NCBI GenBank assembly: GCA_021372575.1
Contig: JAJFUE010000081.1
Coordinates: 1-54,458, forward strand
Length of the DNA stretch: 54,458 nucleotides
DNA from: a bacterium
GTDB lineage: Bacteria; Sumerlaeota; Sumerlaeia; MVZB01
Direction of reading: 5' to 3'
Positions 1-54,458 of this stretch are shown here, in pieces. Each line of letters begins with the position of its first letter. Position 1 is the first letter of the stretch. A model generated the notes under the pieces. The model was not told where the DNA came from, did not search any database, and saw only the letters and a program-made list of their open reading frames with translations. The position numbers and the translations under genes were made by a program.

Positions 1-96
1 ATTGATTCCTTCTCAACCGAGGACGATTCCCCCACCACTCCTTCAGTCCTCCCAGAATCCTCCGTCCTCCCAAGAAACCGCTCCCGCTAAAAGTGG

Positions 97-120
97 TAGG
101 TCGGGTCTCCGACCCGACGC
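97..120 (+). repeat. TAGG-type palindromic repeat, copy 1
   Basis: TAGG is followed by a perfect 7-bp stem (GTCGGGT, loop CTCC, then ACCCGAC overlapping the arm). The same TAGG plus stem design recurs at 14954-14977, 17740-17763, 37142-37165 and 51731-51758, in those cases on the minus strand at gene ends. Any gene upstream of this copy lies outside the window. Confidence 0.6.
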
Positions 121-121
121 T

Positions 122-200
122 TCTCCCATAACTCCCATAACCCCCATAACTCCCATGAGTCCCATGAGTCCCATAGGACCCATAGGTCCCATAAGACCCA
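122..200. repeat. TCCCATAA/TCCCATAG oligonucleotide repeat tract
   Basis: About ten imperfect 8-9 nt units of the form TCCCATAac, TCCCATGag and cCCATAGGt run through this spacer. Related tracts lie at 7771-7806, 22457-22544 and 24838-24882. On the minus strand it would read as a Met-Gly-Pro/Leu repeat, which I take to be non-coding. The rest of positions 1-279 shows no gene. Confidence 0.75.
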
Positions 201-279
201 AATCTTCTTCCCCCCGCCCGTCGTGTTCCCCCCACGGCGCGCGCTTCGCCATGCCCATTGCCCTCGAGGAGTATTTCCC

Positions 280-1917
280 ATGCCGTACACGCCCTCACCC
301 GCCCTGCCCCAAACCGATTTCGATGTCGAGCGCGGCCGGCGCAATCTCGAGTATTTCGCGCAGTATTTCTTCCCGCGCCATTGCCGTTACAGTTTCAGTC
401 CGCTGCACCGCTACTTGTTTTCGCGCCGCGCCGAGAAGATCGCGTCCGACCCGCCGCATCGTCACGGCCAGCTTGACGTCGTCATCGCCCCGCGCGGCGC
501 GGCCAAATCGACCATCATGTCGCTCGTCTTCCCCATCCACGCCCTCCTCTATGAAACCGATCCCTACATCGTTCTCTTCTCGGCGACTCAGCGCCAGGCT
601 TCGCAGCGCCTCTCCAACATTCATTTCCTGGTCAATGACAAAAGCCTGTTCGCAAAGTATTTCCCGAAATTCTACGAGGGCAAATCCCCACGCGCCTCGA
701 GCCGCTCGCTGACCTTCGGCGAGGGCCGCATGGAAGCCTTTTCCGCCGGTGCCGAGGTCCGCGGCATCAACCACGGCGCGTGGCGGCCCACCTGGATCAT
801 CCTCGACGACGTCGAGCGCTCCGACCGCGTCCGCTCCCTGCGCCATCGCGACACGCTCGCCGAGTGGTTCGACGAAGTCGTCGCCAACCTCGGCAACGGT
901 TACACCAACATCGACCTCATCGGCACGCTCCTCCACCGCGACGCGCTGCCGGTCCGCATCGGCAATCGCCCCGACACCGTCAAAGCCCAGTTCGCATCCA
1001 TCATCTCCGAGGCCTCCGACCAGACGCTCTGGGATCAGTGGCGCGCGCTTTATCAGGACCTCAACGACCCCGGCCGCCTCCTCACCGCGCGCGCTTTCTT
1101 CGATGAGCATCGCGACGCCATGCTCGCCGGCGCGTCCGTTCTCTGGGAACAAAAAGAGGATTACTACGCCCTGAGCGCGCTCCGCGAGCGCATCGGCCGC
1201 CGCGCCTTCGACAAGGAGAAACAGAACGAGCCCGCCAACGACGAAGACGCGCTCTTCAATGTCCAACGCCTGCGCCGCTTCCGCATCGACCGCGGCAAAC
1301 TCATTTGTGAGCCCATGGTCTTGCCTTCCGGCGACGTCCCCGACGACGGCGCGCGCCCGACCGTCAACATCTCCGACCTCTCGATCGGTGGTTTCATCGA
1401 TCCCGCCCTCGGCGCGCGCGGCGGCGATTATGCCGCCATCGTGACGGTCGCCACGGATGGCGTCGGCTACGCTTACGTGCTCGATGTCTGGATCGAAGTC
1501 GCCAACACCAGCCGGCAGGTCGAAAAGATTTTCGAGCTCAACAACAAATGGAATTATGATTTCTTCGGTGTCGAGACGGTCGGCTTTCAGGCCATGCTCA
1601 TGGATTCCATTAACACCGCGTCCGCTCGCCACCGCGATCGCGGCGAAAAATGGCAGATCACGCTCAAGCAGATGCGCCCACGCGGCACCAAGCTCTCACG
1701 CATCGCCCACGTCGAGCCCTTCGCCGCCAGCGGTTGGTTGATGTTCAACGAGGATCTTGACCCCGTCTTCATCGACCAGCTCGAGAACTACCCCAACGGC
1801 CCGCATGACGACGGCCCCGACGCCCTCGCCGCCGCCTTCACGCTCCTCCGCGACCACGTCTTCGGCCCGCTCAAGACCTCAACCGTCTCCCGCAAGCAAA
1901 AGGCCAGCTCGTATTAG
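280..1917 (+). CDS. Phage-type terminase large subunit (packaging ATPase/nuclease)
   Basis: 545 aa. The N-terminal ATPase has a Walker A-like APRGAAKST at residues 70-78 and a Walker B-like IILDDVE at 173-179, then SRSLTFGEGRMEAFSAGAEVRG, typical of large terminases. A C-terminal RNase H-like nuclease begins near residue 371 (GFIDPALG, candidate Asp374), with a late acidic motif PHDDGPDA near 518. In phages this protein cuts and translocates concatemeric DNA into proheads. I chose ATG 280 because GAGGAG sits 8 nt upstream; a GTG at 223 lacks such a site. No portal, capsid, small terminase or integrase gene follows, and the next gene is a metabolic CoA-transferase on the other strand, so this is an orphan or the edge of a prophage remnant. 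Confidence 0.88.
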   Translation: MPYTPSPALPQTDFDVERGRRNLEYFAQYFFPRHCRYSFSPLHRYLFSRRAEKIASDPPHRHGQLDVVIAPRGAAKSTIMSLVFPIHALLYETDPYIVLFSATQRQASQRLSNIHFLVNDKSLFAKYFPKFYEGKSPRASSRSLTFGEGRMEAFSAGAEVRGINHGAWRPTWIILDDVERSDRVRSLRHRDTLAEWFDEVVANLGNGYTNIDLIGTLLHRDALPVRIGNRPDTVKAQFASIISEASDQTLWDQWRALYQDLNDPGRLLTARAFFDEHRDAMLAGASVLWEQKEDYYALSALRERIGRRAFDKEKQNEPANDEDALFNVQRLRRFRIDRGKLICEPMVLPSGDVPDDGARPTVNISDLSIGGFIDPALGARGGDYAAIVTVATDGVGYAYVLDVWIEVANTSRQVEKIFELNNKWNYDFFGVETVGFQAMLMDSINTASARHRDRGEKWQITLKQMRPRGTKLSRIAHVEPFAASGWLMFNEDLDPVFIDQLENYPNGPHDDGPDALAAAFTLLRDHVFGPLKTSTVSRKQKASSY

Positions 1918-2003
1918 AGCGCTTGGCGTTATTTGTCCGTTCGCGCCCGGGCCTGTGTCGTGTTTCCGATGACGTATTGTTCTGGACAGCCCGGGCGCGG
2001 ATG

Positions 2004-3602
2004 TCAGCCCGCCTCGGCAATCGAATACTCGTCCGCCCTGGCGCGGCATTCGAACACCCGCGGCGACATCATGCGGATTTCGTTGATCACCGGCTGGAAT
2101 TCCATTTGCGCCAGGATGTCGCGGTCCAGATCGACGCCCGGCGCGATTTCAATCAGTTCGATGCCCTTCGTCCCGAGCTTGAACACCGCGCGCTCAGTCA
2201 CGAAATGGATCTGCTGGCTCGTATGGCGCGCGTGCTCCGCCGAGAACGAAATCTGCTCGACGCGCTTGACGAATTTCCTGATCGAGCCTTCCTTGACGAT
2301 CGTGAGCCGGCCGTTCTGGACCCTGACCTCGAGCCCGCCGGCCGTCATCGTGCCGCAGAACACAAGCCGGCGCGCGTTTTGCGTGATGTTAATAAAGCCG
2401 CCCACGCCCGCGATTTTCGGGCCGAAGATCGCCACGTTCACGTTGCCCTCGGCGTCGATTTCCGCCGCCCCCAACGCCGCGAAATCGAGCCCCCCGCCGT
2501 CGTAAAAATCAAACTGCGCCGGCTCATCGACGATCGCCTGCGGATACACCGACGCCCCGAAGCTGAGCCCGCCGGCCGGGATGCCGCCGATCTGGCCGCT
2601 TTCGACGGTGAGCGTGAAATGCCCGAGCAACCCGCGCTCGGCGGCGATCCGCGCGATCCCCTCCGGCATCCCGATCCCCAGATTCGCGATCGCCCCCTCC
2701 GGCAACTCGTCGCACGCCCGCGCCGCGATGATCCGCCGTTCGTCCATTTCCATCGGCGGCAGCAGCTTCTCGAGGCACACGTTCAGCGGCGACGCCGAGC
2801 AATACGCCAGGTTCAGTTCCTCGCAGAACGTCTGCGGGTGGCAGCCCGCGCCGCCCACCACGATCTTGTCCACCAGCACCCCCGGCACGCGCACGCGCTG
2901 CGGATGCACCGGCTCGTCCAGCAGGTCCCTTACCTGCGCAATGACCTTTCCGCCGCTGTTGTGCACGGCCTGCGCCACCGGCAGGATCTCGCCGATGAGC
3001 GGCTCGAGGTCCGTCACCAGATTGCCGAACGGGTCCGCGGCCGTCGCGCGGATCAGCGCGACATCGACCGGGAAGGAGTGGTACAGGAGCCATGGCCGGC
3101 CGCGCACCTCCACCCGCTCGATCAGGTCTTCCGACGTGCAGCTGTTCAGCCGTCCGCCCACCTGCAGCGGGTCCATGAACGTGTCGAGCCCGACGTGCGT
3201 GAGGCATCCCGGCCGCCCCGCCGCGATGTCGCGGAACAGTTGGCACAGCACCCCCTGCGGGAAGTTGTATGCCTCGATGGCGTTGTCGAAAATCAGCTCG
3301 CACAGCGCCGGCGACATCGCGAAATGGCCGCCGATGACGCGCTTGAGCAGCCCCCGGTGCGCAAGGTGATTCGCCCCGCGCCGCCCGCGATCACCCTGCC
3401 CGGCCGCATAGACCAGCGTCAGGTCGCGCGGCTCGCCTTCACCCAGGAATTTCTGTTCGAGCGCGGTTGTGAGGGCTTCGGGATTGGACGCGCCGACGAA
3501 TCCGCCAATGACAAGCGTCTGGCCATCCTTGATGGATTCAACGGCCTCCGCCGCCGTGCACATAATCCGGTCGCGGCGCGACATGTGCATCTCTGGCTGC
3601 AT
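2004..3602 (-). CDS. Family I acyl-CoA:acetate/propionate CoA-transferase (YdiF-like)
   Basis: 532 aa, one chain joining the alpha-like half (TAAEAVESIKDGQTLVIGG near the N-terminus) and the beta-like half (ANLGIGMPEGIA). The family's catalytic glutamate is probably Glu334 in TVESGQIGG, which forms the glutamyl-CoA thioester intermediate. The expected reaction is CoA exchange between short-chain acyl-CoA and free acids, useful in fermentation or acid activation; substrate preference cannot be read from the sequence. The start at 3602 has TGGAG 8 nt upstream; an in-frame extension to 3650 lacks a better site. It is monocistronic: its 3' end faces the terminase gene and its start is divergent from the DUF1289 gene. 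Confidence 0.9.
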   Translation of the reverse strand: MQPEMHMSRRDRIMCTAAEAVESIKDGQTLVIGGFVGASNPEALTTALEQKFLGEGEPRDLTLVYAAGQGDRGRRGANHLAHRGLLKRVIGGHFAMSPALCELIFDNAIEAYNFPQGVLCQLFRDIAAGRPGCLTHVGLDTFMDPLQVGGRLNSCTSEDLIERVEVRGRPWLLYHSFPVDVALIRATAADPFGNLVTDLEPLIGEILPVAQAVHNSGGKVIAQVRDLLDEPVHPQRVRVPGVLVDKIVVGGAGCHPQTFCEELNLAYCSASPLNVCLEKLLPPMEMDERRIIAARACDELPEGAIANLGIGMPEGIARIAAERGLLGHFTLTVESGQIGGIPAGGLSFGASVYPQAIVDEPAQFDFYDGGGLDFAALGAAEIDAEGNVNVAIFGPKIAGVGGFINITQNARRLVFCGTMTAGGLEVRVQNGRLTIVKEGSIRKFVKRVEQISFSAEHARHTSQQIHFVTERAVFKLGTKGIELIEIAPGVDLDRDILAQMEFQPVINEIRMMSPRVFECRARADEYSIAEAG

Positions 3603-3864
3603 GATCGTGACTCCATTCCTACATCGAAATCTCTTCCCCATACCCGACACCCGTCACGGCGGCGCGTCAAAAAACATAGTCCGCGGCATAAACTGAGACC
3701 GCCGCCCCTCCGGGTCGTTCATTTCGGATTTTTGCATCCGTTTTGATTAACTCCATTATGCGCGCACATCCGTCCCCGAACCTAGGAATTTACATTTGCA
3801 GTGGATTGCGTTGCGCCGTTTGGGCCTCGCGATTATGATGAAGTCATCGGGAGGACAACCCATC

Positions 3865-4089
3865 ATGGTTGAAGATCGCAGCCAGAATCAGCCGATCCGT
3901 GAACCTGTTGCCGAACCGGTTTCGCCGTGCATTGGGTTTTGCATCCTCGATGAATACGGCTACTGCGGCGGTTGCCACCGCACGATGGCCGAAATCCTGG
4001 CGTGGCCCGACATGAACGATGCGCATAAACGAGAGGTCCTCGCGCGTGTTGCCGCGCGCAGCGAACAAAAAGGCCGCCCCAAAGGCTGA
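3865..4089 (+). CDS. DUF1289 family small Cys-rich protein
   Basis: 74 aa. It carries the family pattern SPCIGFCILDEYGYCGGC followed by R-T-MAEILAWPDM; four cysteines in C-x3-C-x7-C-x2-C could bind a metal or Fe-S cluster. Function of the family is unknown. ATG 3865 is preferred because GGGAGGA lies about 9 nt upstream; an upstream in-frame start at 3796 would add an unsupported leader. The universal-stress gene begins 5 nt after its stop, so the two are almost certainly co-transcribed. Confidence 0.85.
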   Translation: MVEDRSQNQPIREPVAEPVSPCIGFCILDEYGYCGGCHRTMAEILAWPDMNDAHKREVLARVAARSEQKGRPKG

Positions 4090-4094
4090 CGCCG

Positions 4095-4952
4095 ATGCTC
4101 AAAAGCGTTCTGGTTGCCTACGACAATTCGGAGCCCGCGCGGGCGGCGCTCCAATACGCGTGCTATCTTGCCTCGCTTTTCTCCGGCAAGGTCTATGTCA
4201 CGCACGTCGTCGAGATGCTCGGCTCGATCCCGATCGCCACGGCGATGGTCCCCGGCACGATGGAGATGATGGCGCCCGTCCCGACCCTCGACGCAACCGA
4301 GGAATACGAGCAGAAAATGCAGGAATTGCGCGACGAGGCGGACCTGTTCATGAAAGACGCGTGCCGCGCCGTCGGCAAATGGGGCCTTGCCTGCGAGGTG
4401 CGCTGCGAAGCCGGTTTCCCCCTCGATAAAATCAAGGGGCTGGCCGAGTCGGTCGATCTCCTCGCGCTCGGCAAATACGGCCCGCTCGACGAGCAACCGC
4501 ACGTCGGCAGGCTCGCCGGGCCGGTCGCGCGCCAGATTCCACAGCCCGTCCTCCTCGCCTCGCCCGGATACACAAAGCCCGAAGAACTCATCCTCGTTTA
4601 CAGCGGCGGCGAACGCTCGCATCACGCCCTCACCCTCGGCGCCGAGATCGCCACGCAGGGCAACATCCCGCTCAAGCTCATCACGCTTGCCGAGACCCCC
4701 GACGACGACGCGCGCATCCGCGAATGCGCCTCGCGCTACCTCAGCGACCACAACGCCCCATTCACGCACGAGTCGATGAAGAGCGCCGAAGGCATCGAGA
4801 CGGCCCTGCGAAACAGGCTCGCGCAAAGCCCCTCCGCCCTGGTCATCATGGCCGCCTTCAAGGGCACAAGGCTCATAGAATGGCTCGCCGGCCACCCCAC
4901 GCTGTCATTGATAAGGGAACTGCAGAACCCAATGATCCTGTGCTCGCATTAA
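4095..4952 (+). CDS. Universal stress protein, tandem UspA domains
   Basis: 285 aa with two Usp folds: MLKSVLVAYDNSEPARAAL opens the first, and a second begins near residue 155 (EELILVYSGGERSHHAL). The end of domain one (LALGKYG ... GPVARQIPQPVLLAS) resembles the nucleotide-binding G-x2-G-x9-G region, but the spacing is not canonical, so ATP binding is uncertain. Cytosolic stress proteins of this kind respond to starvation or redox stress. It follows the DUF1289 gene by 5 nt. No intrinsic terminator is obvious downstream. Confidence 0.88.
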   Translation: MLKSVLVAYDNSEPARAALQYACYLASLFSGKVYVTHVVEMLGSIPIATAMVPGTMEMMAPVPTLDATEEYEQKMQELRDEADLFMKDACRAVGKWGLACEVRCEAGFPLDKIKGLAESVDLLALGKYGPLDEQPHVGRLAGPVARQIPQPVLLASPGYTKPEELILVYSGGERSHHALTLGAEIATQGNIPLKLITLAETPDDDARIRECASRYLSDHNAPFTHESMKSAEGIETALRNRLAQSPSALVIMAAFKGTRLIEWLAGHPTLSLIRELQNPMILCSH

Positions 4953-5317
4953 GAAACCAATCCATTACGCAAGAACGCAAAAGACGCCCCGCCCACACGA
5001 AGGGATGGAAGAATGCGGCTCATGCATGATTTAACAGGCCCCTTGACGCACCCACTTTCATGGGCCGCTTTGAGATCGAACCACTTCGCGGGTCCGAAAT
5101 CCAATGCATGTTTCACCGCTTGCGATCAAGCTGCTGCACCGGAAACCTTTTCCGTGTGGTCGGCGCGGTGTGTTTCAATTTGGATGGTTGTTCCGTTCAG
5201 TTGCGACTGAATTCTTGACTATTCATTGCGCGGTGCGAAAAATGTTGGGTTCGCGGCGTTGGCTGATCGTGCGCCCGCTAAGTGGAATTGTTGTCAAAAC
5301 CTTAAAGGAACCGAACC
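4953..5317. other. Intergenic spacer before the phospho-sugar mutase
   Basis: 365 bp without a convincing gene. It starts with an ACGCAAGAACGCAAAAGACGC-like simple-repeat stretch (about 4968-4990), related to a tract at 46683-46722. It contains one promoter-like pair (5216-5244) and the AAGGA ribosome site just before ATG 5318. Otherwise I see nothing. Confidence 0.5.
5216..5244 (+). promoter_or_regulatory. Candidate sigma70-type promoter for the phospho-sugar mutase
   Basis: TTGACT at 5216-5221 (5 of 6 to the -35 consensus) is separated by 17 nt from AAAAAT at 5239-5244 (4 of 6 to -10). It lies about 75 nt upstream of the gene. Match quality is moderate and no transcript evidence exists. 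Confidence 0.3.
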
Positions 5318-7561
5318 ATGAGCCAGTTGAACGTGGAACAGATTCTGAAGGATGCGGAGGCCGGGATCGGCCAGTACCTGCAGGGCGCGCTTGACGCCGG
5401 CAAAATCAATCGCGGGCTGTATGAAGCTGCCAGCCGCGAGACGCTGCCGAACCTGCGTGAGTGGCTCGAGAGTCGGCGCATCGATGAAGTCTCCCCCAAC
5501 CTCAAGGCCGGCATCGCCGACGCGGTCGCCGCGGGGCGCTGGGAAGAGCTCGTCAACGCCTACCGCCAGTACATGCGGTTCGGCACGGGCGGCATCCGCG
5601 GCATGATGGCGTTCGACAAGACCTCGATCGTCAAGATGCAGCAGGACGGCCTCGACGCGCGCATTTTGAAGGGCCCGAACACGCTCAACAACATCATCGT
5701 GACGCGCGTCTCGGCGGGCGTCGCGAAGTTCGGCAAGGACGGCGGCCGCAACTTTGATCGCATCGTGATCGGCTACGACAGCCGCGTGCGCGGCGGCGAT
5801 TTTGCCCGCCTCATCGCGGAGTTGTTCCTCGCCTACGGCTACACGGTGTATCTGTTCGACGAGCCGTGTCCATATCCGGAGGTCACGTTCGCGATCCCGT
5901 ACAAGGAGATCAAGGCGCACGTCGGACTGCTGATTTCGGCGAGCCACAACGACTACCGCTACAACGGCTACAAGCTCTCCTCGGGCAACGGCTCACAGTT
6001 CGACCCGAAAGAACGCGACGAGATGTACTAGCAGTACATCACGAAGGAGACGTTCGACGACATCAATCTGCTGCCGCTGGAGCAGGCGCCCGAGGGCAAG
6101 ATTTACTGGCTCGGCGGCTCGAAGCCGGTCGAAGGCGTGAACTACTACGGCCGCGAAAATTACATCATCAACACGCACGGCGCGCACATCGAGCACTGCA
6201 AGACGTTCCTCATCAACAAGGACTTCGACAAGAAAAACCCGCTGCGCATCGGCTACTGCGCATATCACGGCGCCGGGCGCAAGGCTGTCCCGCGCCTCAT
6301 CAACGAAGTCGGCCTCGACGACATGCAGGTCATCCACAAGAACGGGCTCAACGACTTGAACGGGCTGTTCCCGAGCTTCAACAGCGAACCGGGCCACGAG
6401 CAGCAGCCCGACCCGGGCGATCCGCGCGCGGCGAAGATCGCGGTCGGCGCGTTCAAGGAAGAATACCCGGGCCAGTTCAAGAACATCGACATCCTGATCG
6501 GGACCGATCCCGACGCTGACCGCTGCGGCATCGTCGTGGCCGTGCCCAAGGAGCAACAAGACGTCTATGGCCAGGACTGGACGCTGCTGCCGGCCGATGA
6601 AATGTGGGCCGTGCTGCTGTGGTACCGGCTGTCGCAACAGGCCGAGAAGAACGGCGGCAAGCTGCCCGACGCCGAGAAGCGGTTCATCGTGCTGAGCCAC
6701 ACGACGACGGACGCGATCGTGCGCCTGGCGCGCAAGCATGGCCTCGGCGTCGTGAAGACGTGGGTCGGGTTCGCGTCGCTTTCGGCGGCTGTGCGCGACG
6801 CGTGGGACAAGGTCCCGCGTGCGAACCTCGTTGAAGGCAAACCGAGCCCCGATGCCGAATTCAGCCACCCGTTCATCCTCGAATACCAGGACATGACCGA
6901 CGCGCGCAGCTACAACGACGCGGCGATGGAGCAGTCCAACGGCTTCTCGATCCTGGGCGGCGCGCCGCCGGACGCGTTCAGCCTCGGCGTCGGCGGCCAC
7001 GTGCGCGACAAGGACGGCACGTTCGCCGCGCTGCTGTGCGCCGAAGTCGCGGCGTGGGCCAAGAAGAACGGCACGAGCCTGCTCGAGCTGATCGACAAGC
7101 ACATCTGGCTCGACCCGGAGATCGGCCTGTTCTCGAACTACTACGAGCCGGACCCGCTCGACGGCGAATACCCGGGCATCGAGGGCGACCGCAAGAAGAT
7201 GGGCATCCTGCACAAGGCGCTCAACCTGCAGAAGGAAGCCGATGCCGGCAAGCTCACGATCGGCGGGCACAAGGTGCTCTCGACCGTCATGTATCGCACC
7301 GGCAAATACGACCGGATCTACCCGCCGGGCGACGGCTTCGTGTTCCCCGACGAAGGCATCCGGTTCTACTTCAGCGACGACAAGCTGAGCCACCTGACCG
7401 TGCGGCCGTCGGGTACCGGCAACTCGCTGCGCTTCCACGTGCAGCTGTTCGGCGGCGCCATAAAGGATCAGGCCGAGTTGGTCAAGATGAAGAAGCAGTT
7501 ACGCGCCGAAGCCGTGAAGATCGTGGACGACATCCGCGAGAAGCTCGGAGCGCTGCGGTAA
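5318..7561 (+). pseudogene. Phospho-sugar mutase (phosphoglucomutase/phosphomannomutase family) with in-frame TAG at codon 238
   Basis: One frame runs 748 codons, broken only by TAG at 6029-6031 (context DEMY-stop-QYITKE). Before the stop: the catalytic phosphoserine loop LLISASHNDYRYNG. After it: the Mg loop GTDPDADRCG and the phosphate-binding VRPSGTGNSLRF. The intact enzyme interconverts hexose 1- and 6-phosphates and would feed the glycogen genes in this window. AAGGA lies 8 nt before ATG 5318. The 3' part has no plausible independent start: its first ATG at 6137 lacks a Shine-Dalgarno and lies inside a conserved region. CAG to TAG is a one-base change; sequencing error, recent mutation or readthrough all remain possible. 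It is longer than the usual 570-600 aa. Confidence 0.85.
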
Positions 7562-7588
7562 GAGGCGTGGATCGTGGATCGTGAATCG

Positions 7589-7621
7589 AAAGAGCGGCGG
7601 CCAATGTGCCGCCGCTCTTTT
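7589..7621 (+). terminator. Intrinsic terminator of the phospho-sugar mutase gene
   Basis: A perfect 13-bp stem (AAAGAGCGGCGGC, loop CAATGT, GCCGCCGCTCTTT) followed by TT. It lies 28 nt after the stop codon, preceded by a short direct repeat of GTGGATC (7567-7588). Confidence 0.85.
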
Positions 7622-7679
7622 GCGTCATGCGGCAGAGCCCCGTACAAGGGACGACACATTACTCCAATGCGAATTGTGT

Positions 7680-7763
7680 CGCCCCTGCCGGGGCTCGAAA
7701 AATATTTGCGCTCGATCCCAGCGCTCACGCGCTGGGCTAACTTGTATCGCCCCTGCCGGGGCT
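7680..7763. repeat. Three-hairpin element, type 2 (84 bp)
   Basis: CGCCCCTGCCGGGGCT at 7680-7695 and again at 7748-7763 bracket a central hairpin CCAGCGCTCACGCGCTGG at 7718-7735, followed by GCTAA. The plan (outer hairpin, spacer, central hairpin ending GGGCT, short spacer, repeat of the outer hairpin) is that of the 83-bp element, with different stem sequences. A partial outer arm, GAGCCCCGTACAAGGGACGACAC, lies just upstream near 7635. Confidence 0.75.
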
Positions 7764-7770
7764 TGTTAAA

Positions 7771-7806
7771 TCCTATCCGTCCTATCTGCCCTATAAGTCC
7801 CATACC
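7771..7806. repeat. TCCTATC/TCCCATA simple-repeat tract
   Basis: Four or five units (TCCTATCCG, TCCTATCTG, CCCTATAAG, TCCCATACC) just beyond the 3' end of the radical SAM gene. It is related to the tract at 122-200. Confidence 0.6.
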
Positions 7807-7809
7807 CGC

Positions 7810-8922
7810 TCAATCGTGCAACACGGCCTTCATGGAGCAGCGGACGGCGTAGCAGTAGGGGGCGAATTGGCCGCGCATCATGCGCTTGCGGAAGTGGCGG
7901 TAGGGGCGGCTGCGCCAGATTTTCTTGAACGGCTGCTCCTTCACGTTGCCCATGATCTCGTCGCTGAAGCAGCACGGGACGACGTCGCCGACGGCGTTGA
8001 TGTAGGTCTGGTCATAGCCGACCGTGCAGCATGAACCGGGGCGGAACGGCTTGCCGTCGCCGACGGATTTCTCCTCGCTCACAAGCAAACCCAGTATTTC
8101 ATCGAGGTTGCATGGGACGCCCGACGATTGCGCGGCGGACTTGAGGGCTTCGCGCGCGCGGCGCAGTTCGTCATTCGTCAGCGGGTCGTCGCCCTCGTGC
8201 AGAATCAGCTTTTCAAACACGATCGAATCGGCGCCGACTTCCTCGGCGAACGTGAACATTTGCGAGATCGAATCGACGTTCGCGCGCTGGATGACGTTGA
8301 GCACGATCAGCTCGCACTTGCGCTCGGCGCCGGCTTCGCCGCGGATGCGGTCGAAGTTCTTGAGGTTCTTTTTCAACAGATCGAAATGATCGACGCCGTG
8401 GATGGCCTGGTAGGTTTCGCGATCGCCGGCGTGAACGGATACGCGCGTGATGTCCCAGCCGATATCGACGAACGCATGGCACAGCTGCTCGTCCATCAAT
8501 GTGCCGTTCGTAATCAGGAAGCCCTTGTAGCCGCGGTGCTTGATGTCGTGCATGATCGCGAAGATGTCGGGGTGGATGAGCGGCTCGCCGCCGCCGACGA
8601 TGTTGACCTCGCTGAGGCCGATCGGCATGCCGTCGAGCAGGTCGCTGTATTCGTGCATGGCCATGCCGAGCTCGCGGTCGGTGGCGCGGAGTTTTTTCAG
8701 TTCGGCGGGATCGTAATGCTGCAGCATGCACATCGGGCAGGCGTGGTTGCAGATCGCGCCGACGGGATTGATGCGCAGCTGGTAGGGACCGGTGAGCGGA
8801 TATCCGATGAGCGTGCCGATCTTGCGGAGCAGGTGAAGCGCACCGCCGTAGATGCCTCGGCGTTGCAGTCCGCCGGTGATGCGGGTTGGTTGAAGGAAGC
8901 TCAGGAGCGATAACGTTTTCAT
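7810..8922 (-). CDS. Radical SAM protein with SPASM-like C-terminus
   Basis: 370 aa. The radical SAM cluster motif is C58-x3-C62-x2-C65 (CNHACPMC), followed by GGGEPLIHPD. The C-terminal part has GSCCTVGYDQTYINAVGDVVPCC and further cysteines, typical of a SPASM domain that binds auxiliary Fe-S clusters. Such proteins modify peptides, sugars or cofactors through a 5'-deoxyadenosyl radical; the substrate here is unknown. It starts 12 nt after the stop of the Fe-S aldo/keto reductase, in the same direction, so the two are probably one transcription unit. No strong ribosome site is visible. No short precursor-peptide gene is evident next to it. Confidence 0.85.
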   Translation of the reverse strand: MKTLSLLSFLQPTRITGGLQRRGIYGGALHLLRKIGTLIGYPLTGPYQLRINPVGAICNHACPMCMLQHYDPAELKKLRATDRELGMAMHEYSDLLDGMPIGLSEVNIVGGGEPLIHPDIFAIMHDIKHRGYKGFLITNGTLMDEQLCHAFVDIGWDITRVSVHAGDRETYQAIHGVDHFDLLKKNLKNFDRIRGEAGAERKCELIVLNVIQRANVDSISQMFTFAEEVGADSIVFEKLILHEGDDPLTNDELRRAREALKSAAQSSGVPCNLDEILGLLVSEEKSVGDGKPFRPGSCCTVGYDQTYINAVGDVVPCCFSDEIMGNVKEQPFKKIWRSRPYRHFRKRMMRGQFAPYCYAVRCSMKAVLHD

Positions 8923-8934
8923 GAAGCTTGTCGG

Positions 8935-10137
8935 TTATGCCTCGTTCACAAAGATAGCGCGGGCCCTGGCGACGCGGTCCTCCAGGTCGGGGCCTTCCAT
9001 TTCGGCGGCGACCTGGGCGAGTGTTTGCGGAATCGTGATTTGTTGCGGACACTTCGGCAGGCAGTCGCCGCAGCCGATGCACTGCGATGCGTAACCCGGC
9101 TGCGCGTTGGCGATGATGCCGCTCATGCGGAACGCATAGACAAACCGGGCCTCCTCGACGGGGCCGAACATGTGCATCTTGTTGTATTCGTCGAAACAGT
9201 TCGGGATCATCACGCCCTGCGGGCAGGGCATGCAGTAACTGCACGCCGTGCAGCCAATTTTCATGAGTTCCTTGTATTTGCGCGCGGCGCGATCGATGAG
9301 CGCGAGTTCATCGGCCGAAAGCGAATTCGGCGTGGCGCTGCGGGCGGTCGAAAGGTTCTCCTCAATCTGCGCCTCGTCGTTCATGCCCGAGAGGACGACG
9401 ACGACTTCCGGCCGGTTCCACACGAACCGCAGGCCCCACTCGGCGGGGGTGCGCCGGACCGGCGATTCGTTCCAGATCTCGGAGATCGCGGCGGGTGGCG
9501 TCGGCCGCGCAAGCGTTCCGCCGCGCAGAGGCTCCATCACGACCACGCCCAGCCCGCGCGAGGCCGCGTATTCCAGGCCCGCAGTCCCCGCCTGGAAATT
9601 CTGGTCGAGGTAGTTGTACATGATCTGGCAGAACACCCATGGGTAGGCATCGACGACTTTTTTGAAATCCTCGGGCAGGCCGTGGTAGGAGAAGCCGGCG
9701 TTGCCGATGCGGCCGTCCTGCTTCGCCGCGTCGAGGAACTCGCGCACGCCGAGCGACTTGATGCCTTCCCACGCGGGGCCGGTCAGCGAATGCACCAGGT
9801 AATAATCAATATGGTCGGTGCCGAGCTTTTCAAACTGCGCGGCCAGGTAGCGATCCATGTCGGCGCGCGTTTTGATCATCCACGTCGGGAGCTTCGTCGC
9901 GAGCCTGACCTTGTCGCGGTAACCGTCGCGCAGCGCCTTGCCGAGCACGACCTCGCTCTGGCCGGCGTGGTAGGGCCACGCCGTATCGACGTAGTTCACG
10001 CCGCGGTCGATGGCCATCCGGATCTGCGCGATGGCGCGCGGCTCGTCGATCGCGCGGCCTTTCATCGGCAGGCGCATACAGCCGAAGCCGAGACTCGACA
10101 GCAAATCGCCAGTTTTCGGCATTTTCCTGAACAACAT
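8935..10137 (-). CDS. Aldo/keto reductase with C-terminal 4Fe-4S ferredoxin-like domain
   Basis: 400 aa. The N-terminal two thirds is an aldo/keto reductase barrel (LGFGCMRLPMKG, YVDTAWPYHAGQSE). The C-terminal third has cysteine clusters IGCTACSYCMPCPQGV and QCIGCGDCLPKCPQ, consistent with bound 4Fe-4S clusters. This subfamily is common in anaerobes; the substrate is unknown, and electron transfer through the Fe-S domain is inferred. It is the first gene of a probable two-gene unit with the radical SAM protein and is divergent from dnaK. The 204-bp divergent spacer holds a GATGAAA-type simple repeat. Confidence 0.9.
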   Translation of the reverse strand: MLFRKMPKTGDLLSSLGFGCMRLPMKGRAIDEPRAIAQIRMAIDRGVNYVDTAWPYHAGQSEVVLGKALRDGYRDKVRLATKLPTWMIKTRADMDRYLAAQFEKLGTDHIDYYLVHSLTGPAWEGIKSLGVREFLDAAKQDGRIGNAGFSYHGLPEDFKKVVDAYPWVFCQIMYNYLDQNFQAGTAGLEYAASRGLGVVVMEPLRGGTLARPTPPAAISEIWNESPVRRTPAEWGLRFVWNRPEVVVVLSGMNDEAQIEENLSTARSATPNSLSADELALIDRAARKYKELMKIGCTACSYCMPCPQGVMIPNCFDEYNKMHMFGPVEEARFVYAFRMSGIIANAQPGYASQCIGCGDCLPKCPQQITIPQTLAQVAAEMEGPDLEDRVARARAIFVNEA

Positions 10138-10229
10138 GCCGGCATCACCTCGGAAAAACTGTTGGGTGGGAACTGGATGGAGAGTCGGGGTTCATGTGAC
10201 AAGACCCGGATCCATCATACGCCGATGCG

Positions 10230-10262
10230 GGAAAGATGGAAGGTGAAAGATGAAAATTCATG
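10230..10262. repeat. GATGAAA simple repeat
   Basis: GGGAAAGATGGAAGGTGAAAGATGAAAATTCATG is built from imperfect AAAGATG/AAGGTG units. Comparable short tracts lie at 22436-22456 and 54113-54150. Confidence 0.5.
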
Positions 10263-10341
10263 ATTCGGCGCAAGATGCCGATACCGTGGAAGAGGCTGGA
10301 TCACACCGATTCGGCCGGGTTGCCGCATGCCGGGGGGAGAT

Positions 10342-12207
10342 ATGGCGCACGTAATCGGAATCGACCTGGGAACCACCAACTCGGTCGTGGCGTTTCTGGA
10401 TGGCGGCCGGCCGACCGTCATCCCCAACTCCGAGGGGAACAAGACCACGCCGTCGGTCGTGCATTACGGCGAGGACGGCCAGATCATTGTCGGCGAGCTC
10501 GCCAAGCGCCAGCGCCTGCTGGGGCCCGAGCGGACGATCTATTCCATCAAGCGTTTCATGGGTTGCCGGTGGGACGAATACCAGGACCGGCGCGAAGGGA
10601 TCGAATACAAGCTCGTCGAAGGCCAGGACAGTCTTGTCTCGGTCGAGATCGACCGCCGGCGGCTGCTGCCCGAGCAGGTGCAGGCCGAAGTCCTGAAGAA
10701 AATGAAGCAGACGGCCGAGGATTTCCTCGGCGAGGAAGTGACCGGCGCGGTCATCACCTGCCCCGCGTACTTCAACGACAGCCAGCGCCAGGCGACGAAA
10801 AAGGCGGCCGAGCTGGCCGGGCTCGAGGCGCTGCGGATCGTGAACGAACCGACGGCGGCGGCGCTGGCGTACGGGCTCGGCAAGGGCCAGCGCGGCAAGA
10901 TCGCCGTGTTCGATTTCGGCGGCGGCACGTTCGACATTTCGATCCTCGAGATCGACGGCGACGTGTTCGAGGTCAAATCGACGTGCGGCGACACGTTCCT
11001 CGGCGGCGACGTTATCGACAGACTCCTCATCGCGAAAATCGTGTTGGGAATCAAGGAGTCGCTCGGGATCGACATTTCGGCCGACGCGAACGCGATGACG
11101 CGCATCATCGAGACGGCCGAGAAAATCAAGTGCGAGCTGTCGTCGCTCGAAAAGACGACGATCTCGCTGCCGTTCATCGGCGCCGACGCCAGCGGCGCGA
11201 AACACTACATTTCGGAAATCACGCGCGAGCAGTTCGAGGAGCTGATCGCGCCGGTGCTCGAACGGCTCAAGTCGCCGTGCACGCAGGCGCTGCGTGACGC
11301 GAACCTCAAGACCGAGGACCTCGACACGGTCATCCTGATCGGTGGATCGACGCGCATCCCGGCCGTGCAGCGGCTCGTCAGCGAGTTTTTCGGCCGCGCG
11401 CCCGACCGCTCGGTGAGCCCCGACGAGGCGGTGGCCCTCGGCGCGGCGATCCAGGGCGGCATCATGACCGGCGACATCGAGGAGATCCTGCTTCTCGACG
11501 TGACGCCGCTGTCGCTCGGCATCGAGCTCGAAGGCGGCATCTTCTCGGTCCTCATCCCGCGCAACAGCAACATCCCCACGACCGCGTCCAAGCATTTCAC
11601 GACCGTGCGCGACAACCAATCGACCGTTTCGATACACGTCCTCCAGGGCGAGCGCCGCGTCGCCGCCGAAAACAGAACGCTCGCGCGATTCAGGCTCGAG
11701 GGGATCTCCCCGGCTCCGCGCGAAGTGCCCGAGATCGACGTGAGTTTCAAGATCGACGCCAACGGCATCCTGAGCGTGTCGGCGATGGACCTCACGACCG
11801 GCATTTCGCAGCAGGTCTGCATCGAGTCCTACCAGCCGACGATCGACGCCGAGGTCAAGCGGCTCATCGAGGAAGGCACGACGCGCGCCGACGAGGACCG
11901 CGAATTCATGCGCAAGATCGCGCTGCGCAAGCAGATGGAGCGGCTGCGCGATCAATACGAGGATTATATGCGGCGCCCCGATGCCGTCGCGCTCGGCGAG
12001 ACGCAGGAACGCCGCGTTCACGAGTGTTTCTTCCGGTTCGACGCGGCGCTGTCGGGTTCGGACTGGGCGAAGATCGACACGGCCGAAAACGAGCTCAAGA
12101 TGGTTCTGTCTGAGATCATGGCCGTGACAGGCCACGACATCGATCTCGGCAGCGCAAACCTTGTCTTCGACACCGACGCGGGCAACAAGACGAAGACCCG
12201 GTCCTGA
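10342..12207 (+). CDS. dnaK: Hsp70-family chaperone DnaK
   Basis: 621 aa. The nucleotide-binding domain has IGIDLGTTNSVVAF, AVITCPAYFND, VFDFGGGTFDISI and ILIGGSTRIPAVQ; then the linker region LLLDVTPLSLGIE and a beta-substrate domain (EIDVSFKIDANGILSVSA). The C-terminal helical lid is present but ends in DTDAGNKTKTRS, not the acidic or Gly-rich tail common in housekeeping DnaK. ATP-driven folding with J-protein and GrpE partners is expected, but neither is encoded nearby, so this may be a paralogue. The start at 10342 gives the canonical MAHVIGIDLG; the GGGGGGAG ahead of it is unusually close. ATG 10327 is the alternative. Confidence 0.92.
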   Translation: MAHVIGIDLGTTNSVVAFLDGGRPTVIPNSEGNKTTPSVVHYGEDGQIIVGELAKRQRLLGPERTIYSIKRFMGCRWDEYQDRREGIEYKLVEGQDSLVSVEIDRRRLLPEQVQAEVLKKMKQTAEDFLGEEVTGAVITCPAYFNDSQRQATKKAAELAGLEALRIVNEPTAAALAYGLGKGQRGKIAVFDFGGGTFDISILEIDGDVFEVKSTCGDTFLGGDVIDRLLIAKIVLGIKESLGIDISADANAMTRIIETAEKIKCELSSLEKTTISLPFIGADASGAKHYISEITREQFEELIAPVLERLKSPCTQALRDANLKTEDLDTVILIGGSTRIPAVQRLVSEFFGRAPDRSVSPDEAVALGAAIQGGIMTGDIEEILLLDVTPLSLGIELEGGIFSVLIPRNSNIPTTASKHFTTVRDNQSTVSIHVLQGERRVAAENRTLARFRLEGISPAPREVPEIDVSFKIDANGILSVSAMDLTTGISQQVCIESYQPTIDAEVKRLIEEGTTRADEDREFMRKIALRKQMERLRDQYEDYMRRPDAVALGETQERRVHECFFRFDAALSGSDWAKIDTAENELKMVLSEIMAVTGHDIDLGSANLVFDTDAGNKTKTRS

Positions 12208-12231
12208 TGGTCCTAATGGTTGAAAGCCCAT

Positions 12232-12269
12232 GCCCCGGCGACTAAGCTGAAACATTCGCCGGGGCTTCT
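12232..12269 (+). terminator. Intrinsic terminator of dnaK
   Basis: Perfect 10-bp stem GCCCCGGCGA (12232-12241) and TCGCCGGGGC (12256-12265) with a 14-nt loop, followed by TTCTT. It lies 24 nt after the dnaK stop. Confidence 0.75.
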
Positions 12270-12310
12270 TGCATTCCGGCGCAACCTCGGATGGAGATCG
12301 CCACGTTACC

Positions 12311-13438
12311 ATGACCGTCAACCTTGCGCATGAGTTCCCGATCCTCGAAAAAATGAATTTCCTGAATCACGCCGCGGTGTCTCCCCTGCCCCGCCGCGCC
12401 GGTGAGATCATCAAACAATATGCAAGCGAAGCGATGGAGCAGGGTTCCGACGCGTGGCCGGTGTGGTGGGGGCGCATCCAGGAGGCGCGCGCACGCGCGG
12501 CCCGGCTGCTCGGCGCGGGCGAGGACGAAATCGCGTTTTGCCACAACACGACGCACGGCCTGATGTGCGTCGCGAATTCGCTGCCGTGGCGGCCGGGCGA
12601 CAACATCGTCACGGCGGCCGGCGAGTTCCCGGCCAACGTGCATCCGTGGCGCAACCTCGCGACCAGGGGCGTCGCGGTGCGCACGATCGCCGAGCGGCCC
12701 GACCGCACGTTTTCGGCGGAAGATTTCGCCGCCGCGATCGACGGCCGCACGCGCCTCATCGCGATCTCGCTCGTGCAATACGGGACCGGCTGCCTGATGC
12801 CGATCGAGGCGATCGCGGAGTTGTGCAAAAAGCACGGCATCCTGCTGTGCCTTGACGGCATCCAGGCGATCGGCGCGATGCCGGCGAACGTCGCGGAGAT
12901 CGGCTGCGATTTCATGTCCGCCGACGGGCACAAATGGCTGATGGGTCCCGAGGGCGCCGGCGTCCTTTACGTCAAGCGCGAGCGACTCAACATCCTCAAC
13001 GACAGCATGACGGGCTGGATCGGGCGCGTGAGGCCGCTGGATTTCACGGATTTCGACCAGCCGCTCGCGGCCGGCGCGGTGCGGTTCGAGGAAGGCTCGC
13101 ACAACGCGGTCAGCATCGGCGCGCTCGGCGAATCGATGGGGCTAATCAACGAAGTCGGCATCGAGGAAATCTGGCGGCGGATCGAAGCGCTGACCGCGAG
13201 GATCGAAGAAGGCGCGAGCAGGCTCGGATTCGAAATCGTGTCGCCGCGCGGCGACGGGTTCCGCTCGGGAATCATCGCCATCACGAAACCCGGGCTCGAC
13301 GTCGATGCGTGCGCGAAGGCGCTGGCCGAGCGCAAGATCTACGTCGCGGCACGGCGCGGCTGGATGCGCCTGTCGCCACATTTTTACAATAAGATGGAGC
13401 AGATCGAGGAATTCCTGGAAGCGATTGAACAAAGCTAA
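12311..13438 (+). CDS. Class V PLP-dependent aminotransferase (cysteine desulfurase/isopenicillin N epimerase-like)
   Basis: 375 aa. The fold-type I class V signature includes FLNHAAVSPLPRRA at the N-terminus, CHNTTHGLM in the cofactor-phosphate region, LCLDGIQAIGAMP with the cofactor-pairing Asp, and SADGHKWLMGPEG with the Schiff-base lysine. The conserved active-site cysteine loop of true cysteine desulfurases is not apparent, so sulfur transfer is doubtful and substrate is unknown. ATG 12311 is used because residues before it come from a TTG-initiated extension overlapping the dnaK terminator. A GGAG lies rather far (about 16 nt) upstream. Confidence 0.85.
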   Translation: MTVNLAHEFPILEKMNFLNHAAVSPLPRRAGEIIKQYASEAMEQGSDAWPVWWGRIQEARARAARLLGAGEDEIAFCHNTTHGLMCVANSLPWRPGDNIVTAAGEFPANVHPWRNLATRGVAVRTIAERPDRTFSAEDFAAAIDGRTRLIAISLVQYGTGCLMPIEAIAELCKKHGILLCLDGIQAIGAMPANVAEIGCDFMSADGHKWLMGPEGAGVLYVKRERLNILNDSMTGWIGRVRPLDFTDFDQPLAAGAVRFEEGSHNAVSIGALGESMGLINEVGIEEIWRRIEALTARIEEGASRLGFEIVSPRGDGFRSGIIAITKPGLDVDACAKALAERKIYVAARRGWMRLSPHFYNKMEQIEEFLEAIEQS

Positions 13439-13440
13439 TG

Positions 13441-13598
13441 GAAAAATCCGAAATTCGAATATCGAAATTCGAAACAAATCCGAAATCCGAAAATTTTAAA
13501 TAGAGCCACACGTTCTTAGGTTTGCAAGCTGGATCGTTTCGAATTTAGAATTTAGAATTTGTTTCGTATTTCGATATTCGGATTTCGGATTTCCAACA
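13441..13598. repeat. AT-rich inverted repeat of ATCCGAAAT/ATTCGAAAT units
   Basis: The left arm at 13441-13497 is made of AATCCGAAATTCGAATATCG-type units. The right arm at 13539-13598 is its imperfect reverse complement (ATTTCGATATTCGGATTTCGG). Both share the core order AATCCGAAAT, CGAATATCGAAAT, CGAAACAAAT. The intervening 40 bp is unique. It is far richer in A+T than the flanking genes and could form a long hairpin. It fills the gap between the aminotransferase and GT4 genes. Confidence 0.75.
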
Positions 13599-13609
13599 GA
13601 TACTCGCAT

Positions 13610-14830
13610 ATGACTTCTACTAGCCATAAATCCATTCTCTTCGATGCCCGCACGATCGCGCCCGGGATGACGGGGGTCGGGCGGTATGCGCTGAATCTGT
13701 TGTGGGCGATCTCGGTGGCGCCCGGCGCGCCGCCGGTGCGGGCGCTGTTTCGAAAGGACTGCATCGAGATCGCGCGGCGCGATCCGGCGCTCAAGGCCGT
13801 CGAGCTGATCGGGGCGCCCTACACTCAGGAAGAGCACCCGTGGGCGGACTGGTGGCTCGAGCGCGCGCTGCCGCGGATGATCAAGCCGGGCGAAGTCTAT
13901 CACGGGCCGGCGTTCATCATTCCGGGCGGCCGCCGCGCATTCCCGCGCGTCGTCACCGTACACGACCTGTTCGTGTTCACGCACGCGAGATATTATCCGC
14001 GCGCGTTCGGCATGTGGCTGCGCTGGGCGACGCGGCGCGCGTGCAAGTTCGCCGACCGGATCATCGTGCCGAGCGAAGCGGTCGCAAACGAGATCGAGGA
14101 GAGAGGGTTCGCTTCGCGTTCGAAAATCCGCGTTGTGGCCGAGGCTCCCGACGACACGAACACGATCTGGGACAAGGCGTGGATCGGCACGGGCGGGCTG
14201 GTGGCGGGGCTCGTGACCGAGACCGCGCACCCGCTGATCGTGACGGTCGGCACGCTCGACCCGCGCAAGGATCCCGCGACCGCGCGCGCCGCGTTCCTTG
14301 ACCTTGTTGTGAGGATGAAGACCGCGCCGGTGCCAGACGTCGGCGAAGTCGTGAGCGATGAAATGTTGAGCCGGTCGGTTGATTGGTTCTGGCTCGGGGG
14401 GCCGGGGGCGCTGCCCGATCCGACGCCGATCGAAGTGCGGCACCGCGCGACGGAAGCGGGTTTTCACGAGGTTGGGCACGTGCCGAAGGAAGCGGTGCGC
14501 GTGGCGCTGCGCGCGGCAACGGCGTATGTGACGTGCTCGCGCTCGGAAGGGTTTGGGTTGCCATTGGTTGAAGCGATGGTCGCGGGGTGCCCGATCGTGG
14601 CAAGCGATATCCCCGTGCATCACGAGGTCGCCGGCGATGCGGCGCTGTATTTCCCGGAGGGGGATGCGGAAGCGCTGGCGGACGTTTTGTATCGGCTGAT
14701 GACGAAGCCGGCGCTAAGAGAAACGCTTGTTGCGAGAGGTTTGGAACGGCAATCGGATTTCAGGTGGAGCAAAGCCGCGGAGATGACGATTGAAGCGTAT
14801 CGCGAGGCGGCGGAGCAAACTAAAGTTTGA
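13610..14830 (+). CDS. GT4-family glycosyltransferase
   Basis: 406 aa. The N-terminus LFDARTIAPGMTGVGRYALNL is typical of GT-B retaining transferases acting on nucleotide sugars. The C-terminal domain has TVGTLDPRKDP and SRSEGFGLPLVEAMVAGCP, with the E-x7-E motif expected of GT4. ATG 13610 follows the AT-rich repeat and begins MTSTSHKSILFDAR; an upstream in-frame start at 13559 would translate the repeat itself and is rejected. No Shine-Dalgarno is visible. The acceptor is unknown; polysaccharide or glycolipid synthesis is the family's usual role. Confidence 0.87.
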   Translation: MTSTSHKSILFDARTIAPGMTGVGRYALNLLWAISVAPGAPPVRALFRKDCIEIARRDPALKAVELIGAPYTQEEHPWADWWLERALPRMIKPGEVYHGPAFIIPGGRRAFPRVVTVHDLFVFTHARYYPRAFGMWLRWATRRACKFADRIIVPSEAVANEIEERGFASRSKIRVVAEAPDDTNTIWDKAWIGTGGLVAGLVTETAHPLIVTVGTLDPRKDPATARAAFLDLVVRMKTAPVPDVGEVVSDEMLSRSVDWFWLGGPGALPDPTPIEVRHRATEAGFHEVGHVPKEAVRVALRAATAYVTCSRSEGFGLPLVEAMVAGCPIVASDIPVHHEVAGDAALYFPEGDAEALADVLYRLMTKPALRETLVARGLERQSDFRWSKAAEMTIEAYREAAEQTKV

Positions 14831-14887
14831 ACTCCGAACAGGAATTCCGGCTCCGATTGCGGTGCGGGCTTTATTAATAAAAATGAG

Positions 14888-14945
14888 AACAGGAGGGAAC
14901 GGAGATAACGGAGAATTTCTCTGTTGCCTCCGTTACCTCCTGTTT
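14888..14945. repeat. AACAGGAGG hairpin repeat, copy 1 (58 nt)
   Basis: The left arm AACAGGAGGGAACGGAG continues with ATAACGGAGAA, and the right arm is TTCTCTGTTGCCTCCGTTACCTCCTGTT, together a near-perfect long palindrome. Sister copies lie at 37073-37134 and 46597-46675. It lies between the converging GT4 and PfkB genes and could act as a bidirectional terminator. Confidence 0.8.
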
Positions 14946-14953
14946 AAAAAAAT

Positions 14954-14977
14954 GCCGCGTTTGGCAAACGCGGCCTA
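14954..14977 (-). repeat. TAGG-type palindromic repeat, copy 2
   Basis: On the minus strand TAG is followed by GCCGCGTTTG, CC, AAACGCGGC. The element begins 2 nt after the TAA stop of the PfkB gene. Nearly identical to 17740-17763; a related palindrome lies at 20656-20676 on the other side of rex. Confidence 0.75.
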
Positions 14978-14979
14978 CT

Positions 14980-15927
14980 TTACTTGATAACGACGGGGTC
15001 GCAGCTGATTGATGCGTAAAGCTGGTCGCAGCGTTGCTGGATTTTTTCTTTCGTGATGTTGTTGATGCGGCGCGTCGAGAAATCCTCGACGACGTAGGAC
15101 GCGCACGCCGAGCCGACGATCATCGCCTGGCGGAACGCCATCTCGATGTCCTCGGGCGACGAGCCCTCGGCGCAGCGGCCGCATCCGGCCAGATAACCGA
15201 CGAGGCCGCCGGCGAACGTGTCGCCCGCGCCGGTCGGGTCCTTGACGTCCTTGAGCGGCAGGGCCGGGACGGCGAACGTGCCCTGCTTCGAGAACATCTG
15301 CGCGCCGTTGGAGCCCTTCTTGATGATCACGCGGCTGACGCCGAGCTCGAGCAGCTTTTCGGCGGACTCGGCCTGCGACGGCGACGGGAACAGCAGGCGC
15401 GCCTCGTCCTCGTTGATCAGGATCGCATCGACGCGCTTGATGATCTCGACGAGCTCCGCCCGCTTGATGTTGATCCACAGGTTCATCGTGTCGAGCAGCG
15501 TGAGGCGCGGCTTCTTCACCTGCCCGAGCACGCGCAGCTGCAGCTCGGGGTCGATGTTGGCGAGGAAGACGAAACCGTCTTCGCGGTACGACGCGGGAAT
15601 CTTCGGGTCGAACTCCGCGAACACGCCGAGCTCGGTGAAGTGCGTCGTGCGGTCGTTCATATTCTCGTGGTATTCGCCGCCCCAGTGGAAGGTCTTGCCC
15701 TTCTGGCGCTCGACGCCGTCGATGTTGACGCCGGCGCGGCTGAGCAGATCGAGGTGCTCCTGCGGGAAGTCGTCGCCGATGACGCCGACGATATCGACGC
15801 CGGCAAATTGCGAAGCGGCCATTGAACCGTAAACGGCCGACCCGCCGAGCAGATTTTTTTCACCGGCCCACGGGGTCTTGATGTCGTCCAAGGCGACCGA
15901 ACCCACAATCAAAACGCGATCGTTCAT
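14980..15927 (-). CDS. PfkB/ribokinase-family sugar or nucleoside kinase
   Basis: 315 aa. It has the family's N-terminal LLGGSAVYGSMAASQF (Gly-Gly motif) and the C-terminal signature DPTGAGDTFAGG near residue 240, which contains the catalytic Asp and anion hole. It uses ATP to phosphorylate a sugar, nucleoside or similar alcohol; the specificity is not readable from the sequence. AGGAG lies 7 nt before ATG 15927. The 3' end abuts a TAGG-type palindrome. glgA lies upstream in the same orientation, across a spacer of small hairpins. Confidence 0.9.
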   Translation of the reverse strand: MNDRVLIVGSVALDDIKTPWAGEKNLLGGSAVYGSMAASQFAGVDIVGVIGDDFPQEHLDLLSRAGVNIDGVERQKGKTFHWGGEYHENMNDRTTHFTELGVFAEFDPKIPASYREDGFVFLANIDPELQLRVLGQVKKPRLTLLDTMNLWINIKRAELVEIIKRVDAILINEDEARLLFPSPSQAESAEKLLELGVSRVIIKKGSNGAQMFSKQGTFAVPALPLKDVKDPTGAGDTFAGGLVGYLAGCGRCAEGSSPEDIEMAFRQAMIVGSACASYVVEDFSTRRINNITKEKIQQRCDQLYASISCDPVVIK

Positions 15928-15948
15928 GATGTTCTCCTGATGGTATTA

Positions 15949-16070
15949 ACCGTTTGACGGCTAAAGCCGGTTGACGAGAAGCCGGCTAAAGCCGGCTCAA
16001 AATAGAAAGTTCCTCGATAACCACCGGCTGAAGCCGGTGGCAACCCATTCAGCCCGCTAAAGCGGGCATT
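15949..16070. repeat. Array of four short palindromes between glgA and the PfkB kinase
   Basis: Successive hairpins: AACCGTTTGACGGCTAAAGCCGGTT region, AGCCGGCTAAAGCCGGCT, CCACCGGCTGAAGCCGGTGG and GCCCGCTAAAGCGGGC. All share a CTAAAG or CTGAAG loop. A larger array with the same loops is at 20811-21024. Function unknown. Confidence 0.75.
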
Positions 16071-16114
16071 TTTAGAGAAATGACCAGGGCACATGATTAA
16101 CATGAAGAACTGCT

Positions 16115-17602
16115 TCATCGATTCGTGCTGACAATTTTCTGAAGGAGTTTTTCGTATTCCTTCGCGGCGTGCTGCCAGCTGAATTCCTGGGCCATGCCGC
16201 CCAGCATGAGGCGGCGCCAAGCCTGGGGGTTCGTGCGATACATGCGCAGGGCACGGCGCAGCTCGGCGCACATGAAGCTCGACTGGTAGTGCGTGAAGCT
16301 GAAGCCGGTCGCCGTGCCGCCGGCCATCGTGCTGGCGTTGACGTTGACGATCGAGTCGGCGAGGCCGCCGGTCTTGCGCACGATCGGCACCGTGCCGTAG
16401 CGCAACGAATAGAGCTGGTTGAGGCCGCACGGCTCGAAGCGCGACGGCATGAGGAAGATGTCGGAGCCGGCCTCGATGAGGCGCGCGAGCTTTTCGTCGA
16501 AGCCGAGCTTGACGCCAAGCTTGTTCGGGCTACGGCGCGCAAGGTTGCGGAAAAATTCGTGGTAGTACGGCTGGCCGGAGCCGAGGATCACGACCTGGAT
16601 CTTGCCGCGCAGCAGGCCCGGGAGCGATTCGGCGACGAGGTCGATGCCCTTCTGATCGACGAGGCGCGTCACCATGCCGATGACCGGGATGCGCGGCTCG
16701 GCGGGCAGGCCGAAGCGCTGCTGCAGCTTCTGCTTGCAGATGTCCTTGCCGGTGAGGTTCTCGGCGCTGTAATTGGCCGGCAGCGCGGGGTCGGTCGCGG
16801 GATTCCAGTCGTCGATGTCGATGCCGTTCAGGATGCCGCCGAGCCGATCGGCGCAGCTTTGAATGACGCCGTCGAGGCCGAGGCCATATTCGGGGCGCTC
16901 GATTTCGCGGGCGTAGGTCGGGCTGACGGTGCTGACCCACTGGCTCGTCAGGATGCCGCCCTTGAGCAGGTTGATGTTGCCGTAATACTCGAGGAGGCCG
17001 GGGTTGAACGCCGACCGCGGAAGCGCGAGGTGCTCCATCAGGTAGTCGGGGAACAGGCCCTGGTAGCTGATGTTGTGGATGACGAACAGCGTGGGGATGC
17101 GGCTGAGCTGCGGGTCGGCCGAGACGGCGGGGTGCAGCTTGATGTCGATGGGCATCAGGGCCGTCTGCCAGTCGTTGGCGATGATGACGTCCGGGATCCA
17201 GCCGAGGCCCTTGAGCGCCCACAGCGCGCCGAGGCAGAAATAGCCGTAACGCAGGGCGTTGTCGGGATAATCGCCGCCGCTGGGTCCGTAAAGATGCGGG
17301 CGCTCGAAAAGGCCGGCATCGGCGAGCAGATAGATGTTGACGGGATTGTCGGCCTTGGCCGACGGGACGGGCGTGCGCCAGACTTCAACGGCGCGCTTGC
17401 CCGCGGGAAGATCGACGAGGACTTCGGGCAGGACGAGCTCGAACGGCCACGAATCGCGGTCGATCGTGCCGTAGAACGGCATGACGACGGCGACCTCGTG
17501 GCCCAGCGCGGCGAGCGCGCGCGGCAGCGCGCCGGAAACATCGGCAAGCCCGCCGGTCTTGGCCAGCGGCGTCATCTCGGATGTGGCGAGCAGGATTTTC
17601 AT
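16115..17602 (-). CDS. glgA: Glycogen synthase (GT5, ADP-glucose type)
   Basis: 495 aa from ATG 17602. KILLATSEMTPLAKTGGLADV at the N-terminus contains the KTGGL nucleotide-sugar loop, and the C-terminal RKTGGLADSIVN is the matching GT5 motif. The enzyme extends alpha-1,4-glucan from ADP-glucose in the cytosol. With glgB (27465-29390) and the TreS-maltokinase fusion it outlines glycogen/trehalose metabolism. GGAGG lies some 16 nt upstream of 17602; ATG 17632, ten codons earlier, has GGAG very close and remains possible. Confidence 0.93.
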   Translation of the reverse strand: MKILLATSEMTPLAKTGGLADVSGALPRALAALGHEVAVVMPFYGTIDRDSWPFELVLPEVLVDLPAGKRAVEVWRTPVPSAKADNPVNIYLLADAGLFERPHLYGPSGGDYPDNALRYGYFCLGALWALKGLGWIPDVIIANDWQTALMPIDIKLHPAVSADPQLSRIPTLFVIHNISYQGLFPDYLMEHLALPRSAFNPGLLEYYGNINLLKGGILTSQWVSTVSPTYAREIERPEYGLGLDGVIQSCADRLGGILNGIDIDDWNPATDPALPANYSAENLTGKDICKQKLQQRFGLPAEPRIPVIGMVTRLVDQKGIDLVAESLPGLLRGKIQVVILGSGQPYYHEFFRNLARRSPNKLGVKLGFDEKLARLIEAGSDIFLMPSRFEPCGLNQLYSLRYGTVPIVRKTGGLADSIVNVNASTMAGGTATGFSFTHYQSSFMCAELRRALRMYRTNPQAWRRLMLGGMAQEFSWQHAAKEYEKLLQKIVSTNR

Positions 17603-17692
17603 CGTTGCGGCGGAGTTGCCTCCACCATTCACTCCAAGAACAGTACGAGCCTACGCAGTTTTGCGTTTTATGGAACGAACTGCAACTTCAAA

Positions 17693-17735
17693 TTCGATTA
17701 CGATTACGATTACGAGCACGAGCACGAGCACGATT
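17693..17735. repeat. GATTAC/GAGCAC hexamer repeat, copy 1
   Basis: Three CGATTA units run directly into three CGAGCA units, then CGATTTC. A shorter copy with the same order lies at 21074-21101. Both lie just beyond the 3' end of a minus-strand gene. Confidence 0.75.
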
Positions 17736-17739
17736 TCAT

Positions 17740-17763
17740 GCCGCATTTGGCAAACGCGGCCTA
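17740..17763 (-). repeat. TAGG-type palindromic repeat, copy 3; supplies the SOD stop codon
   Basis: On the minus strand TAG GCCGCGTTTG CC AAATGCGGC. The initial TAG (17761-17763) is the stop codon of the SOD gene, so gene and repeat share three bases. Confidence 0.8.
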
Positions 17764-18531
17764 CCCGAGCACGGAGCGCACGGCGTCGTAGCGGCGGCTC
17801 ACGCCGCCCCAGTCGATGACCTGCATGAAGTTTTTCAGGTATTCGGCGCGATCGTTCGAATATTTCTTGTAATAGGCATGCTCCCAGACATCGACCACCA
17901 TGAGCGGGATTTCGCTCCAGATCGTGTTGTATTGATGGTTGCGGGCCTGCAGGATCCCGAGCTTGCGCACGGGGTAGGACCAGACGAGGAGCGCCCACCC
18001 GCTTCCCTCGGTGGTAAGCGCCGCGGCGCGAAGCTGCGCCTCGAACGCGCCCCGCGAGCCGAAATCGACCTCGATGCGGTGGGCGAATTTGACCGACATC
18101 CCGCCGCGCGCGGCCTCGGGCGCCATCGTCGCCCAGTACAGGCAATGCAGGTGATGGCCGGCGCCGTTGAACGCCGCCTTCTGCTCGACGTGCTCGAGGT
18201 TCTCGAATTTGCCGGACTCGCGCATTTCGATGAGGACCTGGAGGTTGGCATTGAACCCATCGACGTAGGCCTTGTGGTGCTTGTCGTGGTGGAGCCGGAG
18301 CGTGACCTCGTCGATCTGCGGCTCGAGCGCGTTGTAGTCGTACGGGAGCGGCGGCAGGACGTTGATGCCGTCCTGGACCGCCCCGGGATAGATCTCGTCG
18401 CCGAGATTGGGGATTTTCTCGGCGGCAGGCTGCGGGGCAACAGCGGCGCCCGCGGCCAACGTCAGACCCGCAGCGAGAAATTGCCGCCGCGAAGAAACGG
18501 ATTCAGCGCGATCATTCGTCACCGTGTTCAT
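17761..18531 (-). CDS. Fe/Mn superoxide dismutase with twin-arginine leader
   Basis: 256 aa. Residues 14-20 SRRQFLA plus LTLAAGAAVAP form a Tat signal, so the folded, metal-loaded enzyme is probably exported. The metal ligands of Fe/Mn SODs align with His81 (LHHDKHH), His129 (HHLHCLYW), Asp214 and His218 (VVDVWEHAYY). It dismutates superoxide to peroxide and oxygen. Metal choice cannot be decided by eye. It is divergent from the HDOD gene. Its TAG stop is the first triplet of a palindromic repeat. Most SODs of this family are cytosolic, so the leader is notable. Confidence 0.93.
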   Translation of the reverse strand: MNTVTNDRAESVSSRRQFLAAGLTLAAGAAVAPQPAAEKIPNLGDEIYPGAVQDGINVLPPLPYDYNALEPQIDEVTLRLHHDKHHKAYVDGFNANLQVLIEMRESGKFENLEHVEQKAAFNGAGHHLHCLYWATMAPEAARGGMSVKFAHRIEVDFGSRGAFEAQLRAAALTTEGSGWALLVWSYPVRKLGILQARNHQYNTIWSEIPLMVVDVWEHAYYKKYSNDRAEYLKNFMQVIDWGGVSRRYDAVRSVLG

Positions 18532-18694
18532 GATGAAGGCTCCTTGGCGGGAATGAAGAATTCCATCCGGTTAAGAATCCATTGTAACCGAAGCGGATTC
18601 CGGGGAGGAATTTTTGCCGATTCGCTCAAGCCGGTCATCATTTCTGGCGATAAAACAGATGAGAAGCATCCGTGTGTCCTGGGGGAAACAAATC

Positions 18695-19534
18695 GTGTCG
18701 TTCAACATTGAAATCAGCGAAAAAGATCTGCCCGTGCTTTCGGCCGTGGCCAACAAGGCCCTGGCCCTGATGCAAAATGATAATGTGTCCAACAACCAGC
18801 TCGATAACCTGATCAAGCAGGACCCGGCGCTCACGCAGCGCGTCCTGCACGTGGCCAACACCCCGTTTTATTGCGGCGGCGTGGGATCGCGCACGATTTC
18901 GTCGGCGATCATGCGGCTCGGGCTTCGGCAACTGCGCAACGTGATCCTGATGGCCGCCAGCGGCGAGCTGTTCAACGCGAACGATCCGATCGCCCAGGGA
19001 ATGTGGGAACATTCGATCGCGTCGGCGATGGCGGGCCAGATCCTCGCCGATCAGTTGAGGGTTTCGGGGACCGACGAGGCGTTCGTCGCGGCGATGCTGC
19101 ACGACGTCGGCAAGGTGATCATCTACCGGCAGGCGCCGAATGAGTATCGCGAGCTGCACGAGCAGGCCTCGGCGGGAGGCGAACGTATTCAGGCGGCCGA
19201 AGACAAACTGTTTGTCTATTTTAATCACAGCACGGTCGGCGCGCTCACGATCCGCAAGTGGAAACTGTCCGACAGCGTCGCCGAGGCCGTCAGGTTTCAC
19301 CACGATCTTGAGACCGTCCTGCCGAAACTCGAAAACGAGAACCTGGCCTCGATCGTGAGCCTTGCGAATATTTTCGCAAACAACCTGGGCTACGGGCGGC
19401 CGATCTGCGAGTGGCCGGCGGTCGGCAAAATGGCATGTGCAATGCACCTGCGCTTGACGCCCGAGCGGATCCAGACGCTCGTCGCCAAGGTGCAAGGTGC
19501 CATCGAAACGCAACTGCCGAAGGCGGCGGTTTGA
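18695..19534 (+). CDS. HDOD-domain signalling protein
   Basis: 279 aa. The HDOD domain runs from ISEKDLPVLSAVANKAL, through LIKQDPALTQRVLHVANTPFY, to AAMLHDVGKVIIY, the degenerate HD motif. Such proteins act in signalling and regulation and usually lack phosphodiesterase activity; a partner cannot be named. I prefer GTG 18695 because GGGGGA sits 8 nt upstream and the domain starts soon after; ATG 18659 or 18614 would add a leader without a ribosome site. It is transcribed away from the SOD gene. Confidence 0.85.
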   Translation: MSFNIEISEKDLPVLSAVANKALALMQNDNVSNNQLDNLIKQDPALTQRVLHVANTPFYCGGVGSRTISSAIMRLGLRQLRNVILMAASGELFNANDPIAQGMWEHSIASAMAGQILADQLRVSGTDEAFVAAMLHDVGKVIIYRQAPNEYRELHEQASAGGERIQAAEDKLFVYFNHSTVGALTIRKWKLSDSVAEAVRFHHDLETVLPKLENENLASIVSLANIFANNLGYGRPICEWPAVGKMACAMHLRLTPERIQTLVAKVQGAIETQLPKAAV

Positions 19535-19864
19535 AAACGCGCGAACGGGTTTCAGAAAATTAATTTTCAACCAACCGTTCTGAAAACATCACCCTTCCGC
19601 ACCCACAATTCTTCATGACATCCATGTCTCGTTATCTCGCGGCATCGATTCGTTGACGCCGTCGATATAATGTCATATCAATATTCTACGCCAGCATGGG
19701 AGAGTTCCCGAATGGGGGACTTTCCGCCGATGATCACAACCTGATTTGGATGCAAGCATGAGAAAACGCAATTTCGCTACCGAAAATTCCTCTGGACAAG
19801 CGGAAGCCGTTTCTGTAAAGCTAACTCTAGTTTGTTCACTTTGAAAAGGCGTGGGTGACAATAC
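19535..19864. other. Spacer upstream of rex with two inverted repeats
   Basis: 330 bp without a gene. At 19543-19580 GAACGG and CCGTTC enclose the perfect palindrome GAAAATTAATTTTC, a possible terminator or attenuator after the HDOD gene. At 19700-19724 GAGAGTTCCC pairs with GGGGACTTTC (two wobbles). I do not see a convincing Rex operator (TTGTGAA-N6-TTCACAA type). Confidence 0.5.
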
Positions 19865-20578
19865 ATGATAGGACTTCTCGTCAATCAAACCGAAGTGCTC
19901 GAGTCGTCAAAGATCATCCGTGGGCATAAGTCCGTCGATGGCCGGGGACTCACCTACGAAGGCCGGCGGATTCCCAAGCCCGTGATCAAACGACTCTCGA
20001 TGTACGCCCGCGCCCTGCAGAAGTTCTCGTTCACGGGCGTGGAGAAGATCTCGAGCCGCGAGTTGGGCGACGCGCTCGGCCTGAACTCGGCGCAGGTGCG
20101 CAAGGACCTCGCCTACTTCGGCCAGTTCGGCGTGCCGGGCCTGGGCTATTACGTTGAGGAGCTGCGCGGCCGCATCAAGTCGATCCTGGGCACCGACCGG
20201 GTCGTGCGGCTTGCGGTTGTCGGCGTCGGCAACCTCGGGCAGGCGCTCATCAGCAACTCCACGCAGTATGCTCGCGAGGGGTTCTGCATCGTCGCGGCGT
20301 TCGATGCCGACAAACGCAAAATCGGCGGCGAGCGCAACGGCGTCCCGATCTACCACATCGGCGATCTCAACCATCGCATCAAGGACATGGCGATCGACAT
20401 CGTTGCCGTGGCCGTCCCGAGCGGCGCGGGCCAGGCGGTGGCCGACCGCGCGGTCGAGTCGGGCGTCACCGCAATCCTCAACTTTGTGCCCGAGCGGCTG
20501 ATCGTGCCGAGCCACGTGCACGTGCAATACGTGGACCTGGCCATCGAGATCGAAAGCCTGTCGTACTACCTGAAATAG
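19865..20578 (+). CDS. rex: Redox-sensing transcriptional repressor Rex
   Basis: 237 aa. The winged-helix N-terminal domain starts at IPKPVIKRLSMYARAL and includes SSRELGDALGLNSAQVRKDLAYFGQFG; the Rossmann domain has VVGVGNLGQAL (GxGxxG). Rex senses NADH/NAD+ and represses fermentative or respiratory genes when NADH is low. An extra ~35 residues precede the usual start (MIGLLVNQTEVLESSK...); a start nearer IPKP has no obvious initiation codon, so ATG 19865 is kept. It is monocistronic with a strong terminator. Its targets in this window are unknown. Confidence 0.94.
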   Translation: MIGLLVNQTEVLESSKIIRGHKSVDGRGLTYEGRRIPKPVIKRLSMYARALQKFSFTGVEKISSRELGDALGLNSAQVRKDLAYFGQFGVPGLGYYVEELRGRIKSILGTDRVVRLAVVGVGNLGQALISNSTQYAREGFCIVAAFDADKRKIGGERNGVPIYHIGDLNHRIKDMAIDIVAVAVPSGAGQAVADRAVESGVTAILNFVPERLIVPSHVHVQYVDLAIEIESLSYYLK

Positions 20579-20600
20579 AATAAGAAGAGATTCACAAAGA

Positions 20601-20630
20601 ACCCGGCCTTCGGCGAAGGCCGGGTGTTTT
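20601..20630 (+). terminator. Intrinsic terminator of rex
   Basis: ACCCGGCCTTC (20601-20611), loop GGC, GAAGGCCGGGT (20615-20625), then GTTTT. An 11-bp perfect stem 22 nt after the stop. Confidence 0.9.
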
Positions 20631-21101
20631 CATATATATGGGGGCGGTAGGAGATGCCGCGTTTGGCGACCGCGGCATTCCATGCAGTAGCCCGAGCGTC
20701 AGCGAGGGACAGCCAGACGCGCGGCGGATCGATTACGGTTACTCGGTAACGGCTGAGATTGAATGTAAAATGCGCATAAATTTTCAAGGTCATGAACACG
20801 GCAACAGATCGTCGGCTTCAGCCGACGCCTCTTTGCACCCGGCTTGAGCCGGGGTGATTGAGTCCTTATTTTGAACATGGAGCCGGCTTCAAGCCGGCTT
20901 GGATTGGATGAGCCGGGCGGCGCGATATGAAAAGCCGGCTTGAAGCCGGCTCCACGGAAATCATTCTGACGCCTACACCCCTGCTGAAGCAGGGTGCAAA
21001 GAGGAGTCGGCTAAAAGCCGACTGGATGCGTCGTTCGAGAACGCAACTTTTCTTTGGTCCTGTCGTGGCCAAGTTACGATTACGAGCACGAGCACGAAGA
21101 T
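20631..21101. repeat. Repeat-packed spacer between rex and the SGNH gene
   Basis: No gene is visible. It contains a GCCGCGTTTGGCGACCGCGGC palindrome (20656-20676), an AGCGTCAGCGAGGG hairpin (about 20693-20706), then palindromes at 20811-20826 (GTCGGCTTCAGCCGAC), about 20881-20900, about 20933-20951, about 20979-20994 (CCCTGCTGAAGCAGGG) and about 21006-21024 (AGTCGGCTAAAAGCCGACT), ending in the GATTAC/GAGCAC repeat copy at 21074-21101. Confidence 0.75.
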
Positions 21102-22379
21102 CTACTTGCCGGCCTGCTGCGCCGGGACGAGGTGATTGTCGCGCAGGACTTTTTCGACCATGAGCGCGACGGCGCCGTGGCCGCCCTCGTTGAAGTGGCA
21201 GAAATCCATGAAGACATCGGGGCGGTCGCCCATGCGCGCATCAACGAGCGGGATGTTGTTTTTCCCGGCCACCTCCCGCATAATCGCCTGGTATTCGTCG
21301 TCGCGATAGATCGTGTAGCCGCCCAGGAGCGAGTTGAACGGGTGCTCTTCGGTGCGCGCATTCTTGGCCTTCTGCGGATCGCCGGCCAGTTCATAGACGC
21401 GCGAAAGCTCAACGCGCGCCTGCGGCGAGAACGCGTTCTTGGCGTAAATCGCGTTCTTGAGTTCCTTGATCGCGTCTTGATACTTGCCGGCGGCCTTGAG
21501 GTCGAGCGCCTTGCGGATCGGCGCCATCCAGCCCGGATTGTCGCCGGTCATGATGAACACGACGGGAATCTTATGGTCGCGCCCGGTCGCGACGATTTTC
21601 TCGAGGTACTCGCGATAGCGGCCGGGCTCGACGCGCGCCTTGGTCGCGCCCAGATCGACGTTGGTCGCGCCCACGTAGTCGGCGTGCATGTCGAGCCGGC
21701 CCGGTTCGTCGCGCTCGGGCATGATGTGCGCGAGGCGCAGGCCGAAATACATGGCGCGCAGCAGATAAACGCGCCGCGTGACGTTGATGAGCGCCTGGTC
21801 GCGCGCCAGCTCGGCGAACCGGCGGGGGCTATCGACGTCCTCCGGCCGAACCATGTAACGGCGGTCGTTGAAATTGAAACTGGCCAGAATGAGCGAGGGC
21901 TTGAGCGGCATGCCGTCGGTGATGAGCCGGTAATAACCATTGCACGACGAGTAGCCCGGGACGGCGAGGTTGATGAAGTTGGCGCCCGGGATGCGCTTGT
22001 TGAGCAGCTCCATGTAAGTGTCTTTGGTCGCGACGCCGAAGCCGTACATGGTCGAGTCGCCGACGCCGATGACGCGCGGCTTGCCGGATTGATCCCAGAT
22101 TCTTTTAGTGTCCTCGACGAAAAAGCCCTTGGCGTCGAAATGGCGGCGGACGTGCGGCGGCATGTCGAACGCGTTGGGGCGCGGCTTCCAGCCGACCTCG
22201 GCCGAATAGACATACCAGTCGCGCTCATCGACGCGCGCGTCGTCCAGCACGGTCTTCACGATGCGGGCGGCGCCTTCGCAAATAAACAAAACGATGAACG
22301 CCGCGACAAGCCCCATCAGGAGCTTGCGGCGGGCGGAGAGTTTTCGGTGGCGGGGGGGGGCGGAAACGATCGTCGTCAA
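21102..22379 (-). CDS. Membrane-anchored SGNH/GDSL-like hydrolase
   Basis: 425 aa. One N-terminal membrane segment (residues about 20-37) should place the rest outside the cytoplasm. Block I is IGVGDSTMYGFG (candidate nucleophile Ser109), with FNFND later and a C-terminal DFCHFNEGGH near residue 400 holding the Asp-x-x-His pair. Between them a helical TPR-like stretch (KALDLKAAGKYQDAIKELK ... SRVYELAGDPQKA) is inserted. The family removes or transfers acyl groups on glycans or lipids; the substrate here is unknown. Its TAG stop abuts the GAGCAC repeat. It stands alone between repeat-filled spacers. Confidence 0.8.
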   Translation of the reverse strand: MTTIVSAPPRHRKLSARRKLLMGLVAAFIVLFICEGAARIVKTVLDDARVDERDWYVYSAEVGWKPRPNAFDMPPHVRRHFDAKGFFVEDTKRIWDQSGKPRVIGVGDSTMYGFGVATKDTYMELLNKRIPGANFINLAVPGYSSCNGYYRLITDGMPLKPSLILASFNFNDRRYMVRPEDVDSPRRFAELARDQALINVTRRVYLLRAMYFGLRLAHIMPERDEPGRLDMHADYVGATNVDLGATKARVEPGRYREYLEKIVATGRDHKIPVVFIMTGDNPGWMAPIRKALDLKAAGKYQDAIKELKNAIYAKNAFSPQARVELSRVYELAGDPQKAKNARTEEHPFNSLLGGYTIYRDDEYQAIMREVAGKNNIPLVDARMGDRPDVFMDFCHFNEGGHGAVALMVEKVLRDNHLVPAQQAGK

Positions 22380-22435
22380 CCTCGCGCGGGTCTCGGGCCG
22401 GCATGCGGCAGGTTTAATTTAGCCGGAACGCGGGC

Positions 22436-22544
22436 GGAGATGAAAGATGAAAGATTGGGCCTCTGGGTCCTATGGGTCCTATGGGACCTATGGGACCCAT
22501 GGGACTTATGGGATCCAGAGGACACATAGGACCCACAAGACCCA
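22436..22544. repeat. GATGAAA repeat followed by GGTCCTATG repeat tract
   Basis: A short GATGAAAGATGAAAGAT tract (22436-22456) runs into about nine imperfect units GGGTCCTAT / GGGACCTAT / GGGACCCAT / GGGACTTAT (22457-22544). The tract ends exactly at the TGA of sucD. It is the reverse-complement relative of the tract at 122-200. Confidence 0.75.
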
Positions 22545-23426
22545 TCATGACTGCGCTTGAATGCCGGCTTGGGCGAGGAGTTCGCAGACCTGGTCGGGGC
22601 GGTCGCAGACCGGCATGCCGGCGGCCTGCATGGCGGCGATTTTTTCGGCGGCGGTGCCCTTGCCGCCGGCGATGATGGCGCCGGCGTGGCCCATGCGCTT
22701 GCCGGGAGGCGCGGTGCGGCCGGCGACGAAACCGATGACCGGCTTCTTCATGTTGTCCTTGATCCAGAGCGCGGCGCGCTCCTCGCCGGTGCCGCCGATC
22801 TCGCCGATCATCACGACGGCCTCGGTCGCGGCGTCGGCATTAAACATTTCGAGCAGGTCGATGAACGAGGATCCGATGATCGGGTCGCCGCCGATGCCGA
22901 CGCACGTCGTTTGGCCGTAACGGCCGAGGGTCAGCTCGTTGACGAATTCGTACGTGAGCGTGCCGGAGCGCGAGATCACGCCGATCTTGCCGGGGCGGTG
23001 GATGTGGCCTGGCATGATGCCGATCTTGCACTGGCCGGGGGTGATGATGCCCGGGCAGTTGGGGCCGATGAGGCGCGCGCCGCAACGCTTCGCCTCCCAA
23101 TACACGTCCATCATCTGAAGCGTGGGGATGCCCTCGGTGATGGCGATGACCAGCGGCAGGCCGGCCTCGATCGCCTCGAGCGCGGCGTCGGCCGCGAACC
23201 GCGCGGGGACGAAGATGACCGAGGCGTTGGCTCCGGTTTCGGCGACGGCCTCGCGCATGGTGTTGAAGATGGGGCGGTCGAGCGCGGTCTGGCCGCCGCG
23301 CCCCGGCGTCACGCCCGCGACGACGTTCGTGCCGTAATCGATCATCTGGGCCGCGTGGAAGCGCCCCTCGGTCCCCGTCATGCCTTGAACGATCACTTTG
23401 GTATTTGCGTCAATCAGAATACTCAT
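22545..23426 (-). CDS. sucD: Succinyl-CoA synthetase, alpha subunit
   Basis: 293 aa, normal length. It has [18 protein letters not shown] for CoA binding, [10 protein letters not shown], and GHAGAII with the phospho-accepting histidine near residue 250. With SucC it makes ATP or GTP from succinyl-CoA, or the reverse. AAGGA lies 6 nt before ATG 23426. It follows sucC by 30 nt. No other citric-acid-cycle gene is adjacent. Confidence 0.95.
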
Positions 23427-23456
23427 GAGTGTTCCTTTTTATGGGTCCTATTTCGA

Positions 23457-24599
23457 TTACTCCCCGCGCTTGCTTAATTCCACGGCTTTCTGCGCGGCTT
23501 CGGACATGGTCGGCATCATGATGAGGTCGGTGCCGGCGAGGATCTCGCGGGCCTTGTCCTCGTTGGTGCCGACGAGCCGCATGACGATCGGCAGGTCGAT
23601 GCCGCTGCGTTCGCGCGCGCGCAGGACGCCCTCGGCGACGCGGTCGCAGCGCACGATGCCGCCGAAGATGTTGAACAGGATCGTGTTCACGGCGCGGTCG
23701 GCGGTGACGATGCGCAGCGCCGCGGCGATGCGGTCGGGATCGGCGCCGCCGCCGACGTCGAGGAAGTTGGCGGGATCGCCGCCGTAATGCTTGACGAGGT
23801 CCATCGTGGACATGGCAAGGCCGGCGCCGTTCACGAGGCAGCCGATGCGGCCGTCGAGCTTGATGTAGCTCAGATCGTGGTGGCGCGCCTCGGACTCGAG
23901 CGGGTCCTCCTCGTTTTCGTCGCGCAGCGCGGCGATGGCCGGGTGCAGCGCGAGCGCGTTGTCGTCGAAGTCGATCTTGGCGTCCGCGCACAGGACCTCG
24001 TCGCGCGTCGTCAGGACGAGCGGGTTGATTTCGACGAGCGAGGCGTCATGGTCCATGATCACGCGCTCGAGCGCCTTGAAAATGCGGCTCGTGACCTCGT
24101 GCGTCTCGGGCGGCAGGTCGAGGAAGTAGATCGCCTGCCGGATCTGGAACGCGCGCAGGCCGAGTCCGGGCTGCACGCGCAATTTGAGAATGCGCTCGGG
24201 GGTGGCGGCGGCGACCTCCTCGATGTTGATGCCGCCGGCCGGCGAGACCATGATGACGAGGCATTTGCCGGCGCGGTCGATCACGGCGCCCGCGTAAAGT
24301 TCGCGCGCGATTTCAATGCCCTGCTCGACGAGCACGCGCTTGACGGTGATGCCCTTGATGTTCATGCCGAGGATGGTCTGCGCGTGGCGGCGGACCTCGT
24401 CGATGTTGCGCGCCAGCTTCACGCCGCCGGCCTTGCCGCGCCCGCCGACCTGCACCTGCGCCTTGACGACGACCGGCCAGACGCCGAGGTTCGTCGCGGC
24501 CTCGACGGCGGCATCGACGGTCTCGACGACGCTGCCGCGCGGCAGCGGCAATCCATAGTCGCTGAAAATCTGCTTGGCCTGATATTCATGAATCTTCAT
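23457..24599 (-). CDS. sucC: Succinyl-CoA synthetase, beta subunit
   Basis: 380 aa. The start MKIHEYQAKQIFSDYGLPLP, KAQVQVGGRGKAGGVKL and the C-terminal FNIFGGIVRCD are diagnostic of the ATP-grasp beta subunit that binds nucleotide and activates the phosphohistidine loop of SucD. It is the first gene of a sucCD operon. The ribosome site is weak (AGG). Nucleotide specificity (ADP or GDP) is not decided here. Confidence 0.95.
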   Translation of the reverse strand: MKIHEYQAKQIFSDYGLPLPRGSVVETVDAAVEAATNLGVWPVVVKAQVQVGGRGKAGGVKLARNIDEVRRHAQTILGMNIKGITVKRVLVEQGIEIARELYAGAVIDRAGKCLVIMVSPAGGINIEEVAAATPERILKLRVQPGLGLRAFQIRQAIYFLDLPPETHEVTSRIFKALERVIMDHDASLVEINPLVLTTRDEVLCADAKIDFDDNALALHPAIAALRDENEEDPLESEARHHDLSYIKLDGRIGCLVNGAGLAMSTMDLVKHYGGDPANFLDVGGGADPDRIAAALRIVTADRAVNTILFNIFGGIVRCDRVAEGVLRARERSGIDLPIVMRLVGTNEDKAREILAGTDLIMMPTMSEAAQKAVELSKRGE

Positions 24600-24723
24600 G
24601 TTTTACGCCTGCTTGAGTGAATACGTTACAGATCCTAATGATTCATGTTAAAAGCATTGGCGTGAATGTCAATGTTTAGGATGGGCGCTGAAAAACGATT
24701 TATATTCGCATTCTCGGTTCAAT

Positions 24724-24806
24724 CGTCCCTCCGGGACTTGCGCGTTGACTGGGCTTTTTACCCGCCACTGTCGTGGCGGGCTGAAAGCGACCGTCCCTTC
24801 GGGACT
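24724..24806. repeat. 83-bp three-hairpin element, copy A (intergenic)
   Basis: Hairpin 1 CGTCCCTCCGGGACT, a 20-nt spacer, central hairpin ACCCGCCACTGTCGTGGCGGGCT, then GAAAGCGAC, and hairpin 3 CGTCCCTTCGGGACT. Copies B (38341-38423) and C (48538-48620) have exactly the same length. Copies A and C also share the six bases TTCAAT immediately before hairpin 1. Confidence 0.9.
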
Positions 24807-24837
24807 CTTTCAACGCCCTGTTGAGATGGGCGGGGAG

Positions 24838-24882
24838 GACATGGGGCCGATGGGGCTTATATGACTTATGGGACCATAAGAC
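24838..24882. repeat. ATGGGGC/ATGGGACC simple-repeat tract
   Basis: Units ATGGGGCCG, ATGGGGCTTAT, ATGACTT, ATGGGACCATAAG. It is a degenerate member of the TCCCATA family seen at 122-200 and 22457-22544. Confidence 0.55.
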
Positions 24883-24966
24883 GTGGATTCGTGTTCCGTT
24901 TGGCTAGGTGGCGCTATTACATGAACGGCACGATTGCGGGTACAAAAACGAAACCGGAGGTGGGCG

Positions 24967-26061
24967 ATGGAGCGAAGGGATTTTCTCAAGGCGAATCTGG
25001 CCGCACTGGGCGGCGCGATGCTCACGGGGTGCATGACGGCAAAGCCGGTTGTCGCGCCGCCGAAACCGACGCTGAGCAACGTTCCGCCGGGCGTGAAGCT
25101 TGGCATGCGGCTCCGCAAGGGTGTGCAGGACGCCGACCTCAAGTTCATGCACCAGCTTGGGATGCGCTGGTGCCGGCTGGACATCTGGCCGCCCGACGGC
25201 AGCTACGACGCGATGGCGCGCATTCAGGAGCGCTTCGAGAAAAACGGCATCAAGATTTTCACGGTCGCATACGGCGGGATGAATCACCCGTCGATGCTGC
25301 TCGGCGGGCCGGAGCGCGACCCGAAACTCGAGGAACTCGGTGGATTTCTGCGCGATCTCGCGAAGCTGAAAATCCCGGTCACCGACATTTCGTTCTGCGA
25401 GCTCGGCAAGGGCTACAACACCTATACGACAAGCTCCGCCGACATGGACGGGATCGAGACGCGAATCTTTGACATCGCCGAAAACGCAAAGCTGGACAAG
25501 CCGGTGCTGGACCGGCGCATTTCGGCCGACGAGGTCCGCGCGGCGTTCAAATATTGCATGGACCGGCTGCTGCCGGTGGCCGAATCGTGCGGCGTGAAGA
25601 TCGCGGTGCATCCAGACGATCCTCCCATCGACGAGCAGAACGGCATCGCGCGCGTGTTCCATTCGTATGAGCATTACCAGAAGATCTTCGACATGTGCCC
25701 GAGCCCGAACCTGGGCGTGAACTTCTGCGTCGGCACGTGGAGCGAGGCCGGCCCGTATGCGGGCAAGAACGTGTGCGAGGCGCTGCGGGCGTTCGCGAAG
25801 GAAGGGCGTTTGATCGACGGGCATTTCCGCAACGTGCGCGGGACGCTGCCGCGGTTCCAGGAAACATTCATCGACAACGGTGACACCGACATGCAGGAAG
25901 TCATGAACACGCTCGTGGAGGTGGGGTTCAACGGCCAGGTCGTGCCGGACCACGTGCCGGCGTTCAAAATAACCGGAGGCTACAACGCCGGCGTGGCGTT
26001 CAGCTTCGGCTGCATGCGGACGATGCTGCGCAACGCTACAGATAGAAAGAAATCATCATGA
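24967..26061 (+). CDS. Tat-exported lipoprotein with xylose isomerase-like/mannonate dehydratase-like TIM barrel
   Basis: 364 aa. Residues 3-8 RRDFLK give a twin-arginine leader and LTGC (Cys22) a lipobox, so it is probably a Tat-exported lipoprotein. The rest is a TIM barrel containing KIAVHPDDPP and GVNFCVGTWSE, motifs of the UxuA mannonate dehydratase and related sugar-isomerase fold, with HFRNVRGTLPRFQE near the end. A periplasmic sugar-acid dehydratase or isomerase is possible, but true UxuA enzymes are cytosolic, so catalysis is unproven. GGAGG lies 6 nt before ATG 24967. The next small gene starts in its stop codon (ATGA overlap). Confidence 0.85.
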   Translation: MERRDFLKANLAALGGAMLTGCMTAKPVVAPPKPTLSNVPPGVKLGMRLRKGVQDADLKFMHQLGMRWCRLDIWPPDGSYDAMARIQERFEKNGIKIFTVAYGGMNHPSMLLGGPERDPKLEELGGFLRDLAKLKIPVTDISFCELGKGYNTYTTSSADMDGIETRIFDIAENAKLDKPVLDRRISADEVRAAFKYCMDRLLPVAESCGVKIAVHPDDPPIDEQNGIARVFHSYEHYQKIFDMCPSPNLGVNFCVGTWSEAGPYAGKNVCEALRAFAKEGRLIDGHFRNVRGTLPRFQETFIDNGDTDMQEVMNTLVEVGFNGQVVPDHVPAFKITGGYNAGVAFSFGCMRTMLRNATDRKKSS

Positions 26062-26258
26062 AAAAGAAAACCGCCACGACGAAATATGATGTCGCGGAGC
26101 ACTTGCGGACGCCGGAGGAAATGGCTGCCTACCTGGAACTATGCCTCGAGGAGGCCGGCGACGATGCTGCGTTCATTGCGAAGACACTCGGCGATATCGC
26201 GCGCGCCAAAGGCATGTCTCAGTTCGCACGGAACACCGGTTTCGCCCCTCAGGATTGA
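26058..26258 (+). pseudogene. Truncated HigA-type addiction-module antidote
   Basis: 66 aa ending ARNTGFAPQD. The sequence YDVAEHLRTPEEMAAYLELCLEEA and LGDIARAKGMSQFARNTG matches the beginning of small helix-turn-helix antidote proteins, which usually run about 95 aa and continue with a LYKALS-like recognition helix. Here that helix is missing. A neighbouring frame continues VSPLRIDALQEG, faintly like the lost segment, suggesting a frameshift near 26245. No RelE/HigB-like toxin gene flanks it. It overlaps the preceding stop by 4 nt. Confidence 0.65.
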
Positions 26259-26357
26259 TGCCCTTCAAGAGGGCCGCCTCTTTCGCTAAAAAACATGTTG
26301 ATCTTTTTTTCATACCGAATAAGATAACGGCAACACGGGCGAAGGAAATACAAAATC

Positions 26358-27218
26358 ATGGAAGACAAACTGGTTGTTTTCAAAGGCAAACAAGTTCGGC
26401 GGGTCTTGCATGAGGGGGAATGGTATTTCTCGGTCGTCGATATCATTGAGGTCCTGACCGACAGCGATAATCCGCGCAATTACTGGAACACGATGAAAAG
26501 GCGCGAAAAAATGGGGGCCGGCGTCGAGTTGTCCACAATTTGCGTACAACTGAAAATGCCCTCGGCGGATGGGAAGATGTATCTGACCGATGCCGTTAAC
26601 ACCGAAAATGCGTTTCGGATTATTCAGTCCATTCCAAGTCCCAAGGCCGAGCCGTTCAAGCGCTGGCTGGCAAAAGTGGGGTATGAGCGCGTTCAGGAGA
26701 TTGAGGACCCTGAGCTCGCATCAAAACGGGCGCGGGCCCTTTACGAGGCCAAGGGTTATCCGGCCGATTGGATCGAAAAACGGATGCGTTCGATCGCGAT
26801 TCGTGAGGAATTGACGGGAGAATGGAAAGATCGCGGCATCCGTGAACAAAAGGACTTTGCAATTTTGACCGCGGAAATATCCAAGGCAGCGTTTGGCCTC
26901 ACGCCGACCGAATACATGAAGCTGAAGGGATTGAAGCGGCAGAATCTGCGCGATCACATGACGGATTTGGAACTGATCTTTTCGATGCTCGGCGAGGCCG
27001 CCACAACCGAAATCACACGCACCCATGATGCGCAGGGATTCGAGCAAAACAAAACGGCTGCCCGGGAAGGCGGCAATGTCGCAGGCACTGCGCGTAAAGA
27101 ACTGGAAAAGAAATCCGGGCGCAAAGTCGTCAGCAGCCAAAATTATCTGCCGAAACCCCGCCGGACGAAATTAATCGAACCGGTTGACGATGAGTCCTCT
27201 GATACCGGAGAAAAGTAA
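26358..27218 (+). CDS. BRO-N/DinD-like protein (phage antirepressor family)
   Basis: 286 aa. The N-terminal BRO domain (VFKGKQVRRVLHEGEWYFSVVDIIEVLTDSDNPRNYW) is followed by KMYLTDAVNTENAFRIIQSIPSPKAEPFKRWLA and a DinD-like central region (DRGIREQKDFAILTAEISKAAFGLTPTEYMKLKGL). The family is spread by phages and plasmids; the BRO domain binds nucleic acid. Its composition (about 53% G+C at 26401-26460) is lower than most neighbours, and it sits beside an antidote remnant, suggesting an acquired island. Its ribosome site is weak (GGAAATACAAATC). Function in the host is unknown. Confidence 0.82.
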   Translation: MEDKLVVFKGKQVRRVLHEGEWYFSVVDIIEVLTDSDNPRNYWNTMKRREKMGAGVELSTICVQLKMPSADGKMYLTDAVNTENAFRIIQSIPSPKAEPFKRWLAKVGYERVQEIEDPELASKRARALYEAKGYPADWIEKRMRSIAIREELTGEWKDRGIREQKDFAILTAEISKAAFGLTPTEYMKLKGLKRQNLRDHMTDLELIFSMLGEAATTEITRTHDAQGFEQNKTAAREGGNVAGTARKELEKKSGRKVVSSQNYLPKPRRTKLIEPVDDESSDTGEK

Positions 27219-27464
27219 TGTTGGGGGATTAAATGGCCGAACCAACTCCCAGTGATGCAGGTGGCACATATGATGGTCTGAGGAACAGGTATGTTTCCTT
27301 TCGATCGAACAATTTTCAAATTCAACATTGATCGACACGAAATCAATGTGCGGGACATGGTCATCGTTCTCCGAATTTTTCAAATTCCTTGTCGATGAAG
27401 AAGAAAAAAATCGTAATAGATAATTCTCTCCTCGTCTCTGCGTCACCGTGTCTCCGGGGTACAT
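27219..27464. other. Spacer between the BRO gene and glgB
   Basis: 246 bp of lower-GC sequence with no gene. The right end (27424-27463) is a CTCTCCTCGTCTCTGCGTCACCGTGTCTCC-like simple repeat. Confidence 0.4.
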
Positions 27465-29390
27465 TTATTCCTGCTTGAGGAACACCGCGCCGAGCGGCGG
27501 CAGGACCAGGTTCAGCGAGCATGGGTAGTTGTGCGAGGGCTGCGGAACGGCCTCGACCTCGCCCATGTTGCCGAACCCCGCGCCGCCGTATTCGAGCGCA
27601 TCGCTGTTGAGCAGCTCGCGCCAGCGGCCGCACCGCGAGACGCCGATCCGGTAGTTGAGCCGCGGCACGGGCGTGAAGTTGAAGGCCGCGACAACCGCAC
27701 CGTCGTCGCCCGACTTGCCGCGCCGCACGAGCGAAATGACGCTCGACTCGTTGTCGTTGCAATCGATCCAGCTGAATCCGTCGAACGAAAATTCGATCTC
27801 GTGCATCGCGGGCTCGTTGCGGTAGAGCATGTTCAGGTCGCGCACGAACTGGTTGAGGGTGTTGTGGCGGTGGTCGCCGAGCAGGTGCCAGTCGAGGCTC
27901 AGGTCGTGCTGCCACTCGTTCCACTGGCCGATTTCGCCGCCCATGAACATGAGCTTTTTTGCCGGCTGCGCGTACATGTAGGCAAACAAGAGGCGCAAGT
28001 TGGCGAATTTCTGCCAGTCGTCGCCGGGCATTTTCCTGAGCAGCGAGCCCTTGCCATAGACGACCTCGTCGTGCGAGAGCGGCAGGACGAAATTTTCGCT
28101 GAACGCATAGAGCATGCGGAACGTGAGCTTGTGGTGGTGGAACTTGCGGAAGATCGGGTCCTTGCTCATGTAGTCGAGGGTGTCGTGCATCCAGCCCATG
28201 TCCCACTTGAGGCCGAACCCGAGGCCGCCGACATAGGTCGGGCGCGCCACCATCGGCCATGCCGTCGATTCCTCGGCGAACGTCTGCACGTCGGGGTGGC
28301 GCTGGTAAATTTCGGTGTTGAGCTTGCGCAGGAAGTCGATGGCCTCGAGGTGCTCGTGGCCGCCGAAACGGTTCGGAACCCACTCGCCCGGCTTGCGCGA
28401 GTAATCGAGGTAAAGCATCGACGCGACGGCGTCCACGCGGATGCCATCGACGTGATATTTCTCGAGCCAGTAGAGCGCGCTCGAAATGAGGAACGCGCGC
28501 ACCTCGTTGCGGCCGAAATTGAAGATGTAGCTGTTCCAGTCGCGCTGAAGCCCCTGCCGCGGGTCCTTGTGCTCGTAGAGGTGCGTGCCGTCGAAATAGG
28601 CAAGGCCAAATTCATCGCTCGGGAAATGCGACGGCACCCAGTCCAGGATCACGCCGATGCCGGCCTGGTGCAGATAATCGACGAGGAACATGAAATCCTG
28701 CGGCGTGCCGTAACGGCTGCTCGGCGCGAAGTAGCCGGTCGTCTGGTAGCCCCACGAGCCGAAGAACGGGTGCTCCATGACCGGCATCATCTCGACGTGC
28801 GTGTAGCCCATGTGCTTGAGGTAGGCCGCGAGCTGCGGCGCGAGCTCGCGGTAGCTGAGCGAGCGATTGCCATCCTCCGGGACGCGCCGCCACGAGCCGA
28901 CGTGCATTTCGTAGATCGAGATCGGCGCGTCGAGCGCGTTGTTGCGGTGGCGGTCGCGCATCCAGTCGCCGTCGCCCCATTCGTAGTCGAGGTCCCACAC
29001 GATCGAGGCCGTGCGCGGCGGCGTCTCGGCGTGGATCGCATAGGGATCGGCCTTATCGACCTCGTAGCCGCGGTAGCGCGAACGGATGTGATACTTGTAA
29101 TGGGTCATCTTGCCAAGGCCCGGGATGAAGCCTTCCCAGATGCCGCTCTGGCCGCGCATCGAAAGGTGATGGCTGTCCTTGTTCCAGTCGTTGAATTCGC
29201 CGATCACCGAAACGGCCGCGGCGTCCGGGGCCCACACGGCGAAATAAACGCCGTCGTTCTTTCCGTCGTTATAAAGATGCGATCCGAGCTTGTCGTAAAG
29301 CTTGACGTGATTGCCTTCATTGAACAGGTAAATATCATCCTCGCTGAGCAGGCTGACGCGATGCTTGACCGAATCGACAGCGGCAGTCAT
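27465..29390 (-). CDS. glgB: 1,4-alpha-glucan branching enzyme (GH13)
   Basis: 641 aa. The N-terminal CBM48-type domain ([22 protein letters not shown]) is followed by the GH13 barrel: [25 protein letters not shown] (nucleophile Asp), TFAEEST (acid/base Glu) and LSHDEV (third carboxylate). It forms alpha-1,6 branches in glycogen. AGAGG lies 7 nt before ATG 29390; an upstream in-frame start at 29471 lacks a better site. The trehalose synthase-maltokinase gene lies immediately upstream in the same direction (155 bp gap), consistent with a shared glycogen/trehalose locus. Confidence 0.95.
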
Positions 29391-29544
29391 GTTTGATCCT
29401 CTCTCACCCGGTAATGCTTCTCGTGCCCGAAGGCCTTTTCGCAAGGCGTTATCGCCGCACAACCTCCGCAATCACTCCAGGCGGTTGTCATTGTATGGGA
29501 TCATCATATATTTCAATACGGTTTTTTTGAGCGCACAACGCGGT

Positions 29545-32500
29545 TTATTTCCGTGACAGGTCGGATTCAAACAGGCTGAGGATCACGCGCAACGGGACGA
29601 TCGCCCATTCGGGACGGTTGGCCAGCTCCCACGAAAGCTGGTGGACGGCCTTGTTGAGCATGTGGGCGTTCAGCAGCACCGCCAGTTCGTCGGGGGCATT
29701 CGGCATGAAATTGGCGTCGCCGGCCGTGTCGAGATACGTCCGAAGATAGATCACCGAGACCCACTCGCGCCACGCGCGGCACCAGCGCTCGACGGCGGCC
29801 GCCTGATCGGGGGCAATGATCCCGCCGCGGCCGTGCTCGACGAAACTCGTGAACACGGCGGCGTGGATGGAGTGCAGCATTGCCCCCACGTCGCGCAGCG
29901 GCGAACGCTTGATCCTGCGTTCGGTGAGCGAACGCGCCACGTCGCCCTCAAAATCGGCAACCATGAAATCGCGGCCGGTGAACAGGATCTGCTGCAGGAC
30001 GAAATCGCCGTGGCAGCGAATCCGGCGCGCGGCGACGCGCAGGCCGATGATGGCTCGATAGACGTCGAGGATCCGCCCCTGAAGCCCCAGGACGGACTCG
30101 GCCGCGGCGCGTGAATCCTCGGGCAGCGTTCGCAGCCGCCGCTGCAACAGGTGGCTCGTCGGGCCGACCATGTTGCGCATCGACTGGTAAAACGCGCGCT
30201 GGTAATGCGGCGAGAAGGGCTCGTCGGCAAACGCCGGGTCGGATGGGTCCGACGCCAGCGCCAGGTGCATTTCCGCGCTGCGCCGCGCGAGCAGCCGGAT
30301 CATGTCGGTATGATGGCCGAGCAACTCGTTGGCCTGGGGAGGAAGCTCGCGCCCCATGGCATCGACAAGCGGCAGTCCGATGCGCGGTGGTTCGCTTTCG
30401 CGCATCACGCGATCGGTCATGACCCTCTCGATGTAATTGCCGATCACGTCGAGCGCGTAGTGCCACGCCGTCGCCTCGTACGGGACCGCCCGCCGCAAAA
30501 TGGCCACGCTGACCGGCTCGGCGCGCGGCGTGACATATTCGATCGAACCCATCACCTCGGGCGTGTTGGCGAATTTGCCCGCCAGGAAGCGGCCGATTTC
30601 GAGGTCCGGATTGATTCCGGTTTCCATCCGCCGAAACATCTTCAGGGCGAGCTGATCGCCGTAAGCCAGCGTGGTCAAGGCCGGATTGCCCTTGCCCAGG
30701 GTGGGTGCGAAGCCGGCCTCGGGCGCCGCAAGAATGCCGCCCAACCGGCGCGCCGGCCGGCACACAACACCCCCTTGCAGCCCCTTGAGCCTGCGGTGGC
30801 GCGCAATCGACGCCAGAATGGCCGAACCGAACGCGGAATCGCCCGCCGCGTCGTAGAGGATCGCGGGGTTCGCCGGAGCGGCGCGCGGCGAAACAATGCG
30901 GATCGATGCGATCACCGTCTGCCGCGCGTCGCGCAGGATTTGTTCGGCAGCGGCTCCCGTCGCCATCCCGATCGGGATCAAATAAACTTCCGGTTCGCCC
31001 TCGGTGAAATCGAGCTCGACCATCGCAAGCACGAACAGCTTCGATTCGTGGCGCAGCGGGACGTAGTCGTGAATGACCGCACCGCGCACCGTGCGGTCCT
31101 TGCTGCCATACCAGCGCGCACCCTCGATGTATGGCAAGACCTCTTCCTCCAGCGCGTCCCTCTGCTCCGGCCGCAGCAGGGTTTCCCAGTTTCCGGCAAC
31201 CGTGATTTCACGGATTTCGCGCGCGGCGGTCTCGAGCTCGATCCTCGTCTCGGCCGGCTCGAGCTTGAACCAGTAAAACGAATGCGGGCCGATCGTGAGG
31301 AAATACGGCAGTTCGCCGATGCGCGGGAAATACGTGTGCCCGAATAGCTCGAGCGGGACCATGCCCTTGAAGCCCGACAGGTCGAGCTCGAGGTATTGCG
31401 CGTAGCGCGACAGGTTCACCATCACCAGGATCGTTTCCATCTCGAAGTGGCGGACAAAGACGAGCACCTTGCGGTTGTCGGGCTTCAGGATCTCCATCGT
31501 GCCGCGGCTGAACGCCTTGTGCTGCTTGCGCAGAGCGATCAGCCGCTTCATCCACCACAGGAGCGAATGCGGGTTCATGAGCTGCGTCTCGACGTTGATC
31601 GCCTCATACCTGTATTCGGGGTCGGTGATGACGGGCAGATACAATTGCTGCGGGTTGGCGCGCGAGAAGCCCGCGTTGCGGTCGGCGCTCCACTGCATCG
31701 GCGTGCGCACGCTGTTGCGGTCGCCGAGGTAAATGTTGTCGCCCATGCCGATCTCGTCGCCGTAATAAATCACGGGCGTCCCCGGCAGCGACATCAGCAG
31801 CCCGTTCATCAGCTCGATTTTTCTTCGATTATTGCCCAGAAGCGGCGCGAGCCGGCGGCGAATCCCCAGATTGATGCGCGCCTGCTTGTCGCGCGCGTAG
31901 GCGCGATACATGTAGTCGCGCTCCTCGTCGGTCACCATCTCGAGCGTCAGTTCGTCGTGGTTGCGCAGGAACAGCGCCCACTGGCACCTCGGCCCGATCG
32001 GCGGCGTCTGCTCGAGGATGTCGATGATCGGAAAGCGGTCCTCGAGCTGCACGGCCATGAAGATGCGCGGCATGAGCGGGAAGTGAAACGCCATGTGGCA
32101 GCCTTCGCCGGTCAGGTATTGCGCGGCGTCCTCGGGCCACTGGTTGGCTTCCGCGAGCAGCATGCGGTCGCTGAAGTTCTCATCGACGTGCCGCCGCAGT
32201 TCCTTCAGGAACGCGTGCGTCTGCGGCAGGTTCTCGCAGATCGTCCCTTCTTCCTCGAACAGGTACGGGATCGCGTCCAGCCGCATGCCCGAAATCCCCA
32301 TGTCCATCCAGAAATCGATGAACCGGAACACGGCGCGCGAGACGCGCGGGTTGGCGAAGTTGAGGTCGGGCTGGTGCGAAAAAAAACGGTGCCAGTAATA
32401 CGCCTTCGCGACGTTGTCCCACGTCCAGTTGCTGACCTCGAAATCCTTGAAGATGACGCGCGCGTCGCGGTACCTGTCCGGCGTGTCGCTCCACACGTAG

Positions 32501-32916
32501 TAGCCGCGCTCGATGCTCCCCATCGGCGTCCTGCGCGCGCGTTGAAACCACGGGTGCTGGTCCGACGTGTGGTTGATGACGAGCTCGCTGATGACGCGAA
32601 TGTCCCGCGCCGCGGCCTCCTTTAGAAACAGCCGCAGGTCGCGCAGCTTTCCGTAAAGCGGATGGACATCGGTGTAATTGGCGATGTCGTAGCCGTCGTC
32701 CTTGAGCGGCGACGGGTAAAACGGCAGCAGCCAGATCGCGGTGATCCCCAAATCCTGAAGGTAATCGAGTTTCTCCGTCATCCCGCGGAAATCGCCGTAA
32801 CCGTCGGCGTCGCTGTCGCGGAACGCGCGCACGTGAAGCTCATAAATAATCGCATCTTGATACCAAACCGGATCGGGAGGCAACAACGACAGGAAGGAAT
32901 GATTGTTTTTGGCCAT
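29545..32916 (-). CDS. treS: Trehalose synthase-maltokinase fusion (TreS-Mak)
   Basis: 1123 aa. Residues about 1-560 are GH13 maltose alpha-D-glucosyltransferase: WYQDAIIYELHVRAF, GMRLDAIPYLFEEEGT (nucleophile), LLAEANQWPED (acid/base), LRNHDELTLEM. The remainder is a maltokinase: a cap near EVLPYIEGARWYGSKDR and the kinase core CHGDFVLQQILFTGRDFMVADFEGD. Together they interconvert maltose and trehalose and phosphorylate maltose to maltose 1-phosphate, the GlgE donor. No glgE lies in this window. ATG 32916 is preceded by GGGGG at short spacing, as in dnaK here; ATG 32931 is the alternative. Confidence 0.94.
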   Translation of the reverse strand: MAKNNHSFLSLLPPDPVWYQDAIIYELHVRAFRDSDADGYGDFRGMTEKLDYLQDLGITAIWLLPFYPSPLKDDGYDIANYTDVHPLYGKLRDLRLFLKEAAARDIRVISELVINHTSDQHPWFQRARRTPMGSIERGYYVWSDTPDRYRDARVIFKDFEVSNWTWDNVAKAYYWHRFFSHQPDLNFANPRVSRAVFRFIDFWMDMGISGMRLDAIPYLFEEEGTICENLPQTHAFLKELRRHVDENFSDRMLLAEANQWPEDAAQYLTGEGCHMAFHFPLMPRIFMAVQLEDRFPIIDILEQTPPIGPRCQWALFLRNHDELTLEMVTDEERDYMYRAYARDKQARINLGIRRRLAPLLGNNRRKIELMNGLLMSLPGTPVIYYGDEIGMGDNIYLGDRNSVRTPMQWSADRNAGFSRANPQQLYLPVITDPEYRYEAINVETQLMNPHSLLWWMKRLIALRKQHKAFSRGTMEILKPDNRKVLVFVRHFEMETILVMVNLSRYAQYLELDLSGFKGMVPLELFGHTYFPRIGELPYFLTIGPHSFYWFKLEPAETRIELETAAREIREITVAGNWETLLRPEQRDALEEEVLPYIEGARWYGSKDRTVRGAVIHDYVPLRHESKLFVLAMVELDFTEGEPEVYLIPIGMATGAAAEQILRDARQTVIASIRIVSPRAAPANPAILYDAAGDSAFGSAILASIARHRRLKGLQGGVVCRPARRLGGILAAPEAGFAPTLGKGNPALTTLAYGDQLALKMFRRMETGINPDLEIGRFLAGKFANTPEVMGSIEYVTPRAEPVSVAILRRAVPYEATAWHYALDVIGNYIERVMTDRVMRESEPPRIGLPLVDAMGRELPPQANELLGHHTDMIRLLARRSAEMHLALASDPSDPAFADEPFSPHYQRAFYQSMRNMVGPTSHLLQRRLRTLPEDSRAAAESVLGLQGRILDVYRAIIGLRVAARRIRCHGDFVLQQILFTGRDFMVADFEGDVARSLTERRIKRSPLRDVGAMLHSIHAAVFTSFVEHGRGGIIAPDQAAAVERWCRAWREWVSVIYLRTYLDTAGDANFMPNAPDELAVLLNAHMLNKAVHQLSWELANRPEWAIVPLRVILSLFESDLSRK

Positions 32917-33087
32917 ATCCCCCGCCCGCATGGTTCATGTGTGTGCAATGATTCATGATAGTTGGAACCGAATGCGGGAGTCAAATTTCAGCCTCGGCGG
33001 TCCTGGCGCCTTGGCGTTAAATCTCTCCCCGCCTTGACTTTTGCCCCTATCTCCATTAGCTTTTTTAATGATTGCGAGTGTCTGCCA

Positions 33088-33951
33088 ATGAACACGATCG
33101 AACACGGCCTGAGCGTCATCATCCCCTGCCACAACGAGCGGGACGCGATTGTGCGCGTGCTGGACCAGATCGAAGGCGCGTTGAACACCGCCACAATCCC
33201 GCACGAAATCATCGTCGTCGATGACGGCTCGACCGACGGCTCCGCCGACCTGATCGACGCGCGCCGGTTCAAGCTCGTGCGCCACCAGACGCGCATGGGT
33301 TACGGCGCGGCGATCAAGTCCGGCGTGCGCGACGCGCAATACGATTCGATTTTGATTACCGATGCCGACGGCACCTACCCGAACGAGCGCATCCCGGATT
33401 TCGTGAAGGCGCTCGAGGGCAAGGACATGGTCGTTGGCGCGCGTCCATACGTCGCGATCCAGCCGATCCGCCGGCCGGCGAAATGGGTCCTCCGCACGCT
33501 CGCCCAATATCTGTGCCGCCGGCCGATCCCCGACCTCAATTCCGGTTTCCGCATCTTCACGCGCGAGCTGTTCGAAAAATTCGAGCACCTCTACCCGGAG
33601 GGCTTTTCGCTCACGACGACGATCACGCTCGCGACCCTCACCAGCGGCCGCCGCGTCGAATACGTCCCGATCGAGTATCATCCGCGCGTCGGCACGTCCA
33701 AGATCCGCCCCATCCAGGACACGCTCGGTTTCCTCAGCCTCATCCTGCGCATCGTGCTCTACTTCGACCCACTGCGCATCTTCCTGCCGCTCAGCCTGAT
33801 CCTGATCATCGCCAGCGTCATCGACGGCATCCTCAGCAAGCTCGTTTTCCATCAGGTCGCGGACGTGAGCACGGTATTATTGTTCGTGACCGGCGTGCAG
33901 GTGATGGCCATCGGCGCCCTCGCCGACCTCATCACGCGCAGGATGAAGTAA
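33088..33951 (+). CDS. GT2-family glycosyltransferase, polyprenyl/dolichyl-phosphate type
   Basis: 287 aa. The GT-A domain has LSVIIPCHNERDAI, VVDDGSTDGS and ITDADGTYP (metal-binding Asp cluster), then DLNSGFRIF, typical of DPM1-like transferases that load a sugar onto polyprenyl phosphate. Two hydrophobic C-terminal segments (about 225-245 and 255-280) anchor it in the membrane. ATG 33088 fits the conserved N-terminus; a longer in-frame extension upstream reads through a simple-repeat spacer and is rejected. It heads a three-gene unit, 22 nt before the next start. Confidence 0.9.
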   Translation: MNTIEHGLSVIIPCHNERDAIVRVLDQIEGALNTATIPHEIIVVDDGSTDGSADLIDARRFKLVRHQTRMGYGAAIKSGVRDAQYDSILITDADGTYPNERIPDFVKALEGKDMVVGARPYVAIQPIRRPAKWVLRTLAQYLCRRPIPDLNSGFRIFTRELFEKFEHLYPEGFSLTTTITLATLTSGRRVEYVPIEYHPRVGTSKIRPIQDTLGFLSLILRIVLYFDPLRIFLPLSLILIIASVIDGILSKLVFHQVADVSTVLLFVTGVQVMAIGALADLITRRMK

Positions 33952-33973
33952 CGATTCTCATTAGGTATTCATA

Positions 33974-35668
33974 ATGCGCGACATTTACGCCAGTAAAGCC
34001 ATAAGCCAGATCCCGCGACTGCTTTCGCTCGAGGATCGCATTCCGTTTTCGCCGACGTACGGCTGCTGCAACCGCGAGTTCTGGCTGTGCCGGGCAGTCG
34101 ATTTTCCGAACTCGATCATGCAGTTCGGCATCCACGCCCTCGCGCTCGCGTGGAAGCACGAGATGCCCGGCAACATCTATTACCAGCACCCGAAGATCGC
34201 CGAGTGGACCGTCGCCGCAATGGATTACTGGATGAAGATCCAGCACCGCGACGGCTCGTTTGATGAATTCTATCCGAATGAGCGTGGCTGGGCCGGCCCG
34301 ACCGGGTTTTTGCTTTATTCGATGATCGATTCCTACCGGTTGCTCGGCGAGGCGTTCCCGGAAAAACTCAAGCCGCAATTCTTCGATGCGTGCGAGCGCG
34401 CGGCGAAATATCTGATCAAATGGGACGAAAGCGGGGTTTTGGCAAATCATCACGCGATGGCCGTTTTGCCGGTGTTTGAAACGGCACGATTGCTTAACAC
34501 CCGTGAACTATGGGTCGGTTATGAAAAGAAGCTCGCCGAGTTCTACACCTATTGCAATCCGGAGGGCTGGTGCCTCGAATACGACGGCGCCGATCCCGGC
34601 TACCTCTCCGCGACCGTGAGTTTCCTTGGCAAGATCTACAAGCACCGGGCCGAAGTCGCTTTGGTGCGCGATGACAAGCGCATGCGCGAGGTGATGACGC
34701 GCGCCGTCGATTTCTGCGCGTGGTTCGCATACCCGAACGGCCATTACGCCGGCACGATCGGCAGCCGCCAGACGCTCCATTTTTATCCGCATGGATTCGA
34801 GATCCTCGCGCCCGAATACCCGATGGCCGCAGCCGTGGCCGATCATCTGCTCAAGGGCTTGAATGAGGGCGCGCTCGTCCCGCCTGAAATTCAGAGCGAT
34901 CGTTATTACCAATACCGCATCCCTGAATTGCTGTTAAGTTATGTCGATTACGGCCAGCGCCCGGCGCAGATTCCTACCCTGCCCTGGCAAACCGAGCCAC
35001 TCGAGAAATATTATCCCAACGGCCGGTTCCTGATGCGCACGACGCCGCAAAGCTACACGGTCGTGAACGCGGCCAAGGGCGGCATCATCAAGCATTTCGA
35101 CCTCAATTCCAATAAACTCATTTTTAACGATTGCGGGATTCTGGCCGAACTCGAAGACGGCCGCGTGATCACCTCCCAGTGGATCGATCCGCAATACGCC
35201 GTCGAAAGAAGACCCGATTACGTCGCGATCCGCGGCACGACGCACCGCGTCGCGACGAAGATCTTCACCCCGCTCAAGTTCATCGCGTTCCGCCTCTTCA
35301 TGCTCGCGATCGGATGGAACAGCAAGCTCGCCTACGAAATGAAAGGCCTCATCCGCCGGCTGCTCATGACCCAGGCCAAGCCGATGCCGGTGCGGTTCGC
35401 GCGGCAAATCCAATGGAACGGCAACGAATTGCTGGTCACGGATTTATTGGAAATAAACGAGACACGCGTGCGACGGCTGCTGATCGGCGACGAAATGCCG
35501 GTGCGCTACGTGCCGCAGTCGCGCTATTTCCAGCCGCAGGAACTCGACGTCAGCGGCTGGACGGCCCCGCCCGAAGCCATCGAGAAACTCAATCGCAACG
35601 GCAAGCTCACGGTACGCCGCCGCGTGAAGACATCCACCCCCGCCGCGATCGAGACCGAATTCGAATGA
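33974..35668 (+). CDS. Probable alpha/alpha-toroid protein of glycan metabolism (function unknown)
   Basis: 564 aa. The first ~330 residues are helix-rich with Trp/Tyr-rich repeats (AMDYWMKIQHRDGSFDEFYPNERG, YEKKLAEFYTYCNPEGWCLEYDGADPGYLSATV), resembling six-hairpin glycosidases or heparinase-type toroids. The rest is beta-rich, as in lyase C-terminal sandwiches. No signal peptide or catalytic signature is certain, so lyase, hydrolase or epimerase are all guesses. It sits between a polyprenyl-phosphate-type GT2 and an LPG-synthase-like membrane protein; the latter's ATG overlaps its TGA. Context suggests a role in a lipid-linked or envelope glycan. Confidence 0.7.
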   Translation: MRDIYASKAISQIPRLLSLEDRIPFSPTYGCCNREFWLCRAVDFPNSIMQFGIHALALAWKHEMPGNIYYQHPKIAEWTVAAMDYWMKIQHRDGSFDEFYPNERGWAGPTGFLLYSMIDSYRLLGEAFPEKLKPQFFDACERAAKYLIKWDESGVLANHHAMAVLPVFETARLLNTRELWVGYEKKLAEFYTYCNPEGWCLEYDGADPGYLSATVSFLGKIYKHRAEVALVRDDKRMREVMTRAVDFCAWFAYPNGHYAGTIGSRQTLHFYPHGFEILAPEYPMAAAVADHLLKGLNEGALVPPEIQSDRYYQYRIPELLLSYVDYGQRPAQIPTLPWQTEPLEKYYPNGRFLMRTTPQSYTVVNAAKGGIIKHFDLNSNKLIFNDCGILAELEDGRVITSQWIDPQYAVERRPDYVAIRGTTHRVATKIFTPLKFIAFRLFMLAIGWNSKLAYEMKGLIRRLLMTQAKPMPVRFARQIQWNGNELLVTDLLEINETRVRRLLIGDEMPVRYVPQSRYFQPQELDVSGWTAPPEAIEKLNRNGKLTVRRRVKTSTPAAIETEFE

Positions 35669-36675
35669 AATTCACGCGCAAAACCGTCATCAGGATTTTT
35701 CACTGGCTCGGCATCCTGATGCTGATCGGCCTCATCTGGTGGGCCGGCCCGGGCGAGATGATCAAGCTCATCCGGAAGCTCGACCCATGGTGGCTGCTTG
35801 TCGGATTTCTGTTAAATATCCCGCAAATCGGCCTCAAGGCCTACCGCTGGCACTTGATGGTCAACTGGCAGGGGATGCGGTTCACATACCCACAGGCGTT
35901 CCTGTCGTATTTCGGGTCTTTGTTAATAGGATTTATCACGCCCGGCCGGCTGGGCGAAATGATCAAGGCCGTAACGCTGCGCAACGAATGCAAGGTCCCG
36001 ATGGCGCGAGGACTTTCGAGCGTCATTCTCGACCGCGTGTTCGATATGTATTTGCTGTTAACATTGGGCTCGCTCGGGATCATCCGCTTCGCCGTCGTCG
36101 GCACGCGGCTTTCATGGCCGGCGTTCACGGCGACGTGCGTTTTGATGTTTCTGCCGTTGGCTTTTCTGAATGAGCGCATTTTCCGCAAGGCGACCGGCGT
36201 GATGATTTCGCTTCCCGCGCTCAAGGGAAAATCCGATTGGCTCCGCGAGCAGATCGATCATTTCGCAAGCGGCCTGGCCGTGCTCACGCCGCGGCACCTC
36301 GTAATCAGCGTCGCGCTCACCATCACCGCCTACTTCATCTTTTTTGTCCAATGCCTGTGCTGCGCGTATTCGCTCGGGTTCACGCTGCCGTTCCGCGACC
36401 TCGTGATGATGATGGCCGCGAGCAACTTCATCTCGCTCGTGCCGATCTCGCCGCCGAACGGCCTCGGAACGCGCGAGGCATGCCTCACGTACTTCCTGTC
36501 AAGAACAACGCCGCCGCAGGTTCCCGCGACGGCGATCAGTTTCGGCCTGACTATTTTCCTGGTCTTATTCGTCGGCGGCGGGCTCATCGGATGGGTCTGC
36601 TGGATCTACGCGCCAATGGGCATGCGAACAGCGGCCAAAGAGGTGACTGAGAAAAGGAAATTGACCACGGAATAA
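35665..36675 (+). CDS. LPG-synthase-type transmembrane protein (UPF0104/flippase-like)
   Basis: 336 aa, six to eight hydrophobic segments. It has the family's GLKAYRWHLMVNWQG, LLIGFITPGRLGEMIKAV (P-x-R-x-G-E) and SLVPISPPNGLGTREA motifs. Members include the flippase half of lysylphosphatidylglycerol synthase and proteins associated with glycan export; there is no aminoacyltransferase domain here. It starts in the stop codon of the preceding gene (ATGA), so expression is coupled. Lipid or lipid-linked sugar movement is the likely role, inferred from context. Confidence 0.87.
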   Translation: MKFTRKTVIRIFHWLGILMLIGLIWWAGPGEMIKLIRKLDPWWLLVGFLLNIPQIGLKAYRWHLMVNWQGMRFTYPQAFLSYFGSLLIGFITPGRLGEMIKAVTLRNECKVPMARGLSSVILDRVFDMYLLLTLGSLGIIRFAVVGTRLSWPAFTATCVLMFLPLAFLNERIFRKATGVMISLPALKGKSDWLREQIDHFASGLAVLTPRHLVISVALTITAYFIFFVQCLCCAYSLGFTLPFRDLVMMMAASNFISLVPISPPNGLGTREACLTYFLSRTTPPQVPATAISFGLTIFLVLFVGGGLIGWVCWIYAPMGMRTAAKEVTEKRKLTTE

Positions 36676-36734
36676 AGGAAATGGATGGTGGGAAGGAAAC
36701 GATCGCTTTCAAAACGAATGATGTGGAGGCGACT

Positions 36735-37067
36735 ATGCTCCCCTCAATTGGGACTTATATCGTAATGGCTATTGTCGGTGGATCAATCGGGTCAAATTTC
36801 CACGAGTGGAAACAAGGATTGTTTTTTGGCCTGATTGTCGGCATCATCATCTCGTATGCTCACTACCATTTGACACACGCCACGTTATTTAGGTTTTTCC
36901 ATTATTCCATGGCGGTCCATCGTTGCGCTCGGATCAATCATGATCGAAAACTCGATCGGCGGTTCACAATTCTCGATTACGTGCTCGGCTATGGTTGGAT
37001 TTTAACGAGCATCGCTGTTGTTGTGATTGGCGTGTTGCTCGCAAATGTTTTGGGCAAATTGGTGTGA
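36735..37067 (+). CDS. Small membrane protein, function unknown
   Basis: 110 aa with three or four hydrophobic stretches (IGTYIVMAIVGGSIGS, LFFGLIVGIIISYAHYH, ILTSIAVVVIGVLLANVLG). ATG 36735 has GTGGAGG 5 nt upstream; an earlier ATG at 36681 lacks one. It follows the flippase-like gene by about 60 nt and could belong to that unit. I recognise no family. A hairpin repeat lies 5 nt after its stop. Confidence 0.6.
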   Translation: MLPSIGTYIVMAIVGGSIGSNFHEWKQGLFFGLIVGIIISYAHYHLTHATLFRFFHYSMAVHRCARINHDRKLDRRFTILDYVLGYGWILTSIAVVVIGVLLANVLGKLV

Positions 37068-37072
37068 TTATT

Positions 37073-37134
37073 AAAACAGGAGGCAACGGAGGGAACAGAG
37101 AATTTCTCCGTTCACTCCGTTGCCTCCTGTTTTA
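37073..37134. repeat. AACAGGAGG hairpin repeat, copy 2 (62 nt)
   Basis: AAAACAGGAGGCAACGGAGG with GAACAGAGAA faces TTCTCCGTTCACTCCGTTGCCTCCTGTTTT. It lies between convergent genes, as copy 1 does. Confidence 0.8.
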
Positions 37135-37141
37135 AGGAAAT

Positions 37142-37165
37142 GTCGCTTCGAGCCGAAGCGACCTA
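37142..37165 (-). repeat. TAGG-type palindromic repeat, copy 4; supplies the ACT-gene stop codon
   Basis: On the minus strand TAG GTCGCTTCG GCT CGAAGCGAC. The leading TAG (37163-37165) is the terminal stop of the ACT-domain reading frame. Confidence 0.75.
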
Positions 37166-37591
37166 CTGACCTTCATTAAAAACGTTCACCAGGTTGATCC
37201 CGTGGCGCTGCAGCGCCGCGATCGCCACATCGGTGTCCTCGAACCGGAAGATCAGCACGGCCTTGTCGGTGCGGCCGAACGTGAACGCTTACATGTATTC
37301 GACGTTCGTGCCGGCCTCGTCGATCACGTCGAGCACCGAGTCGAGCCCGCCCGGGCGGTCGGGGACTTCGACGGCGGCAACCTCGGCGACGTTGACGATC
37401 AAGCCTGCGTCCTCCAGGGCCTTCTTGGCCTTCTGCCAATCATCGACAATCAGGCGCAGGATGCCGAATTGCTGGGTGTCGGCGAGGGTCAATGTGCGGA
37501 TATCGACGCCCGCCTCGGCCAACGCATGGCACGGGAGCTTGAGCCTGCCGGCCTGGTTTTCCAGAAAAACCGAGAGCTGATGGATCTTCAT
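37163..37591 (-). pseudogene. Tandem ACT-domain amino-acid-binding protein with in-frame TAA at codon 101
   Basis: 143 codons. Domain 1 starts MKIHQLSVFLENQAGRL; domain 2 starts VAAVEVPDRPGGLDSVLDVI. The frame reads GTNVEYM-stop-AFTFGRTDKAVLIFRFED and continues cleanly to the end, so TAA at 37289-37291 replaces a residue that I recall as Tyr in relatives (VEYMYAF). The family binds amino acids as a small regulatory protein. If translated to the TAA, about 40 residues of the second ACT domain are lost. GGAG lies 10 nt before ATG 37591. The true stop is in a TAGG repeat. Confidence 0.82.
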
Positions 37592-37613
37592 CGAGTCGCA
37601 TCTCCGGGTAAGA

Positions 37614-37676
37614 AATTCACATCGAAGCCATTTCACGAAATACACGAAACCGACACGAAAGGCACGAAAATATTGT
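37614..37676. repeat. CACGAAA simple repeat
   Basis: TTTCACGAAATACACGAAACCGACACGAAAGGCACGAAAAT lies between the HEAT-protein 3' end and the ACT gene. It is related to the tract at 51406-51518. Confidence 0.55.
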
Positions 37677-37683
37677 AAGCCAG

Positions 37684-38463
37684 CTATAAATCGGGCCAAA
37701 AACCCTGCCGGATGCACTGCGCCGCATCGCGGGCCTCGCGCGCGACCGACCAGAATCCCTTGGCGCGACGACGATCATTCTTCGCCAATTTATCCAATTC
37801 CTCAAGCGCGGACTTGGCCTGCATCGACCCGAGCGCATAACTGCACCAAAACCGCACATCAGCCGACGGATCTTCCAGGCACCTGATTAATCCGCGAGTG
37901 ACTCTTTGACGTGATCCGCGCGAAACCTGTTTGGCGGGGCGCTTGCATACACCTAAGATCATCAGGATCATTCCCAGTGCCTCGGCTGCATGTGCACGCA
38001 CCTGAATGTCATCTTCTTTTGCCAACAAAACTTTCAGCAACGGCTCGACTGCCCGTTCATCGCCGATTCTGCCAAGCGCATACGCGGCGAATTGCCGAGT
38101 GACATTCGCATTCCGGCCGTCGAGCAACCGGATGCACCCGCGTATCGCCAAAGCACCATCCGGAATGTGATTGGCGGCCTCGCAAACGACAATTTCGTCT
38201 GGGTGAGTCAGCAATTTGAGACAGACCGTCACCGCAACGCGCTTGCCCAAAACATTTAATTTTCCAAATTGCCCCGCGATCGATTGATTGCCGTTTTCTA
38301 TGCTTTTGATGATCGCGCGCCTGATTCGAACGGCTTCGACCGTCCCTACGGGACTCGTGAATTTATTGGGTCGTTTACCCGCCACTGGCATGGCGGGCTG
38401 AAAGCTGCCGTCCCTGCGGGACTTTGTTGAAACCCGGTTCAGGCGTTTTAATTGATTCGTCAT
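37684..38463 (-). CDS. HEAT-repeat protein carrying an in-frame 83-bp element
   Basis: 259 aa. Helical repeats run from about residue 75: TRQFAAYALGRIGDERAVEPLLKVLL, VRAHAAEALGMIL, ADVRFWCSYALGSMQAKSALEEL; a protein-binding scaffold is likely, partner unknown. The ATG at 38461-38463 overlaps the lemA stop (ATGA), which supports this start. Codons about 14-41 are the repeat element copy B (SRRDGSFQPAMPVAGK ... SPVGTVEA), read in the same frame as copy C inside the RND pump. If translation began downstream of the element there is no ATG before the HEAT region apart from one within the element itself. Confidence 0.8.
   Translation of the reverse strand: MTNQLKRLNRVSTKSRRDGSFQPAMPVAGKRPNKFTSPVGTVEAVRIRRAIIKSIENGNQSIAGQFGKLNVLGKRVAVTVCLKLLTHPDEIVVCEAANHIPDGALAIRGCIRLLDGRNANVTRQFAAYALGRIGDERAVEPLLKVLLAKEDDIQVRAHAAEALGMILMILGVCKRPAKQVSRGSRQRVTRGLIRCLEDPSADVRFWCSYALGSMQAKSALEELDKLAKNDRRRAKGFWSVAREARDAAQCIRQGFWPDL
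38341..38423. repeat. 83-bp three-hairpin element, copy B (inside the HEAT gene)
   Basis: CGTCCCTACGGGACT, spacer, ACCCGCCACTGGCATGGCGGGCT, GAAAGCTGC, CGTCCCTGCGGGACT. Same length and arrangement as A and C. Read on the minus strand it encodes SRRDG-x2-QPA-x2-VAGK-x6-SP-x-GT-x-E. Confidence 0.9.
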
Positions 38464-39047
38464 GATTGAGTGTTCATCTTGACCTGCGGCGCGGTGCGTT
38501 CGATGGCGCTTTCGATTTCGAAATATTCGGCGCCGTTGAAGTTGAACATGCTCGCGACAAGGTTCGACGGGAAGACCTGGATGCGCGTGTTGAGGTCGCG
38601 GACGTTCGCGTTGTAAAAGCGGCGCGCGGCCTGGATGCGGTCCTCGGTGTTGACGAGCTCGCGCTGCAGCGCGAGGAAATTGGCGCTGGCCTTGAGGTTG
38701 GGGTAACCCTCGACGACCGCGAACAGTTGGCGCAGTGCCCCGACGAACTCGTTTTCGTCGCGCGCCTGCGACTGCGGCGAACCGTTGGACGCCGCCGCGC
38801 GGTTGCGCGCCTGGACGACCGCTTCGAGCACCTGCCGCTCGTGCGCCGCGTAACCCTTGACGGTCTCGACCAGGTTCGGGATCAGGTCATAGCGGCGCTT
38901 GAGCTCGGTGTCGATCCCCGCCCACGACTCTCGCACGAAATTGCCGATCCTCACGAGCCCGTTATACGTGCCGATCAGCCACATCATCGGGATCAGGATG
39001 ACCAGGACGCCGCAAATGAGCGGCACGTACGGGGGCAGTTCGTTCAT
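38460..39047 (-). CDS. lemA: LemA family membrane protein
   Basis: 195 aa. An N-terminal membrane segment (YVPLICGVLVILIPMMWLIG) is followed by the LemA signature YNGLVRIGNFVRESWAGIDTELKRRYDLIPNLVETVKGYA, and later FYNANVRDLNTRIQVFPSNLVA. The family's role is poorly defined. It is the middle gene of an operon with 4-nt ATGA overlaps at both ends (membrane protein before, HEAT protein after), so the three are translationally coupled. Confidence 0.95.
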   Translation of the reverse strand: MNELPPYVPLICGVLVILIPMMWLIGTYNGLVRIGNFVRESWAGIDTELKRRYDLIPNLVETVKGYAAHERQVLEAVVQARNRAAASNGSPQSQARDENEFVGALRQLFAVVEGYPNLKASANFLALQRELVNTEDRIQAARRFYNANVRDLNTRIQVFPSNLVASMFNFNGAEYFEIESAIERTAPQVKMNTQS

Positions 39048-39751
39048 GCGTTCACCTCGCCGCCGGATTTCAGCTCCTGCACCAAATATTCGGGCATGCC
39101 GTCAAGCAGGCCCTGGACGGTTTCGACGGCCGTCATGATTTCGGCCACCGGCCAGCGCGCGTTTTTCCACACGATCACGCCGCGCGGCTCGAACTGGATC
39201 ATGTATTGCGGCCGCCCGAGCAGGAATTCCATCGCGCGCGTGTGCAGCACATCATACGCCCACTTGCGGTCCTCGGCCTTGACGAAAAACTTTTTGCTGA
39301 AATCGGCCGACTCGAAATCGATGTCGTCGTGGCCGAAGAATTCGCCGATCTTGTCGAGAAAGCCCTCCGGCCGAATGAGCAGTGGCTTGAGCGCCACGGG
39401 GCTTTCGAGGATCGCGGCGGAAAAATGATGGTGATGCGTTTGCCGCCGGCCCTTGGAGTCGGTCGAGTGCGTTTCGTAATGATAATCGAACGCCATCAGG
39501 AGCCGCCCGCTCCAATCGCCGGCCGCAATGTTATACGCATACCGGTTGTCGCCTTCCTGCAGGCAGCGAAACAAAGGCCAGTTGCTGTCGAGCGCGGAGT
39601 AATGACTCGCGTCGAACTGCAGGCCGCGCAGTTTTGCCCACGCGGAAATTTCAACCCGCCGCCGCCGCTCCTGAATCGCACCGTAGGCCGCGATGATGAT
39701 GAAGAGGATCACGAACAGCGGAAAAATAAACAGGACAAGATTGTCGTGCAT
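39044..39751 (-). CDS. Membrane-anchored protein of DUF3137-like type
   Basis: 235 aa with one N-terminal transmembrane segment (LVLFIFPLFVILFIIIAAYGAI) and a soluble domain (AKLRGLQFDASHYSALDSNWPLF ... FLLGRPQYMIQFEPRGVIVW). It is commonly found next to lemA, though family assignment is by impression only. It is first in the operon and overlaps lemA by 4 nt. A RAYT-associated repeat lies 10 nt upstream of its start codon. Confidence 0.65.
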   Translation of the reverse strand: MHDNLVLFIFPLFVILFIIIAAYGAIQERRRRVEISAWAKLRGLQFDASHYSALDSNWPLFRCLQEGDNRYAYNIAAGDWSGRLLMAFDYHYETHSTDSKGRRQTHHHHFSAAILESPVALKPLLIRPEGFLDKIGEFFGHDDIDFESADFSKKFFVKAEDRKWAYDVLHTRAMEFLLGRPQYMIQFEPRGVIVWKNARWPVAEIMTAVETVQGLLDGMPEYLVQELKSGGEVNA

Positions 39752-39761
39752 TAAAAACCTC

Positions 39762-39787
39762 GTTCGTAGTCCCGCCTTCAGGCGGAA
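39762..39787 (+). repeat. RAYT-associated 26-bp repeat, copy 1
   Basis: GTTCGTAGTCCCGCCTTC followed by AGGCGGAA; the core CCGCCTTCAGGCGG is a perfect palindrome. It is the exact reverse complement of 40449-40474 on the other side of the transposase, and identical to 46006-46031. A half copy (TTCCGCCTGAAAC) lies at 39809-39821. Confidence 0.9.
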
Positions 39788-39832
39788 TAAATCCTGTTCG
39801 AATGATTGTTCCGCCTGAAACGGTCCGATGGC

Positions 39833-40438
39833 CTACATATCGGGGTCGTCCCAGCCCTTACCATAATCTTTGAGGGGATAATCCCGCCACAACCGAATCA
39901 CGTCATCAGAATTGTATTCACCGAGAAAATCACGTGCGCTGGAGAATGGCCAATCCTGCCATTTTGAGACGTATCCGTGCTTGACCGGGTTATTGTGAAC
40001 GTAGTTCATCGTGGCCCAGAAATGTTTTTCCGAGCGCATGCGACGGTCGGTGCACGAATGCCAGACTTGGCGTCCGCGGCTGCGGTCCTCACCATTCCAG
40101 TCGTGAGAAGTTCTTCCGTGTAATTGCCCAATTCGATCGGCAAAGACGTCCAGATCCTCTGTATAGAGCAAAACATGGTAATGGTTCGGCAAAACGCACC
40201 AGGCAAAAATGGAAGGCCCCGGAGTCTCCATGATTGCAGTCATAAGACTCTGTTCGAAATCGGTCATACGCCGGTTGGAAGTGCCGATGAAATGCGCATG
40301 TTCGTAGCATGCGGCCGAGATCAGGTAGTTGCCTTCTCCTGAAAAATGGGGCGGCCGATGCCATGGATAACGTTGCCTCTGGCGTTCTGCCATTACGATT
40401 TCACGCTGATCGGGGGTAAGTTTGCGCCAATTATACAT
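39833..40438 (-). CDS. RAYT: REP-associated tyrosine transposase (Y1/HUH)
   Basis: 201 aa. The HUH motif is His86-Tyr-His88 (LPNHYHVLL) and the catalytic tyrosine is probably Tyr146 in NYVHNNPVKHG. This IS200/IS605-like family cuts and joins single-stranded DNA at palindromic REP sequences and is normally a single-copy, domesticated gene. ATG 40438 starts MYNWRKLTPDQREIV; longer starts would translate the flanking repeat. It is flanked by exact inverted 26-bp repeats at 39762-39787 and 40449-40474, plus a variant at 40522-40547. Confidence 0.93.
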   Translation of the reverse strand: MYNWRKLTPDQREIVMAERQRQRYPWHRPPHFSGEGNYLISAACYEHAHFIGTSNRRMTDFEQSLMTAIMETPGPSIFAWCVLPNHYHVLLYTEDLDVFADRIGQLHGRTSHDWNGEDRSRGRQVWHSCTDRRMRSEKHFWATMNYVHNNPVKHGYVSKWQDWPFSSARDFLGEYNSDDVIRLWRDYPLKDYGKGWDDPDM

Positions 40439-40448
40439 GGTTCGTTTT

Positions 40449-40474
40449 TTCCGCCTGAAGGCGGGACTACGAAC
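40449..40474 (-). repeat. RAYT-associated 26-bp repeat, copy 2 (inverted)
   Basis: TTCCGCCTGAAGGCGG followed by GACTACGAAC, the exact reverse complement of copy 1. Confidence 0.9.
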
Positions 40475-40521
40475 GGATTTCCTTCGCCTGCGGCGAAGTT
40501 TGAACAACAATAATTCGTTTT

Positions 40522-40547
40522 TTCCGCCTGAAGGCGGAACTACTAAC
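40522..40547 (-). repeat. RAYT-associated repeat, variant copy 3
   Basis: TTCCGCCTGAAGGCGG followed by AACTACTAAC; two differences from copy 2. It lies 9 nt beyond the paaK stop, between paaK and the transposase. Confidence 0.85.
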
Positions 40548-40555
40548 TTTACGCT

Positions 40556-41896
40556 TTACGATTCTTGGTTGCGCTTGTCGATGACGCGCTTGGCCTTGCC
40601 TTCGCTGCGCTCGATCGAGTGCGGCTCGACGAGGCGCACCTTGATGCGCAGGCCGACCGTGCGCTCGATGGCGTGGGCGATCTTGCCCTGCACCTCCTCG
40701 AGAGAGCGCACGCGGTCACTGAACACTTCCGGCGTGACCTCGACCTGCACCTCGACCTGGTCGAGCCCTTTCTCGCGCGTCAGGATGATGCGGTAATGCG
40801 GGACCGTGCCTTCGACCGCGAGGAGCGCCGACTCGATCTGCGACGGGAACATGTTCACGCCGCGCACGATCAACATGTCGTCGCTGCGGCGGCCGATGCG
40901 GCGGATGCGCCGCACCGTGCGCCCGCACGGGCACGCCTCGGTCTGGATCGACGTGATGTCGCGCGTCCGGTAGCGGACGATCGGCATGGCTTCCTTGGTC
41001 AGCGTCGTGATTACCAGTTCGCCCTCGGAACCGTCGGGCAGCGGCTCGCCGGTTTCGGGGTTGATGATCTCCGGGTAGAAGTGGTCCTCAAACACGTGCA
41101 GGCCGTTCTGGTTGCAGCATTCGCAGCCGACGCCCGGCCCGATGATTTCCGTGAGACCGTAGATGTCGTAGGCCTTGATCCCCGCGACCTCCTCGATGTG
41201 CCGCCGCATCGCGTCGCTCCACGGCTCGGCGCCGAAGACGCCCGCGCGCAGCGGCAGCTCGCGCAGATCGACGCCCATTTCTCATGAGCGCTCGGCCAGG
41301 TGCGTGAAGTAGCTCGGCGTGCAGCTGATCGCCGTCACGCCGAAATCCTTCATGATCATGATCTGGCGATCGGTGTTGCCGCCACTGATCGGGATGACCA
41401 TCGCGCCCAGCGCCTCCGCGCCGTAATGCGCGCCCAGGCCACCGGTAAACAGGCCGTAGCCGTAGGCGTTCTGCACGATGTCGCCGCGGTGCAGCCCGCA
41501 GCACGCCAGCGAGCGCACCATGACGTTGGTCCACACGCCGAGGTCGGCCTGCGTGTAGGCGACGACGATCGGCTTGCCGGTCGTGCCGCTGGAGGCATGC
41601 AGGCGCACGATGTCGGTGAACGGGCTCGCGAACAGGCCGTACGGATAATTGTCGCGCAGGTCGGTCTTGACCGTAAACGGAAGGCGCGCGATGTCCTCGA
41701 GCTCGTGAATGCAGTCCGGCCCGAGCCCGCGCTCGCTCATGCGATTGCGGAACAGCGCCACGCGCTCGAACATGCGCGCGACGATCTTGCGCAGGCGCAC
41801 GAGCTGCAGGTCGCGCAGACGATCCTGCGGCAGATAATCCATCGCGCTGGCCGTCTGGAACGGCGCGACATCCGGCTGAATGGACGCGTTAACCAT
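40556..41896 (-). pseudogene. paaK: Phenylacetate-CoA ligase family protein with in-frame TGA at codon 205
   Basis: 447 codons in one frame. The AMP-binding loop [17 protein letters not shown] is before the break; [29 protein letters not shown] and [24 protein letters not shown] are after it. TGA at 41282-41284 (ERS[15 protein letters not shown]) could come from CGA by one transition. Family members activate aryl acetates to CoA thioesters with ATP. Next to iorAB, it would process arylacetate or arylacetyl-CoA from aromatic amino acids. ATG 41896 lies 4 nt after the iorB stop. A TGA stop would remove the C-terminal half; ATG 41278 just after it has no clear Shine-Dalgarno. Confidence 0.87.
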
Positions 41897-41900
41897 GATT

Positions 41901-42431
41901 TTAGTCCTGAGTGCTGAGTGCTGAGTCCTGAGTAAACTCTTTGGGATTTCCACTTGATGCCATGCTGCGGCCGATCGCGAACGCCCGCTCGTTCATTTCG
42001 TGCAGTTTCTTCGGCAACACCCACCGAATCGCTTCAATCCAGACATTCTCGTCGATGTCGAGATGCGCGCTGAGCGCGCCGAGCATGGCGGTGTTCAGCG
42101 CGCGCCCGAGGCTTTTGGCGTCATCGCCAAGGAATGCCGGCTCGATGAGAACGCCGTCGCTCTTGAGGCGCGGCCGGCTGACGTCGATCCACTCCGGCGC
42201 GAACGCCACCAGGAAGTCGGCCTCGCCGGGCGGCACCATCGGGCTCAGCACGCGCGCGCCGAACCGGATGTCGCTCGCGACGGAACCGCCGCGCTGGCTC
42301 ATGCCATGCACTTCGCTCTTCTTCACGTCGAGGCCGGCGAGGAACGCCGCCGCGGCGATCACGTCCGAAGCCGTCAGCACACCCTGGCCGCCGAGCCCCG
42401 CGATCACGACATTCACGATTCCATCACGCAT
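41901..42431 (-). CDS. iorB: Indolepyruvate:ferredoxin oxidoreductase, beta subunit
   Basis: 176 aa. [21 protein letters not shown] and [22 protein letters not shown] are diagnostic of the gamma-type pyrophosphate-proximal subunit. With IorA it oxidises aryl pyruvates to aryl acetyl-CoA, reducing ferredoxin. The start at 42431 overlaps the iorA stop by 8 nt. The last residues ([10 protein letters not shown]) are encoded by an ACTCAG-type simple repeat and are probably an added tail; the stop TAA is 4 nt before paaK. Confidence 0.92.
41904..41937. repeat. GAGTCCTGAGTGCTGAGT simple repeat inside the iorB 3' end
   Basis: GTCCTGAGTGCTGAGTGCTGAGTCCTGAGT: four to five 7-nt units (CTGAGTG/C). On the coding strand they translate as [10 protein letters not shown]. 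Confidence 0.75.
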
Positions 42432-44076
42432 GGGTCGCGCTCCCCGGGGCCGTCGCGCAGTCGCACGAAGCGCCCTGCCGCCGCGCCTGCTCGTATTGCC
42501 TGATCTTCCCGGCCGCCAGGATGCACGGCCGCCGCACGATGATGAGCGCCGGTTTCTCGGCCGCGAGGCATTCGCGCAGCACGACCTCGAGCCGCCCCGG
42601 TTCGACAAGCGGATCGATCGTATGCACGGATTCGATCCCGATCCCGCGCGCCAGCGCCTCGTAATCGACCTTGTGCGCCGGCTCGTGGCCAAGCGAGCGG
42701 CCCGTGCCGGGGTGCTCCTGCAGGCCGGTCATGGCCGTCGTGCCGTTGTCCAGAAGCAGCACGACGTGGCCGGTCGGCGGGACGTTATACATCATCTCGA
42801 CAAGCCCCGTGATGCCGCTGTGCATGAACGTCGAGTCGCCGATGACGCTCACGACGCGGCGCGCTTCGTCCGGCGGCAGCACGTGCCGCAACCCGAGCCC
42901 CACGCCGATCGACGCGCCCATGCACACGCACGTGTCCATCGCCTCCAGCGGCGGCAGCACGCTCAGCGTGTAGCAGCCGATGTCGCCGGCGACGATGCAG
43001 TCGAGGTTCTTGAGCGCCTCGAAGCTGGCGCGGTGCGGGCATGCCGCGCAAAGCGCGGGCGGCTTGCCGGGCGGCGCCACGGTGTCGGCCGAATCGTCGT
43101 GGCTCAGAATCTTGCGCACGCGCGCGACGTCCAGTTCGCCGAACCGATACTTCGCCGGCTTGTCCTCAACGCTGATCCCCGCTGCGCGAATCGCGTCGGC
43201 CAGCCACGGGTCGCCTTCCTCAATCACCACGCAGCGCTCGAACCGCCCGGCGAACGACCGGATCAGCCCCATTGGCAGCGGATACGTGACGCCCAATTTC
43301 AAGATCGCCGCGCCGGGGGCCGCTTCCATCGCGTGCATCGTCGCCACGCCCGAGCAGATGATCCCGAGCGCCGGGCCCTGTCCCTCGAACATCAGGTTCA
43401 GCGGCGAGGTCTCGTTCCAGCGCGCGATTTCGTCGAGCCGCGCGCGAAGCCGGTGGTGCGCCGGCCGCGCGTAGGCCGGGATCATCACGCGTGCCTTGAT
43501 GTCTTTTTCGTAATGTGGCGCCGGGGGAGAAGGCTGGTTCGAGGAGGGTCTTACGAGCGTCTTGCTGTGGCATACACGGGTCGTCACGCGGAGCAGGACT
43601 GGGGTGCGCCATCGCTCGCTCAGTTCGAGCGCGCGCAGCGTATATTCGTAAGCTTCCTGCGAGTCCGCGGGCTCGAGCATCGGCACGCCCGCGGCGACCG
43701 CGTAGTGCCGGTTGTCCTGCTCGTTCTGGCTCGAGGCCATGCCGGGATCGTCGGCCGAGACGATGACCAGCCCGCCCGAGCAGCCGGTGTAGGCGACCGT
43801 GAACAGCGGGTCGGCCGCAACGTTCAGGCCAACGTGCTTCATCGTGACGATCGCGCGGCCGCCGCCGAACGCGGCGCCGATCGCCACTTCCATGGCCACT
43901 TTTTCGTTGGGCGCCCACTGGGCGGGCCCGCCGAGCTTCGACAGCCGTTCCAGGATTTCAGTCGAGGGCGTGCCCGGGTAACCGGTCGCCAAGGCGACGC
44001 CGGCGTGCTTCGCCGCCAGCGCGATCGCCTCGTTGCCGCTCAAAAGCAGGCGTTCTGTTAATTTCGTTTCGGTCAT
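42424..44076 (-). CDS. iorA: Indolepyruvate:ferredoxin oxidoreductase, alpha subunit, lacking the C-terminal ferredoxin domain
   Basis: 550 aa. Motifs: LLLSGNEAIALAAKHAGV, ATGYPGTPSTEI, CAACPHRASFEAL and the thiamine-diphosphate region VVSVIGDSTFMHSGITG ... LLDNGTTAMTGLQ. It decarboxylates aryl pyruvates such as indolepyruvate. IorA proteins usually end in a two-cluster ferredoxin domain of about 60 residues; here the chain stops after RRPCILAAGKIRQYEQA with only CDC left. No frameshifted remainder fits before iorB. Electrons must pass to a separate carrier, or the complex is impaired. Confidence 0.93.
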   Translation of the reverse strand: MTETKLTERLLLSGNEAIALAAKHAGVALATGYPGTPSTEILERLSKLGGPAQWAPNEKVAMEVAIGAAFGGGRAIVTMKHVGLNVAADPLFTVAYTGCSGGLVIVSADDPGMASSQNEQDNRHYAVAAGVPMLEPADSQEAYEYTLRALELSERWRTPVLLRVTTRVCHSKTLVRPSSNQPSPPAPHYEKDIKARVMIPAYARPAHHRLRARLDEIARWNETSPLNLMFEGQGPALGIICSGVATMHAMEAAPGAAILKLGVTYPLPMGLIRSFAGRFERCVVIEEGDPWLADAIRAAGISVEDKPAKYRFGELDVARVRKILSHDDSADTVAPPGKPPALCAACPHRASFEALKNLDCIVAGDIGCYTLSVLPPLEAMDTCVCMGASIGVGLGLRHVLPPDEARRVVSVIGDSTFMHSGITGLVEMMYNVPPTGHVVLLLDNGTTAMTGLQEHPGTGRSLGHEPAHKVDYEALARGIGIESVHTIDPLVEPGRLEVVLRECLAAEKPALIIVRRPCILAAGKIRQYEQARRQGASCDCATAPGSATHA

Positions 44077-44320
44077 ACTTCCACCACTCGAACGGTCGTC
44101 CCATTCGGACCCGCTTGATGTTATCGTTTCAAGGCATAAATGTCAAAGTGAGCCTGAAGAGGTGTGGGATCAATCTGCCGCGTGGCGCGGAGATCTCAAT
44201 CCGGCGGCTTTAAGTTTTGTGCACTTATCATCTGATGATATATATATTTTTTATTGACAAACATGGCCGCCCGGGTGTTTACTGGGGCTACGGTGTCATT
44301 CCATGCAAGGAGGATCCGCC
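44077..44320. other. Divergent spacer between iorA and the lipoprotein gene
   Basis: 244 bp. The right half is AT-rich (ATATATATTTTTTATT at 44240-44255) and leads into a good promoter at 44254-44283. No gene seen. Confidence 0.5.
44254..44283 (+). promoter_or_regulatory. Sigma70-type promoter of the lipoprotein gene
   Basis: Perfect -35 TTGACA at 44254-44259, 18-nt spacing, -10 TTTACT at 44278-44283 with a TG two bases upstream. An A/T-rich UP-like block precedes it. The expected start is about 30 nt before the ATG. Confidence 0.6.
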
Positions 44321-44893
44321 ATGAAAAATCTTATCGTGGCAATGATCGCAGCCTGTGCGCTTGGGCTTTTCGGGTGCCGCGCGGCAACAACAGAACACGC
44401 GATTTCGGCAAAACCGGCCACGACGGCCGCCAGGCGCATCGGCGTTTATGATTCCAGATCGGTGGCCGTCGCTTTCGCGGGGAGCGCGAAACACGAGGCT
44501 CGCACGGCCTCGGAACTGACCGCGCTCAAGCAGGCCAAGGCCTCGGGTGACCAGGTGAAGATCGCCGAGGCCGACAAGCGCGTGTGGGATTCACGCAAGC
44601 GCCTCCACCGGCAGGGGTTCGGCACCGCGCCGGTGAATGACATCCTCGAGCTGTATCCGGACGAGGTCAGGGCGCTCAAGGCGAGGCGCGGCATCGACGC
44701 TCTTGTTTCCAAATGGGACGCGAAAGCGCTCGCGCAATATGCCGGCGCCGAACAGCTTGATGTGACCGACGAGATGATCGAGATCCCGCAGCCGAGAGAG
44801 AAACAACGCCGCAGCGCGCAGGAAATCCGCAAATCCAAGCCGCTGTCCGAAGCGCAGGTGGAACGCGTCATCAAACAGGAAACCGGCCATTGA
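44321..44893 (+). CDS. Putative lipoprotein, function unknown
   Basis: 190 aa. The signal peptide MKNLIVAMIAACALGLFGC ends in a lipobox with Cys19. The mature part begins with ARRIGVYDSRSVAVAF and is helical and charged (ELTALKQAKASGDQVKIAEADKRVW), vaguely like Skp/OmpH-type chaperones, though not enough to assign. ATG 44321 has a near-perfect AAGGAGG 7 nt upstream and a good promoter. The gene stands between the divergent iorAB unit and an aldo/keto reductase. High expression is likely from the signals seen. Confidence 0.75.
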   Translation: MKNLIVAMIAACALGLFGCRAATTEHAISAKPATTAARRIGVYDSRSVAVAFAGSAKHEARTASELTALKQAKASGDQVKIAEADKRVWDSRKRLHRQGFGTAPVNDILELYPDEVRALKARRGIDALVSKWDAKALAQYAGAEQLDVTDEMIEIPQPREKQRRSAQEIRKSKPLSEAQVERVIKQETGH

Positions 44894-44995
44894 ACGCGTG
44901 ATGTTTCGGCTGAAAGCATTTCATTTGCCCATTGATGAGCCATGACCAATAATGGCTCGCGTTTGGGTTGTTCAATCAGCAGGGGGAGGCAAACG

Positions 44996-45988
44996 ATGGA
45001 ATACACACGCCTTGGCCGCAGCGGACTCACCGTCAGCCGCGTCACGCTCGGCACGATGAATTTCGGCAACGTCACCAGCGAGGCCGACGCGTTCAAGATC
45101 ATGGACCGCGCCATGGAGCTCGGTATCACGTTCTTCGACACGTCCAACAACTACGGGTTCGTCCCGAAGGGCCTCACCGAGACGATCATCGGCAAGTGGC
45201 TCGCCCAGGGCGGCGACCGCCGCGACAACATCGTGCTCGCCACGAAATTCTACGCCGGCATGCCTTGCAGCCCGGACCACCCGATGAGCCCGACCCATCA
45301 AATGGGCCTGACCGCGATCAAGATCCGCCGCGACCTCGACGCGAGCCTCAAGCGGCTCCAGACCGATCACGTGGACCTCTACCAGATGCACCACATCGAC
45401 CGGCGCGTCGGCTGGGAAGAGCTGATGCCGGAGCTCGAGCGCGTCGTCAATCTCGGCAAAACAATTTACGTCGGGTCGAGCAATTTCGGCGGGTGGCACA
45501 TCGCCCAAGCTCAGGCCGCCGCGCGCGAGCGCCATTTCATGGGCCTCGTCAGCGAGCAGCACCAATACTCGCTCGTCTGCCGCATGCCGGAGCTCGAAGT
45601 GCTCCCCTGCTGCAAGGCGCACGGCATCGGCGTGATCGTCTATAGCCCGCTCGGCGGCGGCCTGCTGAGCGGCCATGCGCTCAACCCCGCCAAGGGCACG
45701 CGCGGCGACAGCCCCGAGGCCCGCGCAAAGATGGAAAAGTGGCGGCCGGCGCTTGAGAAATTCAGCGCCCTATGCAAGAAGATCGGCCGGCGCGAAGCCG
45801 ACGTGGCCCTGGCCTGGACGCGTGCCAACGACGCGATCACGTCGCTGATCCTCGGCCCGCGTAGCGTCGAGCAACTCGACCAACTCGTCGCCGGCCTGGA
45901 GCTCAAGCTGGACGCGGGAACACTTGCCGAGCTCGACAAGATCTTCCCCGGCCCCGGCGGCCCCGCCCCCGAGGCCTACGCCTGGTAA
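44996..45988 (+). CDS. Aldo/keto reductase, NADP-dependent type
   Basis: 330 aa. MEYTRLGRSGLTVSRVTLGTMNFG, FFDTSNNYG (catalytic Asp and Tyr), HVDLYQMHHID and VIVYSPLGGGLLSG are typical of the AKR barrel that reduces aldehydes or ketones with NAD(P)H. Unlike the protein at 8935-10137 it has no Fe-S domain. GGGGGAGG lies 6 nt before ATG 44996. The substrate cannot be predicted. A RAYT-associated repeat copy follows its stop by 17 nt. Confidence 0.92.
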   Translation: MEYTRLGRSGLTVSRVTLGTMNFGNVTSEADAFKIMDRAMELGITFFDTSNNYGFVPKGLTETIIGKWLAQGGDRRDNIVLATKFYAGMPCSPDHPMSPTHQMGLTAIKIRRDLDASLKRLQTDHVDLYQMHHIDRRVGWEELMPELERVVNLGKTIYVGSSNFGGWHIAQAQAAARERHFMGLVSEQHQYSLVCRMPELEVLPCCKAHGIGVIVYSPLGGGLLSGHALNPAKGTRGDSPEARAKMEKWRPALEKFSALCKKIGRREADVALAWTRANDAITSLILGPRSVEQLDQLVAGLELKLDAGTLAELDKIFPGPGGPAPEAYAW

Positions 45989-46005
45989 AGTTCGTAGTCC
46001 GTAAA

Positions 46006-46031
46006 GTTCGTAGTCCCGCCTTCAGGCGGAA
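46006..46031 (+). repeat. RAYT-associated 26-bp repeat, distant copy
   Basis: Identical over 26 bp to the copy at 39762-39787, 6.2 kb away. A truncated start of a second copy (GTTCGTAGTCC) lies at 45990-46000, giving a GTTCGTAGTCC direct repeat. Confidence 0.9.
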
Positions 46032-46083
46032 TATCCCGGCCTTCGGCCGCGGCTGAGCTTTGTCATTGTGAGACAGTGTAAGT

Positions 46084-46509
46084 ATGATAAGACGCTTTAT
46101 GCCATCTGATATGGAACAGGTTCTGAGTATTTGGCTTGAAGCTTCAATTAAAGCTCATGATTTTGTGGCAAAAGAGTTTTGGGAATCCAAAATGTCAGAC
46201 ATGCGTAATGTATATATTCCGAATTCCGAAACCTATGTCTTTTCGGATAGCGGATCCATTAAAGGTTTTTTATCGCTCAGCGGGGATGTATTGGCAGCTA
46301 TTTTTGTTACTCCGGGCTCTCAGGGTCAAGGTATCGGGCAGCAATTGATGGATAAGGCAAAATCACTGAGAAATAAGTTAACGCTAACTGTATATCGCGA
46401 TAACCATAAGAGCGTTGAATTTTACAAAAAAAACGGCTTCGTGGTCGTGCGGGATGAGATCGACAAACACACGGGACACGCGGAAATCTTGATGGCATAC
46501 GAGCCATAA
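46084..46509 (+). CDS. GNAT-family N-acetyltransferase (YjaB-like), AT-rich
   Basis: 141 aa. IRRFMPSDMEQVLSIWLEASIKAH, then IFVTPGSQGQGIGQQLMDKAK (acetyl-CoA-binding loop) and LTVYRDNHKSVEFYKKNGFVV, a standard GNAT layout. It acetylates an unknown amine. Base composition differs sharply from neighbours (22 and 23 G/C of 60 at 46141-46200 and 46201-46260), and the codons are AT-ending, so recent transfer is likely. No clear ribosome site. It is followed by a GGCCGGCG hairpin. Confidence 0.88.
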   Translation: MIRRFMPSDMEQVLSIWLEASIKAHDFVAKEFWESKMSDMRNVYIPNSETYVFSDSGSIKGFLSLSGDVLAAIFVTPGSQGQGIGQQLMDKAKSLRNKLTLTVYRDNHKSVEFYKKNGFVVVRDEIDKHTGHAEILMAYEP

Positions 46510-46559
46510 CAAGTCTGAAGCCGGCGACAAGCTGATCGAATTCGCTTGTTCCAATGTGG

Positions 46560-46579
46560 GGCCGGCGCCCCCGCCGGCC
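46560..46579. repeat. GC-rich hairpin after the acetyltransferase
   Basis: GGCCGGCG, CCCC, CGCCGGCC: a perfect 8-bp stem about 50 nt after the stop. Possible transcription or decay barrier. Confidence 0.55.
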
Positions 46580-46596
46580 ATTTAATTTTCAATTGG

Positions 46597-46675
46597 AACA
46601 GGAGGAAACAGAGGCAACAGAGAAATTGTAACGAATATTCTCCGTTATCTCCGTTATCTCCGTTTCCTCCTGTTT
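46597..46675. repeat. AACAGGAGG hairpin repeat, copy 3 (79 nt)
   Basis: AACAGGAGGAAACAGAGG with CAACAGAGAA on the left; ATTCTCCGTTATCTCCGTTATCTCCGTTTCCTCCTGTT on the right, with one additional internal unit on the right arm. Between convergent genes, as are the other two copies. Confidence 0.8.
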
Positions 46676-46682
46676 AAATCCT

Positions 46683-46722
46683 GGTGGTTTTTTCGCGTCT
46701 TTGCGCTTTTGCGCTTTTGCGT
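46683..46722. repeat. TTTGCGC simple repeat
   Basis: CGCGTCTTTGCGCTTTTGCGCTTTTGCGTGAACG, just beyond the 3' end of the RND adaptor gene. Confidence 0.5.
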
Positions 46723-46736
46723 GAACGTATTGTTGT

Positions 46737-47810
46737 TTAAACCGCCGGCACGCCGACCCGCTCACCCGGCGCGAGGCCGCTCAGAATCTCCCGCTGCCCG
46801 TCGCGCCGCGATTCCCCGAGCGTCACGAACCGGCGCTCGAACTGATTCTTCCCCCTATCGACCCACACATACGTCAATTGCCCGACCCTCAATATCGCTT
46901 TCTCCGGAGCATAAATTCGTTTCTCTCTCCCTGTCGGGATCAGCAGCCGCCCGAACATGCCGGGGTAAATATCGCCCCTCTCCGGCAGCGAGACCTTCAC
47001 CAGCATCGACCGTGATCCCGGCTCGGCCTGCGGGACGATCTCCTCGACGCGGCCCTGAACCGTGGTCGTGAGCGCGTCGATCATGACCGCGAGATCGGTG
47101 CCCGGCCGTAATCTCCCGGCCAGCGATTCCCTCACGTAAGCCTCGAGCCGCATCCGCGTCGGGTCATACAACTTCAATATCGGCGTCCCCGGCGTCGCGG
47201 TGTCTCCAGGCTCGGCATATTTATCGACGATCCGCCCGCCGAATGGCGCTTCAATGACGGCGTAACTCGATCCGGCCTGCGCCTCGCCAACGGCTTGCTC
47301 GGTGCGCTGCACCTCGGCGCGCGCGGTTTTATACGCGGCCTCGGCCGTGTCGAACTGGCTGCGCGGAATAATCGATTTATCCACGAGCGACTTCATCCGG
47401 TTATATTCTTTTTCGGCCTCGGAAAGCTTCGCGCGCGCGGAGTTGACCGCCTCCTTCGCCTGCTGTTCGCGCGCGGCGAGATCGCGGCTGTCGAGCCGCG
47501 CCAGCACCTGCCCGCGCTCGACGCGATCTCCCGCCCCGACGTTGATCTCGCCGATCGTCGCCATGATGCGCGGAGAAATCATCGTCTCGCGAATCGCCGA
47601 CAACGTCCCCGGCACGCGCTCGATGACTTGCTCATTGGATTCGGTGACCGGCTGAACAGCGGCCATCCTGGGCGCAACCGATTCCGGCGCTTTCGCCACC
47701 CCCGGCTCGACCTTCGTCTTAAACGCCCCCGCCAGCCACGCCAGCACAAGCCCCATGAGTACGATCCCGACGATCCACAGCAGCAGTTTTGTAATCACCG
47801 AACCCCGCAT
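46737..47810 (-). CDS. RND efflux periplasmic adaptor (membrane fusion protein)
   Basis: 357 aa. One membrane segment (VITKLLLWIVGIVLMGLVLAWL), then a lipoyl/barrel-sandwich half (ISPRIMATIGEINVGAGDRVERGQVLARLDSRDL), a helical hairpin (AREQQAKEAVNSARAKLSEAEKEYNRMKSL), the second lipoyl half (SSYAVIEAPFGGRIVDKYAEPGDTA) and beta-barrel domains. It links the inner-membrane pump to an outer-membrane channel, not seen here. AAGGA lies 7 nt before ATG 47810. A longer frame upstream reads a GTCCAC repeat (KWTEWTMWTN) and is rejected. It follows the pump gene by 34 nt. Confidence 0.92.
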   Translation of the reverse strand: MRGSVITKLLLWIVGIVLMGLVLAWLAGAFKTKVEPGVAKAPESVAPRMAAVQPVTESNEQVIERVPGTLSAIRETMISPRIMATIGEINVGAGDRVERGQVLARLDSRDLAAREQQAKEAVNSARAKLSEAEKEYNRMKSLVDKSIIPRSQFDTAEAAYKTARAEVQRTEQAVGEAQAGSSYAVIEAPFGGRIVDKYAEPGDTATPGTPILKLYDPTRMRLEAYVRESLAGRLRPGTDLAVMIDALTTTVQGRVEEIVPQAEPGSRSMLVKVSLPERGDIYPGMFGRLLIPTGREKRIYAPEKAILRVGQLTYVWVDRGKNQFERRFVTLGESRRDGQREILSGLAPGERVGVPAV

Positions 47811-47827
47811 ATAAAATCCTTTCTCAT

Positions 47828-47870
47828 TGGTCCACATCGTCCACTCAGTCCACTTCGTCCACGTCTTCGT
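47828..47870. repeat. GTCCAC simple repeat at the pump gene 3' end
   Basis: GGTCCACATCGTCCACTCAG, then TCCACTTCGTCCACGTC: five GTCCACNNN units spanning the stop of the pump gene and the spacer. On the coding strand the part inside the gene reads EDVDEVD. Confidence 0.7.
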
Positions 47871-50800
47871 TTTCGCTCGCCCCATGCCCCGGCTTGTTTG
47901 CATAAACCAAATAATACACGACCGGAATCACGCCGAGGGTAAAGATGGTCGAGGCGGCGACGCCGAAGATGATCGACCACGCGAGGCCCGAGAAGATCGG
48001 GTCCAATGTAATGACAATGTTGCCTAGCAGCGCCGTTCCGGCCGTCAGGATAATCGGCCGCGTGCGGATCGCGCCCGACTGGATCAGCGATTCTTCCAGC
48101 GTCAGCCCGCGCTTCAGTCCGCGATGAATGAAATCGACCAGAATGACGGAGTTGCGCACGACAATTCCCGCCAGCGCGATCATCCCGATCATCGCCGTGG
48201 CCGTAAAGAAGATCGGGTTCGGGAATCCCGCCACGACGCGCTCGCCGAACAACCCCAGCAGCCAGAACCCCGGCATGATGCCGATCATCGTGAGCGGAAT
48301 GGCCAATATCATGATCGCCGCGATGAGCGCCGATCCGGTTTGCAGCCACAGGATCAAGTAAATGCCGATGACGGCCGCGCCGAACGCGAGGCCCAGGTCG
48401 CGGAACGCATCGACGGTGATCTTCCACTCGCCTTCCCCAAGCCAGTTGATCGACGTGCCGGCCGGAAGCGTCCACGGAATGCCGCCGCCAGGACGGATGT
48501 AATTACGATTTTCCAATGGAATCTCGCTCGATTCAATCGTCCCTCCGGGACTTGCCTTTTGACCGTGATCCTTACCCGCCACTAACGTGGCGGGCTGAAG
48601 GCGGCCGTCCCTGCGGGACTGATCGGAAACGCGGTCGGCGCCGACGTCGAGCACCACGTCGGCCGGCGCGCGCCCGGCCGTCTCGGCAAACACATACGCG
48701 ACGCGCCGCAGGTTCTTGTGATAGATCGTCTGATCGACCTTGCCCGATTTGAAGCGGCCGATTTCGCCAAGCGGCACCATCGGTTGCGGGGCGTCCTTGA
48801 GCTGCGTCCCGACGCGTGTTTTTGTAATGCCCGCGCGGCCCTTGATGTAGAGCGAAGCAAGCGAATTCGGATCCGAGCGCAACGGGCGCGGCAGGCGTAA
48901 AACGATCGGCAACGGCTGCGCCTCGGTCGGCAGGTTCAACGTGGTCGCCTGCTGGCCGTCGATCGCGAGCGCCAGTGTTTGCGCCACATCCTCCGTGCCG
49001 ACGCCCGAAAGCGCCGCCTTTTCCTTATCCGTTTCAAATAGCAACTTTTCCTGGTCAGCCTCGACGGAGCTGTCCACGTCGCGGACGAGCGGCTCCTCTT
49101 TAAGCCGCGCGGCCGTGGCCAGCGCCGCCTTTTGCAGCGTCTTGTAAGGCGTCTGCGGATCGCCGTAAATCTCGGCCGTCACGGTCGCGATGACCGGCGG
49201 GCCGGGCGGAACCTCGACGAGCTTGATCTTCGCGCCGAGCGGCTCAGCGATTTTTTCGAGATCGCGCCGGATGCGCAAAATGATCTCGTGCGACTGCTGC
49301 GCGCGCTGTTTTTTGCCGACGAGGCTCACGCGCAGGTCGGCGACGTTCCCGCCCGAGCGCATATAGTAATGCCGCACCATGCCGTTGAAATCCATCGGCG
49401 ACGCCGTGCCGATGAACCCGGTGAAATCGACGACCTCCGGAACGGTCCGCAGATATTCGGCCAGCGCGCGCGTCGCAGCCTCGGTCATCTCGAGCGTCGT
49501 CCCCTCGTCCATATCGACGACGATCTGGAACTCGTTCTTGTTGTCGAACGGAAGCATCTTGAGCGGCACGAGCCTGAATGCCGGCAACGCCACGGCCGCG
49601 ATGAACATCAGCCCGATCACAATCAAAAACAGCCACGCGTACGCGCGATTGCGCAGCATCGGCCCGAGCAGCGCATTATAGATTCTATAAAGCGCGGTTC
49701 GCTTCACATCGTATTCAACGTGTCCGCCGTGGCCGTCGCGTTTCAAAATCACGCGCGCCAAAAACGGCGTCACGCAGAACGCGACGATCAGGCTCATGCC
49801 GATCGTAATCGGCACGTTGAGCGCCATCGGCCGCATGTAAGGCCCCATCATCCCCGTGATGAAAAACATCGGGATGAACGAAATGATCACGGCGATCGTC
49901 GCCAAAATCAATGCCGGGCGGATTTCCTGCACCGCAAGCAGGATCGCGCGTCGCGGCGACCATTTTCGCATCCGGTAAAACCGCTCGATATTCTCAACGT
50001 CCGTGATCGGGTCATCGACCAATAATCCTAATGCTAATATGAGTGCGAATAACGTAACGCGATTGATCGTGTATCCCGATATTAAATTAATCAGCAACGT
50101 CGCGCCGTAGCAGACCGGAACGGCGAGCGCGATGACCAGCGCCGCGCGCCAGCCAAGGACCAGGCCCACGAAAATGACGACGGTCAGGATCGCCACGCCG
50201 AGCCCCTCGACAAGGTCGTTGACCTTTTCATTCGCGGTCTCGCCGTAGTCGCGCGTAATGGTATAATGCACGTTTGGCGGCACCAAACCACTCGCGGCGC
50301 GTTCCAGCCTTCGCTCGACGTCGCGCGCCACCCACACCGCGTTCGTCCCCTTCTGCTTCGCGATCGCAATCGAAACCGCCGGAAGAAAATGAGCGCTTTT
50401 ATTGTCCGACGCCGGCCCGAACCCGATCCACGTGTAGGTGCGCGCCTCGTCCGGCCCGTCGATCACGCGCGCCACGTCCTTTAAATAAACAGGAATTCCA
50501 TCCACAACATTGACGACGAGATTTTCGAGATCGCGCACGCCGGCGATGAACGAGCCGCCTTCGACGACGATCGCGCGGTCGGCCTGGTCGATCCCGCCCG
50601 CCGGCAGTTGCACGTTGTGAACCCCCAGCGCCCACGCGACGTCGAGCGGCGAAGTGCGGCGCGCGGCCAGCGCATCGGGCATCAATTCAACACGCACGGC
50701 ACGCGGACGGCCGCCGACCACCGTGATACGGTTCGTGTTCGGCACGCTCTGCAGGTCGGTCACGAGCTCCTCGGCGATGCGGCGCAGCTCATGGTCGTCG

Positions 50801-51291
50801 GCGCGCCGCGGATCGTCGCTCCACAACGTCGCGATCACGATCGGCACGTCGTCGATCTCGATCGGCTTGACGACCCACGCCTTCACGTACGGCGGCACCT
50901 GGTCCACATTGGAATTAATTTTATTATAAATTTTAACGAGGCTGGCCGTGCGATCCTGCCCGACGTAAAAACGCACGGTCACGATCGCCGCGCCCTCGCG
51001 CGACATCGAATAGACGTATTCGACGCCGTCGATCTGCGACAGCAGCTTTTCGAGCGGCGTGGCGACCTGGCGCTCGACCTGCTCGGCGGAAAGCCCGGGA
51101 GCGCTCACGAGAACATCCGCCAGCGGGACAACGATCTGCGGCTCCTCCTCGCGCGGCGTGAGCCACAGCGCGACCACCCCGGCCATCAGCGTGCCGATGA
51201 TGAGAATGATCGGCAGCGGCCCCTGCAGGAACAGCGAAACGATCTTCGAACTGAGTCCCAGTTCCTCGACTTCTTCGGACTCGGTCGTCAT
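47845..51291 (-). CDS. RND-family efflux pump permease carrying an in-frame 83-bp element
   Basis: 1148 aa. RND landmarks: N-terminal membrane segment IILIIGTLMAGVVALWL, porter loop PGLSAEQVERQVATPLEKLLSQIDGVEYV, TM4 LILALGLLVDDPITDVENIERF with paired acidic residues for proton relay, and C-terminal TM helices (MIGMIALAGIVVRNSVILVDFIHRG). It exports drugs, metals or lipids using the proton gradient. Residues about 891-918 (SRRDGRLQPATLVAGK ... SPGGTIES), in a periplasmic loop before the second membrane half, are encoded by repeat element copy C. The last residues (EDVDEVD) come from a GTCCAC repeat. AAGGAG is 9 nt before ATG 51291; GTG 51294 is an alternative. Confidence 0.93.
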   Translation of the reverse strand: MTTESEEVEELGLSSKIVSLFLQGPLPIILIIGTLMAGVVALWLTPREEEPQIVVPLADVLVSAPGLSAEQVERQVATPLEKLLSQIDGVEYVYSMSREGAAIVTVRFYVGQDRTASLVKIYNKINSNVDQVPPYVKAWVVKPIEIDDVPIVIATLWSDDPRRADDHELRRIAEELVTDLQSVPNTNRITVVGGRPRAVRVELMPDALAARRTSPLDVAWALGVHNVQLPAGGIDQADRAIVVEGGSFIAGVRDLENLVVNVVDGIPVYLKDVARVIDGPDEARTYTWIGFGPASDNKSAHFLPAVSIAIAKQKGTNAVWVARDVERRLERAASGLVPPNVHYTITRDYGETANEKVNDLVEGLGVAILTVVIFVGLVLGWRAALVIALAVPVCYGATLLINLISGYTINRVTLFALILALGLLVDDPITDVENIERFYRMRKWSPRRAILLAVQEIRPALILATIAVIISFIPMFFITGMMGPYMRPMALNVPITIGMSLIVAFCVTPFLARVILKRDGHGGHVEYDVKRTALYRIYNALLGPMLRNRAYAWLFLIVIGLMFIAAVALPAFRLVPLKMLPFDNKNEFQIVVDMDEGTTLEMTEAATRALAEYLRTVPEVVDFTGFIGTASPMDFNGMVRHYYMRSGGNVADLRVSLVGKKQRAQQSHEIILRIRRDLEKIAEPLGAKIKLVEVPPGPPVIATVTAEIYGDPQTPYKTLQKAALATAARLKEEPLVRDVDSSVEADQEKLLFETDKEKAALSGVGTEDVAQTLALAIDGQQATTLNLPTEAQPLPIVLRLPRPLRSDPNSLASLYIKGRAGITKTRVGTQLKDAPQPMVPLGEIGRFKSGKVDQTIYHKNLRRVAYVFAETAGRAPADVVLDVGADRVSDQSRRDGRLQPATLVAGKDHGQKASPGGTIESSEIPLENRNYIRPGGGIPWTLPAGTSINWLGEGEWKITVDAFRDLGLAFGAAVIGIYLILWLQTGSALIAAIMILAIPLTMIGIMPGFWLLGLFGERVVAGFPNPIFFTATAMIGMIALAGIVVRNSVILVDFIHRGLKRGLTLEESLIQSGAIRTRPIILTAGTALLGNIVITLDPIFSGLAWSIIFGVAASTIFTLGVIPVVYYLVYANKPGHGASENEDVDEVD
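48538..48620. repeat. 83-bp three-hairpin element, copy C (inside the RND pump gene)
   Basis: CGTCCCTCCGGGACT, spacer, ACCCGCCACTAACGTGGCGGGCT, GAAGGCGGC, CGTCCCTGCGGGACT. It leaves the 1148-codon frame open. Read on the minus strand it gives SRRDGRLQPATLVAGKDHG and then QKASPGGTIE. Confidence 0.92.
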
Positions 51292-51528
51292 CACCCGGCA
51301 CTCCTTGATACGAACCTTGTATAGACCTCAACCATTGTCGCCGAAGATTCGGCGATTTTGCAAGTTCGTCGAATCGGGAACGATAACCTGACAAACAAAT
51401 AATGCAAAACACGAAAGTCACGAAAGGGAGCACGAAAATTCACAAAAAGTGGCTGCCCACCATAAATTGATTTTTTTCGTGATATTTCGTGTTTTTATTT
51501 TCGTGTTTTTCGTGTTTAAAAATTCGAT
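51292..51528. other. Spacer with CACGAAA inverted repeat
   Basis: No gene. From 51406 to 51518 AACACGAAAGTCACGAAAGG and further CACGAAA units face TTTTTCGTGATATTTCGTG and TTTCGTGTTTTTCGTGTTT, an imperfect inverted repeat of CACGAAA/TTTCGTG units around a unique centre. Confidence 0.6.
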
Positions 51529-51681
51529 TTACCATTTGCGGAGAAGTTCGGCGTTGGCAATCCACATGACGAAAAACGGCTGTTTTGCAGCGCGGTTCTT
51601 GACGTAGATCAGGAACGGGCGGTCCACGATGAAACGGATGAGCGTGGCATCACCCAAGAACCTCTCGCCAAAAAAGCGTGG
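51529..51681 (-). pseudogene. C-terminal remnant of a serpin-like protein
   Basis: About 50 codons open between an upstream in-frame TAA (51682-51684) and a terminal TAA (51529-51531), without a start codon at the right place. It reads FFGERFLGDATLIRFIVDRP and continues FLIYVKNRAAKQPFFVMWIA. FIVDRPFLIYV fits the published serpin signature pattern at every position as I recall it. The rest of a ~400-aa inhibitor is missing; upstream is a palindromic repeat and the LOG gene. Probably decayed, possibly truncated by repeat insertion. Confidence 0.55.
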
Positions 51682-51730
51682 TTACGACAATCGTCGTTTC
51701 CGGATGTCGGGATTTATAACCGAAGTAGCA

Positions 51731-51758
51731 TGAAGAGTCGGGTAGCGGAGCCGACCTA
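51731..51758 (-). repeat. TAGG-type palindromic repeat, copy 5; supplies the LOG-gene stop codon
   Basis: On the minus strand TAG GTCGGCTCCGCTACCCGAC TCTTC. The arms GTCGG and CCGAC pair around GCTCCGCTA-type loop sequence. The leading TAG (51756-51758) is the stop of the LOG-family gene. Similar to 97-120. Confidence 0.7.
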
Positions 51759-52553
51759 CCATTTGTTTCGGCGCTTGGCCGCGGCCTGGGCACGCTTTTC
51801 CATGCGCTTGTAACGCTCTTCCTTGCGCGAATATTGATTGATGATATCGCGCACCTCGACCGGCGAATCGGTCACGTGCAGCAGGTCCATGTCCACCTCG
51901 CTGATCTTGCCCTCGGCAAGCATGCGGTCGCGCAGCCACTCGATCATCCCCTTCCAATACTTGCCGCCGAACAGGATGATCGGGAAGTTGTGCATCTTGT
52001 TGGTCTGCACAAGCGTGAGCGCCTCGAACAGTTCATCGAGCGTGCCGAACCCGCCGGGGAAAATCACGAACCCGCAGGCGTATTTCACGAACATCATCTT
52101 GCGAATGAAAAAGTAATGGAACTGGATCGAAATATCGCAGTACGGGTTGAGCCCCTGCTCGTACGGCAACTCGATGTTGAGCCCGACCGAGTTCGCGCCG
52201 GCCTCGCGCGCGCCGCGATTGGCCGCTTCCATCATGCCCGGCCCGCCGCCGGTGATGATCGACCAGCCGTCCTCCCCGAGCAGCCGCGTGGTTTCAACCG
52301 CTGCCTGGTAAATTTCATCCTCGGGCGTCACGCGCGCCGAGCCGAACACGGTGATCGCCGGCCCGAGCGTGGCGAGCGTCTCGAATCCCTCGACGAACTC
52401 GCCCATGATGCGGAACACGCGCCACGTGTCGGTCTCGGTGAACGGGACCTGGCCGTCGCCGGTGGTCAGCAGCTGTTCGTCGGCCGTCTGCCTCTTGTGC
52501 CGGACCGGCCGGTGCTCGTTTGTTTTGTGCTGAACTTTTTTGTTGCTGACCAT
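51756..52553 (-). CDS. LOG-family Rossmann protein (TIGR00730; nucleotide phosphoribohydrolase-like)
   Basis: 265 aa. ITVFGSARVTPEDEIYQAA, SIITGGGPGMMEAANRGA and VIFPGGFGTLDELFEAL are the family motifs (PGGxGTxxE). Characterised relatives release ribose 5-phosphate from nucleoside monophosphates, including cytokinin precursors; the bacterial substrate is usually AMP-like. An N-terminal extension of about 60 residues (VSNKKVQHKTNEHRPVRHKR) is basic and lacks a recognised function. The C-terminus is also basic. The stop codon is the first triplet of a TAGG repeat. Divergent from the GT4 gene. Confidence 0.9.
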   Translation of the reverse strand: MVSNKKVQHKTNEHRPVRHKRQTADEQLLTTGDGQVPFTETDTWRVFRIMGEFVEGFETLATLGPAITVFGSARVTPEDEIYQAAVETTRLLGEDGWSIITGGGPGMMEAANRGAREAGANSVGLNIELPYEQGLNPYCDISIQFHYFFIRKMMFVKYACGFVIFPGGFGTLDELFEALTLVQTNKMHNFPIILFGGKYWKGMIEWLRDRMLAEGKISEVDMDLLHVTDSPVEVRDIINQYSRKEERYKRMEKRAQAAAKRRNKW

Positions 52554-52772
52554 CGAGACTTCACCTCTGAACTATCGCCCTCTGGATATCTTTTCGGCAC
52601 GGCGGCCGAAGTCTTGACCGCGCGCCGGACCGGACAAACGGCCCATCGGCGCGCGCAACTATTATCGACCCCGGGAACGCCGCGCGCCAGCCCGAAAATG
52701 CCTCCGTCTTTGCTGGACACGCCCGAAAAACCGTTGTTAACATGAATCAGCGTCTCACTCACAGGTGGTCCC

Positions 52773-54113
52773 ATGGCCGTCAATGCCCCGATGACAGGCT
52801 CAAATGAACGCGCGGAAATCCCCGTGCCGAAGACGATCGGCCAGCCCTCGCGCGACTACAACATCGCGTTTTTCACCAATACCTACCGGCCTTTCGTCGG
52901 CGGCGTGGCGATGTCGGTCGAGCTGTTCCAGCGCCACCTTGCGGCGCTCGGCGATCACGTGACGATTTACGCGCCGCATTTCGACGGCGAGGCCGAACCC
53001 GAGCTCGAGGCCGGGGTGCAGCGCCTGCCCGCGATCCGCCATTTCAACGCCACCGACTTCAGTCTCCCCTTGCCGGTCTCGTTCAAGATGCTCCAGGATT
53101 TCCAGGATATTCCCTACGACATCGTTCACGTTCACCACCCGTTTTTGCTGGGCGAGGTCGGGATGTATCTCGCGCGACAGCGGCGCCTGCCGCTCGTGTT
53201 CACCTACCACACGCAGTATGAGCGCTACACGCATTACGTGCCGATCGATCATGAACAGGCCGCGCGCACGATCCTGCGCCACACGCGCGAGTTCTGCGAC
53301 CTGTGCGACATGGTCATCGCGCCCACGCGCGACATCAAGAAGTCGCTCGAGGAGCGCGGCGTCCAAACATGGATCGAGGTCCTGCCGACCGGCGTCGAGC
53401 TCGAGCGGTTCGCCGCGAGTGACCCCACCGCCGCGCGCCGCGCCCTGAACATCGCGCCGGACGATCCGCTGCTTCTGCACGTCGGGCGCCTTGCTGCGGA
53501 AAAGAATCTCGAGTATCTCGTGCGCGCGTGCCTCGTCTTGCTGCGCGAAAATCCCCGCGCTCATTTTGCAATCGCGGGCGAAGGCAAGATCCAGCCCGAG
53601 CTCGAGAAACTGGCCCGCGACGCCGGCCCCGAAATCGCCGCGCGCGTCCATTTTGCAGGCCTGATGACGGGCCAGTCGCTCGCGAACCTGTATTCGGCCG
53701 CCGACCTGTTCGTGTTTGCTTCCCAGACCGAGACGCAGGGGATGGTCGTCGCCGAGGCCATGGCCGCCGGCACGCCCGTCGTGGCGCTCGATGCCGACGG
53801 CGTGCGCGACCTCGTGGAAAACGGCCGCAACGGCCGGCTGTTGCCGTCGTCCGCCGGCGAAGCCGCATTCGCGCACGCGATCGATGAAGCCCTGAACGAT
53901 CGCGCCGGAATCGCGCAATGGCGCGACGCTGCGCGCGAGACGGCGGCCAATCTCGGCATGGATCTCCAGGCGGGCCGCCTGCACGAGCTCTACGGCAAAC
54001 TTAAGATGATCCCCAACCACCGGCTCAAGCAGGAAACGCTCAGCTTCGGCCTCATTCGCAATTATTTCGAAACGGTCTGGGAAGACGTCGGCAAGTGGTT
54101 CGAGAGAATTTAA
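52773..54113 (+). CDS. GT4-family glycosyltransferase, glucosyl/galactosyl-diacylglycerol synthase-like
   Basis: 446 aa. The N-terminal domain contains NIAFFTNTYRPFVGGVAMSVELF and HVHHPFLLGEVGMYLAR, and the C-terminal domain LLHVGRLAAEKNLEYLVRA and FASQTETQGMVVAEAMAAGTPVV with the E-x7-E pair. This layout matches GT4 enzymes that glycosylate diacylglycerol or phosphatidylinositol, but the acceptor is uncertain. AGGTGG lies close to ATG 52773. Its spacer towards the LOG gene (219 bp) holds nothing else I can see. Confidence 0.88.
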   Translation: MAVNAPMTGSNERAEIPVPKTIGQPSRDYNIAFFTNTYRPFVGGVAMSVELFQRHLAALGDHVTIYAPHFDGEAEPELEAGVQRLPAIRHFNATDFSLPLPVSFKMLQDFQDIPYDIVHVHHPFLLGEVGMYLARQRRLPLVFTYHTQYERYTHYVPIDHEQAARTILRHTREFCDLCDMVIAPTRDIKKSLEERGVQTWIEVLPTGVELERFAASDPTAARRALNIAPDDPLLLHVGRLAAEKNLEYLVRACLVLLRENPRAHFAIAGEGKIQPELEKLARDAGPEIAARVHFAGLMTGQSLANLYSAADLFVFASQTETQGMVVAEAMAAGTPVVALDADGVRDLVENGRNGRLLPSSAGEAAFAHAIDEALNDRAGIAQWRDAARETAANLGMDLQAGRLHELYGKLKMIPNHRLKQETLSFGLIRNYFETVWEDVGKWFERI

Positions 54114-54307
54114 GATGAGAGATGAAACATGAAAGATGAAAGATGAAATCGAGAGCAGGAAGACAGGATTCGCTTTTGATTTTTTTCGGGTTAATTTTTC
54201 ACGAGATATTATTCCCAAGCCCGCTTTGTATGTGTTTAGCGCGTAGATAATCGGTTGTTGCGAGCGCATGGTGAAAAGCGCGCGCTGAAAACGCAACAAG
54301 AATCTAG
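54113..54307. other. Spacer with GATGAAA repeat
   Basis: GATGAGAGATGAAACATGAAAGATGAAAGATGAAATC runs from 54115 to 54150; then about 150 bp of unique, A/T-richer sequence with no gene before the next repeat. Confidence 0.5.
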
Positions 54308-54458
54308 CCTGGGGCAGAGCGAAGCGACGCCCCAGGTCAGAATCGCATCACGTTAGGAAGCTCTGAAAGAGCGGAAGAAACCCGTGGTCCATTTCTTTCG
54401 CGCCTTCAGCGCTCTCGTTTTCTTGGGATCTTATCCTGGGGCGTCGCTTCGCTCTGCC
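54308..54458. repeat. Three-hairpin element, type 3, cut by the window edge
   Basis: Outer hairpin CCTGGGGC AGAGCGAAGCGAC GCCCCAGG at 54308-54336, a central pair (GCTCTGAAAGAGC near 54360 and GCGCCTTCAGCGC near 54401), and the reversed outer hairpin starting CCTGGGGCGTCGCTTCGCTC at 54435, truncated at 54458. Same plan as the 83-bp and 84-bp elements, with longer arms. Confidence 0.65.

What the first reader, a model, noticed from the sequence alone, without database searches (positions are those of the whole stretch)
48538..48620. Repeat element spliced into a periplasmic loop of the RND pump without breaking the frame
Residues about 891-918 of the pump are element sequence, and the flanks (GRAPADVVLDVGADRV before, YIRPGGGIPWTLPAGTS after) look like normal RND porter-loop sequence. 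An 83-bp insertion alone would shift the frame, so a short target duplication or additional flanking bases must have restored it; TTCAAT before hairpin 1 is shared with copy A.
Basis: partly seen in the sequence, partly recalled or inferred. Interest (0 to 1): 0.7.

Follow-up and report, generated by a model that had tools for sequence, protein, structure and literature searches.

The report
Hairpin repeat inside efflux-pump gene loop
A short mobile hairpin repeat, catalogued until now as a small RNA of unknown role, has landed inside a bacterial efflux-pump gene without breaking it and adds about 28 amino acids to a floppy loop; such in-frame inserts are known from other bacteria, but here the repeat can also be tied to a group of transposases whose partner repeats were missing.

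Summary
Confirmed. The repeat core is exactly 48538-48620 (83 nt), one of about 40 close copies in this Candidatus Sumerlaeota genome, and scores as Rfam Acido-Lenti-1 (RF01687, ~120 matches genome-wide). It lies in frame in a full-length RND permease (47845-51294, minus) and encodes residues 892-919. The loop that holds it is 84 residues here against a median of 57 in 92 sequences, so 27-29 residues (81-87 nt) are extra. AlphaFold2 gives pLDDT below 50 for 893-916 and 918-920, between a confident helix and strand. No target duplication is present; 83 nt plus one or four edge bases keeps the frame. The same element sits in frame, in the same antisense reading frame, in an MrfA-like helicase, and in another frame in a YfhO-like protein of the same genome, also in variable loops. 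The element is larger than the Rfam model: matched outer hairpins flank the central one, and paired inverted copies flank IS200-like Y1 transposase genes (YxxxQxxHH signature) in several genera. Best reading: a non-autonomous palindromic element, probably moved by those transposases, tolerated as a disordered loop. In-frame palindromic inserts are known (Rickettsia RPEs, intragenic REPs); the transposase link appears new.

The parts
47845..51294 (-). RND efflux permease (AcrB/AcrD/AcrF family, PF00873), 1149 aa, host of the insertion
   Evidence: ORF; Pfam PF00873 E=1.5e-147; homologues at 47-65% identity; fold matches AcrB/AcrD/CusA structures
48538..48620 (+). Core of the palindromic element: 5' hairpin, central hairpin, 3' hairpin; read antisense as pump residues 892-919 (SRRDGRLQPATLVAGKDHGQKASPGGT plus edge codons)
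   Evidence: AlphaFold2 pLDDT <50 for 893-916 and 918-920
48538..48552 (+). 5' outer hairpin CGTCCC-TCC-GGGACT
   Evidence: sequence; in most copies its stem is identical to that of the 3' outer hairpin
48575..48620 (+). Rfam Acido-Lenti-1 (RF01687) match: central hairpin plus 3' hairpin
   Evidence: 46.0 bits, gathering 37, E=2.7e-7
48532..48629 (+). Probable full extent of the short ('core-only') element including edges resembling TTCAAY...GGTTGAA; edges uncertain
   Evidence: alignment of 41 copies; boundary is inference
24718..24825 (+). Second copy of the same family; longer MITE-like version with inverted termini GGGCGCTGAAAAACG...TTTCAACGCCC
38335..38442 (+). Third copy; open in the same antisense frame at the N-terminal part of a 400-codon minus-strand open frame (KSRRDGSFQPAMPVAG...); may be 5' leader rather than coding
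7674..7771 (+). Copy of a sister subfamily with GCCCC outer hairpins and an Acido-Lenti-1 centre

Best explanation
The insert is a copy of a dispersed, non-autonomous palindromic element: a REPIN/MITE-like unit of about 85-95 nt with three hairpins, whose central and 3' hairpins are the Rfam 'Acido-Lenti-1' motif. It jumped antisense into the loop between a helix and the last strand of the pump's porter domain, just before the following transmembrane helix. Its net length was a multiple of three, and the antisense frame used is free of stops in most copies. The pump therefore gained a disordered loop segment of about 28 residues that does not disturb the fold. Shown here: repeat identity, frame, extra length against homologues, predicted disorder, two further in-frame cases in unrelated proteins, and flanking of Y1 transposase genes by paired inverted copies. 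Inferred: that those IS200-like Y1 transposases (YxxxQxxHH type) move the element; that the pump still works; that the insert is neutral.
For: The RND loop is 84 residues here against a median of 57 (modal 55-57) in 92 sequences, this one included. The flanking residues DVGAD and IPLENRNY match homologues such as L019 'ADKGRTEAVDIPLEGRNY'. pLDDT falls below 50 over the element-coded stretch, with a confident helix 877-886 and strand 947-950 on either side. In the same genome the element is also in frame in an MrfA-like helicase (C83; KSRRDDRFQPATSVAGMDRNHTASPGGTAES, same frame) and in a YfhO-like membrane protein (C65; the Pfam YfhO match is below its cut-off), in loops that vary in homologues. 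The 5' and 3' outer hairpin stems agree within copies: 35 GCCCC, 26 GTCCC and 3 GCGCT, against about 8 mixed. Nine of 43 Y1 transposase loci have Acido-Lenti-1 close by, several in inverted orientation on both sides. All nine carry the YxxxQxxHH signature (9 of 25 such loci), against 0 of 18 loci without it or unclassified.
Against: No near-identical empty site: the closest relative, G002 (75% identity), has a contig that ends before the loop. Edges can only be placed to within several bases. Low pLDDT also reflects the lack of aligned sequence there. A sister class of copies carries separate TIRs (CAGGGTGTTGAAA) with TA at the ends, so a second transposase may also move the family. No expression or peptide evidence. 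The element's open frames are no more frequent than in shuffles (3.42 against 3.46), so nothing shows that it is built to be translated.
Confidence: 0.82

Rival explanations
1. The hairpins act as RNA: either an sRNA (as Rfam classifies Acido-Lenti-1) transcribed across the pump gene, or mRNA hairpins that tune its expression; the coding outcome is incidental.
For: Rfam types the family as sRNA and Weinberg et al. 2010 rated it a likely RNA. REPs are often transcribed (PMC3733652).
Against: About 120 matches per genome in several subfamilies, on either strand, and copies flanking transposase genes fit mobile DNA rather than a conserved RNA gene. No transcript evidence was available.
Confidence: 0.08
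2. The insert was kept because the added loop is useful to the pump (exaptation).
For: The frame is intact and the loop lies in the porter domain; the same loop varies across RND relatives.
Against: Predicted disordered; the peptide is what most copies would encode in that frame; loops in L030, L016 and L023 carry unrelated repeat DNA, which points to tolerance rather than a selected sequence.
Confidence: 0.08
3. The gene is decaying and the insert is tolerated because the pump is no longer needed.
For: Insertion in a coding gene; the genome has many other RND-type matches (19 matches).
Against: No stops or frameshifts over 1149 codons; conserved columns retained; confident AcrB-like fold; an intact ORF that reads like an RND adaptor lies immediately downstream (46737-47903).
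Confidence: 0.07
4. Assembly error: a repeat copy stitched into the pump gene.
For: Metagenome-type assembly of 214 contigs; repeats cause mis-joins.
Against: This copy is unique: the best other copy is 86% identical. Both flanks are the same gene in the same frame in the expected order. Two more in-frame cases occur on other contigs.
Confidence: 0.03

Closest known systems
Rickettsia palindromic elements (RPE-1 and relatives)
   Same: Short palindromic repeats inserted in frame in many unrelated protein genes, adding tens of residues (PMC2229807, PMC10969869).
   Different: RPEs are 105-150 bp; sequences were not compared and the host phylum is unrelated; only three well-supported cases found here in one genome; here a candidate transposase is adjacent to some copies.
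Intragenic REPs / REPINs (GTAG and CGTC families) with RAYT genes
   Same: Hairpin pairs, high copy, some inside genes encoding 20-30 residues; transposase genes flanked by the repeats (PMC3733652).
   Different: No unpaired GTAG or CGTC tag. The nearby transposases pass NCBIfam IS200 (NF033573); the RAYT model NF047646 matches one of five tested, far below its cut-off (20.5 against 80). Outer hairpins are in direct order around a third hairpin.
Acido-Lenti-1 RNA motif (Rfam RF01687)
   Same: Central and 3' hairpin of the element match above the gathering score.
   Different: Published as a structured RNA of unknown role; here it is part of a larger dispersed unit next to transposase genes.
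TnpA-Y1 subclass 1.2 proteins (Quentin et al. 2018, PMC6006769)
   Same: Transposases beside the element share WQ and YxxxQxxHH, small size and low copy number.
   Different: The published survey lists no REP-like partner for subclass 1.2 and mostly Cyanobacteria and Bacteroidetes hosts; here the hosts are Sumerlaeota and repeats flank the genes.

Membership tests
Acido-Lenti-1 (RF01687) | Score above Rfam gathering cut-off over the full 46-nt model | tested here: met
   46.0 bits against 37, positions 1-46
Acido-Lenti-1 (RF01687) | Acts as a transcribed RNA | not testable with these tools
   no transcript data
RPE-like in-frame palindromic element (works like) | Palindromic repeat inserted in frame in more than one unrelated conserved gene | tested here: met
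   RND pump, MrfA-like helicase, YfhO-like protein
RPE family proper | Sequence homology to Rickettsia RPE families | not tested
   no RPE sequences were compared
GTAG or CGTC REP | Unpaired GTAG or CGTC tag at one end of the hairpin | tested here: not met
   hairpins begin CGTCCC but the GTC is part of the stem
RAYT (TnpA-REP) system | Flanking transposase matches the RAYT model / Y..NP motif | tested here: not met
   NF033573 IS200 passes in all five tested; NF047646 matches one of them at 20.5 against cut-off 80; motif YxxxQxxHH
TnpA-Y1 subclass 1.2 (for the flanking transposases) | Y---Q--HH motif with WQ and HuH | tested here: met
   all nine element-flanked genes carry Y[IV]xxQxxHH; sequences; signature from PMC6006769; no tree was built
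Y1-transposase-linked repeat (works like REPtron/TIRtron) | Y1 transposase genes flanked by inverted copies of the repeat | tested here: met
   L072, L286, L287, L294, L295 both sides; L071, L074, L300, L303 adjacent
Y1-transposase-linked repeat (works like REPtron/TIRtron) | Transposase cleaves or moves the repeat | not testable with these tools
   needs biochemistry
Classical MITE | Target-site duplication at this insertion | tested here: not met
   longest shared flank word 4 nt, reached by 70% of shuffles

The most novel reading that the evidence does not exclude
Acido-Lenti-1, filed as a small RNA, is really the mobile DNA partner of subclass 1.2 Y1 transposases (a subclass reported to lack any repeat partner), and as it spreads in Sumerlaeota it repeatedly adds disordered peptides of about 28 residues to variable loops of conserved proteins.
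Probability: 0.55. Interest if true: 0.62.

Novelty: new variant of a known kind. Interest (0 to 1): 0.5.

Why it matters
It gives a testable identity to an orphan Rfam family (mobile DNA rather than RNA), supplies a candidate repeat for an orphan transposase subclass, and extends the Rickettsia-type phenomenon of in-frame palindromic inserts to a distant phylum, where it shows how repeats lengthen variable loops of proteins.

Tried and rejected
A target-site duplication as frame repair: rejected. The element being built to be translated: open frames equal shuffles, rejected. GTAG/CGTC REP membership and canonical RAYT: not met. The copies at 38335, C142, C171 and C82 as further coding inserts: they lie near N-termini where the start codon may be downstream, so not counted. 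C36, C164, C208, C87 and C135 open frames look spurious. A direct empty site in the nearest relative: G002's contig ends before the loop. A background Rfam scan of non-transposase loci was over the size limit; I used genome-wide counts instead.

Full report
What is there. The 83-nt core CGTCCCTCCGGGACT...CCCGCCACTAACGTGGCGGG...CCGTCCCTGCGGGACT lies at exactly 48538-48620. It is inside the minus-strand ORF 47845-51294, an RND permease of 1149 aa (Pfam PF00873, E=1.5e-147). Blastn finds 40 places in the same genome (4.63 Mb, 214 contigs); the best other copy is 86% identical. Rfam RF01687, Acido-Lenti-1, matches the last 46 nt at 46.0 bits, and the genome has about 120 such matches. The relatives in its class are Candidatus Sumerlaeota records (contig lengths agree), so the host is placed there by inference.

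Does it lengthen the protein? In 92 sequences (this one included, a few records twice) the stretch from G[RK]xP[AG] to EGEW has a median of 57 residues, most often 55-57; here it is 84. The excess is 27-29 residues, 81-87 nt. The flanks align: L019 reads ADKGRTEAVDIPLEGRNY where this pump reads ADRVSDQ...TIESSEIPLENRNY. The nearest relative, G002 (75% identity), has a contig that stops before the loop, so no close empty site could be read. Homologues with equally long loops exist (L030, 85; L201, 82). In L030 the extra DNA is a tandem array of GTCCANNNC-like units, and L016 and L023 carry GGACAAGTC-type units, so the loop seems to accept repeat DNA repeatedly.

Frame. The longest direct word shared by the 30-nt flanks is 4 nt, reached by 70% of shuffles. 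A net insert of 84 or 87 nt, i.e. core plus edge bases, fits both homologue length and frame. In 36 copies the antisense frame used here is open in 30, but the mean number of open frames (3.42) equals dinucleotide shuffles (3.46 +/- 0.17). The element is therefore not specially coding; it happens to be passable.

Structure. AlphaFold2 with 36 sequences gives mean pLDDT 85.9. Segments below 50 include 893-916 and 918-920, almost exactly the element-coded residues 892-919, between helix 877-886 and strand 947-950. The fold matches AcrB, AcrD and CusA. The insert is best seen as a floppy loop in the porter domain just before the next transmembrane helix (956-986 in the model). Low confidence is partly due to the absence of aligned sequence.

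Not an isolated case. Of 112 copies examined, 48 lie in open frames of at least 120 codons in some frame, but most are spurious or N-terminal. Two more hold up against homologues: an MrfA-like helicase (DEAD, Helicase_C, MZB), where the same antisense frame gives KSRRDDRFQPATSVAGMDRNHTASPGGTAES, and a YfhO-like membrane protein (Pfam match below cut-off), where the sense frame of a 5'-truncated longer version is read. Both sit in loops that vary among relatives. In a distant relative of the latter (L276) the same loop holds a different palindrome, ACCACAGAGGCACAGAG...CTCTGTGCCTCTGTG.

What the element is. Two classes of copy exist: core-only copies with edges like TTCAAY...GGTTGAA, to which the pump and helicase copies belong, and longer copies with inverted termini CAGGGTGTTGAAA and flanking TA (28 matches, control 0). 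The outer hairpins agree within copies: 35 GCCCC pairs, 26 GTCCC, 3 GCGCT, about 8 mixed. The unit is thus larger than the Rfam model and its two ends evolve together, as expected if a protein recognises them.

Likely mobiliser. The genome has 13 Y1_Tnp matches. One (C111:34768) is flanked on both sides by inverted GTCCC-type units, and two more have Acido-Lenti-1 next to them. In 14 relatives with 48 Y1 matches, 30 loci were scanned: L286, L287, L294 and L295 are flanked on both sides in inverted orientation; L300 and L303 have adjacent copies. The 19 matches in about 88 kb compare with roughly 0.5 expected from the genome-wide counts (my arithmetic; thresholds differ slightly). All nine loci with the element carry YxxxQxxHH, out of 25 such loci; 0 of 18 others do (hypergeometric about 0.004, my arithmetic). 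That motif, with WQ, is the published signature of TnpA-Y1 subclass 1.2, for which no repeat partner is listed (PMC6006769). NCBIfam calls all five tested IS200-like; the RAYT model matches only one of them, far under its cut-off. That the transposase moves the element is inference.

Relation to known systems. In-frame palindromic inserts are known: RPEs in Rickettsia, with an RPE-containing guanylate kinase shown to be active (review PMC2229807), and intragenic REPs encoding 20-30 residues, including in repair genes (PMC3733652). It works like these. It is not a GTAG or CGTC REP, and the transposase is not a canonical RAYT. Searches of the open literature held here found no paper linking Acido-Lenti-1 to transposases; subscription papers were not searched.

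Verdict. The finding is real and correctly placed; the target-duplication idea fails. In-frame insertion is a new instance of a known kind; the Acido-Lenti-1 / subclass 1.2 link is the more novel part and needs biochemical proof.

Noticed in passing
window 38335-38442 and the minus-strand open frame around it: Third copy is open in the same antisense frame as the pump copy near the N-terminus of an open frame (KSRRDGSFQPAMPVAGKRPNKFTSPVGTVEA); could be leader or coding.
   Followed up: partly
window 7674-7771: Sister subfamily copy with GCCCC outer hairpins around an Acido-Lenti-1 centre.
   Followed up: partly
window 143-198 / 22457-22512, and 14887-14948 / 37071-37135 / 46592-46679: Two further families of short tandem or inverted repeats (CCCATAGGT-type and TCTCCGTTACCTCCG-type units) spread through the window.
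   Followed up: no
L276 (relative of the YfhO-like protein), loop FFIESLFHHRGTEARRTE...CLCVPVVKRCW: A different long palindrome (ACCACAGAGGCACAGAG...CTCTGTGCCTCTGTGTCCCTGTGGT) sits in frame in the same loop as the Acido-Lenti-1 insert of the own-genome homologue.
   Followed up: partly
G000, 28 sites of CAGGGTGTTGAAAAA with up to one mismatch: A longer version of the element has TIRs with TA at the ends; C33:1725, C42:64637 and C167:6354 carry the TIR at places not among the listed core copies, so a second element or IS may share it.
   Followed up: no
L080 983-1187 and L079 467-658: A cobalamin riboswitch and a group II intron match lie near two other Y1 transposase genes.
   Followed up: no
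L016, L023, L030, L248: Variable loops of RND and helicase homologues encode period-9 tandem repeats, suggesting recurrent growth of the same loops by repeat DNA.
   Followed up: partly
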